Shown one piece after another: positions 1 to 64,000 of a DNA stretch of 64,000 nucleotides (positions are counted from its first letter, which is position 1; each line of letters opens with the position of its first letter). The DNA comes from Thermoleophilia bacterium. Its GTDB lineage: Bacteria > Actinomycetota > Thermoleophilia > Miltoncostaeales > Miltoncostaeaceae. A program made the translations under genes and the position numbers. Below the pieces are notes generated by a model. The model was not told the origin of the DNA. It saw only the letters and a program-made list of their open reading frames with translations, and searched no databases. The stretch spans positions 1 to 64,000 of the forward strand of contig JANQPH010000039.1 of assembly GCA_028285405.1 (NCBI GenBank). Direction: 5' to 3'.

Positions 1-11
1 GTGGCACCTCT

Positions 12-132
12 CGTTCCGGATCTGTCGCCCAACCGGACGGTCGGGGTCATCCAGACCCCGCTGCGTCCTCTCGCCGAACACCTGCGACCGAGCCATGCGA
101 GGCATCGCTCGTTCTCGGGTTCGGCTCACAAG
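12..132 (+). repeat. Left arm of a ~120-bp inverted repeat, structured
   Basis: This block matches the reverse complement of 1767-1889 along its whole length. The inner end (cctctcg.cgaacacctgcg, then gttctcgggttc.gctcacaag) is nearly identical. It contains a 7-bp hairpin at about 43-61 (cggggtc, loop atcca, gaccccg). In the other copy the second pair of that stem is swapped from G-C to C-G, so pairing is kept. Nothing coding is convincing between 1 and 360: a short open frame over the repeat runs out within 200 bp. Role unknown; it could be a structured RNA or the end of a mobile cassette. Confidence 0.7.
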
Positions 133-310
133 CTCCGCGCAGGCCGCAGTGCCGGCGTACTCCCGGCACGATCAACTCAGCGGGCGATCGCGCGCTGAGG
201 GCAAATCGCGCCCGGATGGCGCGAGTCCCTCCAGCCGGGAGGGCTGGTGTGGTCGAGTCGTGCCGCGCGGAGTGCGCCGACGACCGGCCGGAGTTGGAGC
301 AAGGCGGCGT

Positions 311-336
311 TGACCGCGCCCCTTGGGGCGCGGTCA
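311..336 (-). terminator. Hairpin terminator of the cell-wall operon
   Basis: A perfect 11-12 bp GC-rich stem (tgaccgcgcccc paired with ggggcgcggtca) lies 25 bp beyond the stop of the last minus-strand gene. There is no T-run, which is common for terminators in high-GC actinobacteria. Confidence 0.65.
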
Positions 337-360
337 GTTGTCAAGTGTTCAGCGAGTCGG

Positions 361-1095
361 TCATCCAGGCTCGGCGAGCGTGATCCCGACGAGGCCGAGG
401 CTCGCGTAGATCGTGACGAGCAGCGCACCGAGCGCGAGGCCGCCGAGCCCGAAGGCACGGCCTCTCTCGCCACTTCCCGCACGGATGTCGGTCAGCGCGA
501 CCGACGACACCATCACGCCGGCCGCCGCGGCGAACTGGAGGAACGGGATGATCCCGAGGATCGACATGACCAGGCCGGTGGTCGCCGTGGGCGAGCGTCT
601 CGTCGGAGCGTCCTCCCCCGGGGCGTCGTCGCCGTCCGGTGGCTGCGCGGGCGGGACGAGCCGTGCTTGGGTCAGCGCCACCACCAGACCGACGATGGCG
701 ACGATGAACGCGGCCGCGATCATCAGCCCGGCGGTGTCGAGGGTGACCGACGCGCCCTCCGCGAAGCGGTCGCGCGTCTTGGCCGCCACCACCAGCCGGA
801 CGTAGATCGATGCCGTGACGCTCGTCAGCACCACGCCGACCAGGTGGATCCACAACCGCTGCGTGTAGGCGCACCCGCCGATCAGGGCGCACGCGACGAG
901 TCCGATCGCGACGAGCGTCACGACGTCGGCCTGAGCGAACTCGAGCCGCGCCTGGCCGTCGCCGCTGGCGGCGCGACCCGATGCGACATCGCCGAGAAAC
1001 GGGGCGATCGCGACGAGCAGTCCGGCAAACGCCGCGATCGCGAGGCCCAGACGGCCGGTCTGCGGCAAACCTGGGCGAGCGAGCCATTCCTTCAG
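361..1095 (-). CDS. DUF4190-like multi-pass membrane protein
   Basis: Integral membrane protein of about 244 residues and unknown function. The N-terminal part has several hydrophobic segments separated by short loops. The C-terminal part fits the DUF4190 pattern: a hydrophobic helix (LVMSILGIIPFLQ), a short polar turn rich in Arg and Gly, then a second helix (FGLGGLALGALLV). The frame stays open upstream but there only shadows the preceding gene. I place the start at a CTG (1095-1093) because an AGGAGGT Shine-Dalgarno lies 6 nt before it and the CTGA overlap with the upstream stop mirrors the GTGA overlaps elsewhere in this operon. The alternative start is a TTG 11 codons later. Last gene of the operon. 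Confidence 0.6.
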   Translation of the reverse strand: MKEWLARPGLPQTGRLGLAIAAFAGLLVAIAPFLGDVASGRAASGDGQARLEFAQADVVTLVAIGLVACALIGGCAYTQRLWIHLVGVVLTSVTASIYVRLVVAAKTRDRFAEGASVTLDTAGLMIAAAFIVAIVGLVVALTQARLVPPAQPPDGDDAPGEDAPTRRSPTATTGLVMSILGIIPFLQFAAAAGVMVSSVALTDIRAGSGERGRAFGLGGLALGALLVTIYASLGLVGITLAEPG

Positions 1096-1838
1096 TTGGG
1101 GACCTCCTGACGAATCGTCGCGAGTCGGGCCGCAGCATCGTGCGGCAACGGGATCGACGTGGCCTCGATTCCACCGTCGTCGATCTGCAGCATGCCGATT
1201 CGGGGGCGCATCGCGTCCGGTCCGAGCTGCCAGCGGTATCGGCGCACGCCGCGATCGCCGATCCCGAGGAGCCCTCGGCGCGGGTGGGCCGGACCCTCGA
1301 GGTTGCCCCACGGGCACAGGGCGCCCGGCGAGAAGCACAGCGTGTCGCCGACCTGGCGCAGTCGCGGCTCGTGCCAGTGTCCGAAGACCAGGCAGTCGAC
1401 CGGCTCGAGCCGGCGAACGAGGGACTGCTCGAGGCGGGCGCTCCAGCCCGTCCGTCGGCCGGCGACGACGTCGAGCGCGATGACCGCGCCGTCGGTGAGC
1501 TTGCGCCGGTGGCCGTGGGTCAGGCCGATCCGCTTGCCGGCGACCCTCACGATCGCGTGCGACGGCAGGCTCCTGCTTCCGAGGACGTCGTGATCGCCGC
1601 GCACCGCGACCACCGGGGCGATCTCGCCGAGCTCGTCCAGCACCGCGGGGATCGACAGATCGCCCGCGTGCAGGATCAGGTCACTGCCGGCCAGCGCCTC
1701 GAGGGCCTCGTCGGGGATCCGCTCCAGGTACTCGCCGACGTGCGAGTCGGCGACGATTCCAATTCTCTTGTGAGCTGAACCCGAGAACGATCGATTCCCC
1801 GGATCGGTCGGTCGCAGGTGTTCAGCGAGAGGACGCAT
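1092..1838 (-). CDS. Metallophosphoesterase (YfcE/MJ0936-type)
   Basis: Predicted cytoplasmic calcineurin-like phosphodiesterase/phosphatase. After a 24-residue leader the protein begins RIGIVADSHVGEYLERI, where the D-x-H motif supplies the first metal ligands. Further ligand motifs follow in family order: LHAGDL, VRGDHD (GNHD-type), LTHGH and FGHWHEP. The only in-frame ATG is at 1838, inside the repeat arm 1767-1889, so the first 24 residues are repeat-encoded. Members of the family normally start directly at the R-I-G-I strand, so the leader may be untranslated or acquired. It follows ddl after a gap of about 100 bp. Substrate cannot be inferred. Confidence 0.8.
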   Translation of the reverse strand: MRPLAEHLRPTDPGNRSFSGSAHKRIGIVADSHVGEYLERIPDEALEALAGSDLILHAGDLSIPAVLDELGEIAPVVAVRGDHDVLGSRSLPSHAIVRVAGKRIGLTHGHRRKLTDGAVIALDVVAGRRTGWSARLEQSLVRRLEPVDCLVFGHWHEPRLRQVGDTLCFSPGALCPWGNLEGPAHPRRGLLGIGDRGVRRYRWQLGPDAMRPRIGMLQIDDGGIEATSIPLPHDAAARLATIRQEVPN

Positions 1839-1889
1839 GCCGGGTCCGGAAGACCCGGACCGTCCGGTTGTCCGCCTGTGATCGGAACG
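1767..1889 (-). repeat. Right arm of the ~120-bp inverted repeat
   Basis: Reverse-complement partner of 12-132, lying between ddl and the metallophosphoesterase and overlapping that gene's first 24 codons. On the minus strand it holds the hairpin ccgggtc, loop ttccg, gacccgg, with a compensatory base-pair change relative to the left arm. The two arms point toward each other around a 1.6-kb segment carrying exactly two genes. Confidence 0.7.
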
Positions 1890-1934
1890 CAGCGGAGCCC
1901 ATATGGCTGGGGCCGCTCCGTTGTGCGTCGACGC

Positions 1935-2963
1935 TCAGCACTTCAGCGCGTTCACCTGCGCTGCCCGCGCCTGCGCCAGGTGGACGAGCCGGCGCACGAG
2001 CGCGCCGTACTCGACCCCGGCGGCGGCCATCAGGCTGGGGTATGCGCTCGTTTGGGTGAAGCCCGGGATGGTGTTCAGCTCGGACATGAGCGCCGAGCCG
2101 TCCTCGCGCAGGAAGAAGTCGACGCGCCCCATCCCGGCGCACTCCAGCGCGACGTACGCGCGCCCGGCCAGCGCCTTCAGGTCGGCCTCGACCTCTGGCT
2201 CGACCGACGCCGGGATCTCGACCCGTGCCAGGCCGGGGGTGTACTTCGTCTCGTAGTCGTACCAATCCGCGTCGTAGTGGATCTCGCCCGGCGGAGAGAC
2301 GATCAGGTCGTCGTCGTTGCCGAGGATCCCGACCTCGAGTTCGCGCCCGACGACGCCCTCCTCGATCAGGACCTTCGAGTCGTGCACGAGCGCCAGCTCG
2401 ATCGCGGTGTGGAGCTCCTCGGGTGCGGCCACTCGGCTGATCCCGACGCTCGATCCCAGGCGGGCCGGCTTGCAGAAGACCGGGTACGACAGACGGTCGG
2501 CGGCCGCCGCGATCGCGTCGGGGTCGGCCCGATACGCGGGCGCGGTCACGGCGACGAAGTCGGCCGACGGGATGCCGGCATCTCTCAGCAGCATCTTGAA
2601 CAGGACCTTGTCCATGGCGATCGCCGATGCCGAGACCCCGGCGCCCACGAACGGCGCGCCGGCCGCCTCGCACAGCCCCTGGATCACGCCGTCCTCGCCG
2701 TACGGGCCGTGCAGCACGGGGAAGACCACGTCGAAGTCCTCGACGCGCCCGCGCTCACCGCGGATCTGGCCCGAGCCGATTCCCCCGGGAACGAGCGCAA
2801 CCGGCTCGTCGTCCAGGAGCCAGGTGCCGTCCTTGGTGATGAGGACCGACAGCACGTCGAGGCCCTCGGCCTCCAGGGCGCCGCGCACGCTCCGTGCCGA
2901 CTCGATGGACACCTCGTGCTCGCTGCTGCGCCCGCCCGAGAGCACGGCGACCCTGACGCTCAT
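1935..2963 (-). CDS. ddl: D-alanine--D-alanine ligase
   Basis: ATP-grasp enzyme that joins two D-Ala residues to make the terminal dipeptide of the peptidoglycan stem. At 342 residues it has standard length. Visible motifs are the N-terminal GGRSSEHEVS loop, HGPYGEDG, the ATP-grasp segment CKPARLGSSVGIS, and the metal-binding stretch RVDFFLREDG followed by SELNTIPGFT. It lies 31 bp downstream of pknB and is probably co-transcribed, which places substrate supply together with the PBP/RodA machinery. Start is ATG at 2963. Confidence 0.95.
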   Translation of the reverse strand: MSVRVAVLSGGRSSEHEVSIESARSVRGALEAEGLDVLSVLITKDGTWLLDDEPVALVPGGIGSGQIRGERGRVEDFDVVFPVLHGPYGEDGVIQGLCEAAGAPFVGAGVSASAIAMDKVLFKMLLRDAGIPSADFVAVTAPAYRADPDAIAAAADRLSYPVFCKPARLGSSVGISRVAAPEELHTAIELALVHDSKVLIEEGVVGRELEVGILGNDDDLIVSPPGEIHYDADWYDYETKYTPGLARVEIPASVEPEVEADLKALAGRAYVALECAGMGRVDFFLREDGSALMSELNTIPGFTQTSAYPSLMAAAGVEYGALVRRLVHLAQARAAQVNALKC

Positions 2964-2994
2964 CGCGGTCCGATCACAGGTGGGTGTCCTTCAC

Positions 2995-4983
2995 TCAGGG
3001 GGGCGGCAGCGGAATGGGATCGGAGTTCGTCGGGGTCGGCAGCGGGTCGGTGCCGCCACCACCGCCACCACCTCCGTCGTCATCACCCTCGTCGGTCGGC
3101 TCGCCCTCCTTGGTCGGCCCGACGCTGACGGTGAAGCGGACGGTGCTGCCCTGCTGGACCAGGGTCCCGCCCGGCGGGTCCTGGTCGATGACGACGCCGA
3201 TGGGCTGATCCGAGGACGCGCCCTCGCTGACCGGCGTGAGGCCGGCCCCCTGGATCGAGGCGCGGGCCGAGTCCCCGTCGCTTCCGACGACGCCTGGGAC
3301 CTCCACCTCTGGTTGGGCGATCGCGACGACGAGGCTGACCGCGTCGCCCTCCGGGATCTCGGTCCCGGGAGAGGGGCTCTGGCTCAGCACCGTGCCCGGC
3401 GCGACACGATCGTCTCCCTGGCTCGTGACGGCACCGACCGACAGGCCCGCGGACGTGATCTCCGACTCGGCCGAGCTCTGCGACTGGTTGAGGACGTCCG
3501 GCACGGTCACCAGATCCCGGCCGCTCGAGACGGTCAGCCGGACCTCGCTGCCTTCGGGCGCGTCCGAGCCACCTCGCGGGCTCTGGCTGATGACCAGTCC
3601 CTCATCGACCTCGTCGCTCGGTTCTCGCTCCACGGCCACGGTGAAGCCTCGTCGCTCGAGCGTCGCACGGGCATCGTCCAGCTCCTGGTCGGTGACGTCC
3701 GGGACCGCAACGGTCTCGGGCCCGGCGCTCACCAGCAGCACCACCTCGCTGCCGGCATCGACGCGCTCACCCCCCGCGGGATTCGTGTCGACCACGGTTC
3801 CCGCCGGTTGTGTGTCGTCCTGAACGTCCTGTCTGCTCGTCGACAGGTCGGCCGCCTGCATCTCCTGAATCGCATCCTCGACCTGGAGGCCGACGACGTT
3901 CGGGACGCTGACCTGGTCGCCTCCGCCGTCGCCACCGCCGAAGATCAGGGCGCCGGCGACTCCCGCGAGCGCGACGATCGCGATGATCGCCAGTGCGGCG
4001 ATCCATCGTCGCCTGCGGATCGTCGATCGATCGTCGGGCGGGGGCGGCGTGGTCGCTGCCTGGGTGGCCGCGGTGGCCTGGTCGATCTTGCTCGTCGCCG
4101 CCGTCGCGCCGGCGGCGCCCGCCGCCGCGAGCACGCCGGTCGGAGCGGTGCCCGCCAGCTGTCGGCGGACCTCGAGCAGGTCCCGCGCCATCTCCTCGGC
4201 GTCCGTGAACCGGTCCTCGGGGCGCTTCTCGAGCGCGACGAGCACGACGTCCTCGAGCTCCTCCGGAATCCCGGAGGCGTAGACGCTCGGGTTCACCGGG
4301 GGCTCGTTCACCTGCTTCATCGCGACCGACACCGCGCGCTCGCCGTCGAACGGCAGCCGCCCCGTGAGCAGCTCGTACAGCACGATCCCCGCCGCGTAGA
4401 GGTCGCTGCGCGCCGTCACCTCGTCGCCGCGCGCCTGCTCGGGGGAGAGGTACTGGGCGGTGCCGATCACCGAGCCGGCCTCGGTCATGCCCGACTGCTC
4501 ACCGGCGCGGGCGATCCCGAAGTCCGTCACCTTCAGGCGACCGTCCTCGCCGACCATCACGTTCTGCGGCTTGACGTCCCGGTGCACGATCCCGCGCCGG
4601 TGGGCGGCGGCCAGAGCGCCGAGCAGCTGGAGCGTGTCGTCGATGGCCTCGAGCGGCGGCAGCGGCGCTCGCTCGCGCACGATCTCCTTGAGATCGGGCC
4701 CCGAGATGTACTCCATGACGATGTAGTAGGTGCCGTCGGTCTCGCCGCGGTCATAGACGGCCACGATGTTCGGGTGGCTGAGCGCCGCGGCCGCCGAGGC
4801 CTCGCGGCGGAATCGCTCGACGAAGGCCGGATCCGACGCGTACCTCTCGTCGAGGATCTTCACGGCCACGTCCCGGTCGAGCATCCGGTCGCGTGCCAGG
4901 TAGACGGTCGCCATTCCGCCCGAGCCGAGGCGCCCGCTGATCTCGTAGCGGCCGCCGATCATCGTGCCGGGTCGGATGTTCAC
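2995..4983 (-). CDS. pknB: PASTA-domain Ser/Thr protein kinase PknB
   Basis: Membrane-spanning kinase of 662 residues that senses muropeptides or lipid II and phosphorylates division and wall proteins. The N-terminal kinase domain (about 10-275) shows the glycine loop GSGGMATVY, the VAVK lysine, HRDVKPQN and DFG. One transmembrane helix (about 335-355) precedes four PASTA repeats, each with the V-P-N/D-V...G/S..P..G pattern. The C-terminus is a Gly/Asp-rich then Pro-rich tail. The GTG start overlaps the PBP stop by four bases. It is the last kinase of the conserved fha-pstP-rodA-pbpA-pknB order. Confidence 0.95.
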   Translation of the reverse strand: MNIRPGTMIGGRYEISGRLGSGGMATVYLARDRMLDRDVAVKILDERYASDPAFVERFRREASAAAALSHPNIVAVYDRGETDGTYYIVMEYISGPDLKEIVRERAPLPPLEAIDDTLQLLGALAAAHRRGIVHRDVKPQNVMVGEDGRLKVTDFGIARAGEQSGMTEAGSVIGTAQYLSPEQARGDEVTARSDLYAAGIVLYELLTGRLPFDGERAVSVAMKQVNEPPVNPSVYASGIPEELEDVVLVALEKRPEDRFTDAEEMARDLLEVRRQLAGTAPTGVLAAAGAAGATAATSKIDQATAATQAATTPPPPDDRSTIRRRRWIAALAIIAIVALAGVAGALIFGGGDGGGDQVSVPNVVGLQVEDAIQEMQAADLSTSRQDVQDDTQPAGTVVDTNPAGGERVDAGSEVVLLVSAGPETVAVPDVTDQELDDARATLERRGFTVAVEREPSDEVDEGLVISQSPRGGSDAPEGSEVRLTVSSGRDLVTVPDVLNQSQSSAESEITSAGLSVGAVTSQGDDRVAPGTVLSQSPSPGTEIPEGDAVSLVVAIAQPEVEVPGVVGSDGDSARASIQGAGLTPVSEGASSDQPIGVVIDQDPPGGTLVQQGSTVRFTVSVGPTKEGEPTDEGDDDGGGGGGGGTDPLPTPTNSDPIPLPPP

Positions 4984-6425
4984 GGCCCGCTCCCCGCGCC
5001 GACCTCGAGTGCGGTCTCCATCACCGATCGAGCGACCGGCGCGGCGATCTCCCCGCCGGTCTGTGGGGTGTCCTCGATCACGACCGCCACCGCGACCTGG
5101 GGGTTGTCAGCGGGAGCGAAGCCGATGAACCAGGCCTCGTTGGTGCCGGGGGCTCCGGTCTCGGCCGTGCCGGTCTTGCCGGCGACCCGCACGTTCGGAA
5201 TGGCGGCGGCGGTTCCGGTGCCCGACTCCACGACCTGCTCCATCATCTCGGTGAGCTCCTGTGCCACGGCCGGGGACGCCGGCTTGCCGATCTCGACCGG
5301 GTCGAGCTCCCGGACCACGCTGCCGCCGCGGTCGAGCGCTCGGCGACCGATGTGCGGGGCCATGACCGTACCGTCGTTGGCGACTCCGGCCGCGACCATC
5401 GCCATCTGCAGCGGCGTCGCCTCCAGGCGCTCCTGGCCGATCGCGAGGCGAGCCGTGTCGGCGCCCTGCTGGTCTGCGGCCAGCAGCTGACCCTGATTGT
5501 CGTAGCGCCCGCTCGGGACCACCTCGCTCTCGGGTAGGTCGATCGGGGGCCGCTCGCCGAAGCCGTAGGCCTTCATGGTCGCGGCGAGGCGGGGGCCGAG
5601 GGCGTCGCCGATGCGCGCAAACGTCGTGTTGATCGAATCCTGGAGCGCTCGGGCGAGGGTGTGGTTGCCGAAGGTCCGGCCGCCGAAGTTTCGGATCGGC
5701 TGTCCGTTCACAACGTACCGACCGTTGTCGTCGAAGCGCGAGCCCGGGCTGTAGAGGCCGCTCTCGAGCGCCGCCGTCGCCGTCACGACCTTGAAGGAGG
5801 ATCCGGGCGGGTAGCGCCCCTGCGTCGCGCGGTTCAGCAGCGGCGCCCCGGGCTGGTCGGCGATCTGCGCGAAGCCGGTCCGGACGTCCTGCAGGTTGAA
5901 CGTCGGCGAGGAGGCCATCGCCAGGACGCCCCCGGTCGAGGGATCGAGCGCCACGACCGCTCCGCGTCGGTCCCCGAGGGCCGACTGGGCGACCTCTTGG
6001 ACCCGCGTGTCGAGGTGGGTCTCGACGGTCGCGCCGCGCTTCTCGCGCAGGTTCAGCCGCTGCAGCAGGGGCTGCGTGCCGTAGCTGCCCGCGAGCCATC
6101 GGTTCCAGCTCGCCTCGATGCCGGTCTTACCCTGCTCGGGCGAGGAGTAGCCGATGGTCTGGGCGGCGAGGCTGCCCTGCGGATAGACGCGCTCGTACAC
6201 GCGCTGCCCGCGCACCCTGACCGCCCTGCTGGCGGCGAGGACCTTGCCGTCCGCGCTTTGGATCTGACCCCGGTCGACGAGCCGATCGCGCTGCAGGGCC
6301 TGTGGGTTGTCGGCGTCGTCGTTCAGGTCGGGCGCGGCGACGACCTGCCAGTAGCCGAGCATCAGCATCAGCCCGACGAAGCCGGCGGCCATGGTGAGGT
6401 AGAGGCGGCGCAGCGAGGTGTTCAC
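4980..6425 (-). CDS. pbpA: Class B penicillin-binding protein (PbpA/FtsI-like transpeptidase)
   Basis: Peptidoglycan transpeptidase anchored by one N-terminal helix (about 8-28), working with RodA/FtsW. The 481-residue length fits actinobacterial PbpA. The active-site motifs are all present: the SxxK serine in PPGSSFKVV, SxN as DSINT and KTG as AGKTGTAE. The GTG start at 6425 overlaps the rodA stop (GTGA). The same frame stays open upstream, but that part is only the shadow of rodA. Beta-lactam target by family. Confidence 0.94.
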   Translation of the reverse strand: MNTSLRRLYLTMAAGFVGLMLMLGYWQVVAAPDLNDDADNPQALQRDRLVDRGQIQSADGKVLAASRAVRVRGQRVYERVYPQGSLAAQTIGYSSPEQGKTGIEASWNRWLAGSYGTQPLLQRLNLREKRGATVETHLDTRVQEVAQSALGDRRGAVVALDPSTGGVLAMASSPTFNLQDVRTGFAQIADQPGAPLLNRATQGRYPPGSSFKVVTATAALESGLYSPGSRFDDNGRYVVNGQPIRNFGGRTFGNHTLARALQDSINTTFARIGDALGPRLAATMKAYGFGERPPIDLPESEVVPSGRYDNQGQLLAADQQGADTARLAIGQERLEATPLQMAMVAAGVANDGTVMAPHIGRRALDRGGSVVRELDPVEIGKPASPAVAQELTEMMEQVVESGTGTAAAIPNVRVAGKTGTAETGAPGTNEAWFIGFAPADNPQVAVAVVIEDTPQTGGEIAAPVARSVMETALEVGAGSGP

Positions 6426-7744
6426 GCCGGCTCCTCCGCGGCGCGCTTGGCCTCGAGGCGGCTCGCTCGCGAACGGTGGCTCACCAGCAGCAGGATCGCG
6501 ATCAAGCCGAAGTTCGTGACCACGCTCGACCCGCCGTAGCTCATGAACGGCAGGGTCACGCCGGTCAGCGGGATCAGGCGGATCACGCCCCCGATGATCA
6601 GGAAGGCCTGGATGCCGAGCACGGCGGTCAGCCCGCCCGCCAGGAGCTTGCTGTACCCGTCGTTGGCCGCGCCGGCGATCGCGAAGCCGCGCTGCACGAG
6701 CAGGAGGAAGCACAGGATGATCCCGATCGCCCCGACGTAGCCGAGCTCGGCGGCGACCGCCGAGAAGATGAAGTCCGTCTGCAGCGCCGGGATCACCGTC
6801 GATCCGTCCGGGTTGACGAGGAACGCGCGCCCGAGGCCCGGGCCGACCAGGCCGCCGTCAGCCAGCGCGTAGAGGGACTGGACCAGCTGGAAGCCGAGCC
6901 CCTGGGCGTCCCCGAACGGGTCGATCCAGGCGTCGACCCGATCCTGGATGCGCGGGATCGCCGCCCACACCGCCGCGGCGCCCACCGCGATCGCGGCGAG
7001 GCCGGCGACCACGTAGCTCGTGCGCCCGGTCGCCAGGTAGAGCATCGCCAGGAACACGCCGAAGAACAGGATCGCCGTGCCGAAGTCGTTCAGCACCGCG
7101 ATCAGGAGCAGCGAGATGGCCAGGAAGACCAGCGCCGGCCCCAGGGCGCTCATCGGGGGCACGGGCACGCCCGCGACTCTGCTCGTCGGGATCGCGAGCA
7201 GCTCGCGTTTGTCGGCCAGATACCCAGCGAGGAACATCACGACCAGCACCTTGGCGAGCTCGGTCGGCTGGATCGTCTGCCCCTGGCCGATCTCGATCCA
7301 CAGGCGCGACCCGTTGATGGTCGTGCCGAAGATCATCGTGAGGATGAGGATCAGGACCGCCGCGGCGCCGAGCGAGTACCGGTACCGCTGCAGCACGTGG
7401 TGATCCGGCAGGAACAGCAGGACGAGGATGAAGACGGCGCCGCCGACGACGAACCAGATGGTCTGGTCGCGCGCGAGCTCGGGGCTGATCCGGTGCAGCT
7501 CGACGAGCCCGATCGCCGCCAGCACGCCCACGAGCGGCAGCACGTAGGGATCGGCGTACGCCGCTTTCAGCCGCAGCGTCACGTGCATGGCGATGAACAC
7601 CCCGAGCACGGCCACCGCGCCGGGCAGCGCGCCGAAGTCCAGCTCGTCGGCGTTCGCGGTCGCCACGGCCACCGCGCCGAGGATGCCGAGGACGGCGCTC
7701 ACGGCGAGGAAGCCGAGCTCCTGCGTTCTGATCGAGAGATTCAC
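6422..7744 (-). CDS. rodA: SEDS peptidoglycan polymerase RodA/FtsW
   Basis: Polytopic SEDS protein (440 residues, about 11-12 hydrophobic segments) that polymerises lipid II with its partner PBP. Recognisable stretches are NGSRLWIEI, QPTELAKV, the DFGTAILFFGVF region and the C-terminal LPFMSYGGSS signature. The gene overlaps the PP2C gene upstream and pbpA downstream by four bases each, consistent with translational coupling of polymerase and transpeptidase. Confidence 0.94.
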   Translation of the reverse strand: MNLSIRTQELGFLAVSAVLGILGAVAVATANADELDFGALPGAVAVLGVFIAMHVTLRLKAAYADPYVLPLVGVLAAIGLVELHRISPELARDQTIWFVVGGAVFILVLLFLPDHHVLQRYRYSLGAAAVLILILTMIFGTTINGSRLWIEIGQGQTIQPTELAKVLVVMFLAGYLADKRELLAIPTSRVAGVPVPPMSALGPALVFLAISLLLIAVLNDFGTAILFFGVFLAMLYLATGRTSYVVAGLAAIAVGAAAVWAAIPRIQDRVDAWIDPFGDAQGLGFQLVQSLYALADGGLVGPGLGRAFLVNPDGSTVIPALQTDFIFSAVAAELGYVGAIGIILCFLLLVQRGFAIAGAANDGYSKLLAGGLTAVLGIQAFLIIGGVIRLIPLTGVTLPFMSYGGSSVVTNFGLIAILLLVSHRSRASRLEAKRAAEEPA

Positions 7745-9006
7745 GGTGCCGGGTCAGCTCCGTCCTGCGGTTGCTGGGGTGTCCTCTCACCCGCCGGCGC
7801 ACCCGCCGTGGCCAGCACCGGCGCGTCCGGCAGTCCGTAGGCGAGCACGACCCCGACGGTCTCGGCGACCGCCTCGCCCTGTCCGCGCGCGCCACCGTTC
7901 AGCGCACCCGGGTCGGCCTCGTTGATCCGCGCGGCCGCGACACCGGTGTCCTGCCAAGGCACGGCGAACGAGAGCCCGAGGATCTCGAACGGCAGCCCAT
8001 TGTCGAGCTGAACGGTTCCGTCGTCGCTCTCGGTCAGCACGTACGAGCGGGAGGCGACCCACGTCACCGCCCCCACGACCATCGCGAGCACGACGGCAAC
8101 CGCCACGAACGCGGGGCGCAGCCGACCCCGCCGTCGACCGCGAACCGGCTCGAGGATGCGCGGGGTGCGCGAGGCCTCGGCCTTGGTCGCGCCCGCCGAG
8201 GCGACGCCCCGGATCACCGGCATCTCCTGGGTGTGCGAGCCGGTCTCCCCGGTGTCGCTCGAGGCGAGCGTCGGCTCGCGGTCCGACCAGCCCACCCGGG
8301 CGAGGACGACCGTGATGTTGTCCGTGCCACCCGCCTGGTTGGTCCGCCTGACCAGCCGGTCGACGGTCGCTCGCAGCGAGCCACCCTCGCGCAGGATGGC
8401 CTCGATCTGATCGTCGGACAGGTGCGACGTCAGCCCGTCGCTGCAGAACAGCAGGACGTCTCCGGGCCGAAGGTCGAGGGTCATTCGGTCGACCTCGACC
8501 CGCTCCTCGGCGCCGAGCGCACGCGTGATCACGTTCCGGTGCGGGTGTCTGCTGGCCTCCTCCGGGGTCAGCGTGCCGCGGCGGACCAGCTCGGCGACGA
8601 CGGAGTGGTCGTCAGTGATCTGCGCGAGCTCGCCGTCCCGCCACAGGTATGCGCGCGAGTCGCCGACGTGGGCGACCTCGAGGGCACCCTCCTCGACGGC
8701 GCCGGCGGTGATCGTCGTCCCCATCCCGGCCTTGTCGGGATCTGCCGCCGCCGCCGCGAAGATCTCCTCGTTCGCCCGCTCGATCGCGTCCGCGAGCTCG
8801 TCGCCGGTGACCGGCGCGTCGAGCGAGACCATCCGCTCGATGGCCATGTCGGCGGCGACCTCGCCGGCGCTCGCCCCGCCCATCCCGTCCGCGACGGCGA
8901 TCACCTCGGGCCCCGCCAGCGACCGATCCTCGTTGTGGTCGCGCACCCGGCCGGCGTGCGTGGCCTCGGCCAGCTCGGTGATGCGGAGCGTGCGCGGAGG
9001 GGTCAT
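7741..9006 (-). CDS. pstP: PP2C-family Ser/Thr phosphatase (PstP)
   Basis: Dephosphorylates the kinases of this operon and their targets. The 421-residue protein has a PP2C domain (about 8-240) with the motifs VRDHNEDR, VADGMGG (metal aspartate), MGTTI, AHVGDSRAY, FCSDGLT and GGTDNITVV. A transmembrane helix follows at about 305-325 and then a roughly 90-residue extracytoplasmic tail. I chose ATG at 9006, which overlaps the FHA gene stop. The frame is open much further upstream, but that part is an Arg/Pro-rich shadow. Confidence 0.93.
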   Translation of the reverse strand: MTPPRTLRITELAEATHAGRVRDHNEDRSLAGPEVIAVADGMGGASAGEVAADMAIERMVSLDAPVTGDELADAIERANEEIFAAAAADPDKAGMGTTITAGAVEEGALEVAHVGDSRAYLWRDGELAQITDDHSVVAELVRRGTLTPEEASRHPHRNVITRALGAEERVEVDRMTLDLRPGDVLLFCSDGLTSHLSDDQIEAILREGGSLRATVDRLVRRTNQAGGTDNITVVLARVGWSDREPTLASSDTGETGSHTQEMPVIRGVASAGATKAEASRTPRILEPVRGRRRGRLRPAFVAVAVVLAMVVGAVTWVASRSYVLTESDDGTVQLDNGLPFEILGLSFAVPWQDTGVAAARINEADPGALNGGARGQGEAVAETVGVVLAYGLPDAPVLATAGAPAGERTPQQPQDGADPAP

Positions 9007-9956
9007 TCCTCGTAGCGCAACACGGTCTGCCCGATGCGCAGGGTGTCCCTGACCTTCAGGCGAGCGTCGCGCTCGACCTCCTGCTCGTTCAGGAAGGTGC
9101 CGTTCGTCGAGCCGAGGTCCTCGACGAAGTAGTAGGCGCCCCGTCGCAGGATGCGGGCGTGCATGTGCGAGACGAACGGGTCGTCGACCGGGAAGTCGCT
9201 CGAGCCCGAGCGACCGATCGTGAGCCCGCCGGCCAGGTCGCGCTCGATGCCCTTCTCGAGCGCGGGCGACTCCTCGACGACCAGCTTCGGCGACAGGTTG
9301 GCGAGGTCGAGCACGCCGCTCTCGGATCGCTGGCGCCGGCTCGAGCCGGTGTCCGACAGCGCCCCGGCGGCGATTGCGGCGCCGGCCGCGGCGTCGGCGT
9401 CCGGCGCCGGTTGCTCCTCGCCGGCCAGCGCTGGAGGCGTGTCCTCCTCGCCCCCATCGTGAGCCTCTGACGCGCTGGCGACGGTTGCGTCCTCGGGCGC
9501 CGGCTCGGCCGCGGGCGTCCAGCCGGGCTCGTCCTGAGAGTCGCCCGGCTCCCACTCGGGGGCGTGGTCGAGTGCCGACTCGCCCTCCGGCTGCGGCATC
9601 GGGTCGTCGAGCAGCGGGTGGTGCTCGGGCCCATCGCCCGGGACCGGTGGGGGCTCGGCCACGGCCGGCTCCACGGGCGCGTGCTCGGCCGCCGGGGCCG
9701 GCTGCTGGGCGGGTGGGGGGATCCTCACGACCGCCGGCGTCTGCGCCACCGGTGTCTCGACCGGTGCTGGGGCGGGTGCCGCGGCCGGCGGGAGGGGCGC
9801 GACGACCGGAGCGACCACCGGTGGCGCGCTCTTGTCGGCCTGCTCGGAGAGCGCGGGATCGATCGACTTGCTCGAGCTGCGGACGATCCGCCACACGAAG
9901 AGGTAGAGCAGTAGGAGAAACGCGATCTGCGCCGCGATGAGCCCGGTGTCGAGCAT
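9003..9956 (-). CDS. fhaB: Membrane-anchored FHA-domain protein (FhaB-like)
   Basis: Binds phosphothreonine on kinase substrates. The N-terminus is a single hydrophobic helix (about 7-25), followed by a long Pro/Ala/Glu-rich linker of about 190 residues and a C-terminal FHA domain (about 230-317) with GRS, SHMHARI and GSTNGTFLN signatures. At 317 residues it is about twice as long as mycobacterial FhaB because of the linker. It lies 3 bp downstream of fhaA and overlaps pstP. Confidence 0.85.
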   Translation of the reverse strand: MLDTGLIAAQIAFLLLLYLFVWRIVRSSSKSIDPALSEQADKSAPPVVAPVVAPLPPAAAPAPAPVETPVAQTPAVVRIPPPAQQPAPAAEHAPVEPAVAEPPPVPGDGPEHHPLLDDPMPQPEGESALDHAPEWEPGDSQDEPGWTPAAEPAPEDATVASASEAHDGGEEDTPPALAGEEQPAPDADAAAGAAIAAGALSDTGSSRRQRSESGVLDLANLSPKLVVEESPALEKGIERDLAGGLTIGRSGSSDFPVDDPFVSHMHARILRRGAYYFVEDLGSTNGTFLNEQEVERDARLKVRDTLRIGQTVLRYEE

Positions 9957-9959
9957 TCG

Positions 9960-10889
9960 TTAGGAGAGGCTGACGCGGATGTGGGTGGCGCCGAGCAAGA
10001 GGTCATCGCCATGTTCCAGGTCGTGTCGGCCGACCTGGCGCCCGTTGACCTCGATCCCGTTCGTCGAGCCGCGGTCGATGATGAAGAACCCCCCGTTCTG
10101 ACGGTGGATCTCGGCATGGTTGCGGCTGACGTTGGGATCGCCGATGACGATGTCGCACGACCGGCTGCGTCCGATCGTCGTGACGGTGTCGGCCACCAGG
10201 TGCCGTTCTCCCCGGAACTCCAGCCACAGCTGACGCTGGGCGGCCGCGGACTTCACCGCGTCGGCGGGCAGGACCTGGGTTCCGCTCACTCCGGCCAGCG
10301 CGGCGTTGGCCGCCGGGGCGGCGGCCGGCGGGGCCGGCTGTGCGGGCGCGGGCGGCTGCGCCGGAGCGGGTGGGCGTGCTGCCGGCGCGGCGGCAGCGGC
10401 AGCGGCGGCAGCGGCGGCAGCAGCCGGGGCAACGGGTTGCGCGGGGGCGGGCGGCTGCTCGCTGATGTGCCCGTGGAACGGGTTGGACGCCGCGGCGGCC
10501 GCCGCGGCTGCGGCGGGAACGTGCTCGTCCATGCGAGACGAGATGCCGAACTCGCCGGCCCGGAGCTCCTCGTCGGTCTCGAGCTGCACGACGGGTCGGG
10601 CGACCAGGGTCAGTCCTGAGTTGCGGGCGTGAGAGGACAGGTAGGTCTCGAGCTCGGTCACCAGCGCGGTCTCGTAGCTCTCGAACGTCTCGCGATCCTC
10701 GGGCGAGAGGAACACGTGGAACTCGTTCGGCCCGTAGACGCGCGAGACCGAGACGGTCTTGTTGTCGTCCATCTCGCGGGCGAGTTTGCGCGCGAGCTCG
10801 ACAGGCTGGAGCTGACTTCGGAAGGCGCGCCGAAAGCCACGCTCGAACAGCCCTTCGAGGCGTTGCTCGATGTTGCGAAACGGGCTCAC
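9960..10889 (-). CDS. fhaA: FhaA-like protein (DUF3662 + FHA)
   Basis: Cytoplasmic adaptor of the PknB system. Residues 1-120 fit the DUF3662 domain (SPFRNIEQRLEGLFERGFR and the LAREMDDNK region). A low-complexity Ala/Pro linker follows, coded by GCC/GCG/GCT runs near 10310-10510. A C-terminal FHA domain carries GRSRSCDIVI, SRNHAEI and GSTNGIEVNG. GTG at 10889 overlaps the upstream kinase stop. In the family this protein binds the phosphorylated MviN/MurJ pseudokinase. No murJ is in this window. Confidence 0.9.
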   Translation of the reverse strand: MSPFRNIEQRLEGLFERGFRRAFRSQLQPVELARKLAREMDDNKTVSVSRVYGPNEFHVFLSPEDRETFESYETALVTELETYLSSHARNSGLTLVARPVVQLETDEELRAGEFGISSRMDEHVPAAAAAAAAASNPFHGHISEQPPAPAQPVAPAAAAAAAAAAAAAPAARPPAPAQPPAPAQPAPPAAAPAANAALAGVSGTQVLPADAVKSAAAQRQLWLEFRGERHLVADTVTTIGRSRSCDIVIGDPNVSRNHAEIHRQNGGFFIIDRGSTNGIEVNGRQVGRHDLEHGDDLLLGATHIRVSLS

Positions 10890-12529
10890 GTCGGGTCCCG
10901 CAGGGTAGCGGACGCCTGTGGCGCCGGGCGCTGGCGGAGGTGGGTCCACGGACGTGCCGCGATCACCAGCACGATCACGCACGCCGGAAGGGCCGCCGCG
11001 GCGCCGTCGATCGGGGTGTTGGCGGTCAAGGCGAACCCGACCAGGATCCCGATGCACCACGCGCCGGTGCGCATGATGCGGCTGGCCTCCGGCCCGGCGA
11101 GCGCCGGCCGGGCCGCGACGGCTGCCGCGACGATGACCGCGGCGCGTGCGAGGAGCTCCGGGTCGGCCGCGATCGCGTCCGTGATCGACCCGAGCGCCGC
11201 CAGCGGAGACCGCTCGTCCGCCACCGCCGCGTGGGCCGCCGATGCGCTCGCGCCACCCAGCATCCCGGCGCCCGAGCCGCTCGCGATCTCCCAGATCAGG
11301 ACGGCGACGACACCCGCGGCGCCCATCCATGCGCGCACGAGCCAGCTCCTGATCACCGCGGCGGCCGCGGGGAACAGCGGAAGCAGGCTCACGAGCGCCA
11401 GTGCCGGCGCGGCTGCGGGGGCGAAGAGGAGTCGCGGCCGGCCGAACATCGGAAGCAGCGCGAGCAGCCCCGCGATTCCGAGGGCGATGGCCGCGCCGAG
11501 GGCTTCTTGGGCGAGCAGGAGCACGCCGAACGCGCCGAGCGCCAGGGCCGCGAGGCGGGGTCGCCAGCCCGCCAGTGCGCCGGCCGCCGCCGCGGCGCCG
11601 AGGCTCACGAGTGGATCGAGCGAGGCTCCCAGCCACGCCGCGAGCCCACCCAGCGCGGCCGCCGCCGCAACGTTCGCCGTGATCCGGAGGGCGCGCTCCG
11701 CGCGGAACCGCCGCAGCAGGCCGGGCGCGCCGAGCATCGCGCCCGCCTGGGCGGCCTCGGGCCTCGCGTCGGGCTCGCGCGCCAGCATCGCGTCGACGGC
11801 CCGGCACGTGTCGGCCGGAAGGTCGGGCCGGACGTCGGCCAGGGGTGGCACGGCGGCCGCCGCGGCCCGGCGGGCGGTGATCGCCGGGCTCGAGCCGATC
11901 AGCGGGTTCTGACCCGACAGCAGCTCGTAGGTGACGATTCCCGTCGCGTAGACGTCGGCCGGCTCGCCGGCGCGCTCTCCCCGCGCCTGCTCGGGCGCCA
12001 TGTACGCCATGGTTCCGACGACGGCCCCGGTGGCGGTGACCGTGACGTCGCCGCTCAGTCGCGCGATGCCGAAGTCGCCGAGGCGGGCGGTTCCGTCTGC
12101 GTCGAGCAGGACGTTGCCGGGCTTCACGTCTCGGTGCACGACGCCGTTCTCGTGGGCGTGCGCCAGCGCGGAGAGCAGGCTCTGGGCGATCGCGAGGCTC
12201 TCGGAGTCCGACGGGCGCTCGCCCCCGTGCAGGCGACTCGCCAGCGACTCGCCGTGCACCAGCTCCGAGACGATGATCAGTGAGCCGTCGTCCTCGCCCC
12301 AGTCGAGCACGGCGACGATTCCGGGATGCGCCAGGCGTGTGCTCGCTCGGATCTCGGAGCCGGCTCGGGGCGCCAGGCCGGGGTCGGCGACCTCCTTGAC
12401 CGCCACCCACCGTCCCGACCGCTCGTCACGGGCCCGATAGACCGTTGCCGTGGCGCCGTGGCCGATCCGCGGCCCCAGCAGATAACGGCCGAGCACGAGC
12501 CGCTCGGTCGCTGTCGCACGCGTCGTCAC
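10886..12529 (-). CDS. Ser/Thr protein kinase with polytopic C-terminal membrane region
   Basis: 547-residue kinase leading the operon. The kinase domain (about 12-260) has IGHGATATVY, VAVKEV, HRDVKPGN, DFG and APEQARGE, so it looks active. Unlike PknA/PknB, the second half (about 290-530) is almost wholly hydrophobic Ala/Leu/Gly-rich sequence with perhaps eight or more membrane segments and no PASTA or other sensor domain. I chose GTG at 12529. The open frame further upstream is not protein-like and would include the divergent promoter region. It takes the position that pknA often has in other actinobacteria. Confidence 0.85.
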   Translation of the reverse strand: MTTRATATERLVLGRYLLGPRIGHGATATVYRARDERSGRWVAVKEVADPGLAPRAGSEIRASTRLAHPGIVAVLDWGEDDGSLIIVSELVHGESLASRLHGGERPSDSESLAIAQSLLSALAHAHENGVVHRDVKPGNVLLDADGTARLGDFGIARLSGDVTVTATGAVVGTMAYMAPEQARGERAGEPADVYATGIVTYELLSGQNPLIGSSPAITARRAAAAAVPPLADVRPDLPADTCRAVDAMLAREPDARPEAAQAGAMLGAPGLLRRFRAERALRITANVAAAAALGGLAAWLGASLDPLVSLGAAAAAGALAGWRPRLAALALGAFGVLLLAQEALGAAIALGIAGLLALLPMFGRPRLLFAPAAAPALALVSLLPLFPAAAAVIRSWLVRAWMGAAGVVAVLIWEIASGSGAGMLGGASASAAHAAVADERSPLAALGSITDAIAADPELLARAAVIVAAAVAARPALAGPEASRIMRTGAWCIGILVGFALTANTPIDGAAAALPACVIVLVIAARPWTHLRQRPAPQASATLRDPT

Positions 12530-12761
12530 GGACGCAGATTCGCGCACCCAAGCGCCCAGTCCTGCCAACCCGGGTACACGCGAAATAGCAGGACACCTGG
12601 CGGCGTTGTCGTAGGAACCCCATGCTAAGGTCGCCCGACCCCGAGGAGGAACGCGGAGAAACGGGCCATCCCACCGCGACCCCGGGGCGCGTGCCACGTC
12701 GAACGCCCCGTTGCCCCACATGGGTTGCTCGTCGGGAACGGCTCGCGCGAAGAGTGCCGAT

Positions 12762-14153
12762 ATGGCTGAGCACGACGAAGACGGTTCCGGCCAAGGGTCG
12801 GGAGGAAGTGCGCGCAGGCGCAGCTTGCGAGGCCTCGTGCCTCGTCGCAAGCGCGGTTCCAAGGAGGCTCCGCCATCGACCGAGCAGGTGACCGGGCAGA
12901 CCGAGGCGGCTGAGCCCATGCCCGACGACTTCGGCTTCGGGGACTACGAGGAGCAGGGCCAGCCAAAGAGTCGCTCCGGTGGCTCGAGCGGTCGCCAGCG
13001 TCGTGGGCGGAGCAGCTCCGCCTCCAAGAGCTCTGGCGGATCCCGGTCGCGGCGCTCCAGTGGCGGTGGGGGCGGGCGCGGTGGGCGCAGCGGCGGAAGC
13101 GGCCGTCCGCCAAGCGGTCCAGCCATCCTCCAGCATCCGGCCGCCCGCATCGTTCTCGCCGTTGTCCTCGCCGGGGTGCTGATCCTGGTGATCGCGCTCG
13201 TAGTGCGCGACTGTCAGCGCAACAACCTCGTCGACTCGTACGAGGACTACATGGGCGAGGTGGCGAGCATCACGTCCGAGTCCTCCGCGCAGGGCGAGCA
13301 GCTACAGACGATCCTGACCAACCAGGACGATCTCAGCCCGGCCGAGCTGTCCCAGCAGGTCAGCTCCCTCGCCTCGAGCGCCGAAGGTCTCGCCGAGCAG
13401 GCCCGCGGGCTCGATCCGCCCGACCGACTGGACGCGGCGGACCGCAGCCTCGAGACCGTGCTCGACTACCGGGTCACCGGGCTGCGCTCGCTCGCCGAGG
13501 CGATCCCGCAGGCGGCCGAGTCGAACGACGTGAGCTTTGCGGCGACCGCCCTCGCTCAGCCGATGCAGCGTTTCCTCGCCAGCGACGTCATCTACGCCGA
13601 CTCGTTCGTCGGGCCGGCCACCAAGGCGCTCGAGGACGACGACATCTCGGGGATCGAGGTTCCGAATCCAGATCCGTTCCTCGCCAATGCGGCGCTGGCG
13701 TCGACCCAGGGCGCACGCAACCTGGTCCCGCGGATCAAGGGCCAGTCCGGTGGAGCATCGGACGACAACGCCACCGGCCTGCGCGGCACCTCGCTCGTTT
13801 CGACCGAGGCGCTGCCCTCCGGCACGACCCTCGCGAGCGGGCAGAACTCGACGATCCAGGCGTCCGAGCAGCTGAAGTGGCGCGTGACCGTCGAGAACGG
13901 CGGCGACGTCGACCTGAGCAACGTGGTCGTGAAGTCGAGCTTCTCGTACCCGAGCAACCCGTCCGAGCCGCAGGAGGTCGAGGGCGAGATCGCGTCCCTC
14001 GCGGCGGGCGAGACGGGTACCGTTGAGCTGGCCGGGCCGACGGACCTGAGCTTCGGCGAGCAAGGGACGCTCTCGATCGAGGTCGTCCCCGTCGACGGCG
14101 AAGGCAACACGGACAACAACTCCGCCGAGTACCCGGTCACCATCACGATCTGA
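12762..14153 (+). CDS. Single-pass membrane protein with CARDB-like C-terminal domain
   Basis: 463 residues, function unknown. The N-terminal 130 residues are cytoplasmic, highly charged and Ser/Gly/Arg-rich, a likely kinase substrate given the neighbouring Ser/Thr kinase. One transmembrane helix lies at about 140-160 (RIVLAVVLAGVLILVIALVV). The extracytoplasmic part has a helical region and ends with a beta-sandwich-like domain (about 370-463) resembling CARDB, with the pattern WRVTVENGGDVDLSNVVV. It is divergent from the kinase operon over 232 bp. ATG 12762 is preferred over upstream in-frame starts because it begins a typical acidic N-terminus. Confidence 0.75.
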   Translation: MAEHDEDGSGQGSGGSARRRSLRGLVPRRKRGSKEAPPSTEQVTGQTEAAEPMPDDFGFGDYEEQGQPKSRSGGSSGRQRRGRSSSASKSSGGSRSRRSSGGGGGRGGRSGGSGRPPSGPAILQHPAARIVLAVVLAGVLILVIALVVRDCQRNNLVDSYEDYMGEVASITSESSAQGEQLQTILTNQDDLSPAELSQQVSSLASSAEGLAEQARGLDPPDRLDAADRSLETVLDYRVTGLRSLAEAIPQAAESNDVSFAATALAQPMQRFLASDVIYADSFVGPATKALEDDDISGIEVPNPDPFLANAALASTQGARNLVPRIKGQSGGASDDNATGLRGTSLVSTEALPSGTTLASGQNSTIQASEQLKWRVTVENGGDVDLSNVVVKSSFSYPSNPSEPQEVEGEIASLAAGETGTVELAGPTDLSFGEQGTLSIEVVPVDGEGNTDNNSAEYPVTITI

Positions 14154-14332
14154 CGCAGTGCGCCGGGCGCCCCCGCCGGTGCCGGGCACGAGGTCGGGTC
14201 GTCGATGGGCCGACCGAGGACGATGCCCATCTCGTTGCGAACACGCGGAGCCGACTGCGATCACGCATGGCCACGGTGCGCGGCCGGCCGGGAGCTGGTG
14301 ATGTCGCCTGACCCGCTGCTCGGGCGTCGGTA

Positions 14333-14884
14333 GTGGACGACCTGTCGCTCATCGTCGCCGTGGCCGCGTGCGTGGTCGCCGTCGTCGCTCTCGGGGTGGC
14401 GGTGTGGCTGTGGGTCGAGCTGCGACGGCTGCGCCACGATCAGCGGGTGCTGCTGCCCGAGGGGGCCTCGGACGACCTGGCCGGCCGACAGGCCGACCTC
14501 ACCCGCTCGGTGTCCAAGATCGAGACCGGTCTCGGGCAGCTCGAGGCCCTCGTCCAGACGACCGCTCGCAGCACCGACGCCGAGCTCGCCACCGCGCTGC
14601 GCTTTCGCGGGCTCGTCCGGTACGACGCGTATGCGGAGATGGGCGGACGCCAGTCCTGGTCGATCGCGTTGCTCGACGAGCACGGCACCGGCGCCGTGAT
14701 TAGCTGTCTGCATGCCAGGGATCACGCGCGCATCTACCTCAAAGAGGTGGTCGAGGGAGCGGCGAACCAGCGCCTCTCTCCCGAGGAGCAGCGCTCGATC
14801 GCCGGTGCGCTCGGGCCATCGCCCGCGACCGCGGAGGCGGGGGAGGTGAGCGAGGCCGGCGAGCAGGCGCTCGACGGCCGGTGA
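14333..14884 (+). CDS. DUF4446 family membrane protein
   Basis: 183-residue protein with one N-terminal transmembrane helix (about 4-27), a coiled-coil-prone stretch (about 30-80) and the DUF4446 core FRGLVRYDAY.EMGGRQSWSIALLD, ending near LSPEEQ. The function of the family is unknown. GTG start. Its stop overlaps the pheA start (GTGA), so the two are coupled. Confidence 0.85.
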   Translation: MDDLSLIVAVAACVVAVVALGVAVWLWVELRRLRHDQRVLLPEGASDDLAGRQADLTRSVSKIETGLGQLEALVQTTARSTDAELATALRFRGLVRYDAYAEMGGRQSWSIALLDEHGTGAVISCLHARDHARIYLKEVVEGAANQRLSPEEQRSIAGALGPSPATAEAGEVSEAGEQALDGR

Positions 14885-15732
14885 GGATCGGATACCTCGG
14901 GCCGGCCGGGACGTACTCCGAGGAGGCGCTCCAGGTGCTCACCGCCGGCCGCGACGAGGTCGAGGCGGTGCCGCTCGCGAGCGTCCCCGACTGCTTCGAG
15001 CGGGTGGCCACCGGGGAGCTCCCGCAGGTGCTCGTCCCGAGCGAGAACTCGATCGAGGGCCCGGTCAACCAGACGCTCGACCTCCTGGCCGCGGCGGATG
15101 GCGCGCTGCTCATCGTGGCCGAGATCGCCCATTCGATCCGCCACCACCTGGTCGCGCGGGGTCCGGTGGAGCTCGAGCGCGTCGAGCGCGTCATCTCCCA
15201 CCCCCAGGCGACCGCTCAGTGCGCCGGCTTCCTCCATTCCCGCATGCCCCGGGCGGAGGTGCGCGCGGCAGTGTCGACGGCCGATGCCGTTCGGAGCCTG
15301 GCCGCCGACAACGGCGTTGCCGCCGCGATCGGGAGCCTGCGTGCCGCCGACATCTACGGCGCCGAGATCTTGGCCGAGGACATCGCCGACGAGGACTCCA
15401 ACACCACCCGCTTCGCGCTGATCGGGCGGGAGGCCCCGCCGGCGGTCGGCCCGGGCCGCTTTCGCACCTCGATCGTGTGCGCGATCAGGCGCGACCGTCC
15501 GGGGGCGCTGCTCGCCATCCTGCAGGAGCTCGCGCTGCGCGGTGTCAACCTCTCGTACCTGCAGAGCCGGCCCACCAAGCAGGGACTCGGCAAGTACCGC
15601 TTCTTCATGGATCTCGAGGGGAGCCGGGAGCGGGACCTGGCGGTCGCCGCCGCGATCACGGCCATCGAGGAGCAGGACGTCGCCGAGGTGACGTTCCTCG
15701 GCTCCTACCCGGAGGCCGGGCCGGCCGACTAG
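14881..15732 (+). CDS. pheA: Prephenate dehydratase
   Basis: Converts prephenate to phenylpyruvate in phenylalanine synthesis. At 283 residues it has the monofunctional length. The catalytic domain shows GPAGTYSEEA, VPSENSIEG, SHPQATAQC and the TRF motif (NTTRF) near residue 178. A C-terminal ACT domain (about 195-275) with GALLAILQELALRGVNL should bind phenylalanine for feedback control. GTG start overlapping the DUF4446 stop. Confidence 0.95.
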   Translation: MRIGYLGPAGTYSEEALQVLTAGRDEVEAVPLASVPDCFERVATGELPQVLVPSENSIEGPVNQTLDLLAAADGALLIVAEIAHSIRHHLVARGPVELERVERVISHPQATAQCAGFLHSRMPRAEVRAAVSTADAVRSLAADNGVAAAIGSLRAADIYGAEILAEDIADEDSNTTRFALIGREAPPAVGPGRFRTSIVCAIRRDRPGALLAILQELALRGVNLSYLQSRPTKQGLGKYRFFMDLEGSRERDLAVAAAITAIEEQDVAEVTFLGSYPEAGPAD

Positions 15733-15902
15733 CGCGGACCGAGGACGTCGAGCCGGGGCTCGGCGCACTCGGTCTGAAACGACTGGGAAACGCTCTCGCC
15801 GCTGCGGGGCGCCGGCCCGATCCCTTCCACGACAAGGTCTTCTCGGGCTTCACTACACTCCGACGGGGCCATCCACCGGGACCCGAGGGGAGGCGAAGCG
15901 CA

Positions 15903-16406
15903 GTGGCGCAGCAGGTGCTCGTCCTGAATGCGACGTACGAGCCCATCAACGTGTGCTCACTGCAGCGTGCGGTCGTCCTGGTCCTGAAGAAGAAAGCCGA
16001 GGTCGTCGAGCGGGCGGCGAGACGGCTGAGATCGGCCTCGAGAGACTTCGTCCAGCCGCTCGTGATCAGGCTGGTCTACTACGTCAAGCTGCCGCGCCAC
16101 CAGGCCCGCCGAATCTCCCGGCGGGCCGTTTTCGCTCGGGACTCGCATCGCTGCCAGTACTGCGGCTCGACGCACCGGCTGACCGTCGACCACGTCGTGC
16201 CCAAGAGCCGCGGCGGGCGCTCCAACTGGGAGAACGTCGTCACCGCCTGCGCGCCCTGCAACACGCGAAAGGGCGACCGGCTGCTCGACGAGATGAACAT
16301 GGAGCTCGAGACCAGACCGCGAGCACCGAGCCCCTACGAGCTCATCAGCGTGTCGCAGAACCAGCGTCCCGCCAGCTGGGAGCAGTACCTGGCCATCGGC
16401 CGGTAG
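15903..16406 (+). CDS. HNH endonuclease family protein
   Basis: 167 residues. The C-terminal half holds the HNH/zinc motif: CQYCG, TVDHVVPKSRGG, NWENVV and CAPCNTRKGDR, i.e. two CxxC pairs around the catalytic DH. The N-terminal part (VLVLNATYEPIN...) is the conserved extension of this actinobacterial chromosomal family, whose cellular role is not known to me. I chose GTG 15903, preceded by AGGGGAGG. It sits 43 bp before the tRNA and outside the island. Confidence 0.85.
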   Translation: MAQQVLVLNATYEPINVCSLQRAVVLVLKKKAEVVERAARRLRSASRDFVQPLVIRLVYYVKLPRHQARRISRRAVFARDSHRCQYCGSTHRLTVDHVVPKSRGGRSNWENVVTACAPCNTRKGDRLLDEMNMELETRPRAPSPYELISVSQNQRPASWEQYLAIGR

Positions 16407-16449
16407 GGGCCGCAAGGGACTCCGGTCGGCCGCGCTAGGCTGGCCTTCG

Positions 16450-16522
16450 GCCCTCGTAGCTCAGTGGATAGAGCACAGGTTTCCTAAACCTGGTGTCGGA
16501 GGTTCGATTCCTCCCGGGGGCA
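16450..16522 (+). tRNA. tRNA-Arg (anticodon CCT)
   Basis: Full cloverleaf. Acceptor GCCCTCG pairs with CGGGGGC (one G-T), the anticodon stem CAGGT/ACCTG encloses TTCCTAA with anticodon CCT at 16483-16485, and the T arm is GGAGG-TTCGATT-CCTCC with discriminator A. No encoded CCA. It reads AGG. Its 3' part is the attachment site of the island that follows. Confidence 0.96.
16481..16521 (+). repeat. attL: direct repeat within tRNA-Arg
   Basis: 41 bp from the anticodon loop to the end of the acceptor stem, identical to 20229-20269. The flanking bases differ (T against A before, A against G after), which fixes the repeat length. Confidence 0.92.
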
Positions 16523-16733
16523 TCACCTTGGACAAGGCGATCACGAGAGGGATTTCGCCGGGTGGCGAGGGCCGAAGTGGTCGCTGGATACTGCCAGGGA
16601 TACTGTGAGTTCCCGGGTCGCCGAGCACGGGCCTAGGATCGGCTTCGATGGCTGAGACAAGGCAGGACCTACCGCCCGTCCCCGAGACGATCGACGCGCT
16701 GCTGACCCACACGGCCCCCAGCCTCGGGCGTCT

Positions 16734-16989
16734 GTGGGCCGCGGATGGTGCGCGCAAGACCCGAAGCCGCTGACGCTGATGCGTTGGCTGGTGCGGCTGG
16801 TCACACCGCCCAGGGGGCGTGACCCTCGACCCGTTCTTGGGCTCGGGGACGACGGCGCTGGCTGCGCGCCGAGAGGGCCTTCGGTGCATCGGGATCGAGT
16901 GCGACCTCGGGCACCTCGAGATCGCTTGTCCGTCGGCTCGGCAGCGGCCCGACACCCTGTTCGGCGCTGCGCGAGGTGGCGGGCTCGTG
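16734..16989 (+). pseudogene. DNA methyltransferase remnant (frameshifted)
   Basis: From 16764 one frame reads KPLTLMRWLVRLVTPP, typical of the region before motif I in N4/N6 DNA methyltransferases. From 16816 another frame reads VTLDPFLGSGTTALAARREG then GIECDLGHLEIA, which is motif I (DPFxGSGTT) and the helix after it. The frames join if one base is removed from the cAGGGGGc run at 16811-16817. The catalytic DPPY-type region and target-recognition domain are absent. A 41-codon open frame at 16648-16773 upstream is too short to call. Confidence 0.7.
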
Positions 16990-17047
16990 ATCCGGGTCCA
17001 GTACCGCGGGGCAACCCAACCCGTATCGAGGATTCGTGAGCTGCCCT

Positions 17048-17260
17048 CTACCCCTCGCGCCGAGGGTCTGCCCCAGCCGGCAGCCAGTAGATCGCTGCGA
17101 TCGCAGCGATGTTGACCGTGACGTTCGCGCCGTGCGAGTCGACGGTCATGAAGCCAGGCGTAGCGGGCTCGCCCAGGCGGTGCGTGATCTCAGCATGGCT
17201 CAGGGTCGGGTAGAGCTCGGTCCCGTCCACCAGGACGATCTTCGCTGTGATCATCGCCAT
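17048..17260 (-). CDS. Small hypothetical protein
   Basis: 70 residues, not recognised. The sequence looks structured (ITAKIVLVDGTELYPTLSH, VTVNIAAIAAIYWL), an alternation suggesting a small beta-sheet domain. ATG 17260 follows the stop of the upstream gene with no gap, so the two form a unit. Such short ORFs are common in actinobacterial phage and plasmid-like elements. Confidence 0.5.
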   Translation of the reverse strand: MAMITAKIVLVDGTELYPTLSHAEITHRLGEPATPGFMTVDSHGANVTVNIAAIAAIYWLPAGADPRREG

Positions 17261-17509
17261 CTAGGCGGCCAGCAGCGCGGGCCGGAACCGTCGAGCCAAG
17301 AACGCGGAGTGCGTCGCGAGCTCGCCCTCAGCGTTCGCGCGGGTCCAGTTGGTCGGGATGGCATCCCCCTTCTTGAATCTGGGGGTCGGCATCGCGCCGG
17401 CAACGAGCACCATGTGCCGGCTCATCGACCAGTTGGCGAGCGGGTAGAGCAGGTCCGCGACCATCGCCGTCAGCTCGTCAACGTCGCGCCGCTGCTTCGC
17501 GGTTGCCAT
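17261..17509 (-). CDS. Small hypothetical protein
   Basis: 82 residues, not recognised, ATG start. An N-terminal basic helix (ATAKQRRDVDELTAMVADLLYP) is followed by a less regular region. It is immediately upstream of the 70-residue ORF and divergent from the DUF2283-like gene over about 100 bp. Probably part of the island's ancestral core. Confidence 0.5.
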   Translation of the reverse strand: MATAKQRRDVDELTAMVADLLYPLANWSMSRHMVLVAGAMPTPRFKKGDAIPTNWTRANAEGELATHSAFLARRFRPALLAA

Positions 17510-17613
17510 TCGGTCAGCCTTTCTGTCGGAGCCTCGACGCTTCCCAGGCTAGCGTCCGGTACCGGAATCGGGCATCGCCCGAGACGAGGTCTCGCCCCCG
17601 ATGACGACCACAC

Positions 17614-17883
17614 GTGACAGCCATGCGACTGCGAACCGAGTACGACCAGGCTCACGACATCGTCTACGTCCACCTCGTTGATCCGCCAGCGCCCCGAGTC
17701 GCTCGGTCGATCGACCTCGACCGATGTCGGCGTCTAGACGAGGACGCCGGGGGGACAACCGTTGGTCTCGAGATCGAGTACCCATCGCGGGGTGTTGACC
17801 TGACAGGCGTGCCGAACTCGGACTCGGTTGCCGAGGCCCTTGCCGCGCTCGGGCTCCGAGTGACGCGCTCGACTTGTGGGTAG
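17614..17883 (+). CDS. DUF2283-like small protein
   Basis: 89 residues (81 if the ATG at 17638 is used; the GTG and first ATG are close together). The beginning, MRLRTEYDQAHDIVYVHLVD, and the later GTTVGLEIEYPSRGVDL fit the DUF2283 pattern (a short beta protein, often beside toxin-antitoxin or mobile genes). Function unknown. Its last codons overlap the integrase fragment. Confidence 0.55.
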   Translation: MTAMRLRTEYDQAHDIVYVHLVDPPAPRVARSIDLDRCRRLDEDAGGTTVGLEIEYPSRGVDLTGVPNSDSVAEALAALGLRVTRSTCG

Positions 17884-18290
17884 CTAACACCTCAGTCGCC
17901 CGAGATGAGCAGGAGAGCTCCTGGGGCGAGCGTCGGATCCCGGTGCCGTCGGACCTGCTGAGCGAGCTCCAGCTCTCGCGCGACACGGCGATGTACCCGG
18001 CTGATCGCGACTTCGTCTTCGCGACGCAGGCGGGGACGCCACTCACCGAAAGCAACGCGACGCGCCGGATCATCAAGCCGGCCGCCAAGGCAGCTGGTGT
18101 GCCCTGGGCCGCGTGGCACGACCTCCGCCGCGCCGCTGCATCGCGCTGGGCGCGAGAGGGGCACGGTCCACGGGCGATGCAGCGCCTTCTCGGCCACTCG
18201 GACCCCAACCTCAGCCTCGGCGTCTACACCTGGGTACGGGACGACGACCTCCCGAGCGGCGACACCCTCGCGCTCCGCTCAGCTGGGTAG
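17874..18290 (+). pseudogene. Tyrosine recombinase (integrase), C-terminal fragment
   Basis: The open frame keeps the distal catalytic motifs: the HDLRR box (HxxR) near residue 82, LLGHSD with the second histidine, and the nucleophile Tyr in LGVYTWV, followed by the DDDLP tail seen in actinobacterial element integrases. The N-terminal arm-binding and core-binding domains and the first catalytic Arg are missing. A full integrase is about 350-400 residues; this has about 120 homologous ones. It must have catalysed the original insertion. Confidence 0.75.
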
Positions 18291-18405
18291 GGCGGCGATC
18301 GTTAGCGTCCTCAAGCGCGTCCCTCACCGGGACGGTTATCCACAAGTCGTCCGCCTGGCGGATGAGGATGCGCAGTGAGAGCCTTGCATAGCGCACCCTG
18401 CTATG

Positions 18406-18419
18406 CGAACGTATGTTCG
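18406..18419. promoter_or_regulatory. Putative LexA (SOS) operator
   Basis: CGAACGTATGTTCG is a perfect 5+5 palindrome with a 4-bp spacer. It matches the Gram-positive/actinobacterial SOS box (CGAAC-N4-GTTCG), and the right flank A also fits. It ends 15 bp before the GTG of the DprA-like gene. A second inverted repeat, GCATAG...CTATGC (18386-18391/18401-18406), abuts it. Confidence 0.65.
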
Positions 18420-18434
18420 ATCGAAGGCACCCCC

Positions 18435-19316
18435 GTGAGCAGCCCAGAGACGATCGCCACGCTTGCCCTAATGGAGAGTCGCGCCCTGCCGTGGAACCGG
18501 CTTGCCGGTGCGATAGAGGAGGAGGGCAGCGCGATCCGACTCCTCAAGAGCCTGGACACGAGCGCACAGGGGCGTCTGTTTGAGGACAGCGGCTCCGCCG
18601 CCTCCATCACCGAGTTCGAGGCGCGGGTCGAGGAGTGGGGACGAGAGGGCATCGCGGTCGTTGGGATCCTCGACCCCGGTTACCCGGGAAATCTCCGGAT
18701 GGTCCACGACCGCCCCCCCGTACTCTTTGTGCGTGGCACGTTGGCCGACCCCGACGAGCGTTCCGTCGCGGTCGTTGGGACTCGCCGACCGACGGAGCGG
18801 GGTCTCGAGCAGGCGCGAAGTTTCGCGCGCGACCTAGTGGATGCCGGCTATGTCGTTGTGAGTGGCCTCGCTGAGGGCATCGACACTGCAAGTCACCTCG
18901 CGGCCCTGGAGGCGCGTGGCCGTACGATCGCCGTGGTCGGCACTGGTCTGCGACAGGCATTCCCGAAGACGAATGCAGGACTGCAGGACCGCCTTGCGCG
19001 GGACCACGCTGTGCTCTCGCAGTTCCTCCCGGACCAGGGTCCTAGGCGCTGGACGTTTCCTCAGCGGAACGCGGTCATGTCTGGGTTCGCGAGGGCAACC
19101 GTGGTTGTTGAGGCATCAGGGACGAGTGGCGCCAGGATGCAGGCTCGCCTCGCTCTTGAGCACGGGCGACCCGTGTTCCTGCTCCGCTCCCTGATGCGGT
19201 TTAGTTGGGCCCGCGACTACGCGGAGCGACCGGGCGTCTACGTGGTGGACTCCGGTCATGAGGTGATCGTCGACCTAGAGCGTCTCTACAGCGAGGAGCT
19301 TTCTCTCGTCGCGTAG
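18435..19316 (+). CDS. DprA/Smf-like protein (ShosA-like candidate)
   Basis: 293 residues with a DprA Rossmann core. An N-terminal helical domain (about 1-75) precedes VAVVGTRRPTERG (about 112), VVSGLAEGIDTASHLAA (about 142), TIAVVGTG, FPQRNAVMSG and VVVEASGTSGARMQA. The C-terminal winged helix of competence DprA is absent. GTG 18435 is chosen because it follows the LexA-like box and starts the N-terminal domain; an in-frame GTG at 18375 would make the operator coding. The phosphoribosyltransferase gene follows after 31 bp. DprA plus PRTase in a mobile island recalls ShosTA rather than natural transformation. Pairing-based function is inference. Confidence 0.82.
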   Translation: MSSPETIATLALMESRALPWNRLAGAIEEEGSAIRLLKSLDTSAQGRLFEDSGSAASITEFEARVEEWGREGIAVVGILDPGYPGNLRMVHDRPPVLFVRGTLADPDERSVAVVGTRRPTERGLEQARSFARDLVDAGYVVVSGLAEGIDTASHLAALEARGRTIAVVGTGLRQAFPKTNAGLQDRLARDHAVLSQFLPDQGPRRWTFPQRNAVMSGFARATVVVEASGTSGARMQARLALEHGRPVFLLRSLMRFSWARDYAERPGVYVVDSGHEVIVDLERLYSEELSLVA

Positions 19317-19347
19317 CCCGCGTTCAGGAGCCTCGTAGACTCGGCTC

Positions 19348-20103
19348 GTGGCGACGCTTACCGTCGAAGAGGCCAGCGCGACGTACGCCCGCGCGATGAG
19401 AAACGTCAGGCGCCCTGGCCTCGGCATCTGCACGATCTGCAAGACCTTTGTCGACCAGAAGTACGAGCGGTGTCTTCGCTGCAACGGTCAGCGCGCCGAG
19501 CTCGACGCGGTGCTCCCAATCACCTATAGCGAGCATCTCGGTCAGGTCCACCTCGCGCTGCGCCGGTACAAGGACGGCGGCCTGGCTGAGCAGCGATACG
19601 CCGCGCCGCGGCTTAACGGAATCCTCTGGCGGTTCCTAAAGGCCCACGAGGGCTGCCTAGCCCGCGCCGTCGGCAGCTCTGGCTTCGAGATCGTCTGCGC
19701 TGTGCCTTCCAGCACGCCGAGCCGTGACAACGAGCGGGATCGGCTTCGGCGGATCTTGCAGGCCTGTGGCCCGGTCAAGGAGCGCTTCGAGCGGCTGCTG
19801 CTGCCCACGGGGGACGTCCCGGAAGGTCGGGCCTATGACCAACGTCGATACGAGGCTGGTCGCTCACTCGCCGGGGAGGACGTGCTGCTTGTCGACGACA
19901 CCTGGGCGGGGGGCGGGCACGCGCAATCCGCCGCCACGGCCCTAAAGGCTGCAGGGGCAGGGTCAGTCGGTCTCGTGGTGATCGGGCGGCACGTTCAACC
20001 TGACTGGCGCGTCGGGGATGACGGAGAGACCTGTGCAGCGCTACTTGACCAGCTCCCGAAGGTCTTCGACTGGGACGACTGTGCTTTGCACGGAGACGCG
20101 TAG
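19348..20103 (+). CDS. Zinc-ribbon phosphoribosyltransferase, ComF-like (ShosT-like candidate)
   Basis: 251 residues. An N-terminal CxxC...CxxC zinc ribbon (CTIC and CLRC, about 27-45) is followed by a ComF-like section (LRRYKDGG) and a type I PRTase fold with the PRPP-binding loop VLLVDDTWAGGGHAQSAA (about 178-195). It lies 31 bp after the DprA-like gene on the same strand and is followed by a hairpin, so the two form an operon. ComF proteins belong to DNA uptake, but ShosTA-type systems also pair a PRTase effector with a DprA homologue. I favour the latter because of the island setting. Confidence 0.8.
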   Translation: MATLTVEEASATYARAMRNVRRPGLGICTICKTFVDQKYERCLRCNGQRAELDAVLPITYSEHLGQVHLALRRYKDGGLAEQRYAAPRLNGILWRFLKAHEGCLARAVGSSGFEIVCAVPSSTPSRDNERDRLRRILQACGPVKERFERLLLPTGDVPEGRAYDQRRYEAGRSLAGEDVLLVDDTWAGGGHAQSAATALKAAGAGSVGLVVIGRHVQPDWRVGDDGETCAALLDQLPKVFDWDDCALHGDA

Positions 20104-20117
20104 GCGCCCGTGGAGGT

Positions 20118-20136
20118 CGCGACGGATACCGTCGCG
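20118..20136 (+). terminator. Hairpin after the DprA-PRTase operon
   Basis: A perfect 8-bp stem cgcgacgg/ccgtcgcg with loop ata begins 15 bp after the phosphoribosyltransferase stop. No T-run. Confidence 0.5.
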
Positions 20137-20228
20137 GATACTGCGAGGGGTGAGAGCCAGTGGACCCGACTGCCGGAGAACCCGCTTGGCGTAGCGGTCA
20201 GTACACGCCAGTCAGACCCTGGGCGGCA

Positions 20229-20269
20229 TTCCTAAACCTGGTGTCGGAGGTTCGATTCCTCCCGGGGGC
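20229..20269 (+). repeat. attR: duplicated tRNA-Arg 3' end
   Basis: Exact 41-bp copy of 16481-16521. It lacks the 5' half of the tRNA, so it is not a functional tRNA and marks the right end of the island. Confidence 0.92.
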
Positions 20270-20341
20270 GTTGCAGGGGAATAGCTGTCGGCGCTTGCGA
20301 GGCTCAGTCACACATCGAGATCAGAGCGGATCTGCGGTGGC

Positions 20342-21130
20342 ATGACGTCCCCTTCGACACCAACGTGGAACGTCACGATTCGCGGTCAGAAGAGGGACAT
20401 CGCTCGCCTCCTGGGACCCGGGCCAGGAAGTGGGCTCAAGTTCGTCCTCAGCGATGCACACAAGGCCAGATTCGAGCTCACCGATCCCGGCGGCGCGACT
20501 CGGGACGACGCGCGCGCAGCCGCCAGGGCTCAGATTGAAGACCGCGTTGAAGACCTCAACGGACTCGGCAAGCTCAGATGGGGTCGAACCTTCGAAGGTG
20601 TTGAGATCGAAGAAGTGCGCGTTGTCGACCCGGACTGTCGTGACGAAATCGTCGGCTTCTTGGGGGTTGCGGTCGACTTCATGACCTGGCGGGAAATGGA
20701 GCGCATGCGCATCCGGCTCGGGCGGCCCCCGCGACCCGAGCCGGATGGTCTGTCTGACATCGAAGGCCTGGATCTTCCTACGGTCGAGCGCCTTCTGGAC
20801 AACGAGCCAAGTGTTCGCCGCGTTCTGCACCTCATTCGCCTTGCGCATAGCCCCCCGGGCAACGAGCTTCTCGACTGGGCGCTTGCCTATGCGGCCTGGG
20901 AGGCCATCCAGCACGACGCTCGGTCGCGAGGCTGGGACGGCGCCCAGTTGGGCTGGTGGACGAGGCGGGAGCTCCGCGCTTTCAGGGGGACGGCGAACAG
21001 CCCCGAAGCGCTCGGCTCGAGAGCACGTCATGGTGAACCGAGAGGGCTACCCGCTTCGAGAATGAACGACTCGGAGGCGAGCCATTTCGTTCGGAAAGTC
21101 GCCGCGCGATGGATCAAGGAGCTTCTCTAG
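20342..21130 (+). CDS. Hypothetical protein next to the island
   Basis: 262 residues, not recognised. No signal peptide or membrane helix is visible. The first part alternates beta-like and charged stretches (WNVTIRGQKRDIARLLG, GLKFVLSDAHKARFELTD). The middle is helical with LPTVERLLDNEPSVRRVLHLI, and the end is basic. Codon use is less GC-extreme than in the core genes. It starts 72 bp beyond attR, so it may be older accessory DNA at the same hotspot. ATG start. Confidence 0.65.
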   Translation: MTSPSTPTWNVTIRGQKRDIARLLGPGPGSGLKFVLSDAHKARFELTDPGGATRDDARAAARAQIEDRVEDLNGLGKLRWGRTFEGVEIEEVRVVDPDCRDEIVGFLGVAVDFMTWREMERMRIRLGRPPRPEPDGLSDIEGLDLPTVERLLDNEPSVRRVLHLIRLAHSPPGNELLDWALAYAAWEAIQHDARSRGWDGAQLGWWTRRELRAFRGTANSPEALGSRARHGEPRGLPASRMNDSEASHFVRKVAARWIKELL

Positions 21131-21267
21131 AGGCGACGTCGACCGACTTCACGGCCCGGGCACCTGGGAATCGACTTGGCCTGCAGCCCAAGCCCCCTGC
21201 GACGTAAGTGTGCGACTTCGCAGCGACCTGCGACCCGAGTGGGGGCGAGCTTGGTCGGCGCCAAGAC

Positions 21268-21738
21268 TCAGCCGGTGCTGGTCCCGTCGTCGGAGCAGTG
21301 ATCGTCCTGCAGGGTCACGATCTCGGTGTCGACGGCCTTCGCGGAATCCTCGATCGCCGTCACCTCCGCGTCGGTCGGCGGGTCGGAGATCGCCGTGATC
21401 GCCTTCTGGAGTGCGGCGAGCTCGGTGCCGAGCGCTTCGGTCGAGATCTGAGCCCCCTGGGCGGCGAGGCCGAGGTTGTTGGCGTTCCCGCCGAGCCGTG
21501 AGTTGAGCGTCGCGAGATCCTCGCTGGTCGTGGTCGCCGGGTCGATCTCGGCGAGTTCCTGGATCGGGACCTCGAGGCGGTCGAGCTCGCTGCAGAACTC
21601 GGCGACCGCAGCGTCGTCGGCCCCGCCGCTCGTCGTGGACGCGGCGTCGTTGCTGTCGCCCCCGCAGGCGGCGGCGCCGAGCGCCAGCGCACCGGCGATG
21701 GCGACGGCCGCAAAGGTCCTCGTGAGCCGGATTCTCAC
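21268..21738 (-). CDS. Small lipoprotein, unknown function
   Basis: 156 residues. An N-terminal Arg-rich lipoprotein signal with a hydrophobic core ends in the lipobox LGAAAC (Cys at about 25), then a Ser/Thr/Asp linker. The rest is predicted alpha-helical with two further Cys (FCSELDRL and DDHCSDDG) that could form a disulfide. Lies alone between the unknown gene and a hairpin. Confidence 0.75.
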   Translation of the reverse strand: MRIRLTRTFAAVAIAGALALGAAACGGDSNDAASTTSGGADDAAVAEFCSELDRLEVPIQELAEIDPATTTSEDLATLNSRLGGNANNLGLAAQGAQISTEALGTELAALQKAITAISDPPTDAEVTAIEDSAKAVDTEIVTLQDDHCSDDGTSTG

Positions 21739-21827
21739 GCCGGCATCCTACCGTCGCTCCCGCCCAGGTCAGCGCATGTTTCAGCCGCCGCCCGGTCGCT
21801 GTGCCGGTGGCCGAGGGCCCGAGCGAC

Positions 21828-21858
21828 GCTCAGCTCCGGGGGTGCCCCGGAGCTGAGC
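21828..21858 (-). terminator. Hairpin terminator
   Basis: A perfect 14-bp stem, gctcagctccgggg paired with ccccggagctgagc, with loop gtg. It lies 13 bp beyond the stop of the minus-strand lipoprotein gene at 21871. Confidence 0.75.
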
Positions 21859-21870
21859 CGCCGTCGTGTC

Positions 21871-22455
21871 TCAGGCCGCGCTCGCGCGGATCGTGACGTC
21901 GCCGACCTCGATGCCCTCCTCGAAGAGCACGACGCCGAACGTCCGGTTCAGGATCACTGCAGCCTCTGGGACGAGGGTCGTCGTCACACCCTCGAGCAGG
22001 ATGATGTCGCCGTCCGAGGAGCGAGCGAAGTCATCCAGATTGACCGCGAGCAGCCGCAGCTGGTCGCCGCCAGCCGTGGCCGTCAGCGTGTCGTTGGTGG
22101 TGTCGATGACGAAGTCGGTGACCGCGACCTCCTCGCCACCTGCGCTGAAGCGCAGCCCGCCCGCGTGCTCGATCGTGCCGACGAGCGTCTCGGAGTCGAT
22201 CGTGCCGCCGGTGATCGGGAACGTGATGCCGTCGTCCGATGCGGAGGCCGGCGCGATCGGCTCGACGGTCACGTCGTTGCGCTCGAGCAGCGCCGCCAGC
22301 GTCGAGTCCAGGCTGAGCGTCGTCTCCACGCCGGTGAGCGTGATCTCTCCGCCGGTGTCGTCGCCATCGTCGTCGTCATCCCCACACGCGGCGACCACGA
22401 GCGCCAGGGCGACGATCAGCCCAAGCGCCAGTGTCAGTCTGAGTATCCGGCTCAC
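21871..22455 (-). CDS. Lipoprotein with HtaA-like beta-rich domain
   Basis: 194 residues. Signal peptide with lipobox VVAAC (Cys about 24) followed by an Asp run. The mature part is beta-rich and contains the pattern ITFPITGGTIDSETLVGTI then GGLRFSAGGEEVAVTDFVID, similar to repeats in HtaA-type surface proteins and related uncharacterised actinobacterial lipoproteins. I see no haem-ligand evidence, so only the fold resemblance is suggested. GTG start. The 229 bp upstream (22456-22684) show no gene. Confidence 0.7.
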   Translation of the reverse strand: MSRILRLTLALGLIVALALVVAACGDDDDDGDDTGGEITLTGVETTLSLDSTLAALLERNDVTVEPIAPASASDDGITFPITGGTIDSETLVGTIEHAGGLRFSAGGEEVAVTDFVIDTTNDTLTATAGGDQLRLLAVNLDDFARSSDGDIILLEGVTTTLVPEAAVILNRTFGVVLFEEGIEVGDVTIRASAA

Positions 22456-22684
22456 GCCGTCACCCCCCGGTCGATTTGGGCGACGACGTTATCCGATCCG
22501 TAACAAATCCGGACGAGGGTGCGGTGCGTCAGTCCCGTGCCGGCCGGATCGGTGGCATTGCGATCAACTCGGCGATCTCACCCCATCACCGCGGGAGCCG
22601 GGCGCTGCCGCGAGCCGGCCAGGAGCGACCGGAGGCGACCAGCCCCGCGGTCCCGTGGCCCGTGCTCACCCGCCGGGGCGAGCG

Positions 22685-22885
22685 TCAGCGGTTGCGGGAG
22701 GCCTCGCGCCGGAGCGCGTCTTCGAAATAGGAGATGACATCGGCCGGCACCGGCCCCTCGGGCGGCTCGAGATCCATCTCGGCGAGCCGGAGGGCGGGGC
22801 GCTGCCGGCGCTGGAACGGAGCGAGCTGCGGTCGAGCCACGCGCTCGGTGTCCCAGTCGGCGAAGTCGAGGGCTTCTGTGCTCAT
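22685..22885 (-). CDS. Small hypothetical protein
   Basis: 66 residues, ATG start, not recognised. Soluble, Arg/Glu-rich, with a probable C-terminal helix (PADVISYFEDALRREASR). The overlapping plus-strand frames are less protein-like. Moderate doubt because of its shortness. Confidence 0.45.
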   Translation of the reverse strand: MSTEALDFADWDTERVARPQLAPFQRRQRPALRLAEMDLEPPEGPVPADVISYFEDALRREASRNR

Positions 22886-22945
22886 GCCCTGAAGATTCGC
22901 CGGGACGCGCCGATCGCCTGCCTGCTCGCCCGGACCGATTCGGCG

Positions 22946-23272
22946 CTAGGCCTTCACCTCGGAGAAGACGTTGATGACGATGACGCCGGCGATGATGAGC
23001 CCGACGCCGACGACGGCCGCGGCGTCCAGCGACTGGTTGAAGACCAGCCAGCTGATCAGCACGATCAGCGCCGTTCCGACTCCGGCCCAGATCGCATAGG
23101 CGATCCCGAGCTCGAGCGAACGGATCGCCAGGGACAGGAAGTAGAAGGCGCACACGTACGCGGCGATCGACACCAGGGTCGGGACGAGGTTCTGAAAGCC
23201 GTTCGACTCCTTGAGGAACGACGTCCCGATCACCTCCAGGACGATGGCCATCCCCAGAAACAGCCAGTGCAT
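22946..23272 (-). CDS. SMR-family small multidrug/guanidinium exporter
   Basis: 108 residues with four transmembrane helices. The key membrane glutamate lies in the first helix (AIVLEVIGTSFLKES), and AIWAGVGTALIVLISW is the third-helix signature. Works as a dimer, proton-coupled. ATG 23272 begins exactly at the first helix; the upstream extension is a shadow. Substrate (quaternary ammonium or guanidinium) not determinable. Confidence 0.92.
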   Translation of the reverse strand: MHWLFLGMAIVLEVIGTSFLKESNGFQNLVPTLVSIAAYVCAFYFLSLAIRSLELGIAYAIWAGVGTALIVLISWLVFNQSLDAAAVVGVGLIIAGVIVINVFSEVKA

Positions 23273-23402
23273 CAGACCCCCTCGGGCGTTGGCGGTGCGC
23301 GCAGTCTCCCAGCACCCCCCGCCGACAACGCTCCGGGCCGAGACGACCGACCCGAGCGCTCGGTCGTCCGGGCCCGAGCTCACCCCCGCGTGGGCCCGAC
23401 GC

Positions 23403-23891
23403 TCACTCCCCGAGGCGGCTCAGCAGCTTTTGCAAGCGGCTCGGCTTGGGGCGGCTCCGTCGCGGCCGCATCCCGCTGGGCGCTCCGTCCTCGTCCCGCT
23501 TGGCGAACGGTGCGCGATCGCGGTGATAGACGGGCGCCTCGATGCCCCCTTCGGGCAGGCGGTGCTCGGCAGCGTCGAAGCGCCTGATCGTGACGTCGAT
23601 CTCTCCGGCGATGCACTCCTCGTTCAGGCACGCCAGCGTCACGGTCGCTCGGCCGGGCTGGTCCGCCCCGCTGAGGCGCGCCGAGCGCTCGTCACAGATC
23701 GGGCACGGCGCGAGCTCCCGCTCGGGCCAGGTGAGGAGGGGCACCTTCTCGTCGAACTCGGGCAGCGGGAGGCTGGTGCTCGCCTGCCACTCCTCTTTCC
23801 ACTCCATCAGCATGCGGTTGGGGCCAACCATCACCCGCTTGACCGCGTCGCGGTAGCCGTCGGCAGCTACGACGATCATCTCGTCGGCCAT
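23403..23891 (-). CDS. Hypothetical protein with zinc-ribbon-like cysteines
   Basis: 162 residues, not recognised. The N-terminus is a small alpha/beta region; CPIC near residue 63 and CLNEEC near 88 could bind one zinc. The C-terminus is strongly basic (MRPRRSRPKPSRLQKLL), suggesting nucleic-acid or membrane contact. ATG start preceded by GGAG. The 170 bp upstream have no gene. Confidence 0.6.
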   Translation of the reverse strand: MADEMIVVAADGYRDAVKRVMVGPNRMLMEWKEEWQASTSLPLPEFDEKVPLLTWPERELAPCPICDERSARLSGADQPGRATVTLACLNEECIAGEIDVTIRRFDAAEHRLPEGGIEAPVYHRDRAPFAKRDEDGAPSGMRPRRSRPKPSRLQKLLSRLGE

Positions 23892-24061
23892 CTCACTCCT
23901 TTACGTCTCGAGCTGGTGCTGCCGGGCACAGCCAGGGCGACCCTAGACGATGGGATCGCCCGAGAGCTGCGAGGCATGTCACCGAGCTGCGACGTGCCGC
24001 CAAGTCGGGTCAACGCCACCTCGAAACGGCGACAGATCGCGTCCGCCGCGGCCGCCCGGGA

Positions 24062-25204
24062 TCAGTCGACGACGGAGACGACCACCTCGGCCGGCTCGCG
24101 CGGCAGGCTCTCTCCGAACGAGGCCGGCGGCGTCCTCTCGAACGGCGCCGAGCCTTCGGCCGGCACCTCGACGCCGATGAGCGTGGCGAAGTTGCCGCTC
24201 ATCACGATGCCGTTGGCGTCGAGCACGACGTAGCTCAGGACCGGATCCGTGAGCGGGGTCGCGTCCGGGTTCTCGATGGTCCCCGAGATCACGAGCTCTC
24301 CCGCGTCGGTCGTGATCGTTGCGTCCGTGACCGTGGCCACCTCGACGTCGCCGGTCGTCATTCCGGCGGCCCTGAACCGGGTCCGGACGCTGGCGATGTC
24401 GTCGGCGACGCATCCGCACTCGGTCTCGGTGGTGTTCGTCGCCGCTGCGGCCGTCGCGCCCGCGGGGAGGACCGAGATCACCGCCGGCTGGGCCGAGCCG
24501 ATCACGCGCCCGGCGGCATTCAGCACGTCGAATCCGACCTCGACGCGCCTGAGACCCTCGGGGCCCGTGTTCTCGACGAGCGCGCCGGTGAAGAACCCAC
24601 CCGTCGACGTCGTGACCCCGGACCCGCGGATCTCGATGGTCGGGCGCTCGTCCGCGCTTGGGGGAGCCTCGGTGGTGGTCGGCGCCGCCGCGCCGCCATC
24701 GAGCGTCGCGAGCGCCGCCGAGACCGCGTCGATGCAGCGCACGCTGGCGGGCGCATCGGGGTCGATGGTGGGGAGGTTGAGCGCGACCGCGACCGTCTCC
24801 TCCTCGTCGGTCACGACGTGCTCGTAGATCGGGGCCCGCTGGGTGAACGTGACGAGGCGCGCGCTGCCGGCGGCGATCTCCCGGATCCGGCAGTCCGGCC
24901 CGCCGGCGGGGAAGATCAGGCGCTTGCTCGCCTCGAACCGGTCGCGAACTCGCGCCCGTGCCTCGGGGTCGGGAACCGCCCCCTCGGCCTCGAGGTGCGC
25001 GACCACCTGCTCGGTCGCCGCGACGATCTCCGGGAGGACCCCGCCGTCCGCAGTGGTCGTTGCCTCGGTCTCGGTGGTCGTGGCGGCGTCGGATTCGTCG
25101 TCGGAGTCCCCGCCGCAGGCCGACAGGCCAACGGCGAGCGCGGCTGTCGCGAGAACGCAACCGGCCAGGCGGACGGCGCTGCCATGTCGGGGCGGACGGG
25201 GCAC
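24062..25204 (-). CDS. Lipoprotein with two FxLYD-like domains
   Basis: 380 residues. Lipoprotein signal with lipobox GLSAC (Cys about 30), then an Asp/Thr-rich linker and a helical part. Two beta-sandwich-like stretches follow (about 195-265 and 290-370), each with the pattern of extra-cytoplasmic FxLYD domains: GALVENTG...LRRVEVGFDVLNAAGRVIG and GTIENPD...LSYVVLDANGIV. Function unknown; probably surface exposed. GTG start. Confidence 0.7.
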   Translation of the reverse strand: MPRPPRHGSAVRLAGCVLATAALAVGLSACGGDSDDESDAATTTETEATTTADGGVLPEIVAATEQVVAHLEAEGAVPDPEARARVRDRFEASKRLIFPAGGPDCRIREIAAGSARLVTFTQRAPIYEHVVTDEEETVAVALNLPTIDPDAPASVRCIDAVSAALATLDGGAAAPTTTEAPPSADERPTIEIRGSGVTTSTGGFFTGALVENTGPEGLRRVEVGFDVLNAAGRVIGSAQPAVISVLPAGATAAAATNTTETECGCVADDIASVRTRFRAAGMTTGDVEVATVTDATITTDAGELVISGTIENPDATPLTDPVLSYVVLDANGIVMSGNFATLIGVEVPAEGSAPFERTPPASFGESLPREPAEVVVSVVD

Positions 25205-25234
25205 GGCTCGCCGAGCCTACCGTCCGAGCCGACC

Positions 25235-26800
25235 TCAGCTGGGTGGTGCGGCGGGTGCGGCCGGCGAGGGCGCGTCGTCTCCGGCAGGGCGCGTGGACGG
25301 GCGGTAGAGCAGGCCCACCGCCATCGTGGCGGCGGCGACCACGACGTTCAGGATCATCGCCGCGGTCAGGCCCGTGAGGAACGCGTCGTTCACTGTCGCC
25401 TGTGCCTCTCCGGCGAGCGCCGGAGACAGCTCGCCGAGGCGTGTGACCGCCTCCTCGGACCCCGACAGGAGGCCCTCGACCTCGCTCACCTCGGACGCGG
25501 GCAGACCCGACTCGGACACGGCGTCCTCGAGGTCGTTGTTCTCGACCGTCTTGAAGACCAGGCCGACGACGGCGAGCCCGAACGCGCCGGTGACGAACTT
25601 GGACGACGACAGCATCCCCGAGGCCACGCCGGCCTTCGAGTCGGCCACCGCCGACATGCCGCCCGCGGTCGAGATGTTGTAGGCCCACACGTTTCCGATC
25701 GCGAAGACGACGTACGCGACGGTGACCAGCGCGACCCCGGTCGTCTGGTCCGTGCCGAGGAAGATCGCGATCAGCGGCCCGACCCCCATCAGCCCGATCC
25801 CGATCGTCATCCCCATTCTGATCCCGAGCTTCTCGACCGCGGTCCCGGTCTTGATCGACGCGACGATGAAGGTCACCGAGAGCGCCAGGAAGACCAGCCC
25901 GGCGTCGATCGCCGAAAGGCCGAGCACGTTCTGCAGGTAGAGCGTCATGAAGAACGTGAACGAGAAGAAGAGCCACTGGCTGATCGCGCCGAGCACCGCG
26001 GTTGTCAGGTAGGCGCGACTTCGGAACAGCAGGAAGTCGACGAGCGGCTCGGCCAGGCGCAGCTCGAGGAGGACGAACGCCACGAGCGCGACGCCCCCAC
26101 CGATCAGCGGCCAGAGGACTCCGGGTGAGGTGATGCTGGAGTCGTCGAGCTGCTGGATCGCGAAGACCACCCCGACGAGTCCCGCGGTCACGAGGACGAA
26201 GCCCACGATGTCGAGCCGCCTCGACGCCGTCTCGTCCCGCGACTCCTTGACCAGGATCCAGACCATGGCGAAGGCGATCACGCTGATCGGGATGTTCACG
26301 AGGAAGAACCAGCGCCAGCTCGCCAGGTCGGTGAGGATCCCGCCGAGGATCGGTCCGGCTGCCGCGCCGGTGACGCCGGTCGCGCTCCAGATGCCGATCG
26401 CTTTCCCGCGCTCCTCGGCAGGAAACGCGTTGCTCACGACCGAGAGCGACTGCGAGAAGAACGCCGCCGCGCCGATGCCCTGGGCGGCCCGTCCCACGAG
26501 CAGCACCCCCTCGTTCGGAGCGATGCCCGAGATGATCGACGCGGCTCCGAAGATGGCGACCCCCGCGAGCAGCACGAGCCGTCGCCCCACGATGTCGCCG
26601 AGCCGCCCCACGGGCAGGAGGAAGGAGGCGAACGCCAGCAGGTACACGTTGATGACCCACTGGAGCGTCGTGGTCGAGACGCCGAAGTCTCGACCGATCG
26701 TCGGGAGGGCGACGGTGAGGCCGTTGATGTCGGCCGTGAGCATGAAGAGGGGCATCGTCATCGCGACGACGATCAGCCACTTCTCGCTCAGCCGTCTCAC
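25235..26800 (-). CDS. MFS drug exporter, DHA2 (EmrB/QacA) type
   Basis: 521 residues and about 14 transmembrane helices. The first helix carries TADINGLTVALPTIGRDFG, followed by LQWVINVYLL, GRLGDIVGRR (motif A) and the motif-C-like GPILGGILTDLASWRWFFLVNIP. A long loop near the C-terminus is unusually acidic. I chose GTG 26800 behind GGAGGGG; the upstream frame is a shadow. Divergent from the LLM oxidoreductase over 71 bp. Confidence 0.9.
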   Translation of the reverse strand: MRRLSEKWLIVVAMTMPLFMLTADINGLTVALPTIGRDFGVSTTTLQWVINVYLLAFASFLLPVGRLGDIVGRRLVLLAGVAIFGAASIISGIAPNEGVLLVGRAAQGIGAAAFFSQSLSVVSNAFPAEERGKAIGIWSATGVTGAAAGPILGGILTDLASWRWFFLVNIPISVIAFAMVWILVKESRDETASRRLDIVGFVLVTAGLVGVVFAIQQLDDSSITSPGVLWPLIGGGVALVAFVLLELRLAEPLVDFLLFRSRAYLTTAVLGAISQWLFFSFTFFMTLYLQNVLGLSAIDAGLVFLALSVTFIVASIKTGTAVEKLGIRMGMTIGIGLMGVGPLIAIFLGTDQTTGVALVTVAYVVFAIGNVWAYNISTAGGMSAVADSKAGVASGMLSSSKFVTGAFGLAVVGLVFKTVENNDLEDAVSESGLPASEVSEVEGLLSGSEEAVTRLGELSPALAGEAQATVNDAFLTGLTAAMILNVVVAAATMAVGLLYRPSTRPAGDDAPSPAAPAAPPS

Positions 26801-26871
26801 GTTCCCCTCCGGCTCGGTCCGGCGCACGGTATCCGGCCGGCGAGGGCCCCGCACCCCGCTAGTCTCGCCGC

Positions 26872-27924
26872 GTGAGCCGCGCTCCGCGCCTCGGTCTTGC
26901 GCTCGACTACGCCCGGCCGGCGGGACCTCAGGTCGAGGCGGTCGCACGGCTGGACGCGGCCGGCCTCCTCGACGAGGTGTGGGTACCCGAGGTCTACGGC
27001 GCCGATGCCCCGACCGTGCTCGGCTACCTCGCGGCCAGGACCGAGCGGGTGACCCTCGCCGCCGGGGTGTTGCCGGTCTACTCCCGGTCGGCGGCGCTGA
27101 TCGCGCAGACCGCCGAGAGCCTCGACGAGCTGTCGGGCGGGCGGGCGCTCCTCGGTCTGGGCACCTCCGGCCCGCAGGTGGTCGAGGGCCTTCATGGCGT
27201 GCCGTTCGCGCAGCCGCTCGCGCACCTGCGCGAGACCGTCACGGTGTGCCGCCAGGCCTGGCGGCGCGAGCGGATCGGCAGCGTCGGCGGGCCGCGACCG
27301 GTGCCGCTTCCACCGGGACGCGGGACCGGTCAGGGCAAGGCGCTGCGGCTGATCGGTCGGCCGCGGCGCGACCGGATCCCGATCGCGATCGCGGCGCTCC
27401 GACCGGGCGCGGTGGAGCTGACCGCGGAGCTGGCGGAGGGCTGGTTTCCGATCTTCTACGCTCCCGAGGCGGCCGACATCTGGGACGCTGCGCTCGAGCG
27501 CGGGCGGGCCCGTCGTGACCCCGCGCTCGGCCAGCTGCGGCTGATCGTGGGGATGGCGACGGCGATCGGCGACGCGGACGAGACCGAGGCGGCTCGGGAC
27601 GACGTCCGGGCGGAGCTGGCCCTCTATGTCGGCGGCATGGGCTCGCGCACGCAGAACTTCTACGCCGAGACCGTGTCGCGGATGGGGTTCGCCGACGCGG
27701 CCGAGCGGATCCAGTCCGCGTTCCTCGCGGGCGACAGGGAGGGTGCGGTCGCGGCCGTGCCGGACGACCTCGTCGCTGCGCTCTCGCTCGTGGGCAACGC
27801 CGAGCACGTGGGTGCGCGGATTGCGGCGCTCCGCGCCGCTGGTGTCGACACGCTCGTCGTTCGCCCCGCCGGTGTGGATCCGGAGGTGGTCGTCGAGCGG
27901 CTGGCGGAGCTGCTCGCCAGCTGA
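26872..27924 (+). CDS. LLM-class F420-dependent oxidoreductase
   Basis: 350 residues, luciferase-like TIM barrel. Family signatures include LDEVWVPEVYGADAPTVLGYLA near the N-terminus, LGTSGPQVVEGLHG and IAIAALRPGAVELTAE. Actinobacterial members of this class usually take F420H2, though FMN is possible. Substrate unknown. GTG start, followed at once by a strong terminator. Confidence 0.85.
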   Translation: MSRAPRLGLALDYARPAGPQVEAVARLDAAGLLDEVWVPEVYGADAPTVLGYLAARTERVTLAAGVLPVYSRSAALIAQTAESLDELSGGRALLGLGTSGPQVVEGLHGVPFAQPLAHLRETVTVCRQAWRRERIGSVGGPRPVPLPPGRGTGQGKALRLIGRPRRDRIPIAIAALRPGAVELTAELAEGWFPIFYAPEAADIWDAALERGRARRDPALGQLRLIVGMATAIGDADETEAARDDVRAELALYVGGMGSRTQNFYAETVSRMGFADAAERIQSAFLAGDREGAVAAVPDDLVAALSLVGNAEHVGARIAALRAAGVDTLVVRPAGVDPEVVVERLAELLAS

Positions 27925-27930
27925 GAGCGA

Positions 27931-27959
27931 ATGGACCGGGGGCGGCGCCCCCGGTCCAT
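27931..27959. terminator. Bidirectional terminator
   Basis: A perfect 13-bp stem, atggaccgggggc/gcccccggtccat, with loop ggc, lies between two convergent genes (stops at 27924 and 27973). Confidence 0.85.
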
Positions 27960-27972
27960 CGCGCCACTCCGC

Positions 27973-30900
27973 CTACGAGAAGATCGGGAAGATCCGATCG
28001 TTCACGCCGGGGTTGTACGGCGCAGCGCCGATCGGCGACTGCTCCGTGACGAACTCGGCGAGTGCCTGCTGAGTGGACAGCCCCAGGCCGACCTGGTTCT
28101 TGTCGGTCAGCACCGGGTACTGGTCGCCCCCGCCAGCGTTGAAGCTGTTGATGGCGAGGTTGATGCTCGGCGCGCCCGCCTCGGGCACTCCGCCGGTGAT
28201 GAGCGGGGTACCGTCGGCCAGCGCCACGTCGATGACCCGGGAGCCCGGGTTGGTGACCGCCCCGCCCGAGTCGAACGTGCGCGGCTGCGCGGTCGGGTCG
28301 TAGCTGTAGGTCAGGCCGGCGACCTGAGCGAACCGTCCGGTCCCGCTGCCCTGGCGGACGACCTGCCCGCCGACCACCACGACCTTGGAGACCGCGTTCT
28401 CGAGGATCTCCTTCAGCTCGGCGGCCGAGATGTCCTCGACGACCGTGAGCGTGTTCCCGAACGGGAAGATGTCGAACGTCTTCCCCTCGGTGAAGTTGCC
28501 CGTCGCGACGCTGTCACGGATCCCGCCGCCGTTCTGGATGGCCACGTCGACGCTCGTGCCGAACGACGGCGCGAGCTCGTTCGCCTTGTCCAGGATGGCG
28601 TCGGCCGTGAAGTTCCCGAGGTTGGTCTCGCCTGAGCGAACCGCGTCCGCGGAGCCCTCGAGGTCGACCGTCGCCTGTCCGAGCACGTTCGAGTCGATCG
28701 CGGCGACCGCGTCGGTGACCGGCTGGACCACCCGGTTCTGGATGTCGGCCCGCGGCTTGACCTCCTTGCCCGAACCCTCCGGGAAGTTGGCGATCGGCCC
28801 CGAGTCGGGGTGGACCATCACCAGGTCGCCGTACTCGTCGAACTCGATGACGAGCCGGCCGAGGTACTGGTACTGGCCTGGCGCCGTGACGACCGGGACG
28901 TCCTTGCCGGTCTTGTCCTTGGCGAGGATCGGGTACGGGCGGGTCGGGGTGTCGCCCGGGAGCAGCTCGTCGTCGGCGTTGGCGAGCAGCTCGTCACCGC
29001 CACCGGCGACCGCGGCGTCGACGCCCTCGACCTTGGTGAGCAGGTCGATGTCCTCGTCGACACCCTGCAGGTGGCTCGCCAGGATGATCTTGTCGACCTT
29101 CCGCGTGCGAAGACGGTCGATCTCGCCCTGGACCGCCGGCGCGACCATCGTGTCGACGACCACGTTCCGCGGGCTCGAGATGAACGGCAGGTTCGGCGTG
29201 GTCGCCCCGATGATGCCGATCCGGTAGCCACGCACCTTGACGATGGTGCTCTTGGCGATCCGTCCCCGGTCCTGCAGGTCCTTCAGCCCCGGCTCGGCCG
29301 AGACGTCGAGGTTGGCCGACAGGAACGGCACCCGTGAGCGCGCCGGCGACCCGCTGCTCTTCTGGCGGAAGCTCCGGATGAAGCCCTCGAGCACGTCGGG
29401 ACCCAGGTCGAAGTCGTGGTTCCCGATGACCATCGCGTCGTACTTGATGAGGTCGTACGCGACGGCGTCGTAGAACGGACTCCCCGGCGGGAGGCTGAGG
29501 CTGGCGTTCAGCTCCTTGCCGGGCAGGATGTTGTCGCCCGCCGAGACCAGGAGCTCGCTCCGCATCCCGCGCTCGCCGTACTCGCTGTACGCCTCGCCCT
29601 TCGCCCGGTGGGCGATGGTGCCAAAGCGCGCGACGCCGCCGTGGTCGTCGCCCGGCAGCAGGTCCGACTCGCCGTCGTTGTGGTGGAGCAGCGAGAGCGT
29701 CAGCTTGTCGCTCGGCTTGGGCGCGGGCTTGACCCGGCCCAGCTTGACCAGGCGCGACTCGTGGCCGCCACCGTCGTTGTCGACGTTGCCCCACAGGACC
29801 CGGTTTCGCCCGTGGCCGGCCACCGCGAGCCCCTCGATCTTCTCGAACGGGGCGAACTCGTCGAGCACGTCCGCATAGAAGTGCTTGCGGATGACCTTGC
29901 CCTCGACGTCCTCGGGCGTGGTGCCGGCCGGAAGCGGCTGGCCGTCCGTCGACTCGACGTCGTCGAGCGAGAACTGGTAGATCCGCTTGACCTCGGCCGC
30001 GCCGCCCTGCTCCTTGTCGCGCTCGATGACCGCGTACCGGTCACCACCGAGGTTGACGATCTCGGACAGGCCGACCCAGCCACCGGCGGCCGGCGGCAGG
30101 TCGAGCGGATAGAGGAAGAACTCCCACTCCTCGGTCATGAGGTCGTACTTGGCGATCCGGGTGTGCAGGCGACCGCCGACCTGGGGCTCGCCCTCGTACT
30201 CGCGCTGGATGACCGCCAGCAGCGAGCGGCCGTCGTCGCTGACGGCGATGCCCTCGAAGCCGTTCTTGCGGACCACGCCGCCGCCCGGCGAGTCGATCGC
30301 GGGCGGAAGCGAGATCTCCTGCGTGACCCGTCCGCGCCGGTCCACCTGGACCAGGAGGTTGGGACGGTAGGCGCTCTCGCCGAACTTGGCGTTGCCCTCC
30401 TGGGCCAGCCAGAAGCCGCCGCGGTAGCCGTACCGCTTGGCCTGGGCGCCGTGGTAGGTCATGAGGCGCTGGGCGCGGTTCGCCGCGCGGGTCTTCCCGC
30501 GCCGCGACGCGTCCCGGTACTGCGCCTGGGCACGACGGTTCGCGCGACGGTGCGTCTCGGCGCGCTTGGCCCGCGTCCCCTCGATCGAGGTGTCCGCGGT
30601 GATGCCCTCGAGGTCGTACGCCTGCTGCTTGCCGTCCTTGGTGATGGGACGGGTCGACAGCCGGGCCTGGGTCCCGCGCAGGTTGATGCGGTACAGCTCG
30701 CTCTTCAGCGCGGAGTCGGGAACACCCCAGAGGCGGTGCTTGGAGCGGGGGTCACCCGAGAGGCCGGAGATCGCGGCGAAGCCGTCCTCGTCGCTGCGTG
30801 AGCGCAGCAGCGGGCGCTTGTGGGTGCCGCGGTACCGGTACGGCACGGCCCGGAAGATCGTCAGGTTCCCGGACTTCTCGTCGGCGGTGACGAGCAGGTT

Positions 30901-32211
30901 CGCGTTCGGGATCGCGACGAGCCCCTCGGGCGCGACGCCGGTCGGCAGCGTCTGGACGAGGCGCGGCGGACCGTTCTTGCGAGCGCGGTACACGCCGACG
31001 AACGAGCCGCGCTCGGAGCCCACGAAGTAGAACTCGCGGTTCCCGTAGACGCCGGTCTCGATGCCCTCGACCTCGATGCCCTTGTTCTCGGCCCGGTCCT
31101 CGGGGAACTGACCGATCCGCACGGACTCGTCCTCGAGCTTGCCGCGGTCGTCGCGGATGAGCGTGCCGTCGGGCGTCCACATGCTCCAGCCGCGACCGCC
31201 GGTGAAGTTCTGCTCGCCCTCGTCGGCCGAGAGGATGTACTTGCCGTTCCGGGTGAACGCGATCGCGTCCGCCGCCCGGGCTCCGGCGTTGTCCTCGCTG
31301 GCGACCGACGACGGGTAGCCGTCCGCGAAGTCGATCCGCTCGTCCTCCTTCAGGTCGGTCGTCCGCTGGGAGGCGGTGCCGGTCGAGAAGATGGACGTGA
31401 CCGCTCCGGCCGGGTTGCCCTGCAGGGCGACCTCGGCGTCGATGACCGCCATGCCGTTGTTCTCCTGCAGGCTCACGGCGGCGTACTTGCCCGAGACGTC
31501 GACGTACTCGGGCTGCGGGTCGTCGGGGAAGAGCAGGCTCGGATCGGCCGGCAGGTCGACCTTGTGGACCGCGTCGCTTCCGAGGTCGATCACCTGGACG
31601 TTGCCCGGGGCGCTGATGTCGTTCGGGTCACCCGGGTCCTCACCGTCGGTCAGCTTGCCGTCGCCGTCGACGATCACCGGCTCGTTCTCGACCGCGACGA
31701 CCGCGAACTGGCGACCGCCGAGCTCGCCTGTGGCGACGGAGTCGGGTCCGGCCGCCTCGGCCTCGCTGCCGGCGAGGGTGATCTCCTTGGCGATGGTCAT
31801 CGCCGCGAGGTCGATCACCACGACCTTGCCGGCGCGCAGCACCGGCACCTCACCCTCCTCGAGGGTCGAGGTCTGCACCGAGACGACGGCCCACTTGCCG
31901 TCCTTGGTGATCGCGACGCTCGTCGGCTCGCCACCGACGTCGATGGTCGTGAGCTGGTTCGGGCTCTTGGGCCTCGAGATGTCGACGACACCGACCGCGC
32001 CGGCGGAGGAGTCGGTGTAGTAGAGGGTCTTGCCGTCTGGAGTCGCGGCGACGATCTCGGCGACGCCACCTCCCGGGACGTTCCAGTTCGTGAGCGGCGC
32101 GAACGACTTGATCGCTCCTCCGCCGCTTGCGAGCGCCGCGGGCGCTCCGATCAGCACGGCCGTTGCCGCGACCGCGATCGCGCTGCGTCGACGTACGAGA
32201 CGTCGCCTCAT
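27973..32211 (-). CDS. Secreted propeller / phytase-like / 5'-nucleotidase fusion protein
   Basis: 1412 residues. A signal peptide (MRRRLVRRRS then a hydrophobic core ending ALAS) is followed by a beta-propeller (about 35-490, LVIVD/choice-of-anchor type, with repeats such as GKTLYYTDSSAGAVGVVDIS). Next is a phytase-like esterase domain (about 500-870; YDLEGITAD, FEGIAVSDDG, KIEGLAVAG). A 5'-nucleotidase metallophosphatase domain (from about 880; LLHHNDGES, GDNILPG, GNHDFDLG, ASHLQGVDEDIDL) and its C-terminal domain (QNGGGIRDSV, FPFGNTL) end the protein. ATG 32211 with GGAGG 7 nt upstream is better than the earlier in-frame start. Likely exported and phosphate-releasing. Confidence 0.85.
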   Translation of the reverse strand: MRRRLVRRRSAIAVAATAVLIGAPAALASGGGAIKSFAPLTNWNVPGGGVAEIVAATPDGKTLYYTDSSAGAVGVVDISRPKSPNQLTTIDVGGEPTSVAITKDGKWAVVSVQTSTLEEGEVPVLRAGKVVVIDLAAMTIAKEITLAGSEAEAAGPDSVATGELGGRQFAVVAVENEPVIVDGDGKLTDGEDPGDPNDISAPGNVQVIDLGSDAVHKVDLPADPSLLFPDDPQPEYVDVSGKYAAVSLQENNGMAVIDAEVALQGNPAGAVTSIFSTGTASQRTTDLKEDERIDFADGYPSSVASEDNAGARAADAIAFTRNGKYILSADEGEQNFTGGRGWSMWTPDGTLIRDDRGKLEDESVRIGQFPEDRAENKGIEVEGIETGVYGNREFYFVGSERGSFVGVYRARKNGPPRLVQTLPTGVAPEGLVAIPNANLLVTADEKSGNLTIFRAVPYRYRGTHKRPLLRSRSDEDGFAAISGLSGDPRSKHRLWGVPDSALKSELYRINLRGTQARLSTRPITKDGKQQAYDLEGITADTSIEGTRAKRAETHRRANRRAQAQYRDASRRGKTRAANRAQRLMTYHGAQAKRYGYRGGFWLAQEGNAKFGESAYRPNLLVQVDRRGRVTQEISLPPAIDSPGGGVVRKNGFEGIAVSDDGRSLLAVIQREYEGEPQVGGRLHTRIAKYDLMTEEWEFFLYPLDLPPAAGGWVGLSEIVNLGGDRYAVIERDKEQGGAAEVKRIYQFSLDDVESTDGQPLPAGTTPEDVEGKVIRKHFYADVLDEFAPFEKIEGLAVAGHGRNRVLWGNVDNDGGGHESRLVKLGRVKPAPKPSDKLTLSLLHHNDGESDLLPGDDHGGVARFGTIAHRAKGEAYSEYGERGMRSELLVSAGDNILPGKELNASLSLPPGSPFYDAVAYDLIKYDAMVIGNHDFDLGPDVLEGFIRSFRQKSSGSPARSRVPFLSANLDVSAEPGLKDLQDRGRIAKSTIVKVRGYRIGIIGATTPNLPFISSPRNVVVDTMVAPAVQGEIDRLRTRKVDKIILASHLQGVDEDIDLLTKVEGVDAAVAGGGDELLANADDELLPGDTPTRPYPILAKDKTGKDVPVVTAPGQYQYLGRLVIEFDEYGDLVMVHPDSGPIANFPEGSGKEVKPRADIQNRVVQPVTDAVAAIDSNVLGQATVDLEGSADAVRSGETNLGNFTADAILDKANELAPSFGTSVDVAIQNGGGIRDSVATGNFTEGKTFDIFPFGNTLTVVEDISAAELKEILENAVSKVVVVGGQVVRQGSGTGRFAQVAGLTYSYDPTAQPRTFDSGGAVTNPGSRVIDVALADGTPLITGGVPEAGAPSINLAINSFNAGGGDQYPVLTDKNQVGLGLSTQQALAEFVTEQSPIGAAPYNPGVNDRIFPIFS

Positions 32212-32399
32212 CAGCCAACCTCCGATGGGGTCAGGTGCACGGGTCATGCGCCGCCCGAGACGGGCACCGGCGGCGCAGTCGCCGACGCTATGGCCGGCAC
32301 GGGGGCGGTCGGGTTACAGGGCTGTCGAGGGCCCGTGACAACGTGTCACCGGTGTCCGCTCGACCTCACAGCCCGTTGGCGAGAAACCCGTGCGTGTGG

Positions 32400-32933
32400 C
32401 TAGGTGAACCGGGGCACGCGCCGGAACGCGACGCTTCCGTCGGTTGAAACCTCGCACTCGTAGACACCCAGGTGGCTGAGGGCGCGGACGCGCCAACCTG
32501 CCCCCGCGGACTCGACCCGCTCGATCTCGATCTGTTCCGGATCGTGCTCGAGCGCGACGCCCAGGTGCCAGCGCACGAGGTCGACGGCGTCGTCCTCGGT
32601 CACGCCGACCGCGACCGCGTCGTCGATCGCCCGAGACAGCGCGTCGGCGAGCGCCGACGCGGGGCCGTCGTCGAGGACGTCCCGGCGCATCGCGATGTCG
32701 ATCTCGAGGGCGGCCCCGGACTCGTCCCAGGTCGTCTCGGTGTACTGCTCGCCGAACACGTGGGGCGTTCCCGACAGGCCGGCGGCGGCGATGAGCGCCT
32801 CCCGCAGGACGGGTCGATCGATCTCGCGTCGCCCGTGAACGGTTCGCGCCCACCCGCTCGTCACGGTCGCCGGCTCGGGGTCACCCTCCGGGTGGCCGGT
32901 GATCCGGACCGAGAGCTCGTCGATCGGTGACAT
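32400..32933 (-). CDS. Hypothetical protein
   Basis: 177 residues, not recognised, apparently soluble. The pattern is alpha/beta with two acidic helices (ALADALSRAIDDAVAVGVTEDDAVDLVRW is one continuous stretch here only in outline) and a beta-rich C-terminus (GVYECEVSTDGSVAFRRV). I start it at ATG 32933; the longer frame is Arg-rich and not protein-like. Lies 188 bp upstream of the fusion-protein gene in the same orientation. Confidence 0.6.
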   Translation of the reverse strand: MSPIDELSVRITGHPEGDPEPATVTSGWARTVHGRREIDRPVLREALIAAAGLSGTPHVFGEQYTETTWDESGAALEIDIAMRRDVLDDGPASALADALSRAIDDAVAVGVTEDDAVDLVRWHLGVALEHDPEQIEIERVESAGAGWRVRALSHLGVYECEVSTDGSVAFRRVPRFT

Positions 32934-33168
32934 CGCGAGGCAGTTTGACAGCCGGGCTGCCGCCGGATCCGCGACGTCGTGGGGACGCTCCGCGCCGGAG
33001 GGCGATACCCGCGTGACAAGTCCGTGATGCCGGCAGCAGGCCATCTGCGCAAACCCGCCAAGACGGCGCGCGCGACGGGTCGGGCTGGAACAGCGGGACA
33101 CATTCGCGCCACTTGCGCGACTCCGGGTCGAGGCGACGCTCACGCCTCACCCCGGACTGGAGGTCAGT

Positions 33169-35481
33169 GTGCCCAACCCCTCTCGCCCACGGCGCCGCTG
33201 GCGCGGCGCGCGCGGACTCGCCGCCGCCTCGGTCGTCGCCGCCGGCGCCGCGCTCGCTCCGAGCGCCCTCGCCGCCACCGGCGACCCCGTCCTCATCAAC
33301 GAGGTGCTCGCGAGCCACACCGGCACGGACGACACCGGGTACGTCGAGCTGTTCGGCACGCCCGGCACCGTGCTCGACGGCCTGAGCCTGATCGTGGTCG
33401 AGGGCGATGCGGGCGCCAGCCAGGGCGCCATCGACCGCCGGATCGACTTCGGCCCCGGCGACGTGATCGGCTCGAACGGCTTCTTTCTCGTCGGGAACCC
33501 GGCCGGCCTCTCGGCCAACTACGGCGTGACCCCCAATCTGACGGTCGCAAACAACTTCCTCGAGAACAGCAGCGAGACCATCGCGCTCGTCGAGACCTCC
33601 TCGATCGCGGGCGCCACGGTCGGCGGCGGCGAGGTCGTGCGGGACTCGATCGCCCTGACCGACGGCGACGCGGGCGATGTGGCCTTCTTCGGCGCCCCCG
33701 AGCTCGGACCGGACGGCCCGTTCTTTCTGGCCGGCGCGCGCCGGGTCACCGACGGCGTGGACACCGATGCCGCGGCGGACTGGGTCTTCGCGGACTTCGG
33801 CCTCGGCGCCGCCAACACGCCGACCGGCGGCGACACCCCGCCGCCCCCGCCGCCCCCGCTGGTGAAGATCCACGAGATCCAGGGGCCCGGCGCCACCTCG
33901 CCGATCGTCGGCGAGACGGTCGAGATCCGGGGCGTCGTCACCGGCATCGACGACGAGGTCGGGGCCAGCTTCACCCGGACCTTCCCCGAGGACCGAGGGA
34001 TCTTCGTGCAGGAGGAGCGCGGCGACGAGGACGGCGATCCCAGGACGTCTGAGGGCATCTACGTCGGCTTCGTTGACGCGGACGAGTACACGCCCGGCCA
34101 GCAGGTGAAGGTCGTCGGCACGGTCAAGGAGAAGTTCGGCCTGACCATGCTCGCCGAGGTCATCGGCGAGGAGCCCGAGGTGATCGGAACGGCGCCGCTG
34201 CCTCGGCCGAAGGTGCTCCGCCCCCGCGCGGCCAGGAACCAGGACCCGGTTGCCCGCGAGTACTACGAGCGGCTCGAGGGCATGCGTGTCCGCGCCCGGC
34301 TCGCCACCGCCAACTCGGGTGGCACGAACAAGTTCGGAGAGCTGTTCCTGACGCTCGGTCCGCGCAAGTCGCGGGTCTTCCGGGACTCGGTTCGCCCTGA
34401 CCTGTTCGCCACCGACGCCGACGCCGGCGCCGGCAACCCCGTGAACCCGCGCAAGCCGGACACCGCGTCCACGACCCTGGTCCGCGCGGACCTGTTCGAC
34501 CGCGCCTACAACGTCGTCGGGCCCTTCACCTACTCGTTCTCCAACTACAAGGTGATGGTGCAGCCGCAGCGGCGCCCGCGGGTCCTCGACACCGGGGTGA
34601 GGTTCCCGTACCGCGGCATCACGCGCCCGCGCCACCACGAGACGAACATCGCCTCCTACAACCTCGAGAACTTCTTCCCGGTCGGTGGCGAGCTCGACCT
34701 CGGCACGGTCTCCGAGGAGGAGTACCGCGAGAAGCGCAACCGCCTCGCGAGCGGCATCCGCAAGCTCCTCAAGCGGCCGCATGTCGTGGCCGTCCAGGAG
34801 GTCGTGAACGAGGAGATCCTCGACGACCTCGGCGACCGGATCGGCGGCTACGAGGGGTATCTCGAGGAGGGCAACGACAACCGGGGCATCGACGTCGGAT
34901 TCCTCGTGCGCCGCGGTGTGCGCGTCCTCGACGTGCGCCAGCTCGGCAAGACCGCTCCGAACCCGACCACGGCGACGTGCTCGGACGTGGACGGGTTGCT
35001 GTTCGATCGGCCGCCGCTGGCGATCGAGGTCAAGCGCCACCACACCGCCTTCTGGGTGGTCAACAACCACTTCTCGTCCAAGTCGGCGCCCGACGCGTGC
35101 CGGGTCGCCCAGGCCGAGTTCGTGCGCGACTGGGTCGAGGGCATCGAGGACCGCGGCGGTGAGGTCATGGTCACCGGCGATCTGAACGCCTTCGAGGACG
35201 AGACACCGCTCGCGGCGCTCGAGGACGGAACCACCTCGCTCGAGAACCTGTGGGACGAGGTCCCGGCCGGGCTGGCCTACAGCTTCCAGTTCAGCGGGCG
35301 GCTGCAGACGTTGGACCACACGCTCGTGACCGACGGTCTCGAGTCGAGGGTCAAGCGGTTCCGCTACGCGCCCATCAGCAACGACTACTACGAGCGCGAC
35401 CGCCGGCCCAGGGACGGGCACTCGGCGAGCGACCACGACGCGCCGGCCGTGACGCTGCGCACCTTCGGTCGCGACCGGTAG
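33169..35481 (+). CDS. Secreted nuclease: lamin-tail-like domain, OB-like domain and EEP nuclease
   Basis: 770 residues. Signal peptide (Arg-rich start, cleavage near ALAAT at about 35), a lamin-tail-like domain (about 40-180; PVLINEVLAS...YVELFG), a PPPPPP linker, an OB-like domain (about 225-300; IVGETVEIRGVVTGI) and a C-terminal endonuclease/exonuclease/phosphatase domain (about 490-765; ASYNLENFF, VVAVQEV, NNHFSSKS, VTGDLNAF, DHTLVTD, ASDHDAP). This is the ExeM/NucH-like architecture of extracellular DNases. GTG start. Together with the 5'-nucleotidase fusion it could degrade external DNA to phosphate and nucleosides. Confidence 0.9.
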   Translation: MPNPSRPRRRWRGARGLAAASVVAAGAALAPSALAATGDPVLINEVLASHTGTDDTGYVELFGTPGTVLDGLSLIVVEGDAGASQGAIDRRIDFGPGDVIGSNGFFLVGNPAGLSANYGVTPNLTVANNFLENSSETIALVETSSIAGATVGGGEVVRDSIALTDGDAGDVAFFGAPELGPDGPFFLAGARRVTDGVDTDAAADWVFADFGLGAANTPTGGDTPPPPPPPLVKIHEIQGPGATSPIVGETVEIRGVVTGIDDEVGASFTRTFPEDRGIFVQEERGDEDGDPRTSEGIYVGFVDADEYTPGQQVKVVGTVKEKFGLTMLAEVIGEEPEVIGTAPLPRPKVLRPRAARNQDPVAREYYERLEGMRVRARLATANSGGTNKFGELFLTLGPRKSRVFRDSVRPDLFATDADAGAGNPVNPRKPDTASTTLVRADLFDRAYNVVGPFTYSFSNYKVMVQPQRRPRVLDTGVRFPYRGITRPRHHETNIASYNLENFFPVGGELDLGTVSEEEYREKRNRLASGIRKLLKRPHVVAVQEVVNEEILDDLGDRIGGYEGYLEEGNDNRGIDVGFLVRRGVRVLDVRQLGKTAPNPTTATCSDVDGLLFDRPPLAIEVKRHHTAFWVVNNHFSSKSAPDACRVAQAEFVRDWVEGIEDRGGEVMVTGDLNAFEDETPLAALEDGTTSLENLWDEVPAGLAYSFQFSGRLQTLDHTLVTDGLESRVKRFRYAPISNDYYERDRRPRDGHSASDHDAPAVTLRTFGRDR

Positions 35482-35494
35482 GGACCGACAGGTT

Positions 35495-35520
35495 GGGCGT
35501 CGTCACGGATGACGGCGCCC
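35495..35520 (+). terminator. Hairpin terminator after the nuclease gene
   Basis: An 11-bp stem, gggcgtcgtca/tgacggcgccc (one G-T pair), with loop cgga lies 14 bp beyond the stop. Confidence 0.55.
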
Positions 35521-35600
35521 TGCTGGCGGACCGTGGCGCGCGCGTCGAGCGGCCGCGCCGTGGCGGTCTCGTGTTGCGAGGCGGGCGTCGACGGCCCAGG

Positions 35601-37025
35601 ATGGCGGCGATGTCGACGCCGGCACGCACGACGAACGTCCACCAGCGCTTCCTCGAGCGCGCACGCGAGGCGCCCGATGCCGTCGCGCTGACCGGCGCGG
35701 TGCAGGTGAGCCGGGCCGAGCTGGCGGCGGCGTGCGCCGCGGTCCAGCGCGCGTCGGCCGGACACGACCGGGTCGTGTGCCCGCTGGAGCCGGCGCTCGA
35801 CCTGCTGGCGACGTTCATCGGAGTGGGCGCCGCCGGGCGGACCGCGATCGTCCCAGACGCCGGGTGGGATCCGGCGCGGGGCGCCGAGGCGCTCGGCGCG
35901 ATTCCCGGCGCGGCGACGGTACCGGTCGATGTCGGTGGGCAGGAGGCGGAGCCAGCCGTCGTCGTCGATCCGCGGCTCCCCTTCTACGTGGGGTTCACCT
36001 CGGGAAGCACGGGCCGGCCGAAGGCTTTCGTCCGTGGCCATCGGTCGTGGATCGAGACGATGGGGACGGCCGAGTCCGCCTTCGGGCTCTCGGGGAATCG
36101 GCCGATCCTGATCGCCGCGCCGCTCTCGCTGTCGCTGGGGCTCTGGGCGGCGTGCCAGGCGCTCTGGCTCGGCTCGGCCGCCGTCGTTCCGCGCCGGCTG
36201 TCGCCGCACGCGATCGCCCGCGAGATCGAGGTGAGTCGACCCGGCGTCGTGGTCGGCGTGCCGACGCTGCTCGTCGCGACCGCCCGGCTGCTCGAGCGCG
36301 GCGGCCCCGCGCAATCGGTCGAGCGCGTGCTCCTCGCCGGCCAGCGCATCGGCGAGAGCGGAGAGGCCGCGATCCTGTCGGCCTTCCCGTCCGCGGCCGT
36401 CCACGACTTCTACGGCGCGAGCGAGCTGAGCTTCGTGAGCGCGCGGCGCGTTGGGTCGCCCTCTGTCGCAGGAGGCGTGGGGCATGTGCTCCCGGGTGTC
36501 GAGGTGTCGATCCGAGGCGATGGCGCGGCGGTCGGCGGCGCGGGTGAGATCTGGGTGCGGAGCGAGATGCTGTTCGACGGCTACCTCGAGGGTGAGGCAA
36601 TCGTCCGGGGGCCGAGCGACCGGGGGTGGGCGAGCGTCGGCGACATGGGTCGCCTCGTCGACGGAGAGCTGGTGCTCGAGGGTCGTGGGGACCAGATGTA
36701 CGTCGTCTCGGGCGTCAACGTCTTTGCCGAGGAGGTCGAGACCGCGCTTCGCGCGCATCCGGGCGTGAGCGAGTCCTGCGTCGTCGGCCGGCCCGACGAG
36801 GCTCGCGACCTGCGCCTGGTCGCCGCCATCGAGCCTGTCGACGGTGGCGCCGACGAGCGGGAGCTGCGCGCGTGGGTCGCGGCTCGCCTTCGCCCCGAAG
36901 CTCGACCCCGCGAGTACGCGTTCCTGCCTGCGATCCCGCGGACGTCGAGCGGGAAACCCGACCGCAGCGCCGTGCGTGAGGCCGTCGCCACCGGCCCTCA
37001 GGCGGGACGGGCGCAGGGCACCTAG
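35601..37025 (+). CDS. AMP-forming acyl-CoA ligase
   Basis: 474 residues, ANL superfamily: activates a carboxylic acid as acyl-AMP and transfers it to CoA. Motifs present: FTSGSTGRPKAF (P-loop-like A3), YGASE (A5), GDMGR (A7), RGDQMYVVSGVNV (A8) and the catalytic Lys in RTSSGKPDR (A10). It is shorter than typical FadD (about 510-550), like the small OSB-CoA/medium-chain ligases. Substrate unknown. An SDR gene follows after 34 bp, suggesting shared metabolism. ATG 35601 or 35610. Confidence 0.85.
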   Translation: MAAMSTPARTTNVHQRFLERAREAPDAVALTGAVQVSRAELAAACAAVQRASAGHDRVVCPLEPALDLLATFIGVGAAGRTAIVPDAGWDPARGAEALGAIPGAATVPVDVGGQEAEPAVVVDPRLPFYVGFTSGSTGRPKAFVRGHRSWIETMGTAESAFGLSGNRPILIAAPLSLSLGLWAACQALWLGSAAVVPRRLSPHAIAREIEVSRPGVVVGVPTLLVATARLLERGGPAQSVERVLLAGQRIGESGEAAILSAFPSAAVHDFYGASELSFVSARRVGSPSVAGGVGHVLPGVEVSIRGDGAAVGGAGEIWVRSEMLFDGYLEGEAIVRGPSDRGWASVGDMGRLVDGELVLEGRGDQMYVVSGVNVFAEEVETALRAHPGVSESCVVGRPDEARDLRLVAAIEPVDGGADERELRAWVAARLRPEARPREYAFLPAIPRTSSGKPDRSAVREAVATGPQAGRAQGT

Positions 37026-37059
37026 GGTGTCCCGGCACCTCGCCACGAAAGGGATCGCC

Positions 37060-37938
37060 ATGGCCAGCACCGACCTCAGCGCAAACGCGCTCTTCGACCT
37101 CTCCGGGAAGACCGCGATCGTCACCGGCGCCTCGTCTGGCCTCGGCGTGATGTTCGCCAACGCGCTCGCGACCAACGGCGCCAACGTCGTGCTCGCCGCT
37201 CGTCGCACCGACCGGCTCGAGCAGGTCCGAGGCGCGCTTCCGGAGGGAACGGGCTCGCTGGCCGTGGCCTGCGACATCACCGACCCCGAGCAGATCGAGG
37301 CGATGTGCGAGGCGACCGTGTCCGAGTTCGGGGGCATCGACGTGTTCGTCGCCAACGCGGGCGTCGTCGCCGAGGGCCTGCCGGCGATCGAGAAGACCCC
37401 GCCGGAGCTGTTCGCGGCCGGGATTGCCGCGAACCTCAACGGCACCTTCAACTGCCTGGCCTCCGCCGGCCGCCGCATGCTCGCCGCCGGTCGCGGATCG
37501 ATCATCGTGATCTCCTCGATCACCGGCATGTCCGGGCATCGCGCCTACCCGGCGGCCTACGGCGCGTCCAAGGCCGCGCAGATCCAGCTCGTCCAGCAGC
37601 TCGGCGCCACGTGGGCGGACCGCGGCGTCCGCGTGAACGCGATCGCGCCAGGCTGGTTCCCGAGCGAGATGACCAACGACCTGATCGGCATTCCGGCGTG
37701 GCAGGCCCGCCTCACCGAGCAGACGCCACTCGGCCGCCTCGGCGAGCAGGAGGAGCTCGTCGGCCCGCTGCTGCTCCTGGCCTCCGACGCCGGCAGCTAC
37801 ATGACCGGAACCGTGGTTCCTGTCGATGGCGGATGGACCTCGACGTCGGGCTCGAGCCCGTACAGCGACGAGGTCGCCGGGATCGTGACGAGCATCATGC
37901 CCGACGGCCTCGGGATGCCGGTGCTGCCGGGGTCCTGA
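37060..37938 (+). CDS. SDR-family oxidoreductase
   Basis: 292 residues, classical short-chain dehydrogenase. It has the TGASSGLG cofactor loop (about 22-29), ANAG, catalytic Ser in VISSITG, YGASK (YxxxK) and the C-terminal GTVVPVDGGW. An Arg pair after the second strand (LAARRTDR) favours NADP(H). About 30 extra C-terminal residues follow the usual end. ATG start behind GAAAGGGA. Probably co-transcribed with the acyl-CoA ligase. Confidence 0.92.
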   Translation: MASTDLSANALFDLSGKTAIVTGASSGLGVMFANALATNGANVVLAARRTDRLEQVRGALPEGTGSLAVACDITDPEQIEAMCEATVSEFGGIDVFVANAGVVAEGLPAIEKTPPELFAAGIAANLNGTFNCLASAGRRMLAAGRGSIIVISSITGMSGHRAYPAAYGASKAAQIQLVQQLGATWADRGVRVNAIAPGWFPSEMTNDLIGIPAWQARLTEQTPLGRLGEQEELVGPLLLLASDAGSYMTGTVVPVDGGWTSTSGSSPYSDEVAGIVTSIMPDGLGMPVLPGS

Positions 37939-37967
37939 CTCGTGCGCGCTCGCGGTGAGCCGATGGT

Positions 37968-38900
37968 CTAGGTCGGCGAGCCCTCGGTACCCGAACGGGT
38001 CCGGCGTGCCGAGAGCGCCTCGCGGGCGAAGCCGGCGGCCGTCGCCAGCTGGGCGACGGCCACGAGTCCGGCGACCCGTGGCCCGGCCGCCCTCCCACGC
38101 GCGAGCACCGCTCGACGAGGGCTGGGCGCCTGGGCGTCCGCCGGGTGGCTCGCCAGAAAGCGGTGGGCACCGCGCCCGTAGCGATAGTGCTGGCGCCAGA
38201 AGCCTCGCGGCGACAGCGCGTGGCGGTGCACGACAACCGCCGCCGGTACCCAGGCGATCGTCTCGCCCCGGGCGGCCAGCCGTGCCCCCCAGTCGCGGTC
38301 CTCGCCCGCCGGCAGCGGGTAGGACTCGTCGAAGGGGACGGCCTCGAGCAGCTCGGCCCGGACGGCGAGGTTGCAGGTCGGGGCGAACGTGAGCGTGTCG
38401 CCCGCCGGGTCGCGCCCGGCGTCGATCACCCCCTCGAGCACCACGTGCGAGGCGCCGGCCAGGGCGCTGTCGGTCAGGCCGTTGACGGTGCGGCCGGCCG
38501 CGGCGTGCGCGCCCGACGCGAGCGCCGTCACCAGCTGCGCCGCCCAGTCGGCGACCGGCTCGCAGTCGTCGTCGCAGAAGAGCACGCACTGGGAGCTCGC
38601 GGCGCGGGCGCCCGCGTTTCGCGCCGTCGCGGGCCCGCGTCCGTCCAGGCGGACGAGCCGGGCGGGGGAATCGCCGATGGCGGCGTCGACATCGGCCGGC
38701 CGGCGGGAGCCGTCGTCGACCACCACGATCTCGAGGCCGGGAAGCGTCTGGCGCTCGATCGCCGCGATGCAGACCGAGAGCGCTGCGGGTCGGTCCCGGG
38801 TCGGCACGACGACCGTCGCCGCTGGCCAGGATTCGGGCCCCGATGGCGGTGTTGGTGTCGGCTCGGGCGGTCGCTGGTCGCGGTCCGCGTCGGGGCTCAC
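37968..38900 (-). CDS. Family 2 glycosyltransferase
   Basis: 310 residues, GT-A fold. It begins with a Pro-rich 25-residue leader, then VVVPTRDRPAALSVCIAAI, VVDDGS, FCDDDCEP (the DxD metal/sugar-nucleotide site) and the AGEDRDWGARL acceptor-side motif (ED). No membrane helix except a weak C-terminal hydrophobic stretch. GTG start overlaps the flavoprotein stop (GTGA). Part of the surface-glycan region; sugar unknown. Confidence 0.87.
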   Translation of the reverse strand: MSPDADRDQRPPEPTPTPPSGPESWPAATVVVPTRDRPAALSVCIAAIERQTLPGLEIVVVDDGSRRPADVDAAIGDSPARLVRLDGRGPATARNAGARAASSQCVLFCDDDCEPVADWAAQLVTALASGAHAAAGRTVNGLTDSALAGASHVVLEGVIDAGRDPAGDTLTFAPTCNLAVRAELLEAVPFDESYPLPAGEDRDWGARLAARGETIAWVPAAVVVHRHALSPRGFWRQHYRYGRGAHRFLASHPADAQAPSPRRAVLARGRAAGPRVAGLVAVAQLATAAGFAREALSARRTRSGTEGSPT

Positions 38901-40384
38901 GCCGGAGTGGGCTCCGCTTCGGTGAGCGCGTCCCCGATCGGCCCGTCGTCCAGGCCGCCCTCCTCGAGGTAGACGTCCTCGGTGTTGACCGTCCAGACGT
39001 CGTGCCCCGCGTCGTCGATCAGGTTCAGGGTCGCGAGGATCGCGGTGACCATCGAGTGATCCTGGTTGTTGTAGCGGTGCAGGCCGTTGCGCCCGCAGGG
39101 CTGGAGGTTCGGGAAGCCGGACAGGTAGGCGCGGATCTGCGCGACCGCCTCCTCGTAGTGCGTGTCGTAGATGGGGTAGGCCTTCGGCACGAGCACCTTG
39201 GTGCCGCCCGTGACCTGGGCCGGGTCGATCAGGCCGATGCGCGCGAGCTCGTCCCGGGCCATCGCCACTGCATCGTCGTCGGACATCTCCCAGATGTCGT
39301 CGCCCGCGAAGCAGAAGTACTCGACGCCGAGGCAGCCGGCACCGGGCGGGACCATCCCGTCACTCCAGGCGCCGAAGTTCTGCACCCGCCCCGCTCGTGT
39401 CGAGGGGTCGTGCAGGTAGATCCAGTTGTCCGGGAACGGCACCGGGTCACGGGTCGTCAGCGCGACCAGCACCAGATCGCGATAGCGCAGCTTGCGCGCG
39501 GCGTCCTCGACGGCGGGCGGTGGGGGAGGGTCGAGACCGAGCACCAGATCGGACAGCGGGAGGGTCGAGATCACCCCGCCGACGCGGTGTGTCGTCCGGG
39601 CGCCGTCGTGCTCGACGACGATGTCGGTGACCTCACCTCCGTCGTGCACGAGGCCGGTGACCCGACGGTTCATGAGAACCGGCACGCCGCCCGCCTCGGC
39701 CTCGTGCCGGAAGGCGTCCCACATCTGTCCGGGCCCCAGCCGTGGGTAGCGGAACTCCTCGATCAGCGTGGTCACGTGCCGCCGTCGCAGCCCCAGCATG
39801 CTGAGAATCGCCAGCCGGAGGTTGAAGTCCTTGATGCGCTGGGCGGCCCACGCCGCGCGGATCTCCGTGCCGGGGATGCCCCACACCTTCTCGGTGTACG
39901 AGCGAAAGAAGGCGTCGTACAGGCGCCGGCCGAACCGGGCCGTCACCCAGTCCTCGAAGGAGTTCTCCTCGCCGCCTCGCCGCCTGACCTGGGCCCAGAC
40001 GTACGACAGCCCGCAGAGCACGGTCTCGCCCAGGCCAAGGCGGGCGACGACGTCGCGAGCCTGGAGGGGATACGCGAAGAACTGGCCCTTGTGGTAGATC
40101 CGGGACAGGCGCGGCCTGGTGAGGAACTCGTCCCCGAGCATCTGCTCCCACAGGCGCTCGACCGCCGGCACCTTGGTGAAGAAGCGATGTCCGCCCAGGT
40201 CGAATCGATAGCCCTCGAACTCGACCGTCGTGGCGATGCCGCCGACCACGTCGCTGGCCTCCATCACGACGCCGCGCTGGCCCCGACGAGCCAGGAGGTG
40301 GGCGGCCGTCAGCCCGGCTGGCCCGGCACCCAACACCGCGACGTCGAGGTCCTCGCCCCGCTCGATATCGTGCTCGCCGTTCAT
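38897..40384 (-). CDS. FAD-dependent oxidoreductase, UGM/HemY-like
   Basis: 495 residues with an N-terminal dinucleotide fold (VAVLGAGPAGLTAAHLL) and the amine-oxidase-like motif GGIATTVEFEGYRFDLGGHRF. The sequence resembles the flavoproteins annotated as protoporphyrinogen-oxidase-like in polysaccharide clusters and is related to UDP-galactopyranose mutase. The C-terminal RYNNQDHSM stretch is typical. No haem-synthesis genes are nearby, and four-base coupling to a GT2 gene supports a sugar role. ATG 40384 has no Shine-Dalgarno and a promoter directly before it. Confidence 0.82.
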   Translation of the reverse strand: MNGEHDIERGEDLDVAVLGAGPAGLTAAHLLARRGQRGVVMEASDVVGGIATTVEFEGYRFDLGGHRFFTKVPAVERLWEQMLGDEFLTRPRLSRIYHKGQFFAYPLQARDVVARLGLGETVLCGLSYVWAQVRRRGGEENSFEDWVTARFGRRLYDAFFRSYTEKVWGIPGTEIRAAWAAQRIKDFNLRLAILSMLGLRRRHVTTLIEEFRYPRLGPGQMWDAFRHEAEAGGVPVLMNRRVTGLVHDGGEVTDIVVEHDGARTTHRVGGVISTLPLSDLVLGLDPPPPPAVEDAARKLRYRDLVLVALTTRDPVPFPDNWIYLHDPSTRAGRVQNFGAWSDGMVPPGAGCLGVEYFCFAGDDIWEMSDDDAVAMARDELARIGLIDPAQVTGGTKVLVPKAYPIYDTHYEEAVAQIRAYLSGFPNLQPCGRNGLHRYNNQDHSMVTAILATLNLIDDAGHDVWTVNTEDVYLEEGGLDDGPIGDALTEAEPTPA

Positions 40385-40392
40385 CGCGCGGC

Positions 40393-40421
40393 ATATTAGT
40401 CACGTCAAAGTATTTCGGTAA
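40393..40421 (-). promoter_or_regulatory. Promoter of the flavoprotein gene, probably leaderless
   Basis: On the minus strand, TTACCG (40421-40416), a 17-bp spacer and TAATAT (40398-40393) stand so close to the ATG at 40384 that transcription should start at or within a few bases of the start codon. A 9-bp direct repeat, gtatttcgg, at 40410-40418 and 40434-40442 overlaps and precedes the -35. Confidence 0.55.
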
Positions 40422-40463
40422 GGGACTTCGTATGTATTTCGGCCGGGCGGCCTGCCCAGCGTC

Positions 40464-42146
40464 GTGACCGTCCGTTTTCGACGGGTCCCGATGCCCCGTG
40501 CTCGGGCGCCGAGGGTTTCCAGACCGGCGACGTGGGACGCCGTCCGCCGCAGGCTCGGTGGCGGGTACGCCGCGATCGCGCTGCTCCTGATCGCGGTCGG
40601 TGTCGCGCTGCGGCTGGCCGTGTACGTCCACGGCCGCCCGCTCTGGCTCGACGAGGCGCTGATCGTGATCAACCTGCTCGACCCGCCGCCGGAAGGACTG
40701 CTCGGACCGCTGAGCTTCGCCCAGGGGGCTCCGCCGGGGTTCCTCCTGGCGCAGTCCTGGATCGTCGACGCGATCGGTCCGGGCGAGCATGCGCTGAGGC
40801 TGCTGCCGTTCGCCGCAGGGGTCGGGGCGCTCGTGCTCTTCTGGCCGGTCGCCAGGCGGATCGTCCCGGCACCGGTCGCGCTCTGGGCCCTGGCGCTCTT
40901 TGCGGTGCTCGCGCCGCTGCTCGACTACTCCAGCCAGGCGAAGCAGTACTCGAGCGACGTCCTCGCGGCGCTGGCGGTGACCGGAGTCGCGCTGCTGTTG
41001 CTCGAGCGTCCCCGCGACATGCGGATCGCGTTCGCGGCCGGGTTGGTGGGCGGGTTGGCGCTGTGGCTCTCCCACGCGGCGCTGCTGGTCATGGTCGGGG
41101 TGGGGGCCGTGCTCGCGATCCACGCGGTCCGTCAGCGCGAGGCGGCCGCGATCCGAGTGCTCGCCGGTGCGGTCGGCATCTGGGTCGCCTCGGCCGCTGC
41201 CGCCTACGCGGTCTCGTTGCGCCACCTCGGTGGCCTCCAGCAGCAGGTCGTCGGTGGCGACAGCCCGTTCTCGCCCCGGATCCCGCCGCGAGAGCTGTCC
41301 GACCTGGTGTGGCCCGCGGACATCTCGGCGACGACGCTCGAGGACCTCGTCGGCTGGCCGGCGCCGCTTGCGGCCGTCGCCGCCCTGCTCGTCCTGGCGG
41401 GCGCGGTCTCGCTGCTCAGGCGCGATGCGGTCCGCGGGTGGCTGCTCCTCGCTCCGGCGGCCGTGGTCCTGATCGCCGCGGCGCTCGAGCGGTATCCCTT
41501 CGGCGACCGCTTCGTCCTCTTCCTGATGCCGGCGCTCGCGATCCTCGCCGCTGAGGGCAGCTTCTGGCTGCGCGACGTGGTGGTCGCCCGTCGACCGCCG
41601 TCCACGCGTCGGTTCGTTCTCGGGGGGGTTGCGCTCGCTCCGCTGGCGGCGCTCGTCGGCTGGCAGCTCTCGCTGGCGGGGAACGAGCTGGCGTCCCCCC
41701 GTCTGCGCGAGGACATTCGACCGGCGCTGCTCGAGCTGACGGAATCGTGGCGGCCCGGCGATCAGCTGTACGTCTCGCACGGTGCCCAGTACGCGCTGCG
41801 GTACTACGCCGAGTCGGGGTGGATCGCCGGCGAGTCCGGCCGGCCGGCTCCGTGGTCGCTTCGTGCGGCGCCACCCGACCCGGGCCCGGCTGCGCCGGCG
41901 CTCCTGGGCGACCCGCCGAGCCTCGTGATCGGCCGATCCGTGCGCGGCGGCTACCGCCCGGGGATCGACGCCGACCTCGAGACACTGGCCGGCCACGGGC
42001 GGACGTGGGTGCTGATCTCCCACGCGATCCACGGCGACTGGGAGTTCCTGCACGCCCGCTTCGACGACACCGGTCGCAGGTTGCGGTCGAGCTTCCACGA
42101 GGGTGTCGCCCTGCACCTCTACGACCTGCGCTCGAGCGCTCGTTGA
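40464..42146 (+). CDS. GT-C-type membrane glycosyltransferase (GT39/ArnT-like)
   Basis: 560 residues and about 11 transmembrane helices, with a C-terminal soluble domain (from about 415). The first periplasmic loop contains RPLWLDEALI, where the acidic pair corresponds to the D/E catalytic or metal site of GT-C enzymes; a second loop has SSQAKQYSSDV. Such enzymes use polyprenyl-phosphate sugars on the outer face. GTG start; first gene of a six-gene overlapping operon. Confidence 0.78.
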   Translation: MTVRFRRVPMPRARAPRVSRPATWDAVRRRLGGGYAAIALLLIAVGVALRLAVYVHGRPLWLDEALIVINLLDPPPEGLLGPLSFAQGAPPGFLLAQSWIVDAIGPGEHALRLLPFAAGVGALVLFWPVARRIVPAPVALWALALFAVLAPLLDYSSQAKQYSSDVLAALAVTGVALLLLERPRDMRIAFAAGLVGGLALWLSHAALLVMVGVGAVLAIHAVRQREAAAIRVLAGAVGIWVASAAAAYAVSLRHLGGLQQQVVGGDSPFSPRIPPRELSDLVWPADISATTLEDLVGWPAPLAAVAALLVLAGAVSLLRRDAVRGWLLLAPAAVVLIAAALERYPFGDRFVLFLMPALAILAAEGSFWLRDVVVARRPPSTRRFVLGGVALAPLAALVGWQLSLAGNELASPRLREDIRPALLELTESWRPGDQLYVSHGAQYALRYYAESGWIAGESGRPAPWSLRAAPPDPGPAAPALLGDPPSLVIGRSVRGGYRPGIDADLETLAGHGRTWVLISHAIHGDWEFLHARFDDTGRRLRSSFHEGVALHLYDLRSSAR

Positions 42147-43474
42147 CGACGACCTCGGAGTCGACCGCGCGAGCCGAGGGGGCGCGGGCGGCCAACGCGC
42201 CCGTCCGGATGACGCTGGTCGGAAAGCTCGCCGAAGGTGTCGCGCTCGCGCTGCTCGCGACGCTCGTGCCACGGGTTCTCGGGCCGACCGAATACGGGCA
42301 GTTCGCGCTCGTGCTGGCCCTGGTGCAGGTGGGGGCGACGGCGCTCGCGCTCGGCGGCCACACGGCGATGTCTCGCTTCGTCCCCGCCGCCCCGGCCGGC
42401 GACCGAGCGCCGCTGGCCCGAGCGCTCACGGTCCGGCTCGCCCTGTGGCGGGCGCCGCTCTTCTTCGGGATCGCGATCGTCGCGCTGGCGCTGTCGGTCG
42501 GCCTGCCGGACCACGTCCCACCCGAGATCGTCGGGCTGGCGCTGATCGCCCTCGCGCTCGACGCGACGGCCACGATGCTGGCCCAAGCCGGGCTCGGGCT
42601 CGGGCAGACGACGCTCTGGAGCTTCCGCTGGCCGCTCCAGACCACCGTGCTGGTCGTCGGAGCGCTCGTGCTGTCGGTGCCGTGGGGGACGACCGGAGCC
42701 GTCGCGGCCATCCCCATCTCGGCCTTCGTCGCGTTCGCCTGGACGGCGGCCGCGGTCGCGCCGACGCTGAGACGGGCTCGCGCCGGCGCGTGGATCCCCC
42801 AGGGGGCGATGCGCGTCGCGGTCCAGCACGGCGTGTCGTTCCTCGTGACGCTCACGGTCGCGCGCGCGGCGATCGTGGTCGTCGCGCTCGTCGCCGGCGC
42901 GGGTGCCAGCGCCGAGATCGGGTACGCGGCGGTGGCGGTCGGGATCGCGCTCGCCGGTGTCGCCGCGGTCACCCAGATCTTCACGGTCCAGCTCGGTGGG
43001 CTCTCCGAGCACGTCGGCGCCGGTCTTCGCTCGGTCGAGGACGAGGCGCGGCGTCTCGCGCGGCACGCGCTCGCCGTCGCGCTTCCGGCCGCGCTCGTCG
43101 GAGCAGCCCTGCTGGAGCCGCTGACGGCGATCGTCCTCGGCGAGGAGTTTCGGCCGGCGACGAGCGCGCTCGCGTGGGCGCTCGCGGTGCTGGTCCTGGC
43201 ACCGCTCTCGGCGCTGACGCTCCAGACCTCCGCGCTGCGTCTTCGTCCCGGCGTTCGCATGCGGGGGGCGCTGGTCTCGGCCGTGGTGTTCCTGGCGATC
43301 TCGTTCCCGCTGGCGATCGAGTTCGGCGCCGCTGGCGCGCTCGGTGCCCTGTACGGCGGGACGCTCGCCGCGATTGGCTATGAGCTCATGGCGTTTCGCT
43401 CCCTCCTCGACCGCGTCGTCACGCTGGCCGGGATCGGCGGGTCGGCGGTCGTCCTCGTCCTGGGCCTGACATGA
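42143..43474 (+). CDS. Wzx-like polysaccharide flippase (MOP superfamily)
   Basis: 443 residues with 12-14 predicted helices. The beginning of the first helix, GKLAEGVALALLATLVPRVLGPTEYGQFALV, is characteristic of Wzx/RfbX flippases that move lipid-linked oligosaccharides across the membrane. I place the start at TTG 42143 because it overlaps the upstream stop as TTGA. An alternative start is ATG 42209, immediately before the first helix. Confidence 0.82.
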   Translation: MTTTSESTARAEGARAANAPVRMTLVGKLAEGVALALLATLVPRVLGPTEYGQFALVLALVQVGATALALGGHTAMSRFVPAAPAGDRAPLARALTVRLALWRAPLFFGIAIVALALSVGLPDHVPPEIVGLALIALALDATATMLAQAGLGLGQTTLWSFRWPLQTTVLVVGALVLSVPWGTTGAVAAIPISAFVAFAWTAAAVAPTLRRARAGAWIPQGAMRVAVQHGVSFLVTLTVARAAIVVVALVAGAGASAEIGYAAVAVGIALAGVAAVTQIFTVQLGGLSEHVGAGLRSVEDEARRLARHALAVALPAALVGAALLEPLTAIVLGEEFRPATSALAWALAVLVLAPLSALTLQTSALRLRPGVRMRGALVSAVVFLAISFPLAIEFGAAGALGALYGGTLAAIGYELMAFRSLLDRVVTLAGIGGSAVVLVLGLT

Positions 43475-44904
43475 GCGCGTCGACGCCCGAGCACCGGGCG
43501 GACGCCGGGCGCTGGATCGCCGCCGGCGTCGTGGGCGGTTGTGTCCTGCTCGCGGGCCTGTCGCTGCTCCTGCCGATCACCCCGGCCTTCGACCCGTGGG
43601 CCTGGCTCGTGTGGGGGCGCGAGCTCACCCGCTTGGAGCTCGACACGACCGCCGGACCGTCGTGGAAGCCGCTCCCGGTCTTCATGACGGCCATCCTGGC
43701 TCCGCTGGGTGACGCGGCGCCGCAGGCATGGCTCTTCGTCGCGCGTCTGTCGGGCCTCCTGGCCATCGTGCTGGCGTGGCGCGTCGCTGCGGACATCGCG
43801 TCTCGCGACGCGGGGACCTCGCGGATCGTGGCGGGCGCCGGCGCGGCCCTCACCCTGGTACTGCTGAGCGACCCGGAGCCGCCATTCGCGCGGCAGATAC
43901 TGCAGGGGACGTCCGAGCCGCTCTGCGCTGCGCTCGTGCTCGGCGCCATCGACCGGCACCTGCGCGGCCGGCCCGGCGCCGCGCTCGTGCTCGGTGCCCT
44001 CGCCGCGCTCGTCCGCCCGGAGGCGTTCCCGTTGCTGTTGGCCTACGCGGTCTGGGCCTGGCGCGAGGCGCCGCGGCTCAGAGCGCTCGCGGCGAGTGTG
44101 GCCCTCGCGGTCCCGGTTCTGTGGGTGGTGCCCGACCTGTTGGGATCGGGCGACGGGCGTACCGGTGGCGATCGCGCCCGCGTGGCCGACTCTCCCGACA
44201 GCGTGTCCGCTGCCGCCGAGGCGTTCGGAGATGCTCTCTGGGGCCTCGTCGTGCTGGTGCCCGCGCCGGCCTGGATCGGTGCCGCCATCGCGCTGGCGCT
44301 CGCCCTGCGCACGCCACGCGATCGCCTCGTGATCGCTCTCGCCGCCGGTGCCGGCGTCTGGATGGCGCTCGTGTGCGCCGGGGCGCTCGTCGGCTATGCG
44401 GCCCTGCCGCGCTTTGCCGTTCCCGCCGCCGCGGTCGTCTGCGTGCTGGCGGGCGTCGGGGCGGCACGGGTTGCGGCGCTCGTGCCCTCGAGGGTACTCG
44501 TGGCGCTGCTCGCGCTCGTCGCGGCGGCGGTGATGCTCCCCCGGGCGCTCGACATCCGTGACGACGTCGACGAGGCGCTCGCGATCGGACGCGAGGAGGA
44601 CGATCTGCGCAGTGCGCTCGAGCGGGCGGGCGGCACGCCGGTCCTCACCGCGTGCGGCAGCCCGGTGGTGCGGGACCCGCTCGCCCTGCCGGCCGTCGCG
44701 TGGCACCTCGATCTCCCGCTGTCGGGCGTGGGCGTGAGCGGCACGCCGGTCGAGCCTCCGCGGGTCGTGATCGCGCGCACTGGGGTCAGCTCCGTCACGC
44801 CGGCGGGTCGGGGAGTCACCACGGTGCTCGCTCGGGACGGGCGGTGGCGGGTCATCGCGACCGGGTGTCCGGATGCGCGGTCCGGGTCCTCGGAGGTCAG
44901 GTAG
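43471..44904 (+). CDS. Polytopic membrane protein, GT-C-like
   Basis: 477 residues, about 10 transmembrane helices and a C-terminal soluble tail of about 100 residues. The first loop (FDPWAWLVWGRELTRLELDT) and GPSWKPLPVF resemble the extracytoplasmic loop 1 of actinobacterial GT-C mannosyl/arabinosyltransferase-like proteins, but I cannot identify a firm catalytic motif. ATG overlaps the flippase stop (ATGA). A function in glycan assembly is inferred from the operon. Confidence 0.7.
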   Translation: MSASTPEHRADAGRWIAAGVVGGCVLLAGLSLLLPITPAFDPWAWLVWGRELTRLELDTTAGPSWKPLPVFMTAILAPLGDAAPQAWLFVARLSGLLAIVLAWRVAADIASRDAGTSRIVAGAGAALTLVLLSDPEPPFARQILQGTSEPLCAALVLGAIDRHLRGRPGAALVLGALAALVRPEAFPLLLAYAVWAWREAPRLRALAASVALAVPVLWVVPDLLGSGDGRTGGDRARVADSPDSVSAAAEAFGDALWGLVVLVPAPAWIGAAIALALALRTPRDRLVIALAAGAGVWMALVCAGALVGYAALPRFAVPAAAVVCVLAGVGAARVAALVPSRVLVALLALVAAAVMLPRALDIRDDVDEALAIGREEDDLRSALERAGGTPVLTACGSPVVRDPLALPAVAWHLDLPLSGVGVSGTPVEPPRVVIARTGVSSVTPAGRGVTTVLARDGRWRVIATGCPDARSGSSEVR

Positions 44905-44930
44905 GGTGCCGCGCGATGTTCGGGCACCCT
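44903..44930 (+). promoter_or_regulatory. RNA hairpin with the start codon in its loop
   Basis: agggtgcc (44903-44910) pairs perfectly with ggcaccct (44923-44930); the 12-nt loop holds the ATG (44916-44918) of the next gene. The 5' arm overlaps the stop codon of the previous gene, so ribosomes terminating there would open the stem. Possible translational coupling device. Confidence 0.4.
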
Positions 44931-45884
44931 AATTCCGCTGTGCCGGCTGTCGAGGCGTCCGTTGGGGTGCCGACCGTCGCCGTGATCGTGCCGGCGACGG
45001 ACGACCCGGCGACGCTCCCGTCCTGCCTGGACGCGCTCCGGCGCGCCGGAGCGGACGCCGATCGCGTCGTGGTGGTCCGCGAGGCCGACGGTGCAGGTCC
45101 GGCGGCCGCGCGCAACGTCGGCGCCATGGCGGCGGACGCCGACGTCCTGCTCTTCGTGGACTCGGACGTCGAGATCCATGCCGACACGCTCGCGCGCGTC
45201 CGCGCGGCGTTCGGCGTGGACGACGGGCTCACCGCGCTCGTCGGCGCCTACGACGACGCGCCCGCGGCGCCGGGGGTCGTCTCGCGCTTTCGAAACCTCC
45301 TGCACCACCACGTCCACGCGACCGCTGCGGGGCCCGCCCAGACCTTCTGGGCCGGCCTCGGCGCGGTGCGCCGGGAGGAGTTCCTCGCCGTGGGTGGCTT
45401 CGACGCCGAGCGGTTCCCGCGGCCGTCCGTCGAGGACATCGATCTCGGCATGCGGCTGATCGACGCCGGGGGGCGGATCACGCTCGATCCCGAGCTTCGC
45501 GGCCGGCACCTCAAGCGCTGGACGCTTCGCAGCATGCTCGTCACCGACTTCCGTCACCGGGGCATCCCCTGGGTCGGGATCATGCTGCGGACGGGCCGAT
45601 CCTCGAGCGCGCTCAACCTCGGCTGGCGGCACCGGCTGAGCGCGCTGGCGTCTCTGCTTGCGCTGGGAGGCCTGCTCGCCCGCCGTCCGGCGCTCACCCT
45701 GGGCGCGTCGGCGGGGATCGTCGCGCTGAACCTCGACTTCTACCGGCTTCTCGTCCGTCGACTCGGGACCGGGAAGGCGCTCGCTGGAGTCGGGCTGCAC
45801 GCGCTCCACCACCTCGCCGCGGTTGCCGCGGTGCCGGCAGGGGTGGTCGTGCACCTCGTGCGCGAGCGCCGAGGGTCACAGTGA
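44916..45884 (+). CDS. Family 2 glycosyltransferase with C-terminal membrane helices
   Basis: 322 residues. GT-A core: VAVIVPATDDPATLPSCLDAL, AARNVGAMAADADVLLFVDSDVEI (DxD), a GAVRREEFLAVGGFD acceptor motif and VEDIDLGMRL. The C-terminal third has about two hydrophobic segments that should anchor it to the membrane. It resembles the mycofactocin-type and dolichol-phosphate-type GT2 enzymes. It is the only junction in this operon with a gap (11 bp) rather than an overlap. ATG start lies in a hairpin loop. Confidence 0.85.
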   Translation: MFGHPNSAVPAVEASVGVPTVAVIVPATDDPATLPSCLDALRRAGADADRVVVVREADGAGPAAARNVGAMAADADVLLFVDSDVEIHADTLARVRAAFGVDDGLTALVGAYDDAPAAPGVVSRFRNLLHHHVHATAAGPAQTFWAGLGAVRREEFLAVGGFDAERFPRPSVEDIDLGMRLIDAGGRITLDPELRGRHLKRWTLRSMLVTDFRHRGIPWVGIMLRTGRSSSALNLGWRHRLSALASLLALGGLLARRPALTLGASAGIVALNLDFYRLLVRRLGTGKALAGVGLHALHHLAAVAAVPAGVVVHLVRERRGSQ

Positions 45885-46840
45885 GCGAGCCGCTTCGCGT
45901 CGGCCTGGTGGGCTGCGGACGGTTGGCGGAGCTGGGGTACGTGCCCGCGCTCGCAGTCGCCCACGGCGTTCGCCTCGTCGCGGTCGCCGATCCGGATTCC
46001 GCGCGCGCGGCGGCGGTCGGCCAGGGGGTGGCTCGGTACGCCGACGCGGCGGGGATGCTCGATGCGGGAGAGGTCGATGCGCTCGTCCTGGCGACGCCCG
46101 CGCACGTTCATCTGGAGGACGCGCGCCGCGCCGCGGCGAGCGGTGTTCCCGTGCTCGTCGAGAAGCCGCCGGCGCCCGATGTCGTCGGGGCCGCAGAGCT
46201 CGCCGAGCTGCCGTCACCGGTCTGGGTCGCCCTCAACCGGCGCTTCGACCCCGGCATCACGCGTGTCCGCGCCAGCCTGCCCCCGGGGCGCGCCCTACAG
46301 CTCGACATCCGCCTGGCATACCTGCGCGAGCGCTGGCGCCCGGTCGCGGTGGGCGACGACGTGCTGCTCGACCTCGGCCCGCATGCCATCGACCTGGCGA
46401 GCTGGCTGGTCGGAGCTGAGCCGAGCTCGGTGCGCGCTCGCCATCTGTCCGAGCGCCGCGCCTCGCTGGAGTTGCGCGTGGGGACGAGCACGGCACGGAT
46501 CGAGCTGGCCAACCGACGACCGCACCACGAGCGCGTCGCGGTTCGCGGCGCTCGGAGGCGCCTGATCGCTCGGCACCGTGTCGGAGGCGTCCACGGGACG
46601 GTCTCGGCTGCCTGGCATGCGCTGCTCGATCGAGCCAGCCCAGGACCCAGTGCTCCCGGGCACCACCCGCTCGTCGACTCGCTGGCGCGGCAGCTCGAGG
46701 CGTTCGCCCGAGCGGTGGCCGGTGGTCCGGGGCCGTGGCCCGGCACGGCGGCCGACGGTGTCGTCGTCATGAAGGTCATCGAGGCCACGCGCCGCTCCGC
46801 TGCGGCCGCTGGTGTCTGGTCACGCGTGGAGGTGCGTTGA
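45881..46840 (+). CDS. Gfo/Idh/MocA-family sugar dehydrogenase
   Basis: 319 residues. N-terminal Rossmann fold (VGLVGCGRLAELGYVPAL), VLVEKPPAPD (EKP motif with the catalytic Lys) and the LLDLGPHAIDLASWLVG histidine motif. Probably oxidises or reduces a nucleotide-linked sugar for the glycan made here. GTG start overlaps the GT2 stop; its own stop shares a base with the next ATG (TGATG). Confidence 0.88.
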   Translation: MSEPLRVGLVGCGRLAELGYVPALAVAHGVRLVAVADPDSARAAAVGQGVARYADAAGMLDAGEVDALVLATPAHVHLEDARRAAASGVPVLVEKPPAPDVVGAAELAELPSPVWVALNRRFDPGITRVRASLPPGRALQLDIRLAYLRERWRPVAVGDDVLLDLGPHAIDLASWLVGAEPSSVRARHLSERRASLELRVGTSTARIELANRRPHHERVAVRGARRRLIARHRVGGVHGTVSAAWHALLDRASPGPSAPGHHPLVDSLARQLEAFARAVAGGPGPWPGTAADGVVVMKVIEATRRSAAAAGVWSRVEVR

Positions 46841-48357
46841 TGCTCGCCGTTCTGCAGTTCGACTCCGCAAGCGTCTCGTTGCTCGAGCGCATGCTGGCCC
46901 AGGGGCGCCTGCCGACCCTGGCAGGTCTGATCGAGCGCGGTCAGCGCTACGAGATGGAGGGGCCGGGGACCCACTTCGCCGCCGGTGCCTTCCACACCCT
47001 CTACAGCGGGCTCGACATCGCCGATCACGGCGTCTTCTACCCGTTCCAGTGGTCGGCGCCGGACCAGCGGGCTCGCTACATGAGCGCGCTCGATCCGCCG
47101 GCGCCCATCTGGGAGCGGCTGGCCGAGGTCGGTCAGACGACGCTCGCCATCGACCCCTACGAGAGCCGGCCACCGACGGCCGAAGTCGCCGGCGCGACCC
47201 TGGTCTGTGGATGGCAGCTGGTCGATCGCGTGGTGCTGCGCGCGTGGTCCCGTCCCCACGGTCTGCGGCGCGAGCTCGGGCGCCTGTACGGACGTCCCCG
47301 GCACGCCGAGGAGATCTTCGGGCGTCCCTACCTGCGCGAGCTGCTCGCGCTTCGGCGAACGCTCGTCGCGGGGCCCGGGAGGGTCGCCGACGCGGGCCTG
47401 CACCTGCTCTCCGAGCGCCCGTACGACCTCGCCTGGCTCACCTTCACCGCGGCACACATCGCCGGCCACCAGTTCTGGGACCAGTCCCAGCTGGACCCCG
47501 ACAAGCTCGACGACCGCACCCGCCGCGTCCTCGAGTCGGCGCTCGGGGACGTGTACGAGGCCGTCGACCAGGCGATGGGCCGGGTGGTGGCGGCGTTGCC
47601 CGAGGACACCGACCTGATCGTGTGCTCCGCGGTGGGCATGGACGTCAACACGAGCCGAGCCGACCTGCTGCCCGAGATGCTCGACGCGGTCCTGCGCGGC
47701 GGTCCCAGGGAAGACGCGGATCGCGCGGCCGGGGCCATCTGGCGCCTGCGCGCGGCGGTTCCCGCGTCCGCGCGTGGCCGGGTGGCGCGGGCGCTCCCGG
47801 ATGCGGCGACGCTCGACCTGACGGCGCGCCTCGAGCTGCGCGGGATGGACTGGAGCGCCACGCGGGCGTTCGCCCATCCGGCGGACAACCAGGGCTACGT
47901 GCGCGCGAACGTGCGCGGGCGCGAGCGCGACGGGATCGTCGCCGAGGCCGACCTCGACGGGCTGTACGACGAGATCGCGGAGGGCCTGGCGACGTTCGTC
48001 GACGCCGATGGCGCCCCCGCGGTCGCCGGGGTCGATCGCACCCGCGACGTGTTCGGGGACGGCGCTCGCCTGGACAGCCTCCCGGACTTCGTCGTTCGCT
48101 GGGCCGACCGTCCGGCGACCCAGCTGCCGTACGTCGAGTCGCCCGACTTCGGTCGGGTCATGCGCTTCGGCGCGGCGAGCGGGCGCGCGGGCAATCACAC
48201 CGAGGGGGACGCCTGGGCCATCGTGCTCCCGGGCGCGTCGAGCCATCGGGCTCCGGAGCGGCCGGCGCGGGTCGTCGACATCGCCGCCACGGCGGCGTCG
48301 CTCGGTGGCCTCGACACCGAGGGTATGGCCGGCGAGCCGCTGCTCGAGCCGGCCTAG
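46840..48357 (+). CDS. Alkaline-phosphatase-superfamily (phosphodiesterase-like) protein, diverged active site
   Basis: 505 residues. The fold is recognisable: an N-terminal QFDSASV strand, LYSGLDIADHGVFYPF, AGHQFWD near 209 and a C-terminal GNHTEGD. Several usual metal or nucleophile positions are changed. The nucleophile segment reads THFAAGAFHTL (44-54) with Ala where Thr/Ser is expected, and the SDHG motif reads SAVG (263-266). It may bind rather than hydrolyse, or use a different site. Last gene of the glycan operon; its end overlaps the convergent fbpC-like gene by four bases. No signal peptide seen. Confidence 0.72.
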   Translation: MLAVLQFDSASVSLLERMLAQGRLPTLAGLIERGQRYEMEGPGTHFAAGAFHTLYSGLDIADHGVFYPFQWSAPDQRARYMSALDPPAPIWERLAEVGQTTLAIDPYESRPPTAEVAGATLVCGWQLVDRVVLRAWSRPHGLRRELGRLYGRPRHAEEIFGRPYLRELLALRRTLVAGPGRVADAGLHLLSERPYDLAWLTFTAAHIAGHQFWDQSQLDPDKLDDRTRRVLESALGDVYEAVDQAMGRVVAALPEDTDLIVCSAVGMDVNTSRADLLPEMLDAVLRGGPREDADRAAGAIWRLRAAVPASARGRVARALPDAATLDLTARLELRGMDWSATRAFAHPADNQGYVRANVRGRERDGIVAEADLDGLYDEIAEGLATFVDADGAPAVAGVDRTRDVFGDGARLDSLPDFVVRWADRPATQLPYVESPDFGRVMRFGAASGRAGNHTEGDAWAIVLPGASSHRAPERPARVVDIAATAASLGGLDTEGMAGEPLLEPA

Positions 48358-49445
48358 CCGGCGCCGACCCCCGCCGCGACGGTGTCATCGTGCGCGCCGT
48401 TGCCGGCCGCGGCGGACTCGGCGGGGACGACGTGGACCGGTCCGTCGATCCACACGCGGACCTCGTCGCCCGGGTGCCACGGTCCGAAGCCGAGCCGGCG
48501 ACTCTGGAGCTGCTGACCGCTCTCGAGCTCGAGCCGAACCAGCTGGTCGTGCCCGAAGAACGACGTGCTCCGAACCCGAGCCCACGGCGCGTCCCCCGGT
48601 GCGTCGGCGCCCCCGATCGTGAGGGACTCCGGGCGAAAGACGAGCTCGACGGCTCCCCCCAAGCGGCGATCGGCCGGGAACCGACCGAGCTCGCATTCGG
48701 CGATGCCCTCGACCGCCGTCCCCGGAAGGACCTCGGCCTCGCCGAGGAACTCGGCGACCCAGCGGCTGGCCGGGTGTCCGTAGACCTCCTCGGGGCGACC
48801 CGACTGCACGATGCGCCCGTCGCGCATCACCGCGACGACGTCGGCGAGCGAGAGGGCCTCCTCCTGGTCGTGGGTCACCAGCAGGGCGCTGGCGCCGGCC
48901 GTGCGCAGGATCTCGGCGACCTCCTCGCGCAGGCTCTCCCGCAGCCGCTTGTCCAGCGAGGCGAACGGCTCGTCGAGCAGGATGACCTCGGGTGACGGCG
49001 CGAGCGCCCGCGCGAGGGCGACCCGCTGACCTTCACCACCCGACAGCTCGTGCGGGTACGCCGTCGCTCGGTCGGCCAGGCCCACGAGATCGAGGCACTC
49101 CCGTACGCGCGCGGCGCTCGCATCACCGAAGCCGACGTTCTTCCCGACGGTCATATGGGGAAAGAGCGCCGCCTCCTGGAACACCATGCCGATGCGCCGG
49201 CGCTCCGGCTCCTCGAACACGCCGTCGGCGGCCACCACCCTGCCGCCGATGCTGATCGTGCCCGCGTCCGGGACCTCGAACCCCGCGATCGTGCGAAGCA
49301 GGGTCGTCTTGCCCGACCCGCTCGGCCCGAGCAGCGCCGCGAGCTGGCCGCGCTCCACACGCACCCCGGCATCCGCGATCGCGACGATGTCGCCGAATGC
49401 CTTCCTGACGCCGACCGCGTCGATTGCAGCTGCCGCACCCGTCAT
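48354..49445 (-). CDS. fbpC: Fe(3+) ABC transporter ATP-binding protein (FbpC-like)
   Basis: 363 residues. It has Walker A GPSGSGKTT, the Q-loop MVFQEAALFPHMTV, signature LSGGEGQRVALARAL, Walker B VILLDEPFASLD and the H-loop VTHDQEEA, followed by a TOBE-like C-terminal domain (about 245-345). ATG 49445 is selected; an earlier in-frame start adds ten residues. Divergent from the binding protein and permease genes across 144 bp, an arrangement that allows a shared operator. Confidence 0.88.
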   Translation of the reverse strand: MTGAAAAIDAVGVRKAFGDIVAIADAGVRVERGQLAALLGPSGSGKTTLLRTIAGFEVPDAGTISIGGRVVAADGVFEEPERRRIGMVFQEAALFPHMTVGKNVGFGDASAARVRECLDLVGLADRATAYPHELSGGEGQRVALARALAPSPEVILLDEPFASLDKRLRESLREEVAEILRTAGASALLVTHDQEEALSLADVVAVMRDGRIVQSGRPEEVYGHPASRWVAEFLGEAEVLPGTAVEGIAECELGRFPADRRLGGAVELVFRPESLTIGGADAPGDAPWARVRSTSFFGHDQLVRLELESGQQLQSRRLGFGPWHPGDEVRVWIDGPVHVVPAESAAAGNGAHDDTVAAGVGAG

Positions 49446-49526
49446 GTGAGGCGAGTCTAATGCCTCTTCGATCACCCGCGAGCAGCGGCCGTCGGCGAAC
49501 CGGCCACGTGTCCGGCCCGGATCATA

Positions 49527-49545
49527 TTCGGTTACCCTTACTGCG
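49527..49545. promoter_or_regulatory. Possible iron-repressor (DtxR/IdeR-like) box
   Basis: ttcggttacccttactgcg agrees at 12 of 19 positions with the DtxR/IdeR consensus as I remember it, mostly in the left half. It is central in the divergent fbpC/fbpA intergenic region. Weak match. Confidence 0.3.
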
Positions 49546-49589
49546 CTTATTCAGGCCTACGACCGACGACCGCAAAGGGGCCTCCCCGC

Positions 49590-50621
49590 ATGACCCAGAA
49601 ACTCGTTCGCCGTCCCTGGCTGCTCGCGATCGGAGCGATCGCCCTGGTCGGGGTCGTCGTCGTGGCTGCGCTGGCGCTCACGACGGGCGGAGACGACGAG
49701 TCGGTCGTCGTCTACAACGGCCGCGCCCACTACGGGGACGAGGACGTCTTCGGCAAGTTCGAGGAGGCGACCGGCATCAGCGTCGAGCTGCGGGGCGGCA
49801 CGAGCCCCGAGCTGCTCGAGCGCCTGCGCCGCGAGGGCGAGCAGACGCCCGCGGACGTCTTCATCACGACCGACCTGGCGAGCATGTGGCAGGCAAAGGA
49901 GGCCGGGCTGCTCCAGGGCGTGTCGACGCCCGCGCTGGAGGAGCAGGTGCCCGAGGGGCTGCGGGATCCCGAGCAGGAGTGGTGGGGCCTCACCGCCCGG
50001 GTGCGCACCCCGGTCGTGTCGACGGAGCGGGTGGGTGAGGGCGAGGTGACCAGCTACGCCGACCTCGGTGACCCGCGCTTTCGCGGTCGCACGTGTCTGC
50101 GCACCTCCAAGAGCGAGTACAACCAGGCGTTCGTCGCCGATCAGATCGCCAAGAACGGGCGCGAGGCCACAAAGGAGCTGCTGGAGTCGTGGATGGCCAA
50201 CGACCCCGACGTGCTCGGCTCCGACGGTGAGATGCTGGGCTACATGGCGGCGGGCGAGTGCGATGTCGGCTTCTCGAACCACTACTACCTCGGTCGCGCG
50301 ATCGCCGAGAACGGGGACTTCCCGGTCGCGCCGGCGTGGGTCGATCAGGACGGAGCCGGTCCACACGCGAACTTCTCGGGGATGGGCCTGGTCAGCTCGA
50401 GCGGCAACCGGGACAACGCGATCGCGCTGATGGAGTTCCTCGGTACTCCCGAGGCGCAGGTGGAGTTCATCGAGAACAGCGAGTTCGCGGCCAACCCCGA
50501 CGTGGCGCCGCCTGATCACATCAGCGACTGGGCCGACGTCGTCACCGATCCGATCGATCCGCGGGCGGGCGACCTCATGGGCGACGCCGTGGCGCTGATG
50601 CTGGAGGTCGGCTGGGAGTGA
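49590..50621 (+). CDS. fbpA: Fe(3+) ABC transporter substrate-binding protein (FbpA-like)
   Basis: 343 residues. An N-terminal uncleaved-anchor-like or signal helix (about 10-30) is followed by the family-1/15 binding fold: VVVYNGRAHYGDEDVFGKFEEATG, PADVFITTDLASMW and FSNHYYLGRA, whose adjacent tyrosines are the likely ferric-iron ligands as in FbpA. No lipobox Cys. ATG start; overlapping the permease gene (GTGA) at its end. Confidence 0.88.
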   Translation: MTQKLVRRPWLLAIGAIALVGVVVVAALALTTGGDDESVVVYNGRAHYGDEDVFGKFEEATGISVELRGGTSPELLERLRREGEQTPADVFITTDLASMWQAKEAGLLQGVSTPALEEQVPEGLRDPEQEWWGLTARVRTPVVSTERVGEGEVTSYADLGDPRFRGRTCLRTSKSEYNQAFVADQIAKNGREATKELLESWMANDPDVLGSDGEMLGYMAAGECDVGFSNHYYLGRAIAENGDFPVAPAWVDQDGAGPHANFSGMGLVSSSGNRDNAIALMEFLGTPEAQVEFIENSEFAANPDVAPPDHISDWADVVTDPIDPRAGDLMGDAVALMLEVGWE

Positions 50622-52258
50622 GCGCCCGCCCTCGCGGTTGGCGCGTCCCTGGCTGGGCCGTCGCGGGCACGCTGCTCGCGCTGCTGATCGCTGGCCCGAT
50701 CATCTGGCTGCCGACCAGCTTCATCGCCGAGGGGGAGGCGTTCGACCAGATCGCCGCGACGCTCCTGCCCGACGCGCTGGCGCGCAGCGTGATCCTCGGC
50801 GTCGCGGTCGGCGTCGGGACGCTCGTGATCGGCGGCAGCCTCGCGCTGCTGGTCTCCTTCTACGACTTCCCCGGCCGGGGGATCCTGGAATGGGCCCTGA
50901 TCCTGCCCCTGGCGATGCCCGGCTACGTGCTCGCGTTCGTGCTGCTCGGCCAGTTCGGCTTCGCGAACCCCCTGCAGTCCAACCTGTTCGGCGACGGTCT
51001 CCAGCTCACATGGATCAAAGGGCCGATCGGCGCGACGCTTGTCCTCACCGCGGTCCTCTATCCGTACGTCTACATCCTCGGTCGTGCCGCCTTCCTGGGG
51101 CAGTCGCGGCAAGCCATCGAGGCGGCGCGCAGTCTCGGGCTGAGCTATGGCGCGGCGGTCTGGCGGGTGGCCGTGCCGCTCGCTCGGCCGGCGCTCGCCG
51201 CCGGGGTCGCGCTGGCCGTCATGGAGACCCTCGCCGACTTCGGCGTCGTGAACCTGCTCGGCTACGAGACGCTCAGCACGGCCATCTTCCGCGTGTGGTT
51301 CGGCGCGTTCGACCAGGCGGCGGCCCTGCAGCTGGCGACCGTGCTCGTCGGTTTGGCGCTGATGCTGCTCGTGCTCGAGCGCTTCCTGCGCGGGCGGGCC
51401 CGCTACGAGCGCCAGCTCGCCAAGGGCGACGCGGTCGAGCCGCGACGGCTGCGGGGGTGGAAGGCCGTCGTGGCCGCGGCGCTCCCGAGCCTGCTGCTCG
51501 CGGTCGTGTTCGTGCTCCCCAGCATCCAGCTGGTCGCGTGGTCCATCGAGACGATCTTCGACGGCGTCGTCGGGTCAGAGCTCGTTCAGGCCGCTGTCCT
51601 CACGGTGATGCTCGCCGTGGTCGCCGCGCTCGTCGCGCTGGTCACCGCGACGGTCATCGCCTACGGCAACAGGGCCCGGCCGTCGCGTCTGGGGCGCACG
51701 AGCGCACGGGTCGCGACGGTTGGATACGCCGTGCCCGGCACCGTGGTCGCGGTCGCGGTCTTCTCGCCGCTCATCTGGCTCGACCGCAGGCTGTTCGAGT
51801 TCGCCGAGAGCGTCTTCGGGGCGGACATCGGATTGCTCTTCACCGGCACGGTCCTCGGGCTGATCGTCGCCTACGTGATTCGCTTCCACGCCCTGGCGTA
51901 CTTCGCCGTCGACTCGAGGATGGGTCACATCGGATCGAAGCTCGACGACGCCGGGCGGGCGCTCGGGGCGGATCGCTCGCGTCTGCTCGCCCAGGTCCAC
52001 CTGCCGCTGCTCTGGCCCGGGATCGTGACCGCGGCGCTGCTCGTCTTCGTCGAGGTGATGAAGGAGCTGCCGGCGACCGCCCTCCTGCGACCGCTGGGCG
52101 CCGACACGCTCGCCATCACGGTCTGGGAGTCGACCAAGGACTCCCAGTTCGACATCGCCGCGCTGCCGGCGCTGCTCATCGTCGCGGTCGGCCTGGTCCC
52201 CGTCATCCTCCTCGTGCGCTACTCGCGGCGCGCGGGCTGGGGCTCGATCCCGGGCTGA
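50618..52258 (+). CDS. fbpB: Fe(3+) ABC transporter permease (FbpB-like)
   Basis: 546 residues with two fused permease halves (about 12 helices), each with an EAA-type loop: EAARSLGLSYGAAVWRVAVPLARPA (split here by convention) in the first and DDAGRALGADRSRLLAQVHLP in the second. These loops contact the ATPase encoded divergently. GTG start coupled to the binding-protein gene. Confidence 0.9.
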   Translation: MSARPRGWRVPGWAVAGTLLALLIAGPIIWLPTSFIAEGEAFDQIAATLLPDALARSVILGVAVGVGTLVIGGSLALLVSFYDFPGRGILEWALILPLAMPGYVLAFVLLGQFGFANPLQSNLFGDGLQLTWIKGPIGATLVLTAVLYPYVYILGRAAFLGQSRQAIEAARSLGLSYGAAVWRVAVPLARPALAAGVALAVMETLADFGVVNLLGYETLSTAIFRVWFGAFDQAAALQLATVLVGLALMLLVLERFLRGRARYERQLAKGDAVEPRRLRGWKAVVAAALPSLLLAVVFVLPSIQLVAWSIETIFDGVVGSELVQAAVLTVMLAVVAALVALVTATVIAYGNRARPSRLGRTSARVATVGYAVPGTVVAVAVFSPLIWLDRRLFEFAESVFGADIGLLFTGTVLGLIVAYVIRFHALAYFAVDSRMGHIGSKLDDAGRALGADRSRLLAQVHLPLLWPGIVTAALLVFVEVMKELPATALLRPLGADTLAITVWESTKDSQFDIAALPALLIVAVGLVPVILLVRYSRRAGWGSIPG

Positions 52259-52290
52259 TCGCCTACGCCCGCCGTAGGGTGGAGGCACGC

Positions 52291-52308
52291 GTGCCGGCGT
52301 CTCGGCAC
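52291..52308. terminator. Short hairpin between convergent iron genes
   Basis: gtgccg/cggcac with a 6-nt loop lies in the 72-bp gap between the permease stop and the FTR1 stop; modest stability. Confidence 0.35.
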
Positions 52309-52330
52309 CCCGGCCCTGAGTTCCGGCGGT

Positions 52331-54799
52331 CTAGCTCGTCGAGTCGCCTCGTCCGGAGGGCGCCTGCGGTCGGGGCGTGTCCTCGACCAGCACCGCACCG
52401 GTCTGAAGCGCGCCGGAGGGCTTCTCGCTCGCCGCAGCCAGCGCCTCTTGGGCCTGTTTGCGCCCACGCCGGCGGGAGCGGTCTCGAAGCTGCTCCGCGA
52501 GGAAGTAGCTGCCGACCACGAACAGCAGCGCCCCGGCCTGCGCCCCGATCGTCTCCCACGTCGGGAAGACGCCGAACCACTCGCCCGCCCAGAACGGGAT
52601 CGTTACGTCGATCGGCGTGATGCCGACCCAGCCGACGCCCTGCATCGTCCGGACGGTCGAGCCGACCATCGTCAGCAGCACCGCCCCGATCAGCACCCCG
52701 GTGACGATCAGCATCTTCTTGTACGGCAGCTTCTTCTGGAGCATGAAGGTGGCGACGGCGATGGCGCCGACCGCGACGAGTCCGAGCGCGACCCCCTGCA
52801 GGACGACGGCGGTGCCGGCGCTGAGTTGCAGGGCCTGAAGGAAGAGGACCGTCTCGAAGCCTTCCCGGTAGACGCTCGTGAAGCCGAGCAGCACGAGGCC
52901 GATCATCTGCGCCGAGATGAACCCTCCCTCGGCGCTGCGCGCGAGGAGCCGCCTGCGCTTCCCGTGGAAGCCCGAGATGTGCTGGGTCCAGTACACCTTG
53001 TGGAAGAACCAGTTGAGGATGAGGAGCAGGACGCCGATCGCGATCAGCCCCACGACGGCCTCGAGCTTCTCGCCGAGGGTCGAGAGCGATCGCAGGAGCG
53101 TGTGCGCCAGCACGAACGTGATCGCGCTCGCGCCCAGCGCGACGACGCCTCCCCACAGCACCGGGGCACGCAGGCGTCTGTTGGCGCCGAGCAGGCTCGC
53201 GGTGATCGCCGCCAGGATGAGGACCGCCTCGAGGCCCTCGCGGAAGACGATCACCGCCGAATTGGTGACGATGGTCGCGTCGCTGGCGCCTTCTCCGAGG
53301 GTGCCAGCCGAGCGGGCGAGCGCGTCGTCGAGCTCGGCTCGGGTCGCCGCGATCTCGCGAGACGGTGCCCGGCGCGCGATCTGCTCGGCGAGGCCGTCGG
53401 TCCCATCCCAGCCGAACCAGATCAGGCCCTCGACCTCGGCGACCAGACCGGGGTCGAACGCGATCAGCTTGCGCTCCGGACCGAACTCGAAGAGCGCGTA
53501 GGCCTCGATCCGCGCCTGCTCGGCCACGTCGTACTCGCCGGCTGACACCGCGGCCCGCATGCGGTCGAGGGTGAGCTGGATGATCTCGAAGTCGGCTTCG
53601 TCACCGCTCAGCTCCCACTCCTCCGGGTAGACCGCCTCGAGCCGCTCGATCGAGGCCACGGCCAGGTCGTTGACCTCGCCGTCGGTTGCCAGGTCGGCGT
53701 CCTGGCGCTCGGCCGCGGTGACCCACTCGTCGAGCTGCGCGAGGTTGGTGGCCACGGCCGGCGCGACGCTCGCATCGAGCTCGTTCAGCGCCGGGGCGAG
53801 GTCGTCGAGCGCGTCCCGGGCCGCGTCGAGGAACGTGCGCGCCTCCTGGATCTCGAACGGGATGGTCACCCGTCCGTCGTTGACGCCCTTCCCGTACTCG
53901 AACGGGACGAGATCCACGAACCGGAGCAGCTGGCTCGCGCGGCGCGCCTGCTCCTCGTCGGTGAGGGGAGCGGCCTGGAAACTGGCCAAGACCTCGTCGA
54001 CCAGCGCAACCTGGCGGGCGGTGCGTTGCGCGTCTCCGGCGGCGCCCGCCGCCTCGAGCTCTGTGACCGCGGCGTTCGCCTCGGCGAGCTCCTCCGCCCC
54101 GATCTGCAGACCGTACTCGGGGGAGATGATCCTCCAGTACTGCGCGGCCAGGGCGGTGGTCTCGGCCATTCGAAGTGGGAAATCGCGCTCGGACGCATCC
54201 GCGGCCTCTTCCAGCAGCTCGTTCATCCGCGACTGGTAGCCGTCGAGCAGGTCCTTGCGGACCAGCAGCGCCGCGTCGTTGCGCGTGATCTCGCCCCGCG
54301 CCAGATCCTGCAGCGCCAGGGTCGCCGTCGGCCGCGGGCGGTATGCCCGCGTCGCCGTGCGGAAGTCACGAAGCTTCAGCCACTGCGACGTCGCGGCGAT
54401 GTCGCCGCGACGCGTGGCCGCGATGGCATTGCCGAAGCTGACCCGGACCAGCGCTCCCCAGACTCGCTCCTCAGCGGCCGCCAGTGCCGGATCGTCGTCG
54501 GCCTCCACGGCTGCCTCGGCGGCCGTCAGGGCGTCGAGCACCTGGGCATCCAGCTCCGGGTCTCGGGACCGGACCCCGTTCCTGAGCGGCCCCGAGTAGC
54601 TCTCCCGGGCCGCCGCGACCAGCTCGCGAGCCTGCTCCCGCTCGCCAAAAAGAAGGTCGGTGCCAGCCCGTGCGAGCGACTCGCGCATCGCATCGGCCGC
54701 CTGCCACGGTGGGAGCGCTGCTTGCCCGGTTGCAGCGCTCGCCGTGGCGAGGACGACCACAAGCGCCAGGAGCGCTCGGGCCAGCACACGCGTGGGCAC
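52331..54799 (-). CDS. efeU: FTR1-family high-affinity iron permease with large N-terminal domain
   Basis: 822 residues. A signal peptide (cleavage near ATGQA, about 25) precedes a roughly 480-residue helical extracytoplasmic region. The FTR1 membrane domain (about 500-770) has two REGLE-type motifs, VFREGLEAVLIL and VYREGFETVLFL, that carry iron through the channel. The C-terminus is cytoplasmic and charged. Classical EfeU is about 280 residues, so the N-terminal part is a fused domain, as known in other bacterial FTR1 proteins. It lies 3 bp downstream of the lipoprotein gene and is surely co-transcribed. Confidence 0.88.
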   Translation of the reverse strand: MPTRVLARALLALVVVLATASAATGQAALPPWQAADAMRESLARAGTDLLFGEREQARELVAAARESYSGPLRNGVRSRDPELDAQVLDALTAAEAAVEADDDPALAAAEERVWGALVRVSFGNAIAATRRGDIAATSQWLKLRDFRTATRAYRPRPTATLALQDLARGEITRNDAALLVRKDLLDGYQSRMNELLEEAADASERDFPLRMAETTALAAQYWRIISPEYGLQIGAEELAEANAAVTELEAAGAAGDAQRTARQVALVDEVLASFQAAPLTDEEQARRASQLLRFVDLVPFEYGKGVNDGRVTIPFEIQEARTFLDAARDALDDLAPALNELDASVAPAVATNLAQLDEWVTAAERQDADLATDGEVNDLAVASIERLEAVYPEEWELSGDEADFEIIQLTLDRMRAAVSAGEYDVAEQARIEAYALFEFGPERKLIAFDPGLVAEVEGLIWFGWDGTDGLAEQIARRAPSREIAATRAELDDALARSAGTLGEGASDATIVTNSAVIVFREGLEAVLILAAITASLLGANRRLRAPVLWGGVVALGASAITFVLAHTLLRSLSTLGEKLEAVVGLIAIGVLLLILNWFFHKVYWTQHISGFHGKRRRLLARSAEGGFISAQMIGLVLLGFTSVYREGFETVLFLQALQLSAGTAVVLQGVALGLVAVGAIAVATFMLQKKLPYKKMLIVTGVLIGAVLLTMVGSTVRTMQGVGWVGITPIDVTIPFWAGEWFGVFPTWETIGAQAGALLFVVGSYFLAEQLRDRSRRRGRKQAQEALAAASEKPSGALQTGAVLVEDTPRPQAPSGRGDSTS

Positions 54800-54802
54800 G
54801 CT

Positions 54803-55921
54803 CTAGCCCTCCTGGAGCTCGATTCCGAGCGTTGCGGACTGCTGGGTGATCTGGCCGGCGATCGTCTCGGCCCGCTCTTGCGCCTCGGTGCCGAGGGTGT
54901 CGGCCTCCTCTGGCGTGTACTGCCTGCCGCCCTCCTCCTCGTCACGCAGATCCGTGACGAAGGTGATGAGGCTCTCCATCTGCTCGGCCGTCTGCTCGGC
55001 TGCGGCCTCGTCCTCGGTCGCGACGAGCGGGGTCACGCCCTCGTAGGTGAAGTCGAGGCCCGACAGGATGTCGACCACGTCCGAGAGTCGGGTCGCGCCG
55101 ACGAAGCCCTGCTCGGTGGCGTCGTCACCGGAGACGCTGCGCGAGTTCTTCCACTGCTCGAAGTACTCGCTCATCGTCGGGATCATCACGGTCAACGCCG
55201 TGAACACGTCCGACTCGGTCGGCTCCCACGCGTTGGCGTCGGAGTCGAGGTTCTGCGTCTGACTCACGAGCTCGCCCGTCGCGGCGGTCAGGACCGCGGC
55301 GTCCGGAACGGACTCGCCGAACTCGTCCTTGCCGTCGGCATTGGTGTCGGACTTCTTGGTGCCCTGGTACTCGGGGTTCGTCCCCCAGATCGCGGTCTCG
55401 GTGATGAAGAAGAGGTTCCCGGGGCGCTCGAGGACCGAGCCGTCGGCCAGCTCGAGGTCGAAGGACACGCCGTCCTCGCCCGTGCCCGCAGCGCCCGCAT
55501 CGATGTCGACGTCGTACTGCGCCAGGGATGGCACTCCGGCGACGATGCCCTCGGCCTCCTCGTAGGCCGGGTTGGCGGCCTGCCACTGCTCCTTCATGGT
55601 CTCGACGAGCGCCGCGACCTCTTCGCCGCTGTCGGCGACGAGCGCGTCGTAGTCGCCGTCGGCGCCGTCCACGAGCGCCTGGTACTCCTGCGCGGTGGTG
55701 TCGAGGTCGCCGGCAGCCGTCGCGAGGTCGGCCGTGTGGTCCGTCAGGAATGCCTTGATCCCGGTCAGGTCGGCCTCGGACGACCCGGTTGTCGACGCGG
55801 CGGAAGAGTCATCGCCATCACTGCCGCATCCGGCTGCGACGAGCCCGAGCGAGCCGACGGCCGCGACGACGATGGCAGTGCGGCGTAGGGGTCGCCCGAA
55901 GAGTTGGCGACGTTGTTCCAT
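54803..55921 (-). CDS. Iron-uptake-associated lipoprotein (EfeO-like by position)
   Basis: 372 residues. Lipoprotein signal with lipobox VAAGC (Cys about 32) and a Ser/Asp linker. The mature part is helical with many Glu/Asp. I do not see the HxxE motif of EfeO/imelysin proteins. It contains DTNADGKDEFGE at 192-203, a canonical EF-hand-like calcium loop (ligands at 1,3,5,7,9,12). Close coupling to FTR1 suggests it hands metal to the permease; this is inference. ATG 55921 with AGGAGG 6 nt upstream. Confidence 0.7.
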   Translation of the reverse strand: MEQRRQLFGRPLRRTAIVVAAVGSLGLVAAGCGSDGDDSSAASTTGSSEADLTGIKAFLTDHTADLATAAGDLDTTAQEYQALVDGADGDYDALVADSGEEVAALVETMKEQWQAANPAYEEAEGIVAGVPSLAQYDVDIDAGAAGTGEDGVSFDLELADGSVLERPGNLFFITETAIWGTNPEYQGTKKSDTNADGKDEFGESVPDAAVLTAATGELVSQTQNLDSDANAWEPTESDVFTALTVMIPTMSEYFEQWKNSRSVSGDDATEQGFVGATRLSDVVDILSGLDFTYEGVTPLVATEDEAAAEQTAEQMESLITFVTDLRDEEEGGRQYTPEEADTLGTEAQERAETIAGQITQQSATLGIELQEG

Positions 55922-55996
55922 CTGGACCTCCTGGTGTGAGCCAGCAACTTCTGGCCAACGCGTTTGCGTAACCACGGTTGCCGGAAAGGCTGGGCC

Positions 55997-56025
55997 AGGA
56001 TAGGGTCGCCGCGTTGACTTTACAA
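55997..56025 (-). promoter_or_regulatory. Promoter of the lipoprotein-FTR1 operon
   Basis: On the minus strand TTGTAA (56025-56020), 17 bp, TATCCT (56002-55997), predicting a 5' leader of about 70 nt before ATG 55921. A partial palindrome, ttagggcgccctt, adjoins the -35. Confidence 0.45.
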
Positions 56026-56088
56026 GGGCGCCCTAACTTCTCCAGTTGGGAGGTCCAAACTACAGCACGGCTGGGACGAGGAGGAACC

Positions 56089-56928
56089 GTGAGCGACGCC
56101 AGCGCAGTCTTGGAGGCCCTGCCGGCACGCCTGAGGCATGCGATCGACGCCGGCTGGCGAGGCATGACGCTGATCGAGGTGGCCCTCTCGGACGCCGACT
56201 CGACCCAGCCGGTGCTCCTCGTCTCGAGCCCCAACGCGGAGGCGCTCATCGCCGCCCGCGCACCGCTCGGCGTCAGGGTCGTCCACGAGGAGGACGCTGC
56301 GCGCATGCTCGTGCTGGCCATCCTCGACGAGGAGCGCGGACCGCTCGAGCTCGGAATCGACCTGGGATTCGTCGACGCGCGCGCGCTCGCCCGCCGGCTG
56401 GCCAACGCCGGCGAGGTGCCGCTCATCGTCGTCGGTCCGGACGTTGAGTCGGCTCGCATCGGCCGGGTGCCGCTGGGGCGCTCCGCCCGGGCGGTCATGC
56501 TCGAGGCGGTGGCCGAGGCCGGCGAATGGCGCGTCGAGCAGCCGGACGGCATCTGCGAGATCCCCGACGAGGGCGACGCGCTGCCCCGGCTGGTGTCGGT
56601 CGGATCGGAGTCGATCGCGCTGCAGGTGCCGCTCGAGCAGCTCGCCTCGATGAGCGATCGGAACGGGCGGGCCGACATCGACCTCCACGTCGACCTGGAT
56701 GCGCCCGCGCTTCGGATCAGGCCGGCGGGGCAGCTCCGGCTCGACGCGGACGAGCTCGTCCTGAGCCTCGACGACCCCGGCCAGCTCGCGCTGGCCGAGC
56801 GACTCGCCGACCTGCCGTCCCTGATGGTCCTCGGGGTGCTGCCGGGGGACGACCGGTTCGTCGCGCAGGCGCTCGCGCGGCTCGGTGCCGAGTCGCGCGA
56901 CGCGTTCAGGCGGATGCGGCGCGAATGA
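56089..56928 (+). CDS. Hypothetical protein
   Basis: 279 residues, not recognised, soluble. Alternating strands and helices (TLIEVALSDADSTQPVLLVSS, MLVLAILDEERGPLELGIDLG) and an acidic composition (LRLDADELVLSLDDPGQLA). GTG 56089 with GAGGAGG 4-5 nt upstream, a clear ribosome site. Divergent from the iron operon and overlapping the next small gene (ATGA). Confidence 0.75.
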   Translation: MSDASAVLEALPARLRHAIDAGWRGMTLIEVALSDADSTQPVLLVSSPNAEALIAARAPLGVRVVHEEDAARMLVLAILDEERGPLELGIDLGFVDARALARRLANAGEVPLIVVGPDVESARIGRVPLGRSARAVMLEAVAEAGEWRVEQPDGICEIPDEGDALPRLVSVGSESIALQVPLEQLASMSDRNGRADIDLHVDLDAPALRIRPAGQLRLDADELVLSLDDPGQLALAERLADLPSLMVLGVLPGDDRFVAQALARLGAESRDAFRRMRRE

Positions 56929-57167
56929 GGCCGGTTCTCGACCCACCGGTGGAGTGCTGGGAGCGGAAGTCGCCGCGGCCCGCGCGGCTTGCGGTCCGGC
57001 TTCGTCGGATGGCGCGCCAGGGCCGGCCGATCCCCGACGCGATGGAGGCGCTCGAGCCCGCGCTCCGTGGGATGACGAAGGCGCAGATCGAGCAGGCCGT
57101 CTCCCTCGCCCGCGCCGCGGCCGAGCTGCCGGACCTGTCGTCGGGCGGTCGGCGGATCGGCGACTGA
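56925..57167 (+). CDS. Small hypothetical protein coupled to the preceding gene
   Basis: 80 residues, basic, not recognised. Likely helical, with GMTKAQIEQAVSLARAAAEL near the C-terminus. The start overlaps the upstream stop (ATGA), so translation is coupled. It ends 2 bp from the convergent transporter gene. Confidence 0.6.
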   Translation: MRPVLDPPVECWERKSPRPARLAVRLRRMARQGRPIPDAMEALEPALRGMTKAQIEQAVSLARAAAELPDLSSGGRRIGD

Positions 57168-57168
57168 G

Positions 57169-58113
57169 TCAGGGCTCGTCGTTCCCTGGCTCGTGTGGAG
57201 TCGCGCCCGAGCGGGGCTCGGGCTTCAGCCGGGGCGCCGGCCGCAGATCGTCGGGAAGCGCCGAGCCGCGTTTCGAGATCTCGATCGCGGTGGCGATCAC
57301 GATGATGATCCCGGCGAGGATGATGAGCGGCGACAGCGGCTCGGCGAAGAAGAAGGCCGCAAAGCCCGCCGCGAACACGGCCTCGCCCAGGATGACGACG
57401 CCGAAGACCACCGGCGCGAGCCGCGGCAGCGCGTACCACTGCGCGATGATCGCCGGCGCGACGAGGATCACCCCCGCGGCGAGCACGATCCAGATGTCGA
57501 CGAGGCTCGGGAGGCCGATCAGCAGGCTCGGGATCAGCAGCACGAAGCTGGTGAGCTGAACCAGGCCCGCGCCCTCGAGGATGTTTCGCTCCCGGCCCCA
57601 GGTCGAGATCAGCCACAGATAGGCGGCGAACGCGACGACCGAGCAGACGGCCAGGAGCACGCCGAGGAGCGGCTGACTGCCGCGGTCGCCGGGATCGGAC
57701 TGCGCGGCGAGCGCGATCCCCCCGACGATCAGGATCAGGACCGCGATCGTCGCGCCGTCGAACCGGCGCGATCGGGTCGCCAGCTGCGCGAGCAGGTAGA
57801 CGATCGGCACCCCGAGGTGGATGGCGGTCACCGGGCCGACCGGTCCGACGAGGAGCGCGCCGACGAACAGGCTCGCCTGGGTGATGTTCAGGACCGCGAG
57901 CGCGAGGATCTCGCGCTTGCTCATGTGGGGCAGTGAGGACGCGCGCTCGGCCAGGTTGCCGAAGGCCAGGAGCGGCAGCGTCGCCCCGGCCGCGATCAGG
58001 AAGGAGAAGCGAAGCGGGCCGACGTCCAGGTCGCTGGCGATCGCGTCGACGGCGCCGAACAGCGCGCTTGCCACGACCAGCGCCAGCACGGCTCTCCACT
58101 GAAAGGCCCCCAC
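57169..58113 (-). CDS. EamA/DMT-superfamily transporter
   Basis: 314 residues with ten predicted helices in two EamA repeats (the second starting near AYLWLISTWGRE) and a charged C-terminal tail. Typical metabolite or drug exporter; substrate unknown. GTG start preceded by a promoter-poor GC-rich gap. Confidence 0.82.
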   Translation of the reverse strand: MGAFQWRAVLALVVASALFGAVDAIASDLDVGPLRFSFLIAAGATLPLLAFGNLAERASSLPHMSKREILALAVLNITQASLFVGALLVGPVGPVTAIHLGVPIVYLLAQLATRSRRFDGATIAVLILIVGGIALAAQSDPGDRGSQPLLGVLLAVCSVVAFAAYLWLISTWGRERNILEGAGLVQLTSFVLLIPSLLIGLPSLVDIWIVLAAGVILVAPAIIAQWYALPRLAPVVFGVVILGEAVFAAGFAAFFFAEPLSPLIILAGIIIVIATAIEISKRGSALPDDLRPAPRLKPEPRSGATPHEPGNDEP

Positions 58114-58209
58114 GACCCGGGTGAGGGTACCCCCGGCGGGGCGGGTGGTGCGTCAGGCGGCGTCGCCCGGCATCACGAGCCCGGCCGCACGTCACCTGCG
58201 CGGCGCGAG

Positions 58210-58473
58210 CTAGTCCTCGGGCTTCAGCTTGCCGAGCTCGGCCTCGATCTTGAGCCCGTGCTCGCGGATGAAGGTCATCCCGACGTGGTACTTGGCGCCG
58301 GGGAGCGCACTCACGGTCTTCCTCAGCTCGTGGTCCCAGGGCCGGCGCCGCACGGCGTCGAGCATCTCCTGGTACTCACCGCACAAGCCGACCAGCTCGA
58401 GGTGCTTCCTGGCCAGCTCCTCGATCATGCGGTCCGCGGTCTCTGCCGGATCGGGCTCGTCGTCCACGATCAC
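58210..58473 (-). CDS. Small hypothetical protein
   Basis: 87 residues, acidic, not recognised. Two long helices are probable (PAETADRMIEELARKHLEL and REHGLKIEAELGKL). GTG start, or a second GTG two codons later. Divergent from the FUSC gene over about 70 bp. Confidence 0.55.
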   Translation of the reverse strand: MIVDDEPDPAETADRMIEELARKHLELVGLCGEYQEMLDAVRRRPWDHELRKTVSALPGAKYHVGMTFIREHGLKIEAELGKLKPED

Positions 58474-58546
58474 CGTCCTCGGTCGCCTCGTTGGGCAAGC
58501 CTACTGTCGAGTCGGGCGGCCGCGAGCGCGAAACACCGCCGCCCGA

Positions 58547-60856
58547 ATGGACGAACATGCCCGTGTGGCGACCGATGGCACCGAACCGCGGAGCGCCGTG
58601 GGCGTAGCGAGGGTCGGGCGCGAGCTGTGGGCCCCGATCCAGTGGCTGATCGACAAGGGCCCGACCGGGACCGCCTTCCGGACGGCGATCACGGGGTCGG
58701 TCGGGTTCATGATCGGGGCATGGGCGCTCGACGACCTGCAGTTCGCGGTCTTCGCCGCCTTCACTGGGATCGCGCTGTCGGGGTTCGCCGACTTCGGGGG
58801 CTCGCTCCGCGGGCGCGCGCTCGCCAACGTGATCACCGGCGCACTCGCGGTCGCCCTGGTCTGCATCGGGACGCTCGCCTCCACGAGCGTGATCTGGGGC
58901 CCCGTCGCCGCGCTGCTCCTGACCTTCGTGGTGATCCTCGCCGGAGGCCTCGGTGGCTACGCGCAGGCGGGGTCCCGGGTGCTCGTGATCTTCCTGGTCC
59001 TGGCGATCGGGATTCCGGCTCCGACCGACGTGCTGCCCGAGCGGGTCGGGGGCGTGCTGCTCGGAACCGTCCTCGCGACCGTCGCGTCCGTGGCGCTGTG
59101 GCCGGCGCGTCCGCGCCGAGAGATCGAGTCGGCGATCGCCGATGCGGCCAAGGCCATCGCGGACGGACTGGCGAAGATGGCCGCCGGGGCCGCCGACGCG
59201 AGGAGCGCCGCGGCCGTCGCCGAGGACGCCGTGAAGGCCGCCCGCCAGCAGGCGGCCAGCCTCGGCGCGACCCCCGCCGGCCCGGTCGCGCGCGACCGGG
59301 CTCGGGCCTATCTACTCGACGACCTCCAGCGCGCGACGCGGATCATGGGCGAGCTGCGCCGTCCGTCCGTCTCGCACCTCGATCACTCCGCTGTGGCGGA
59401 CATCCTCGACGTGGGCCGCGCGCGGCTGGCCGACGCGCGAAAGCTGTTCCTCGAGGTCGCCGACGCGATGCGAGGAGTGCGCCCGTCGCCGGTGGGTGAG
59501 GCCGACTCCGCGCTCGCTCGGACCGAGCACGACCTCGCCGGCGTGTCGGCCGACCCCGACGGTCCCCAGGACCCGAAGCAGGTCGTCCTCGCCAGCGAGT
59601 GGACCCTGCTGGCCAACGAGCTCGCGTGGACCGCGGGGATCGCGTCCACCCATGCCTCAGAAAGCCCTGTCCCGCTGGGTCGCGGCGACACGGCCGGCGA
59701 GCGCGCCCCCGGCGAGGCGGACCCCCAGATCGACGTGGCCCGGCGCGCGATCGGCGTGATTGGCGCGGATCTCTCGGTTCACTCGGTTCGGTTCCAGGAC
59801 AGCGTGCGAATGGCGGTCGCCCTCGGCGTCGCGGTGGGCCTCACGGCGGCGCTCGACCTCTCCCACGGGTTCTGGGTGTCGCTCGCCACCCTAACGGTGC
59901 TGAAGACGGCGGCTCGCTCGACCGCGATCAGCGCGTTCGATGCGATCGTCGGGACGCTCGTCGGCTTCGCGCTGTCGGTGCTGATCGTGCTCGCGGCCGA
60001 CGTCGAGCAGCCGATCTACGCGATCGCGCTTCCGATCGTGATCTTCCTCTCGGTCTGGGCGACCCGCGCGATCGGCCTCGCGGCGGGACAGGCCGCGTTC
60101 ACGGTCACGGTCATCGTGCTCTTCAACCTGCTCGAGCCCGCCGGCTGGCAGCTCGGCATCGCCCGCGTCGAGGACGTCGTCGTCGGGGCGGCCGCCGGCA
60201 TCCTGATCGGGCTCGTCGCCTGGCCCCGCGGCACCCGGGTGGAGCTCGGCCGCGCGACCGGGACCTTCATCTCGGCCGCTGCGCGCTACGCGGGGCTCGT
60301 GATGGGCGGGCTGCTCGCCGGGGAGGAGCGGCGTCGCGTCGACTTGGACGAGCGGCTCGAGGTGAAGAGCACCGGCCAGCGGCTCGACGAGGTGATCCAG
60401 CTCAGCATGGCCGAAGGCCGTCCCGGGCCGGAGCGGATGGGCCACTGGCTCGCGATCTCGGGCGAGGCGCACCGGATGTGGTACATCGCCGACCACTCGT
60501 CGCTCAGCCCGGTGGGAGATGCTCCGGCCTGCCAGCCGCTTCGCGCGTACGTCGAGTCCGCCGTCCGCGACGTGACGGGCCTCTACGAGTCCGCCGGCAA
60601 CGCCATCGCCGCGGGCGAGCTCCCAGAGCCGGCTCAGGTGATCGACACGTCCGAGCTCGACGACCTGATCGAGGAGTGTCTGGCCCGCTCGCGCTCTGCG
60701 GAGACGATCGCCGCGCTGGCGCGCCTGCTCGCGATCGCTCGGTGGGTCAAGGTCGTGTCCGGGGCCCTCAGCGACCTCCGGCGGGAGGTCGCCCAGGCGA
60801 CCGCCGAGCAGCCCCCGGAGCTGCTCGGCGACGCAACGCCGGCGCAGGCCACATGA
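58547..60856 (+). CDS. FUSC-family inner-membrane exporter (aromatic-acid exporter-like)
   Basis: 769 residues. Two bundles of about six transmembrane helices (about 35-190 and 415-570) are each followed by a large cytoplasmic helical region, the architecture of YccS/AaeB-type FUSC proteins. The second bundle has the typical FWVSLATLTVLKTAARSTA stretch. Likely efflux of an organic acid or similar compound. ATG 58547; no obvious partner genes for a tripartite system, as expected for a monoderm. Confidence 0.85.
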   Translation: MDEHARVATDGTEPRSAVGVARVGRELWAPIQWLIDKGPTGTAFRTAITGSVGFMIGAWALDDLQFAVFAAFTGIALSGFADFGGSLRGRALANVITGALAVALVCIGTLASTSVIWGPVAALLLTFVVILAGGLGGYAQAGSRVLVIFLVLAIGIPAPTDVLPERVGGVLLGTVLATVASVALWPARPRREIESAIADAAKAIADGLAKMAAGAADARSAAAVAEDAVKAARQQAASLGATPAGPVARDRARAYLLDDLQRATRIMGELRRPSVSHLDHSAVADILDVGRARLADARKLFLEVADAMRGVRPSPVGEADSALARTEHDLAGVSADPDGPQDPKQVVLASEWTLLANELAWTAGIASTHASESPVPLGRGDTAGERAPGEADPQIDVARRAIGVIGADLSVHSVRFQDSVRMAVALGVAVGLTAALDLSHGFWVSLATLTVLKTAARSTAISAFDAIVGTLVGFALSVLIVLAADVEQPIYAIALPIVIFLSVWATRAIGLAAGQAAFTVTVIVLFNLLEPAGWQLGIARVEDVVVGAAAGILIGLVAWPRGTRVELGRATGTFISAAARYAGLVMGGLLAGEERRRVDLDERLEVKSTGQRLDEVIQLSMAEGRPGPERMGHWLAISGEAHRMWYIADHSSLSPVGDAPACQPLRAYVESAVRDVTGLYESAGNAIAAGELPEPAQVIDTSELDDLIEECLARSRSAETIAALARLLAIARWVKVVSGALSDLRREVAQATAEQPPELLGDATPAQAT

Positions 60857-60866
60857 CCTGCGCCGG
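60839..60866. terminator. Bidirectional terminator overlapping the FUSC stop
   Basis: A perfect 10-bp stem, ccggcgcagg/cctgcgccgg. The TGA stop of the plus-strand gene is in the loop. It serves convergent genes ending at 60856 and 60872. Confidence 0.7.
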
Positions 60867-60871
60867 GGGAG

Positions 60872-61171
60872 TCACCGCTGCTGGTGACGCACGGCCGAGA
60901 CGTCCTCGGCCGTGAAGACGATCGCTCGCATCATCTGCGAGAACGCGATCGGCCAGGTCGCGAGCAGCAGGGCGATCGGCGCGCCGATCACGAGGAACAG
61001 GAACCCCTGCCAGAACTCGCTGAACTGAGTGAGCGCGACGATGATCCCAATCGTCGTGCCCACGACGGCGAGGAAGCCGAGTACCGCGAAGACGACGCTC
61101 CACAGACGGAGCGTGCCGTAGTCACGCGTCGCGGGAACCCGTGCGACCTCAGGTGCTGTCGTTGTTGCCAT
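60872..61171 (-). CDS. Small membrane protein, DUF4282-like
   Basis: 99 residues with two transmembrane helices (about 25-47 and 55-78): LRLWSVVFAVLGFLAVVGTTIG and FLFLVIGAPIALLLATWPIAF. The spacing resembles DUF4282 proteins. ATG 61171 with AGGAAGG 5 nt upstream. It lies 37 bp downstream of another small membrane-protein gene, so the two probably form a unit. Confidence 0.65.
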   Translation of the reverse strand: MATTTAPEVARVPATRDYGTLRLWSVVFAVLGFLAVVGTTIGIIVALTQFSEFWQGFLFLVIGAPIALLLATWPIAFSQMMRAIVFTAEDVSAVRHQQR

Positions 61172-61208
61172 TCGAGCCTTCCTTGTCGTGGTTGGGCGGT
61201 GAGGACGA

Positions 61209-61376
61209 TCAGTGGGACGAGGCTGCGGAGGCCGTTGGTACGGGCCAGGCCACCCGCCGCGCATACCGCAGCGCCCGTGTCGACGGTCCATCGACGAGGA
61301 CCGTCACTCCCGCTGTGACGACGGCGAGCATCCAGCCGGCGGTGAACATCCAAACGAGGTTGAAGGGCTTCGCCAT
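61209..61376 (-). CDS. Very small membrane protein
   Basis: 55 residues: MAKPFNLVWMFTAGWMLAV begins a single transmembrane helix (about 7-28), then a short Arg/Ala/Pro/Ser tail. AAAGGA lies 7 nt before the ATG. Not recognised. The 293 bp upstream (61377-61669) to the divergent channel gene hold no gene that I can support. Confidence 0.55.
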   Translation of the reverse strand: MAKPFNLVWMFTAGWMLAVVTAGVTVLVDGPSTRALRYARRVAWPVPTASAASSH

Positions 61377-61669
61377 CGTCGGTCCTTTCTCGTGGCGGTT
61401 GGCGATCTGAATGCTCGAAGCCCGCTGGGTGACGGCGAAAGCCCTCACCCGGGTGGAAACGTCGAGGCCCCGCTCCGTCGGGTCGCGCCGACGGCCCCGC
61501 GCGGCGGATGCCGGGACGTCGGCCGAGGCACGGTCCGCGGGTGACGCGCACCGCTCGGGCTCCGGCCGGGCGCGTCGGTTCGCCTGGGTGAGCGCTTGTC
61601 GGGCCACCCACCCCCCGGCGACGCTGCGATTCGTCAGCCGTCCATCGGGCCGAAAGGGGGGATCACGCG

Positions 61670-62509
61670 ATGCCACGCCGGAGCCAAGAGACGCTCGATC
61701 GGGTCGAGGCCAAGCTCGAGATCCCGATGCTGATCGCGTCGGCGCTCGTGCTGCCCGCCATGCTGCTGCAGGACAAGCGGCTCGGGCAGCCGTGGGAGAC
61801 GATCGGCGACAGCCTCAACTGGATCACCTGGTTCGCGTTCGCGTTCGAGCTGGTGATCCTGCTGGCGGTCGCGCCCAACCGATGGGAGTGGATCAAGCAG
61901 CACCCGCTCGAGGTGGCGATCGTGCTCCTGACGCCGCCGTTCTTCCCAGAGGGTCTCGCCTGGGCCCGCCTCGCGCGTCTCTTCCGGCTGATGCGCGTCC
62001 TGCGCGTCCTCCCCGTGATTCGCAAGACGCTCAACCTGGACGCGGTCCGCTACGCGGGTGTGCTGGCCCTGATCGTCGTCTTCGGGGGTGGCCTGGCGCT
62101 CACGGTCATCGAGCCCGAGCAGAAGCTGAGCGCCTCGGACGGCATCTGGTGGGCGATCGTGACCGTCACGACCGTCGGCTACGGCGACATCGCCCCCCAG
62201 ACCGAGACCGGCCGGCTGATCGGCGTCGCCGTGATGCTGACCGGGATCGGGCTCGTCAGCTTCGTCGTGGCCGCCGCCGCCAACCAGTGGATGGAGAGCC
62301 AGGGCGAGGACGATCCCGACGCCGCGCCGGCAGGTGACGACGAGGACCGGCTGGCCGAGATGGCGGCGGAGGTCAGCTCCCTCCGGCGCGAGATCCAGGT
62401 GCTGAGCGCGCAGCTCGGCGCCGTCGAGCCCGCGTCCGAGACCGCTCCGTCGGCGCCGAACGGTGGCCGAACGGCTGGCGGATCGGTCGAGCGTCCGGGG
62501 ACCGCCTAG
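61670..62509 (+). CDS. Voltage-sensor potassium channel
   Basis: 279 residues, Kv-type 6-TM subunit. S4 is rich in regularly spaced Arg (RLARLFRLMRVLRVLPVIRK), followed by the pore helix and selectivity filter TVTTVGYGD (about 165) and S6. A C-terminal coiled coil (about 215-250; LAEMAAEVSSLRREIQVLSAQL) should assemble the tetramer. ATG start behind a GAAAGGGGGG run. Confidence 0.9.
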   Translation: MPRRSQETLDRVEAKLEIPMLIASALVLPAMLLQDKRLGQPWETIGDSLNWITWFAFAFELVILLAVAPNRWEWIKQHPLEVAIVLLTPPFFPEGLAWARLARLFRLMRVLRVLPVIRKTLNLDAVRYAGVLALIVVFGGGLALTVIEPEQKLSASDGIWWAIVTVTTVGYGDIAPQTETGRLIGVAVMLTGIGLVSFVVAAAANQWMESQGEDDPDAAPAGDDEDRLAEMAAEVSSLRREIQVLSAQLGAVEPASETAPSAPNGGRTAGGSVERPGTA

Positions 62510-62513
62510 TCTC

Positions 62514-62543
62514 CCCCCGAGAGCGTGAGAACCTCACGGGGGG
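62514..62543 (+). promoter_or_regulatory. Hairpin covering the ribosome site of the regulator gene
   Basis: ccccc, a 5-nt bulge, cgtgag, loop aac, then ctcacg and ggggg. The G-run 5' of GTG 62548 is the probable Shine-Dalgarno and lies in the 3' arm. It could also act as terminator of the channel gene. Confidence 0.4.
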
Positions 62544-62547
62544 CGAG

Positions 62548-64000
62548 GTGGGCTCGGAGCCCGGCACCGGCAGCGGCGTCGTCATCCCGCACACGAAGGT
62601 CAGCCGCCCGCGGCTGCCGCGACAACACTTCGTGCGCGAGCGTCTGCTCGCGGCCATGGACCGGGCCGCCGAACGCCAGGTCGTGAGCGTCGCGGCGCCG
62701 GCCGGCTCGGGGAAGTCGAGCATGCTGTCGGCCTGGTGCCGTCAGGTCGAGGGCCGCGAGACGTGCTGGCTGTCGCTCGACCGCGACGACAACGATCCCA
62801 CGCGCCTTCTCCACGGCATCGTGAGCGCCTTCAGGGCACTCGACCCCGGGCTCGGCGTGACGGCCCTCGAGCCCTCCAGCACCAGCATGCAGGGGATCCG
62901 CGACGCGGCGCTGCCGAGCCTGGTCAACGAGCTGGCTGCGCTCGGGCGCGAGGCCGTGCTCGTCGTCGACGACTACCACGCGATCAGGTCCCAAGAGGTG
63001 CACGACTCGATGGCGTTCCTCGTGACGAACCTGCCGGAGAACGTGTGTCTCGTCGTCGCCAGCCGGCACGATCCCCCCCTCCCGCTGGCTCGCCTTCGCC
63101 TCGAGGGGCAGCTGAGCGAGATCCGGGCGGATGATCTGGCCCTCGACAGCGACGAGACCGGCGCGCTGCTCGAGGCGTCGCTCGGCCGGGCGCCCGGGTC
63201 CGACCAGATCGATGCGCTACAGCGGCGGACCGAGGGATGGGCGGCGGGCGTCTCGCTGGCGGGGCTGTGGCTCGAGCGCCAGCCCGGGGCGTCGGCCCGG
63301 ATCGACGAGTTCGCCGGTGACGACCACAACGTCGTCGAGTACCTGGCCGCCGAGATCCTCGAGACGCTCGAGCCCGACATCCGCACGTTCCTGCTCGAGA
63401 CCTCGCTGCTCGAGCGCCTCGAGCCCGATCTGTGCGACGCGGTGCGCGGATCGAGGGACTCTGCCGCCCATCTGGCCGAGCTCGACCGGCGCAACCTCTT
63501 CGTGGTGCCCCTCGACCGGCGCATCCACGCGTACCGCTACCACCAGCTGTTCGGGGAATGGCTGCAGCGTGAGGCAGGGGCCGCGTCCGAGGTCGACCAG
63601 GCGGCGCTGCATCGGCGGGCCGCCGATTGGTACCGGGACAACGGCGAGCTCACCGCGGCGCTGCGCCACGCCGTCAGGGCCGGCGACGTCGAGGACTCGA
63701 CCGCGCTCCTGGAGGCCCAGATCTGGCCGATCGCGACCTCTGGCGCGTGGCCCGACCTCCTTCGCCTGATCGACGCGCTGCCGTCCGCGCTTCGTTCCGG
63801 TGACCCGCTGCTCGAGATCCTCGAGGCCTGGGCCGCGGTGTTCGCGGGTCAGCCGCAGCGCGCGGATCCGTGGATCTCGCGGGCGCTGGCGGCGCGCGCC
63901 GAGGACCCCGACGGGGACCACAACCGCCGGGCGGCCTACGAGGCCCATGCGATGCGGGCGCTCGCAGCGATCAACCGTGCCGACGCTGCCGCGGTCGCTG
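62548..64000 (+). CDS. LuxR/MalT-like (LAL) regulator, 5' part
   Basis: At least 484 residues; runs off the window. The STAND NTPase begins with the MalT-type entry (PHTKVSRPRLPRQHFVRERL), Walker A AAPAGSGKSSM (about 48-58) and Walker B VLVVDDYHAI, then ASRHDPPLPLARLRLEGQLSEI, LARRNLF-type LDRRNLFVVPLD and YHQLFGEWL, all in family order, followed by TPR-like helices. The C-terminal LuxR helix-turn-helix would lie beyond 64000. GTG start. The inducer of such regulators is usually a small molecule bound by the helical domain. Confidence 0.85.
   Translation, partial: MGSEPGTGSGVVIPHTKVSRPRLPRQHFVRERLLAAMDRAAERQVVSVAAPAGSGKSSMLSAWCRQVEGRETCWLSLDRDDNDPTRLLHGIVSAFRALDPGLGVTALEPSSTSMQGIRDAALPSLVNELAALGREAVLVVDDYHAIRSQEVHDSMAFLVTNLPENVCLVVASRHDPPLPLARLRLEGQLSEIRADDLALDSDETGALLEASLGRAPGSDQIDALQRRTEGWAAGVSLAGLWLERQPGASARIDEFAGDDHNVVEYLAAEILETLEPDIRTFLLETSLLERLEPDLCDAVRGSRDSAAHLAELDRRNLFVVPLDRRIHAYRYHQLFGEWLQREAGAASEVDQAALHRRAADWYRDNGELTAALRHAVRAGDVEDSTALLEAQIWPIATSGAWPDLLRLIDALPSALRSGDPLLEILEAWAAVFAGQPQRADPWISRALAARAEDPDGDHNRRAAYEAHAMRALAAINRADAAAVA

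What the first reader, a model, noticed from the sequence alone, without database searches (positions are those of the whole stretch)
18406..18419. LexA/SOS-box-like palindrome directly upstream of the DprA-like start
CGAACGTATGTTCG is a perfect palindrome matching the actinobacterial SOS operator, 15 bp before the chosen GTG and next to a second inverted repeat (GCATAG/CTATGC). If functional, the DprA-PRTase pair would be repressed until DNA damage, which fits a system triggered by phage infection or tied to excision of the island. It also argues that translation starts at 18435, not at 18375.
Basis: partly seen in the sequence, partly recalled or inferred. Interest (0 to 1): 0.7.

Follow-up and report, generated by a model that had tools for sequence, protein, structure and literature searches.

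The report
SOS switch on a phage-defence gene pair
A short DNA site of the kind recognised by the bacterium's DNA-damage repressor (LexA) sits directly in front of a two-gene toxin-antitoxin/phage-defence module, and the same arrangement recurs in front of this module in many other bacteria and phages, so the module is probably kept silent until DNA is damaged.

Summary
The box is real: CGAACGTATGTTCG at 18406-18419, 15 bp before the GTG at 18435. Its arms are perfect; the centre is not (12 of 14 bases palindromic). The host's LexA almost certainly uses this motif: the same genome carries GAAC-N4-GTTC upstream of lexA, recA, dnaE2, an ImuB-like polymerase and dinB. The ten bases CTATGCGAAC leading into the box recur at dnaE2. 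The two genes downstream are a ShosTA-type pair (DprA-like ShosA, phosphoribosyltransferase ShosT) on a 3.7-kb tRNA-Arg island bounded by exact 41-bp repeats, with only a C-terminal integrase remnant. The arrangement recurs: among 53 actinobacterial ShosA loci, 21 have an exact box within 200 bp upstream (0.18 expected; 0 of 28 canonical dprA genes). In proteobacterial-type phages and genomes the different LexA box CTGT-N8-ACAG stands there instead (9 of 65; 0.13 expected). I found no report of LexA control of ShosTA in the open library. Best reading: LexA represses shosTA, and RecA-triggered LexA cleavage, by damage or phage infection, induces it. Binding, induction and defence remain untested. 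Coupling to island excision is not supported.

The parts
18406..18419 (.). LexA/SOS box CGAACGTATGTTCG (16-mer 18405-18420, GCGAACGTATGTTCGA)
   Evidence: exact match; same motif upstream of host lexA, recA, dnaE2; recurs upstream of ShosA in relatives
18401..18410 (+). CTATGCGAAC, ten bases leading into the box that are identical at the dnaE2 box of the same genome; possible -10 element, not shown
   Evidence: inference for the -10 role
18386..18406 (.). inverted repeat GCATAGC-N7-GCTATGC overlapping the first base of the box; role unknown
   Evidence: 0 expected in shuffles
18423..18427 (+). GAAGG, likely ribosome-binding site for the GTG at 18435
   Evidence: read from sequence; inference
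18435..19316 (+). shosA: DprA-like protein, 293 aa
   Evidence: Pfam DNA_processg_A 198 bits; PADLOC ShosA 220.5 bits; below the NCBIfam dprA cut-off; PDB 9vzo ShosA among hits
19348..20103 (+). shosT: short phosphoribosyltransferase-like protein with N-terminal zinc-ribbon cysteines, 251 aa
   Evidence: PADLOC ShosT E 9.4e-7; alignment with neighbours of other ShosA genes; family profile hits PRTases and ShosT in PDB
17874..18290 (+). C-terminal remnant of a tyrosine integrase
   Evidence: Pfam Phage_integrase, profile positions 88-167 of 172 only
16450..16522 (+). tRNA-Arg (CCT), attachment site of the island
   Evidence: ARAGORN
16481..16521 (+). left 41-bp repeat (3' part of the tRNA)
   Evidence: exact repeat of 20229-20269
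20229..20269 (+). right 41-bp repeat, right end of the 3,748-bp island
   Evidence: exact repeat of 16481-16521

Best explanation
The box is an operator of the host's LexA. LexA dimers bound at 18406-18419, in the shosA leader/promoter, keep the shosA-shosT operon off. When single-stranded DNA accumulates (damage, or replication and DNA breakdown during phage infection), RecA filaments trigger LexA self-cleavage and shosTA is expressed along with recA, lexA and dnaE2. The DprA-like ShosA and PRTase-like ShosT then act as a toxin-antitoxin/defence module. Shown by sequence: the box, its position, the host's use of the same motif at SOS genes, and recurrence upstream of ShosA with the LexA motif typical of each phylum. 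Inferred: LexA binding, repression, induction, the promoter position, and what ShosTA does in this host.
For: Host motif shared by lexA, recA, dnaE2, ImuB-like polymerase and dinB. LexA with DNA-binding domain and self-cleavage residues. CTATGCGAAC-N4-GTTCG shared only by shosA and dnaE2 among the fetched loci. Exact boxes in 21 of 53 actinobacterial ShosA leaders, 0.18 expected, 0 of 28 dprA controls; 94-fold denser than elsewhere in the same loci; box conserved while flanks are not (1.79 against 0.20 bits per column); spread over the ShosA tree. Proteobacterial LexA box at the same place in 9 of 65, 0.13 expected, including a perfect TACTGTATGCATAAACAGTA in Burkholderia phage Mana. Known LexA motif tCGAAC-N4-GNNCGa from ChIP-seq in Streptomyces venezuelae (PMC9380542).
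Against: No binding or expression data. About half of actinobacterial and most proteobacterial-type ShosA loci have no recognisable box, so the control is not universal. No sigma-70-like promoter was found around the box. The window's ShosA has no close relative, so its own leader cannot be footprinted directly.
Confidence: 0.87

Rival explanations
1. LexA does control the pair, but the purpose is DNA repair or antitoxin supply: SOS induction raises ShosA, a DprA-like RecA-handling protein, to protect the cell or the island during damage, and phage defence is incidental.
For: DprA-family proteins hand single-stranded DNA to RecA (quoted in PMC9122126); ShosA is reported to bind DNA and promote recombination (PMC12593503); shosA is the first gene after the box.
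Against: The toxin-like shosT follows 31 bp after shosA on the same strand with no visible terminator in the scanned part, and boxes go with ShosT-linked loci (20 of 38) more than with ShosA loci without detected ShosT (1 of 15).
Confidence: 0.3
2. The site is bound by another repressor, for example a phage or island regulator with a similar recognition sequence, not by LexA.
For: Many relatives lie on phages, plasmids and islands; Gordonia phages carry HTH genes next to ShosA.
Against: The motif equals the host's SOS motif at lexA, recA and dnaE2; in proteobacterial-type loci the motif switches to the CTGT-N8-ACAG LexA type; no repressor gene was found on the window's island.
Confidence: 0.06
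3. Chance match or a dead relic of the former mobile element.
For: GAAC-N4-GTTC occurs 21 times in the genome, some inside genes; the island is decayed (integrase remnant).
Against: Genome control 0 for the 14-mer; exact match also of the CTATGC lead with dnaE2; strong recurrence at the same place in relatives.
Confidence: 0.05
4. SOS control serves the mobile element: the pair is switched on when prophages or islands are induced, to kill or hold cells that lose the element, rather than to stop incoming phage.
For: Island, phage and plasmid context; phages commonly couple genes to SOS (general knowledge).
Against: The window's island has no working integrase and the box is not upstream of it; solo chromosomal loci also carry boxes.
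Confidence: 0.2

Closest known systems
ShosTA toxin-antitoxin/phage-defence system of E. coli (reviewed in PMC12593503; PDB 8zvb, 9vzo)
   Same: Two-gene operon of a DprA-like protein and a phosphoribosyltransferase-like protein; PADLOC ShosA and ShosT models hit; family profiles reach solved ShosT chains.
   Different: ShosT here is a short 251-aa form with a zinc-ribbon N-terminus; the solved ShosT chains are 432-447 aa. The P2_4C9 phage locus (424-aa second protein) has no LexA box, and no LexA control of ShosTA was found in the papers searched.
DprA-PRTase defence system of P2-like phages (Rousset et al. 2022, PMC9122126)
   Same: DprA-like plus PRTase pair on a mobile element; protects against T7 and lambda in E. 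coli.
   Different: Actinobacterial island with a LexA box; function not tested here.
LexA/SOS regulon of Actinobacteria (Streptomyces venezuelae ChIP-seq, PMC9380542)
   Same: Operator tCGAAC-N4-GNNCGa upstream of recA, lexA and polymerases.
   Different: No ShosA/DprA target is mentioned there ('DprA' does not occur in the text).
LexA-repressed toxin genes of E. coli such as tisB and symE (general knowledge)
   Same: LexA represses a toxin-encoding module that is induced by DNA damage.
   Different: Unrelated proteins; not compared here.

Membership tests
Actinobacterial LexA/SOS box | Match to tCGAAC-N4-GNNCGa | tested here: met
   GCGAACGTATGTTCGA, arms exact
Actinobacterial LexA/SOS box | Same motif at the host's own lexA and recA | tested here: met
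Actinobacterial LexA/SOS box | Position in the promoter/leader of the regulated gene | tested here: met
   15 bp before GTG 18435; start supported by alignment
Actinobacterial LexA/SOS box | Bound by LexA and released on DNA damage | not testable with these tools
   needs gel shift and mitomycin C reporter
ShosTA | DprA-like ShosA | tested here: met
   PADLOC ShosA 220.5 bits, E 7.5e-66; separates from canonical DprA in score in relatives
ShosTA | Adjacent PRTase-like ShosT | tested here: met
   PADLOC ShosT E 9.4e-7; conserved DDT loop and cysteines; PRTase/ShosT hits of the family profile; AlphaFold model too weak to decide alone
ShosTA | Toxin-antitoxin behaviour and phage defence | not testable with these tools
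   no experiment possible
Canonical DprA | Score above the NCBIfam dprA equivalog cut-off | tested here: not met
   183.2 bits against 191.15
tRNA-integrated genomic island | Repeat of the tRNA 3' end at both ends | tested here: met
   exact 41-bp repeats 3,748 bp apart
tRNA-integrated genomic island | Complete integrase (needed for self-excision) | tested here: not met
   only profile positions 88-167 of 172 remain

The most novel reading that the evidence does not exclude
Short-type ShosTA (DprA-PRTase) modules are commonly members of the SOS regulon, each using the LexA operator of its own phylum. The operator has been gained or kept repeatedly across Actinobacteria and Proteobacteria, so LexA cleavage is a general arming step for this defence system.
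Probability: 0.5. Interest if true: 0.72.

Novelty: new variant of a known kind. Interest (0 to 1): 0.62.

Why it matters
How phage-defence toxin modules are kept quiet and then armed is poorly known. If shosTA belongs to the SOS regulon in many lineages, DNA-damage signalling is a built-in trigger, DNA-damaging drugs would switch it on, and a toxin-antitoxin pair whose antitoxin belongs to a RecA-handling family would sit inside the RecA-LexA loop. The claim is directly testable with standard reporters in laboratory strains.

Tried and rejected
'Perfect palindrome' rejected. Start at 18375 judged unlikely. Excision coupling rejected (integrase remnant). Chance rejected by genome control, shuffles, dprA controls and reversed motif. 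The PafBC damage pathway was read about but its motif was not searched. A sigma-70 promoter scan found nothing. A viral-contig scan with the Gordonia phage ShosA gave no relative. L038 and L039 ShosT-like genes have no detected ShosA, so they were not used. Literature: the ShosTA papers found mention no LexA control of it; the primary 2025 ShosTA paper is not in the library.

Full report
Observation. The box CGAACGTATGTTCG is at 18406-18419 as stated. The arms CGAAC/GTTCG are perfect, but the central GTAT is not self-complementary, so 12 of 14 bases are palindromic. A GCATAGC-N7-GCTATGC inverted repeat (18386-18406) overlaps its first base; no shuffle of the window produces such a repeat. The start at GTG 18435 has a GAAGG 7 nt upstream and agrees with the N-termini of other ShosA proteins, so the box lies in the leader rather than in the reading frame opened at 18375.

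Host LexA motif. The window's genome (2.41 Mb, 57 contigs) holds 7 exact CGAAC-N4-GTTCG sites; the reversed control has none, and all seven have a purine and a pyrimidine at the ends of the N4. GAAC-N4-GTTC occurs 21 times against 7 for the control. These include lexA (box C1:33513, TIGR00498 hit from 33570), recA (box C47:24696, RecA hit from 24834), dnaE2 (C29:503), an ImuB-like polymerase with weak IMS hits (C43:3050) and dinB (C11:17345). LexA itself has the DNA-binding and S24 peptidase domains and the expected self-cleavage residues (Ala-Gly in VAAGEP, Ser in GDSM, Lys in ATVKRL; residue roles from general knowledge). The ten bases CTATGCGAAC leading into the shosA box are identical at dnaE2. 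ChIP-seq in Streptomyces venezuelae gives the LexA motif tCGAAC-N4-GNNCGa (PMC9380542).

What it controls. The downstream genes are ShosA (PADLOC 220.5 bits) and ShosT (E 9.4e-7). ShosA scores under the NCBIfam dprA cut-off. ShosT relatives share four zinc-ribbon cysteines and the DDT PRPP loop; their profile matches phosphoribosyltransferases and solved ShosT chains. The pair sits between two exact 41-bp copies of the 3' part of tRNA-Arg, 3,748 bp apart. Only the C-terminal part of an integrase remains, upstream of the box, so there is no reason to think that the box governs excision.

Recurrence in Actinobacteria. Relatives were collected by protein similarity, not by box: 397 genomes of the phylum, 399 genomes of one order and named genome contigs. 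In one search ShosA hits (about 137 bits and up) separate from canonical DprA (about 108-123 bits). In -200..+30 of the ShosA start, 21 of 53 loci have an exact GAAC-N4-GTTC, 0.18 expected from dinucleotide shuffles; with ShosT detected next to it 20 of 38; canonical dprA 0 of 28. Leaving out the three loci that suggested the idea (window, L141, L170) leaves 18 of 50. Counting the 150 bp upstream against the rest of the same loci, phage and plasmid records included, gives 23 sites in 9,450 bp against 7 in 270,608 bp, 94-fold. Ten of 29 clusters at 60% identity have an exact box. Counting exact cores or at most one mismatch to the 16-mer, 31 of 57 have a box, spread over both main branches of the ShosA tree and needing 14 changes, at least 9 on well-supported branches. 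Aligned on the box, its arms hold 1.79 bits per column and the flanks 0.20 (the loci were chosen for having the box, so the low value of the flanks is the informative part). Seventeen ShosA genomes hold 12-75 CGAAC-N4-GTTCG sites each, reversed control 0-7, so a hit within 150 bp of one chosen gene is of the order of one in a thousand by chance. Named carriers of an exact box include Salinispora fenicalii (L063), Actinomadura parmotrematis (L068), a Pseudonocardia plasmid (L212) and Gordonia phage Vasanti (L210).

Recurrence in Proteobacteria. Burkholderia phage Mana, whose ShosA and ShosT match PADLOC at 323 and 141 bits, has TACTGTATGCATAAACAGTA about 100 bp upstream of ShosA, the classical proteobacterial LexA box. 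Among 65 distinct upstream regions of this ShosA type, CTGT-N8-ACAG stands in 9 (0.13 expected; reversed control 0), 28-fold denser than in the rest of those loci and in 6 of 31 clusters at 70% identity. The operator thus differs by phylum while its place is kept, which points to LexA rather than to inherited sequence. Most proteobacterial-type loci have no such box; the hosts of viral contigs were not identified and other LexA motifs were only partly checked. The P2-type loci with a long second protein have none.

Mechanism. Most likely LexA represses shosTA until RecA-stimulated self-cleavage. Shown: sequence, motif sharing, recurrence. Inferred: binding, repression, induction, defence. The purpose is less certain than the regulation: arming a defence or abortive module, supporting repair, or guarding the mobile element all fit.

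Literature. Rousset et al. (PMC9122126) describe DprA-PRTase defence; a 2025 review (PMC12593503) reports ShosT toxicity via purine metabolism and ShosA DNA binding, with phage T7 Gp0.7 as trigger. Among papers that hold ShosTA together with SOS response or LexA, the one listed was on AbpAB and cites ShosTA only in passing. Priority cannot be claimed, because subscription papers, including the primary 2025 ShosTA study, were not available.

Noticed in passing
L029:2193 and 2218 (G000:C52:68692 and 68717): Two GAAC-N4-GTTC sites 25 bp apart upstream of mraZ, first gene of the division/cell-wall cluster; LexA control of cell division genes would be notable.
   Followed up: no
L036:2254 (G000:C24:25753): An exact CGAAC-N4-GTTCG box upstream of an rpoD-like sigma-70 gene.
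   Followed up: no
L032:2204 (G000:C38:5703): Box at the start of an Rv2578c-family radical SAM gene; an SOS-controlled radical SAM gene is also mentioned for Streptomyces venezuelae.
   Followed up: partly
L035:1922 (G000:C14:45421): Exact box with no recognisable gene next to it in Pfam.
   Followed up: no
window 18386-18406: 7-bp inverted repeat GCATAGC-N7-GCTATGC overlapping the LexA box; no function found.
   Followed up: partly
window 19888-19940 (ShosT PRPP loop): The loop reads DDTWAGGG where most relatives have DDTWTTG or DDTWTSG; possible change of activity.
   Followed up: partly
L038, L039: ShosT-like genes with no ShosA detected next to them.
   Followed up: no
window 17614-17883: Small ORF with a borderline DUF2283 hit inside the island.
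   Followed up: no
L141, L142, L063: In these ShosA leaders TTGACG or TTGATT lies 17 nt before TATGTT inside the box, so the box would cover a -10 element there.
   Followed up: partly

What the first reader, a model, noticed from the sequence alone, without database searches (positions are those of the whole stretch)
18435..20103. DprA-like + zinc-ribbon phosphoribosyltransferase pair as island cargo: candidate ShosTA-type defence system
The sequence shows two intact adjacent genes (31-bp gap, shared hairpin terminator) that are the only complete larger genes in a tRNA-bounded island. The first has the DprA Rossmann core without the C-terminal winged helix. The second has CxxC/CxxC and the PRPP loop VLLVDDTWAGGG. 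As I recall, ShosTA toxin-antitoxin/anti-phage systems pair a PRTase with a DprA homologue. The ComF-like zinc ribbon joined to the PRTase and the actinobacterial host may make this a distinct branch. Assignment to that family is inference.
Basis: partly seen in the sequence, partly recalled or inferred. Interest (0 to 1): 0.82.

Follow-up and report, generated by a model that had tools for sequence, protein, structure and literature searches.

The report
Zinc-ribbon ShosTA-type phage-defence pair
Two adjacent genes on a small, worn-out mobile element in an actinobacterium look like a toxin-antitoxin pair of a known phage-defence type (ShosTA), in a version whose toxin resembles the DNA-uptake protein ComF and recurs on actinobacterial chromosomes, plasmids and phages.

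Summary
The observation mostly holds. Window 18435-19316 encodes a DprA-like protein without winged helix; 31 bp downstream, 19348-20103 encodes a 251-aa protein with a CxxC/CxxC ribbon and a phosphoribosyltransferase (PRTase) fold. They are the only intact larger genes of a 3.75-kb element bounded by tRNA-Arg and an exact 41-bp copy of its 3' end. The 'shared terminator' is not supported.
The ShosTA reading is supported. In a tree the DprA-like protein groups with DprA partners of phage, plasmid and chromosomal PRTase genes (99/96), away from the host's own DprA; the host also has its own ComF. Of 81 related PRTase loci, 63 have a DprA-like gene directly upstream and 5 a DprA-HAD fusion downstream; 77 carry the ribbon. 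The toxin model matches ComFC and E. coli ShosT about equally well.
ShosTA is known, and surveys already count it in Actinobacteria. I found no description of the ComF-like zinc-ribbon architecture in the papers I could search. Caveats: this copy's PRPP loop is aberrant (AG where relatives have mostly TT or TS), its integrase is truncated, 13 of 81 relatives lack a DprA partner, and function is inferred.

The parts
16450..16522 (+). tRNA-Arg (CCT), the integration target; holds the left attachment repeat
   Evidence: ARAGORN
16481..16521 (.). left copy of the 41-bp attachment repeat (3' end of the tRNA)
   Evidence: exact direct repeat
16586..16609 (+). left end repeat (paired GGATAC units), candidate integrase arm-type site; function inferred
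   Evidence: 2 matches in the window, 0 in 100 shuffles (the pattern was derived from these two copies)
16819..17115 (+). remnant of a DNA methylase (C-terminal end only)
   Evidence: PF01555 1.4e-08, profile 185-219 of 221
17614..17883 (+). small DUF2283 protein
   Evidence: PF10049 6.4e-05
17874..18290 (+). truncated tyrosine integrase (C-terminal catalytic part only)
   Evidence: PF00589 9.1e-11; aligns to 287-403 of a 418-residue integrase frame in a relative
18435..19316 (+). shosA-like gene: DprA-like protein without winged helix, presumed antitoxin and sensor
19348..20103 (+). shosT-like gene: ComF-like zinc-ribbon PRTase, presumed toxin
20124..20147 (+). right end repeat, counterpart of 16586-16609
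20229..20269 (.). right copy of the 41-bp attachment repeat

Best explanation
The pair is a ShosTA-type toxin-antitoxin / abortive-infection module, cargo of a degenerate integrative element at tRNA-Arg. The DprA-like ShosA binds the PRTase ShosT and keeps it harmless. ShosA, built like a single-stranded-DNA-handling protein, notices abnormal ssDNA or SSB-DNA complexes of a replicating phage and lets ShosT act; ShosT then uses its PRPP site to poison nucleotide or DNA metabolism, and the cell stops growing before phages are made. In this branch the toxin has the architecture of the competence protein ComF (4-Cys ribbon plus PRTase), so the toxin-antitoxin contact may descend from the ComF-DprA contact. 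Shown here: gene pair, domain make-up, predicted fold, clade, mobile context, conserved pairing. Inferred: binding, sensing, toxicity, phage protection and descent from ComF. Whether this particular copy is active is open.
For: PADLOC ShosA 8.6e-66 and ShosT 9.4e-07 on adjacent genes. DprA tree of 31 rows: window in a 13-row clade (99/96) with 12 PRTase-paired DprAs (9 actinobacterial, plus Mana, Riah, phiOH2); the host's own DprA lies elsewhere. Pairing: 63 of 81 loci DprA-like directly upstream, 5 of 81 downstream, 13 none; 0 of 12 ComF control loci with a DprA-like gene, in shorter flanks of about 1.5 kb. ShosA and ShosT distances correlate over 52 sequences, r = 0.86, 0 of 2000 permutations as high (shared ancestry alone may contribute). 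Mobile carriers: Gordonia phages Vasanti and Bosnia, near or beside the integrase gene, and Mycobacterium and Streptomyces plasmids. ShosT model (pLDDT 95.6) matches ComFC 7p0h Z 10.2 and ShosT 8zvc Z 9.3. Foreign codon use: third-position GC 0.76 and 0.79 against 0.94 in the nearby host gene 14881-15732. Literature, seen as passages: an E. coli DprA-PRTase protects against T7 and lambda (PMC9122126); RqlH PRTase toxicity is curbed by DprA-like RqlI, which binds it (PMC4670107); ComFC binds ssDNA, and in two species interacts with DprA (PMC9005727).
Against: The ShosT profile match is weak and partial (26.9 bits), and the ShosA profile does not separate ShosA from DprA. The PRPP loop reads DDTWAGGG: T187 is present in 11 of 11 others of A1, which were not found through that motif, so this copy may be impaired. 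13 of 81 related loci have no DprA-like gene, not even as a tblastn remnant in the fetched DNA, which a strict antitoxin requirement would not predict. The integrase is truncated. The paired DprAs of SopEphi and P2_4C9 fall outside the 99/96 clade, on long branches of unsure place. No toxicity, binding or phage data.
Confidence: 0.78

Rival explanations
1. Same gene family, but this copy is a relic: the PRPP loop changes abolished toxin activity, and the element is decaying in place.
For: Loop residues 187-188 are A-G where 11 of 11 others of A1 have T at 187 and 9 of 11 have T or S at 188; the nearest relatives L087 and L088 have TS. Integrase and methylase are fragments. In genome G204 the ShosA partner is intact while ShosT ends before the PRPP loop, so toxin loss occurs.
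Against: Both ORFs are full length without stops; the acidic pair D183-D184, T185, G189 and the four ribbon cysteines are kept. PRTase loops vary between families (recalled).
Confidence: 0.3
2. The pair stabilises or defends mobile elements (post-segregational killing, exclusion of rivals) and phage defence is at most a by-product.
For: Found on phages and plasmids; a survey passage says ShosTA in Actinobacteria tends to be plasmid-encoded (PMC10482375).
Against: An E. coli relative gave protection against T7 and lambda (PMC9122126). Only 2 of 81 loci had an integrase-like ORF within the fetched flanks, in a limited test with three query integrases. The roles do not exclude each other.
Confidence: 0.2
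3. The zinc-ribbon PRTase is not a ShosT descendant but a separate recruitment of ComF beside a ShosA-type DprA; the resemblance to E. coli ShosT is convergent.
For: comF is the NCBIfam model matched by most members (64 of 77, best 2.7e-10); profile alignment to ComF covers 175 columns (E 1.7e-16), to proteobacterial ShosT only 43 (1e-6) (the latter profile has 3 sequences). In the PRTase tree Mana, Riah and SopEphi fall on the ComF side.
Against: ShosT PDLC03962 is matched by 70 of 77; fold scores for ComFC and ShosT are tied (10.2 and 9.3); P2_4C9 ShosT falls inside the zinc-ribbon group, on a long branch; HAD domains occur on either partner.
Confidence: 0.35
4. Competence or housekeeping ComF-DprA pair acting in DNA uptake or recombination.
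For: Both proteins belong to the broad DprA and ComF-like superfamilies.
Against: The host has its own ComF-like gene (C14) and winged-helix DprA (C4); the pair is patchy (0 of 9 same-family genomes listed), foreign in codon use and on an att-bounded element; trees separate both proteins from the chromosomal copies.
Confidence: 0.03

Closest known systems
ShosTA of E. coli / P2-like phages (PDB 8zva, 8zvb-8zvd, 9vzo, 9w2p, 9w2q; PADLOC PDLC02997 + PDLC03012)
   Same: DprA-like protein without a Pfam winged helix plus PRTase partner; similar PRTase fold (Z 9.3 to 8zvc); ShosA fold match 8zva, TM 0.76.
   Different: The ShosT of phage P2_4C9, which matches the solved ShosT over its whole length (977 bits), is 424 aa with an N-terminal HAD-like domain (PF00702, 2.9e-4, under the Pfam cut-off) and no ribbon; the window ShosT is 251 aa with a 4-Cys ribbon and no HAD match.
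Short proteobacterial ShosTA (PADLOC PDLC03961 + PDLC03962; phages Mana, Riah)
   Same: Gene order and size; DprA partners in the same 99/96 clade.
   Different: Their ShosT scores 141 and 151 bits with PDLC03962 over nearly full length and Mana's lacks CxxC (Riah's was not caught by that script's loop pattern, its aligned letters show no CxxC); window ShosT 26.9 bits over residues 100-218.
ComFC / ComF (Helicobacter pylori 7p0h; TIGR00201)
   Same: 4-Cys ribbon plus PRTase domain; best structural match (Z 10.2, rmsd 3.7 over 174 residues).
   Different: Separate clade in the PRTase tree; no TIGR00201 match for the window protein at E 0.01; 0 of 12 ComF loci examined had a DprA-like gene nearby.
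RqlHI / PsyrTA
   Same: PRTase toxicity curbed by a DprA-like partner (PMC4670107 passages); PADLOC PsyrA also matches ShosA (9.7e-33).
   Different: RqlH carries a RecQ-like helicase domain; window ShosT is far too short for one, and its partner shows no C-terminal DNA-binding domain.

Membership tests
ShosTA (broad: DprA-like antitoxin + PRTase toxin) | DprA-like gene adjacent to a PRTase gene, same strand | tested here: met
   conserved upstream in 63 of 81 loci
ShosTA (broad: DprA-like antitoxin + PRTase toxin) | antitoxin groups with PRTase-paired DprAs, not with chromosomal DprA | tested here: met
   99/96 clade; SopEphi and P2_4C9 outside it on long branches
ShosTA (broad: DprA-like antitoxin + PRTase toxin) | profile match of the toxin to ShosT | tested here: inconclusive
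   PDLC03962 9.4e-07, 26.9 bits, part of the protein; 70 of 77 A2 members match; PADLOC's own cut-offs not available here
ShosTA (broad: DprA-like antitoxin + PRTase toxin) | PRTase toxic alone, neutralised by partner | not testable with these tools
   bench only
ShosTA (broad: DprA-like antitoxin + PRTase toxin) | phage protection | not testable with these tools
   bench only
ShosTA, E. coli HAD-PRTase subtype (PDLC03012/PDLC02997) | N-terminal HAD-like domain on ShosT | tested here: not met
   window ShosT has a 4-Cys ribbon and no HAD match; the P2_4C9 protein has a HAD-like match. Not filed in this subtype.
Competence ComF + DprA | DprA winged helix and FPxRNR motif | tested here: not met
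   no PF17782; FPQRNA in the window; R at that place in 0 of the 49 A3 rows (of 55) where FPxRN was found, against 7 of 7 chromosomal DprAs where it was found
Competence ComF + DprA | ComF family score | tested here: not met
   no TIGR00201 match at E 0.01 for the window protein; the host's ComF-like gene on C14 reaches 83.7 bits, itself below the family cut-off
RqlHI / PsyrTA | helicase domain fused to the PRTase | tested here: not met
   251 aa, ribbon + PRTase only

The most novel reading that the evidence does not exclude
Zinc-ribbon ShosTA is the competence partnership ComF-DprA turned into an immune switch: a ComF-type PRTase became a suicide effector, held by a DprA without winged helix, with the ancestral ComF-DprA contact and ssDNA handling reused as latch and trigger. 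HAD domains seen on the toxin in E. coli and on the antitoxin in some actinobacteria would be a third, exchangeable module of one machine.
Probability: 0.35. Interest if true: 0.7.

Novelty: new variant of a known kind. Interest (0 to 1): 0.48.

Why it matters
PRTase toxins paired with DprA homologues have solved structures, but in the papers I could search I found no text on how the trigger is sensed or what is modified. A branch with the whole ComF architecture links the system to natural transformation, where ComFC binds ssDNA and can interact with DprA, and gives testable predictions (same interface, ssDNA or SSB trigger, role of the ribbon). It also names many actinobacterial carriers, with culturable test objects in two Gordonia phages.

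Tried and rejected
Single-protein scans of viral contigs and genome contigs with the window ShosT gave no relatives, probably because the patterns were taken from its own divergent letters; the alignment A1 succeeded.

PADLOC ShosA as proof was rejected: the same model scores the host's chromosomal DprA at 183.5 bits. Structural similarity of ShosA was rejected as a discriminator: DprA structures rank with ShosA.

Empty-site comparison: the tRNA-Arg is kept in relatives, but the right flank (20270-23600) found only three short stretches of 32-51 bp in the seven fetched regions and the 262-aa ORF at 20342 has no relative in 40 other genomes, so an unoccupied site could not be shown.

Conservation of D183, D184, T185 and T187 in A2 is biased, as the scan pattern itself required DDT[WF]T; I rely on A1 (11 of 11 others) instead.

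Rows dropped or not fetched: of 81 loci, 4 without the ribbon motif (L095, L107, L124, L148) and L092 were left out of A2 (window + 76); only ShosA ORFs of 270-355 aa went into A3 (54 + window); 52 sequences present in both went into the correlation. The genome scan kept the best 80 of 103 confirmed stretches. Of 36 phage records with a ShosA match I fetched 8 by that search plus Vasanti by its PRTase; of 4 plasmid records 3. The DprA tree left out three weak PF02481 fragments (L081, L083, L084). The PRTase tree used 34 of 77 A2 rows and 11 of 14 ComF rows; L012 was not recovered as ComF. The ComF control loci have shorter flanks than the ShosT loci.

Paper searches for the ShosTA structure paper found no text; its mechanism is therefore not used. 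Fold matches below Z 8 were not interpreted. Distances between the conserved H100, C103 and C245 could not be measured, as no coordinates are given.

Full report
OBSERVATION. Window 18375-19316 is an open frame with in-frame GTG starts at 18375 and 18435; 18435 fits the length of near relatives. Its stop is followed after 31 bp by the GTG of a 251-codon frame, 19348-20103. The first protein matches DNA_processg_A (1.6e-58) and no DprA_WH. The second has C28-x2-C31 and C42-x2-C45 and the loop VLLVDDTWAGGG; Pribosyltran matches only at 0.0028, below the Pfam cut-off. The reported terminator is not supported: a 9-bp hairpin exists (z = -2.0), but the scan, which asks for a T-rich tail, finds no terminator, and the hairpin overlaps an end repeat of the element.

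ELEMENT. tRNA-Arg(CCT) lies at 16450-16522. A 41-bp exact repeat of its 3' part occurs at 20229-20269, start-to-start 3748 bp. Just inside both ends lies a 24-bp sequence with two GGATAC units (16586-16609, 20124-20147); the pattern, which I derived from these two copies, occurs nowhere else in the window with up to 2 mismatches and in none of 100 shuffles. A same-family relative (L059) shows a full tRNA-Arg and a partial copy 12 kb apart with one integrase gene confirmed by Pfam and a second that matches the window's fragment by BLAST and, by eye, paired GTGGGAACA units near both copies, so these are candidate integrase arm sites. Partial tRNA copies also lie in L058, L060 and L062: the tRNA seems to be a repeated integration target in this family. 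The window's integrase is a C-terminal fragment, the methylase only the last 35 profile positions. Element GC is 0.674 against 0.715 for the window; third-position GC of the two genes is 0.758 and 0.785, of the nearby host gene 14881-15732 (prephenate-dehydratase-like by eye) 0.943.

ANTITOXIN SIDE. PADLOC gives ShosA 8.6e-66, but the same model gives 183.5 bits to the chromosomal DprA of the same genome, so a tree was needed. In 31 DprA-like proteins the window protein lies in a 13-row clade (99/96) made of PRTase-paired DprAs: 9 actinobacterial ones on chromosomes, plasmids and phages, plus Burkholderia phage Mana, Pseudomonas phage Riah and phage phiOH2. The chromosomal DprAs of its own family group apart (5 rows, 95/99). 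The paired DprAs of SopEphi and P2_4C9 fell elsewhere on long branches of unsure place. The clade lacks the second Arg of the FPxRNR motif: 0 of the 49 A3 rows (of 55) where FPxRN was found have R next, against 7 of 7 chromosomal DprAs where it was found; the script missed the motif in several rows of both kinds. The model (pLDDT 93.7) matches DprA and ShosA structures about equally well.

TOXIN SIDE. The PADLOC ShosT match is weak (9.4e-07, residues 100-218). Proteobacterial ShosT of Mana and Riah score 141 and 151 bits with the same model and show no CxxC. In A2 (window and 76 relatives) the four cysteines are invariant because the rows were chosen so; D184 and T185 were imposed by the scan pattern; K75 and G189 are invariant in A2, H100 and C103 hold in 76 of 77 and C245 in 75 of 77. 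In A1, found without those patterns, 11 of 12 have all four cysteines, and H100, C103 and C245 hold in 12 of 12, K75 in 10 of 12. Before the choice of rows, 77 of 81 loci had the ribbon motif. Family models: PDLC03962 ShosT 70 of 77, comF 64 of 77 (the window protein itself none). The AlphaFold2 model (pLDDT 95.6, pTM 0.92) best matches H. pylori ComFC 7p0h (Z 10.2, rmsd 3.7, 174 residues) and E. coli ShosT 8zvc and 8zvd (Z 9.3 and 9.2), tied, before PurF at 8.0; by Foldseek alone the one match under E 0.001 is ShosT 8zvb (8.1e-4). In a tree of 50 PRTases the 34 zinc-ribbon ShosT rows and P2_4C9 form one side (99/94), the 11 ComFs, Mana, Riah, SopEphi and phiOH2 the other; the window's sisters are two Solirubrobacterales MAGs (100/100). 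Whether zinc-ribbon ShosT is nearer to ComF or to other ShosT is not settled.

PAIRING AND SPREAD. A profile-led scan of genome contigs kept 79 loci (best 80 of 103 confirmed stretches) and of viral contigs 2. Of these 81, 63 have the DprA-like gene directly upstream on the same strand, 5 downstream, 13 none within the fetched flanks; tblastn finds no DprA remnant in these 13. None of 12 ComF loci has a DprA-like gene within about 1.5 kb. By record title 77 of the 79 genome loci are actinobacterial; L110 is labelled Acidobacteria and L124 only 'bacterium'. Named mobile carriers: Gordonia phages Vasanti and Bosnia, plasmids of Mycobacterium branderi, M. intracellulare and a Streptomyces. In a draw of 396 genomes of the phylum 12 matched, the host included; of the 11 others 4 have a DprA-like neighbour, 3 are unpaired ShosT-like PRTases (two with the full ribbon, the third short of one cysteine as read) and 4 have a ComF-like VDDV loop, one of them cut by its contig end. 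Nine same-family genomes listed in that draw had none. ShosA and ShosT distances correlate (r = 0.86, 52 sequences), as expected for a unit inherited together, though common descent alone may contribute.

DOMAIN EXCHANGE. The P2_4C9 ShosT, which matches PDB 8zvb over its whole length, has an N-terminal HAD-like match (2.9e-4). In 5 of 81 loci (L085, L129, L137, L143, L145) a zinc-ribbon ShosT precedes a DprA-HAD fusion. A HAD domain thus sits on the toxin in one branch and on the antitoxin in another, which argues that the branches share a mechanism.

MECHANISM. From the literature, seen as passages: an E. coli DprA-PRTase pair protects against T7 and lambda, and the authors suggest DprA senses phage DNA and activates the PRTase (PMC9122126). 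RqlH toxicity needs its PRTase site (D663A largely removes it) and is curbed by DprA-like RqlI, which binds it (PMC4670107). ComFC binds ssDNA and PRPP, its ribbon matters for function, and ComFC of two species interacts with DprA (PMC9005727). ShosTA is named among systems linked to phage SSB or replication intermediates (PMC10732053). I therefore propose ShosA as inhibitor and ssDNA/SSB sensor and ShosT as PRPP-dependent suicide effector. Every functional step for the window pair is inference.

STATE OF THIS COPY. PRPP-loop residues 187-188 are A-G; 11 of 11 others in A1 have T187 and 9 of 11 have T or S at 188, and the nearest relatives have TS. With the broken integrase this raises the chance, which I put near 0.3, that the toxin is impaired. 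In G204 ShosA is intact while ShosT ends before the loop, showing that toxin-only loss happens.

NOVELTY. ShosTA is known and solved (PDB titles and names), and DefenseFinder surveys already report it in Actinobacteria, tending to plasmids (PMC10482375, passage and outline), and in actinobacterial prophages (PMC10023795, passage). I found no text on a ComF-like zinc-ribbon ShosT in searches, which cover open-licence papers only. Hence 'new variant of a known kind'.

Noticed in passing
L085, L129, L137, L143, L145: Five loci have a zinc-ribbon ShosT followed by a DprA-HAD fusion protein of 539-605 aa, a reversed gene order and a third domain.
   Followed up: partly
L157 6496-8258 and 3866-4678; L163 4656-6421 and 3770-4636: In two Nocardioides loci a second ShosT-like gene lies on the opposite strand beside the ShosA-ShosT pair: one antitoxin, two toxins in the fetched stretch.
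   Followed up: no
L135 637-2502 and 2940-4672: A Frankia locus holds two ShosA-ShosT pairs on opposite strands.
   Followed up: no
L055 (G204) about 4943-6900: ShosA intact, ShosT frame ends before the PRPP loop: toxin lost, antitoxin kept.
   Followed up: partly
L049, L050: Unpaired zinc-ribbon PRTase genes in the same chromosomal setting (beside an acyl-CoA dehydrogenase-like gene and transporter-like genes, read from the translations) in two genomes of one family: perhaps a domesticated form.
   Followed up: no
window ShosT residues 100, 103, 245 (A2): H100, C103 and a C-terminal Cys are nearly invariant in zinc-ribbon ShosT; possible second metal or active site.
   Followed up: no
L058, L059, L060, L062: Partial copies of the tRNA-Arg 3' end in relatives; L059 spans 12 kb between its copies and carries integrase genes: a repeated integration target.
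   Followed up: partly
window 20342-21130: 262-aa ORF right of the element without Pfam, PADLOC or PHROG match at the thresholds used and without a relative in 40 related genomes.
   Followed up: partly
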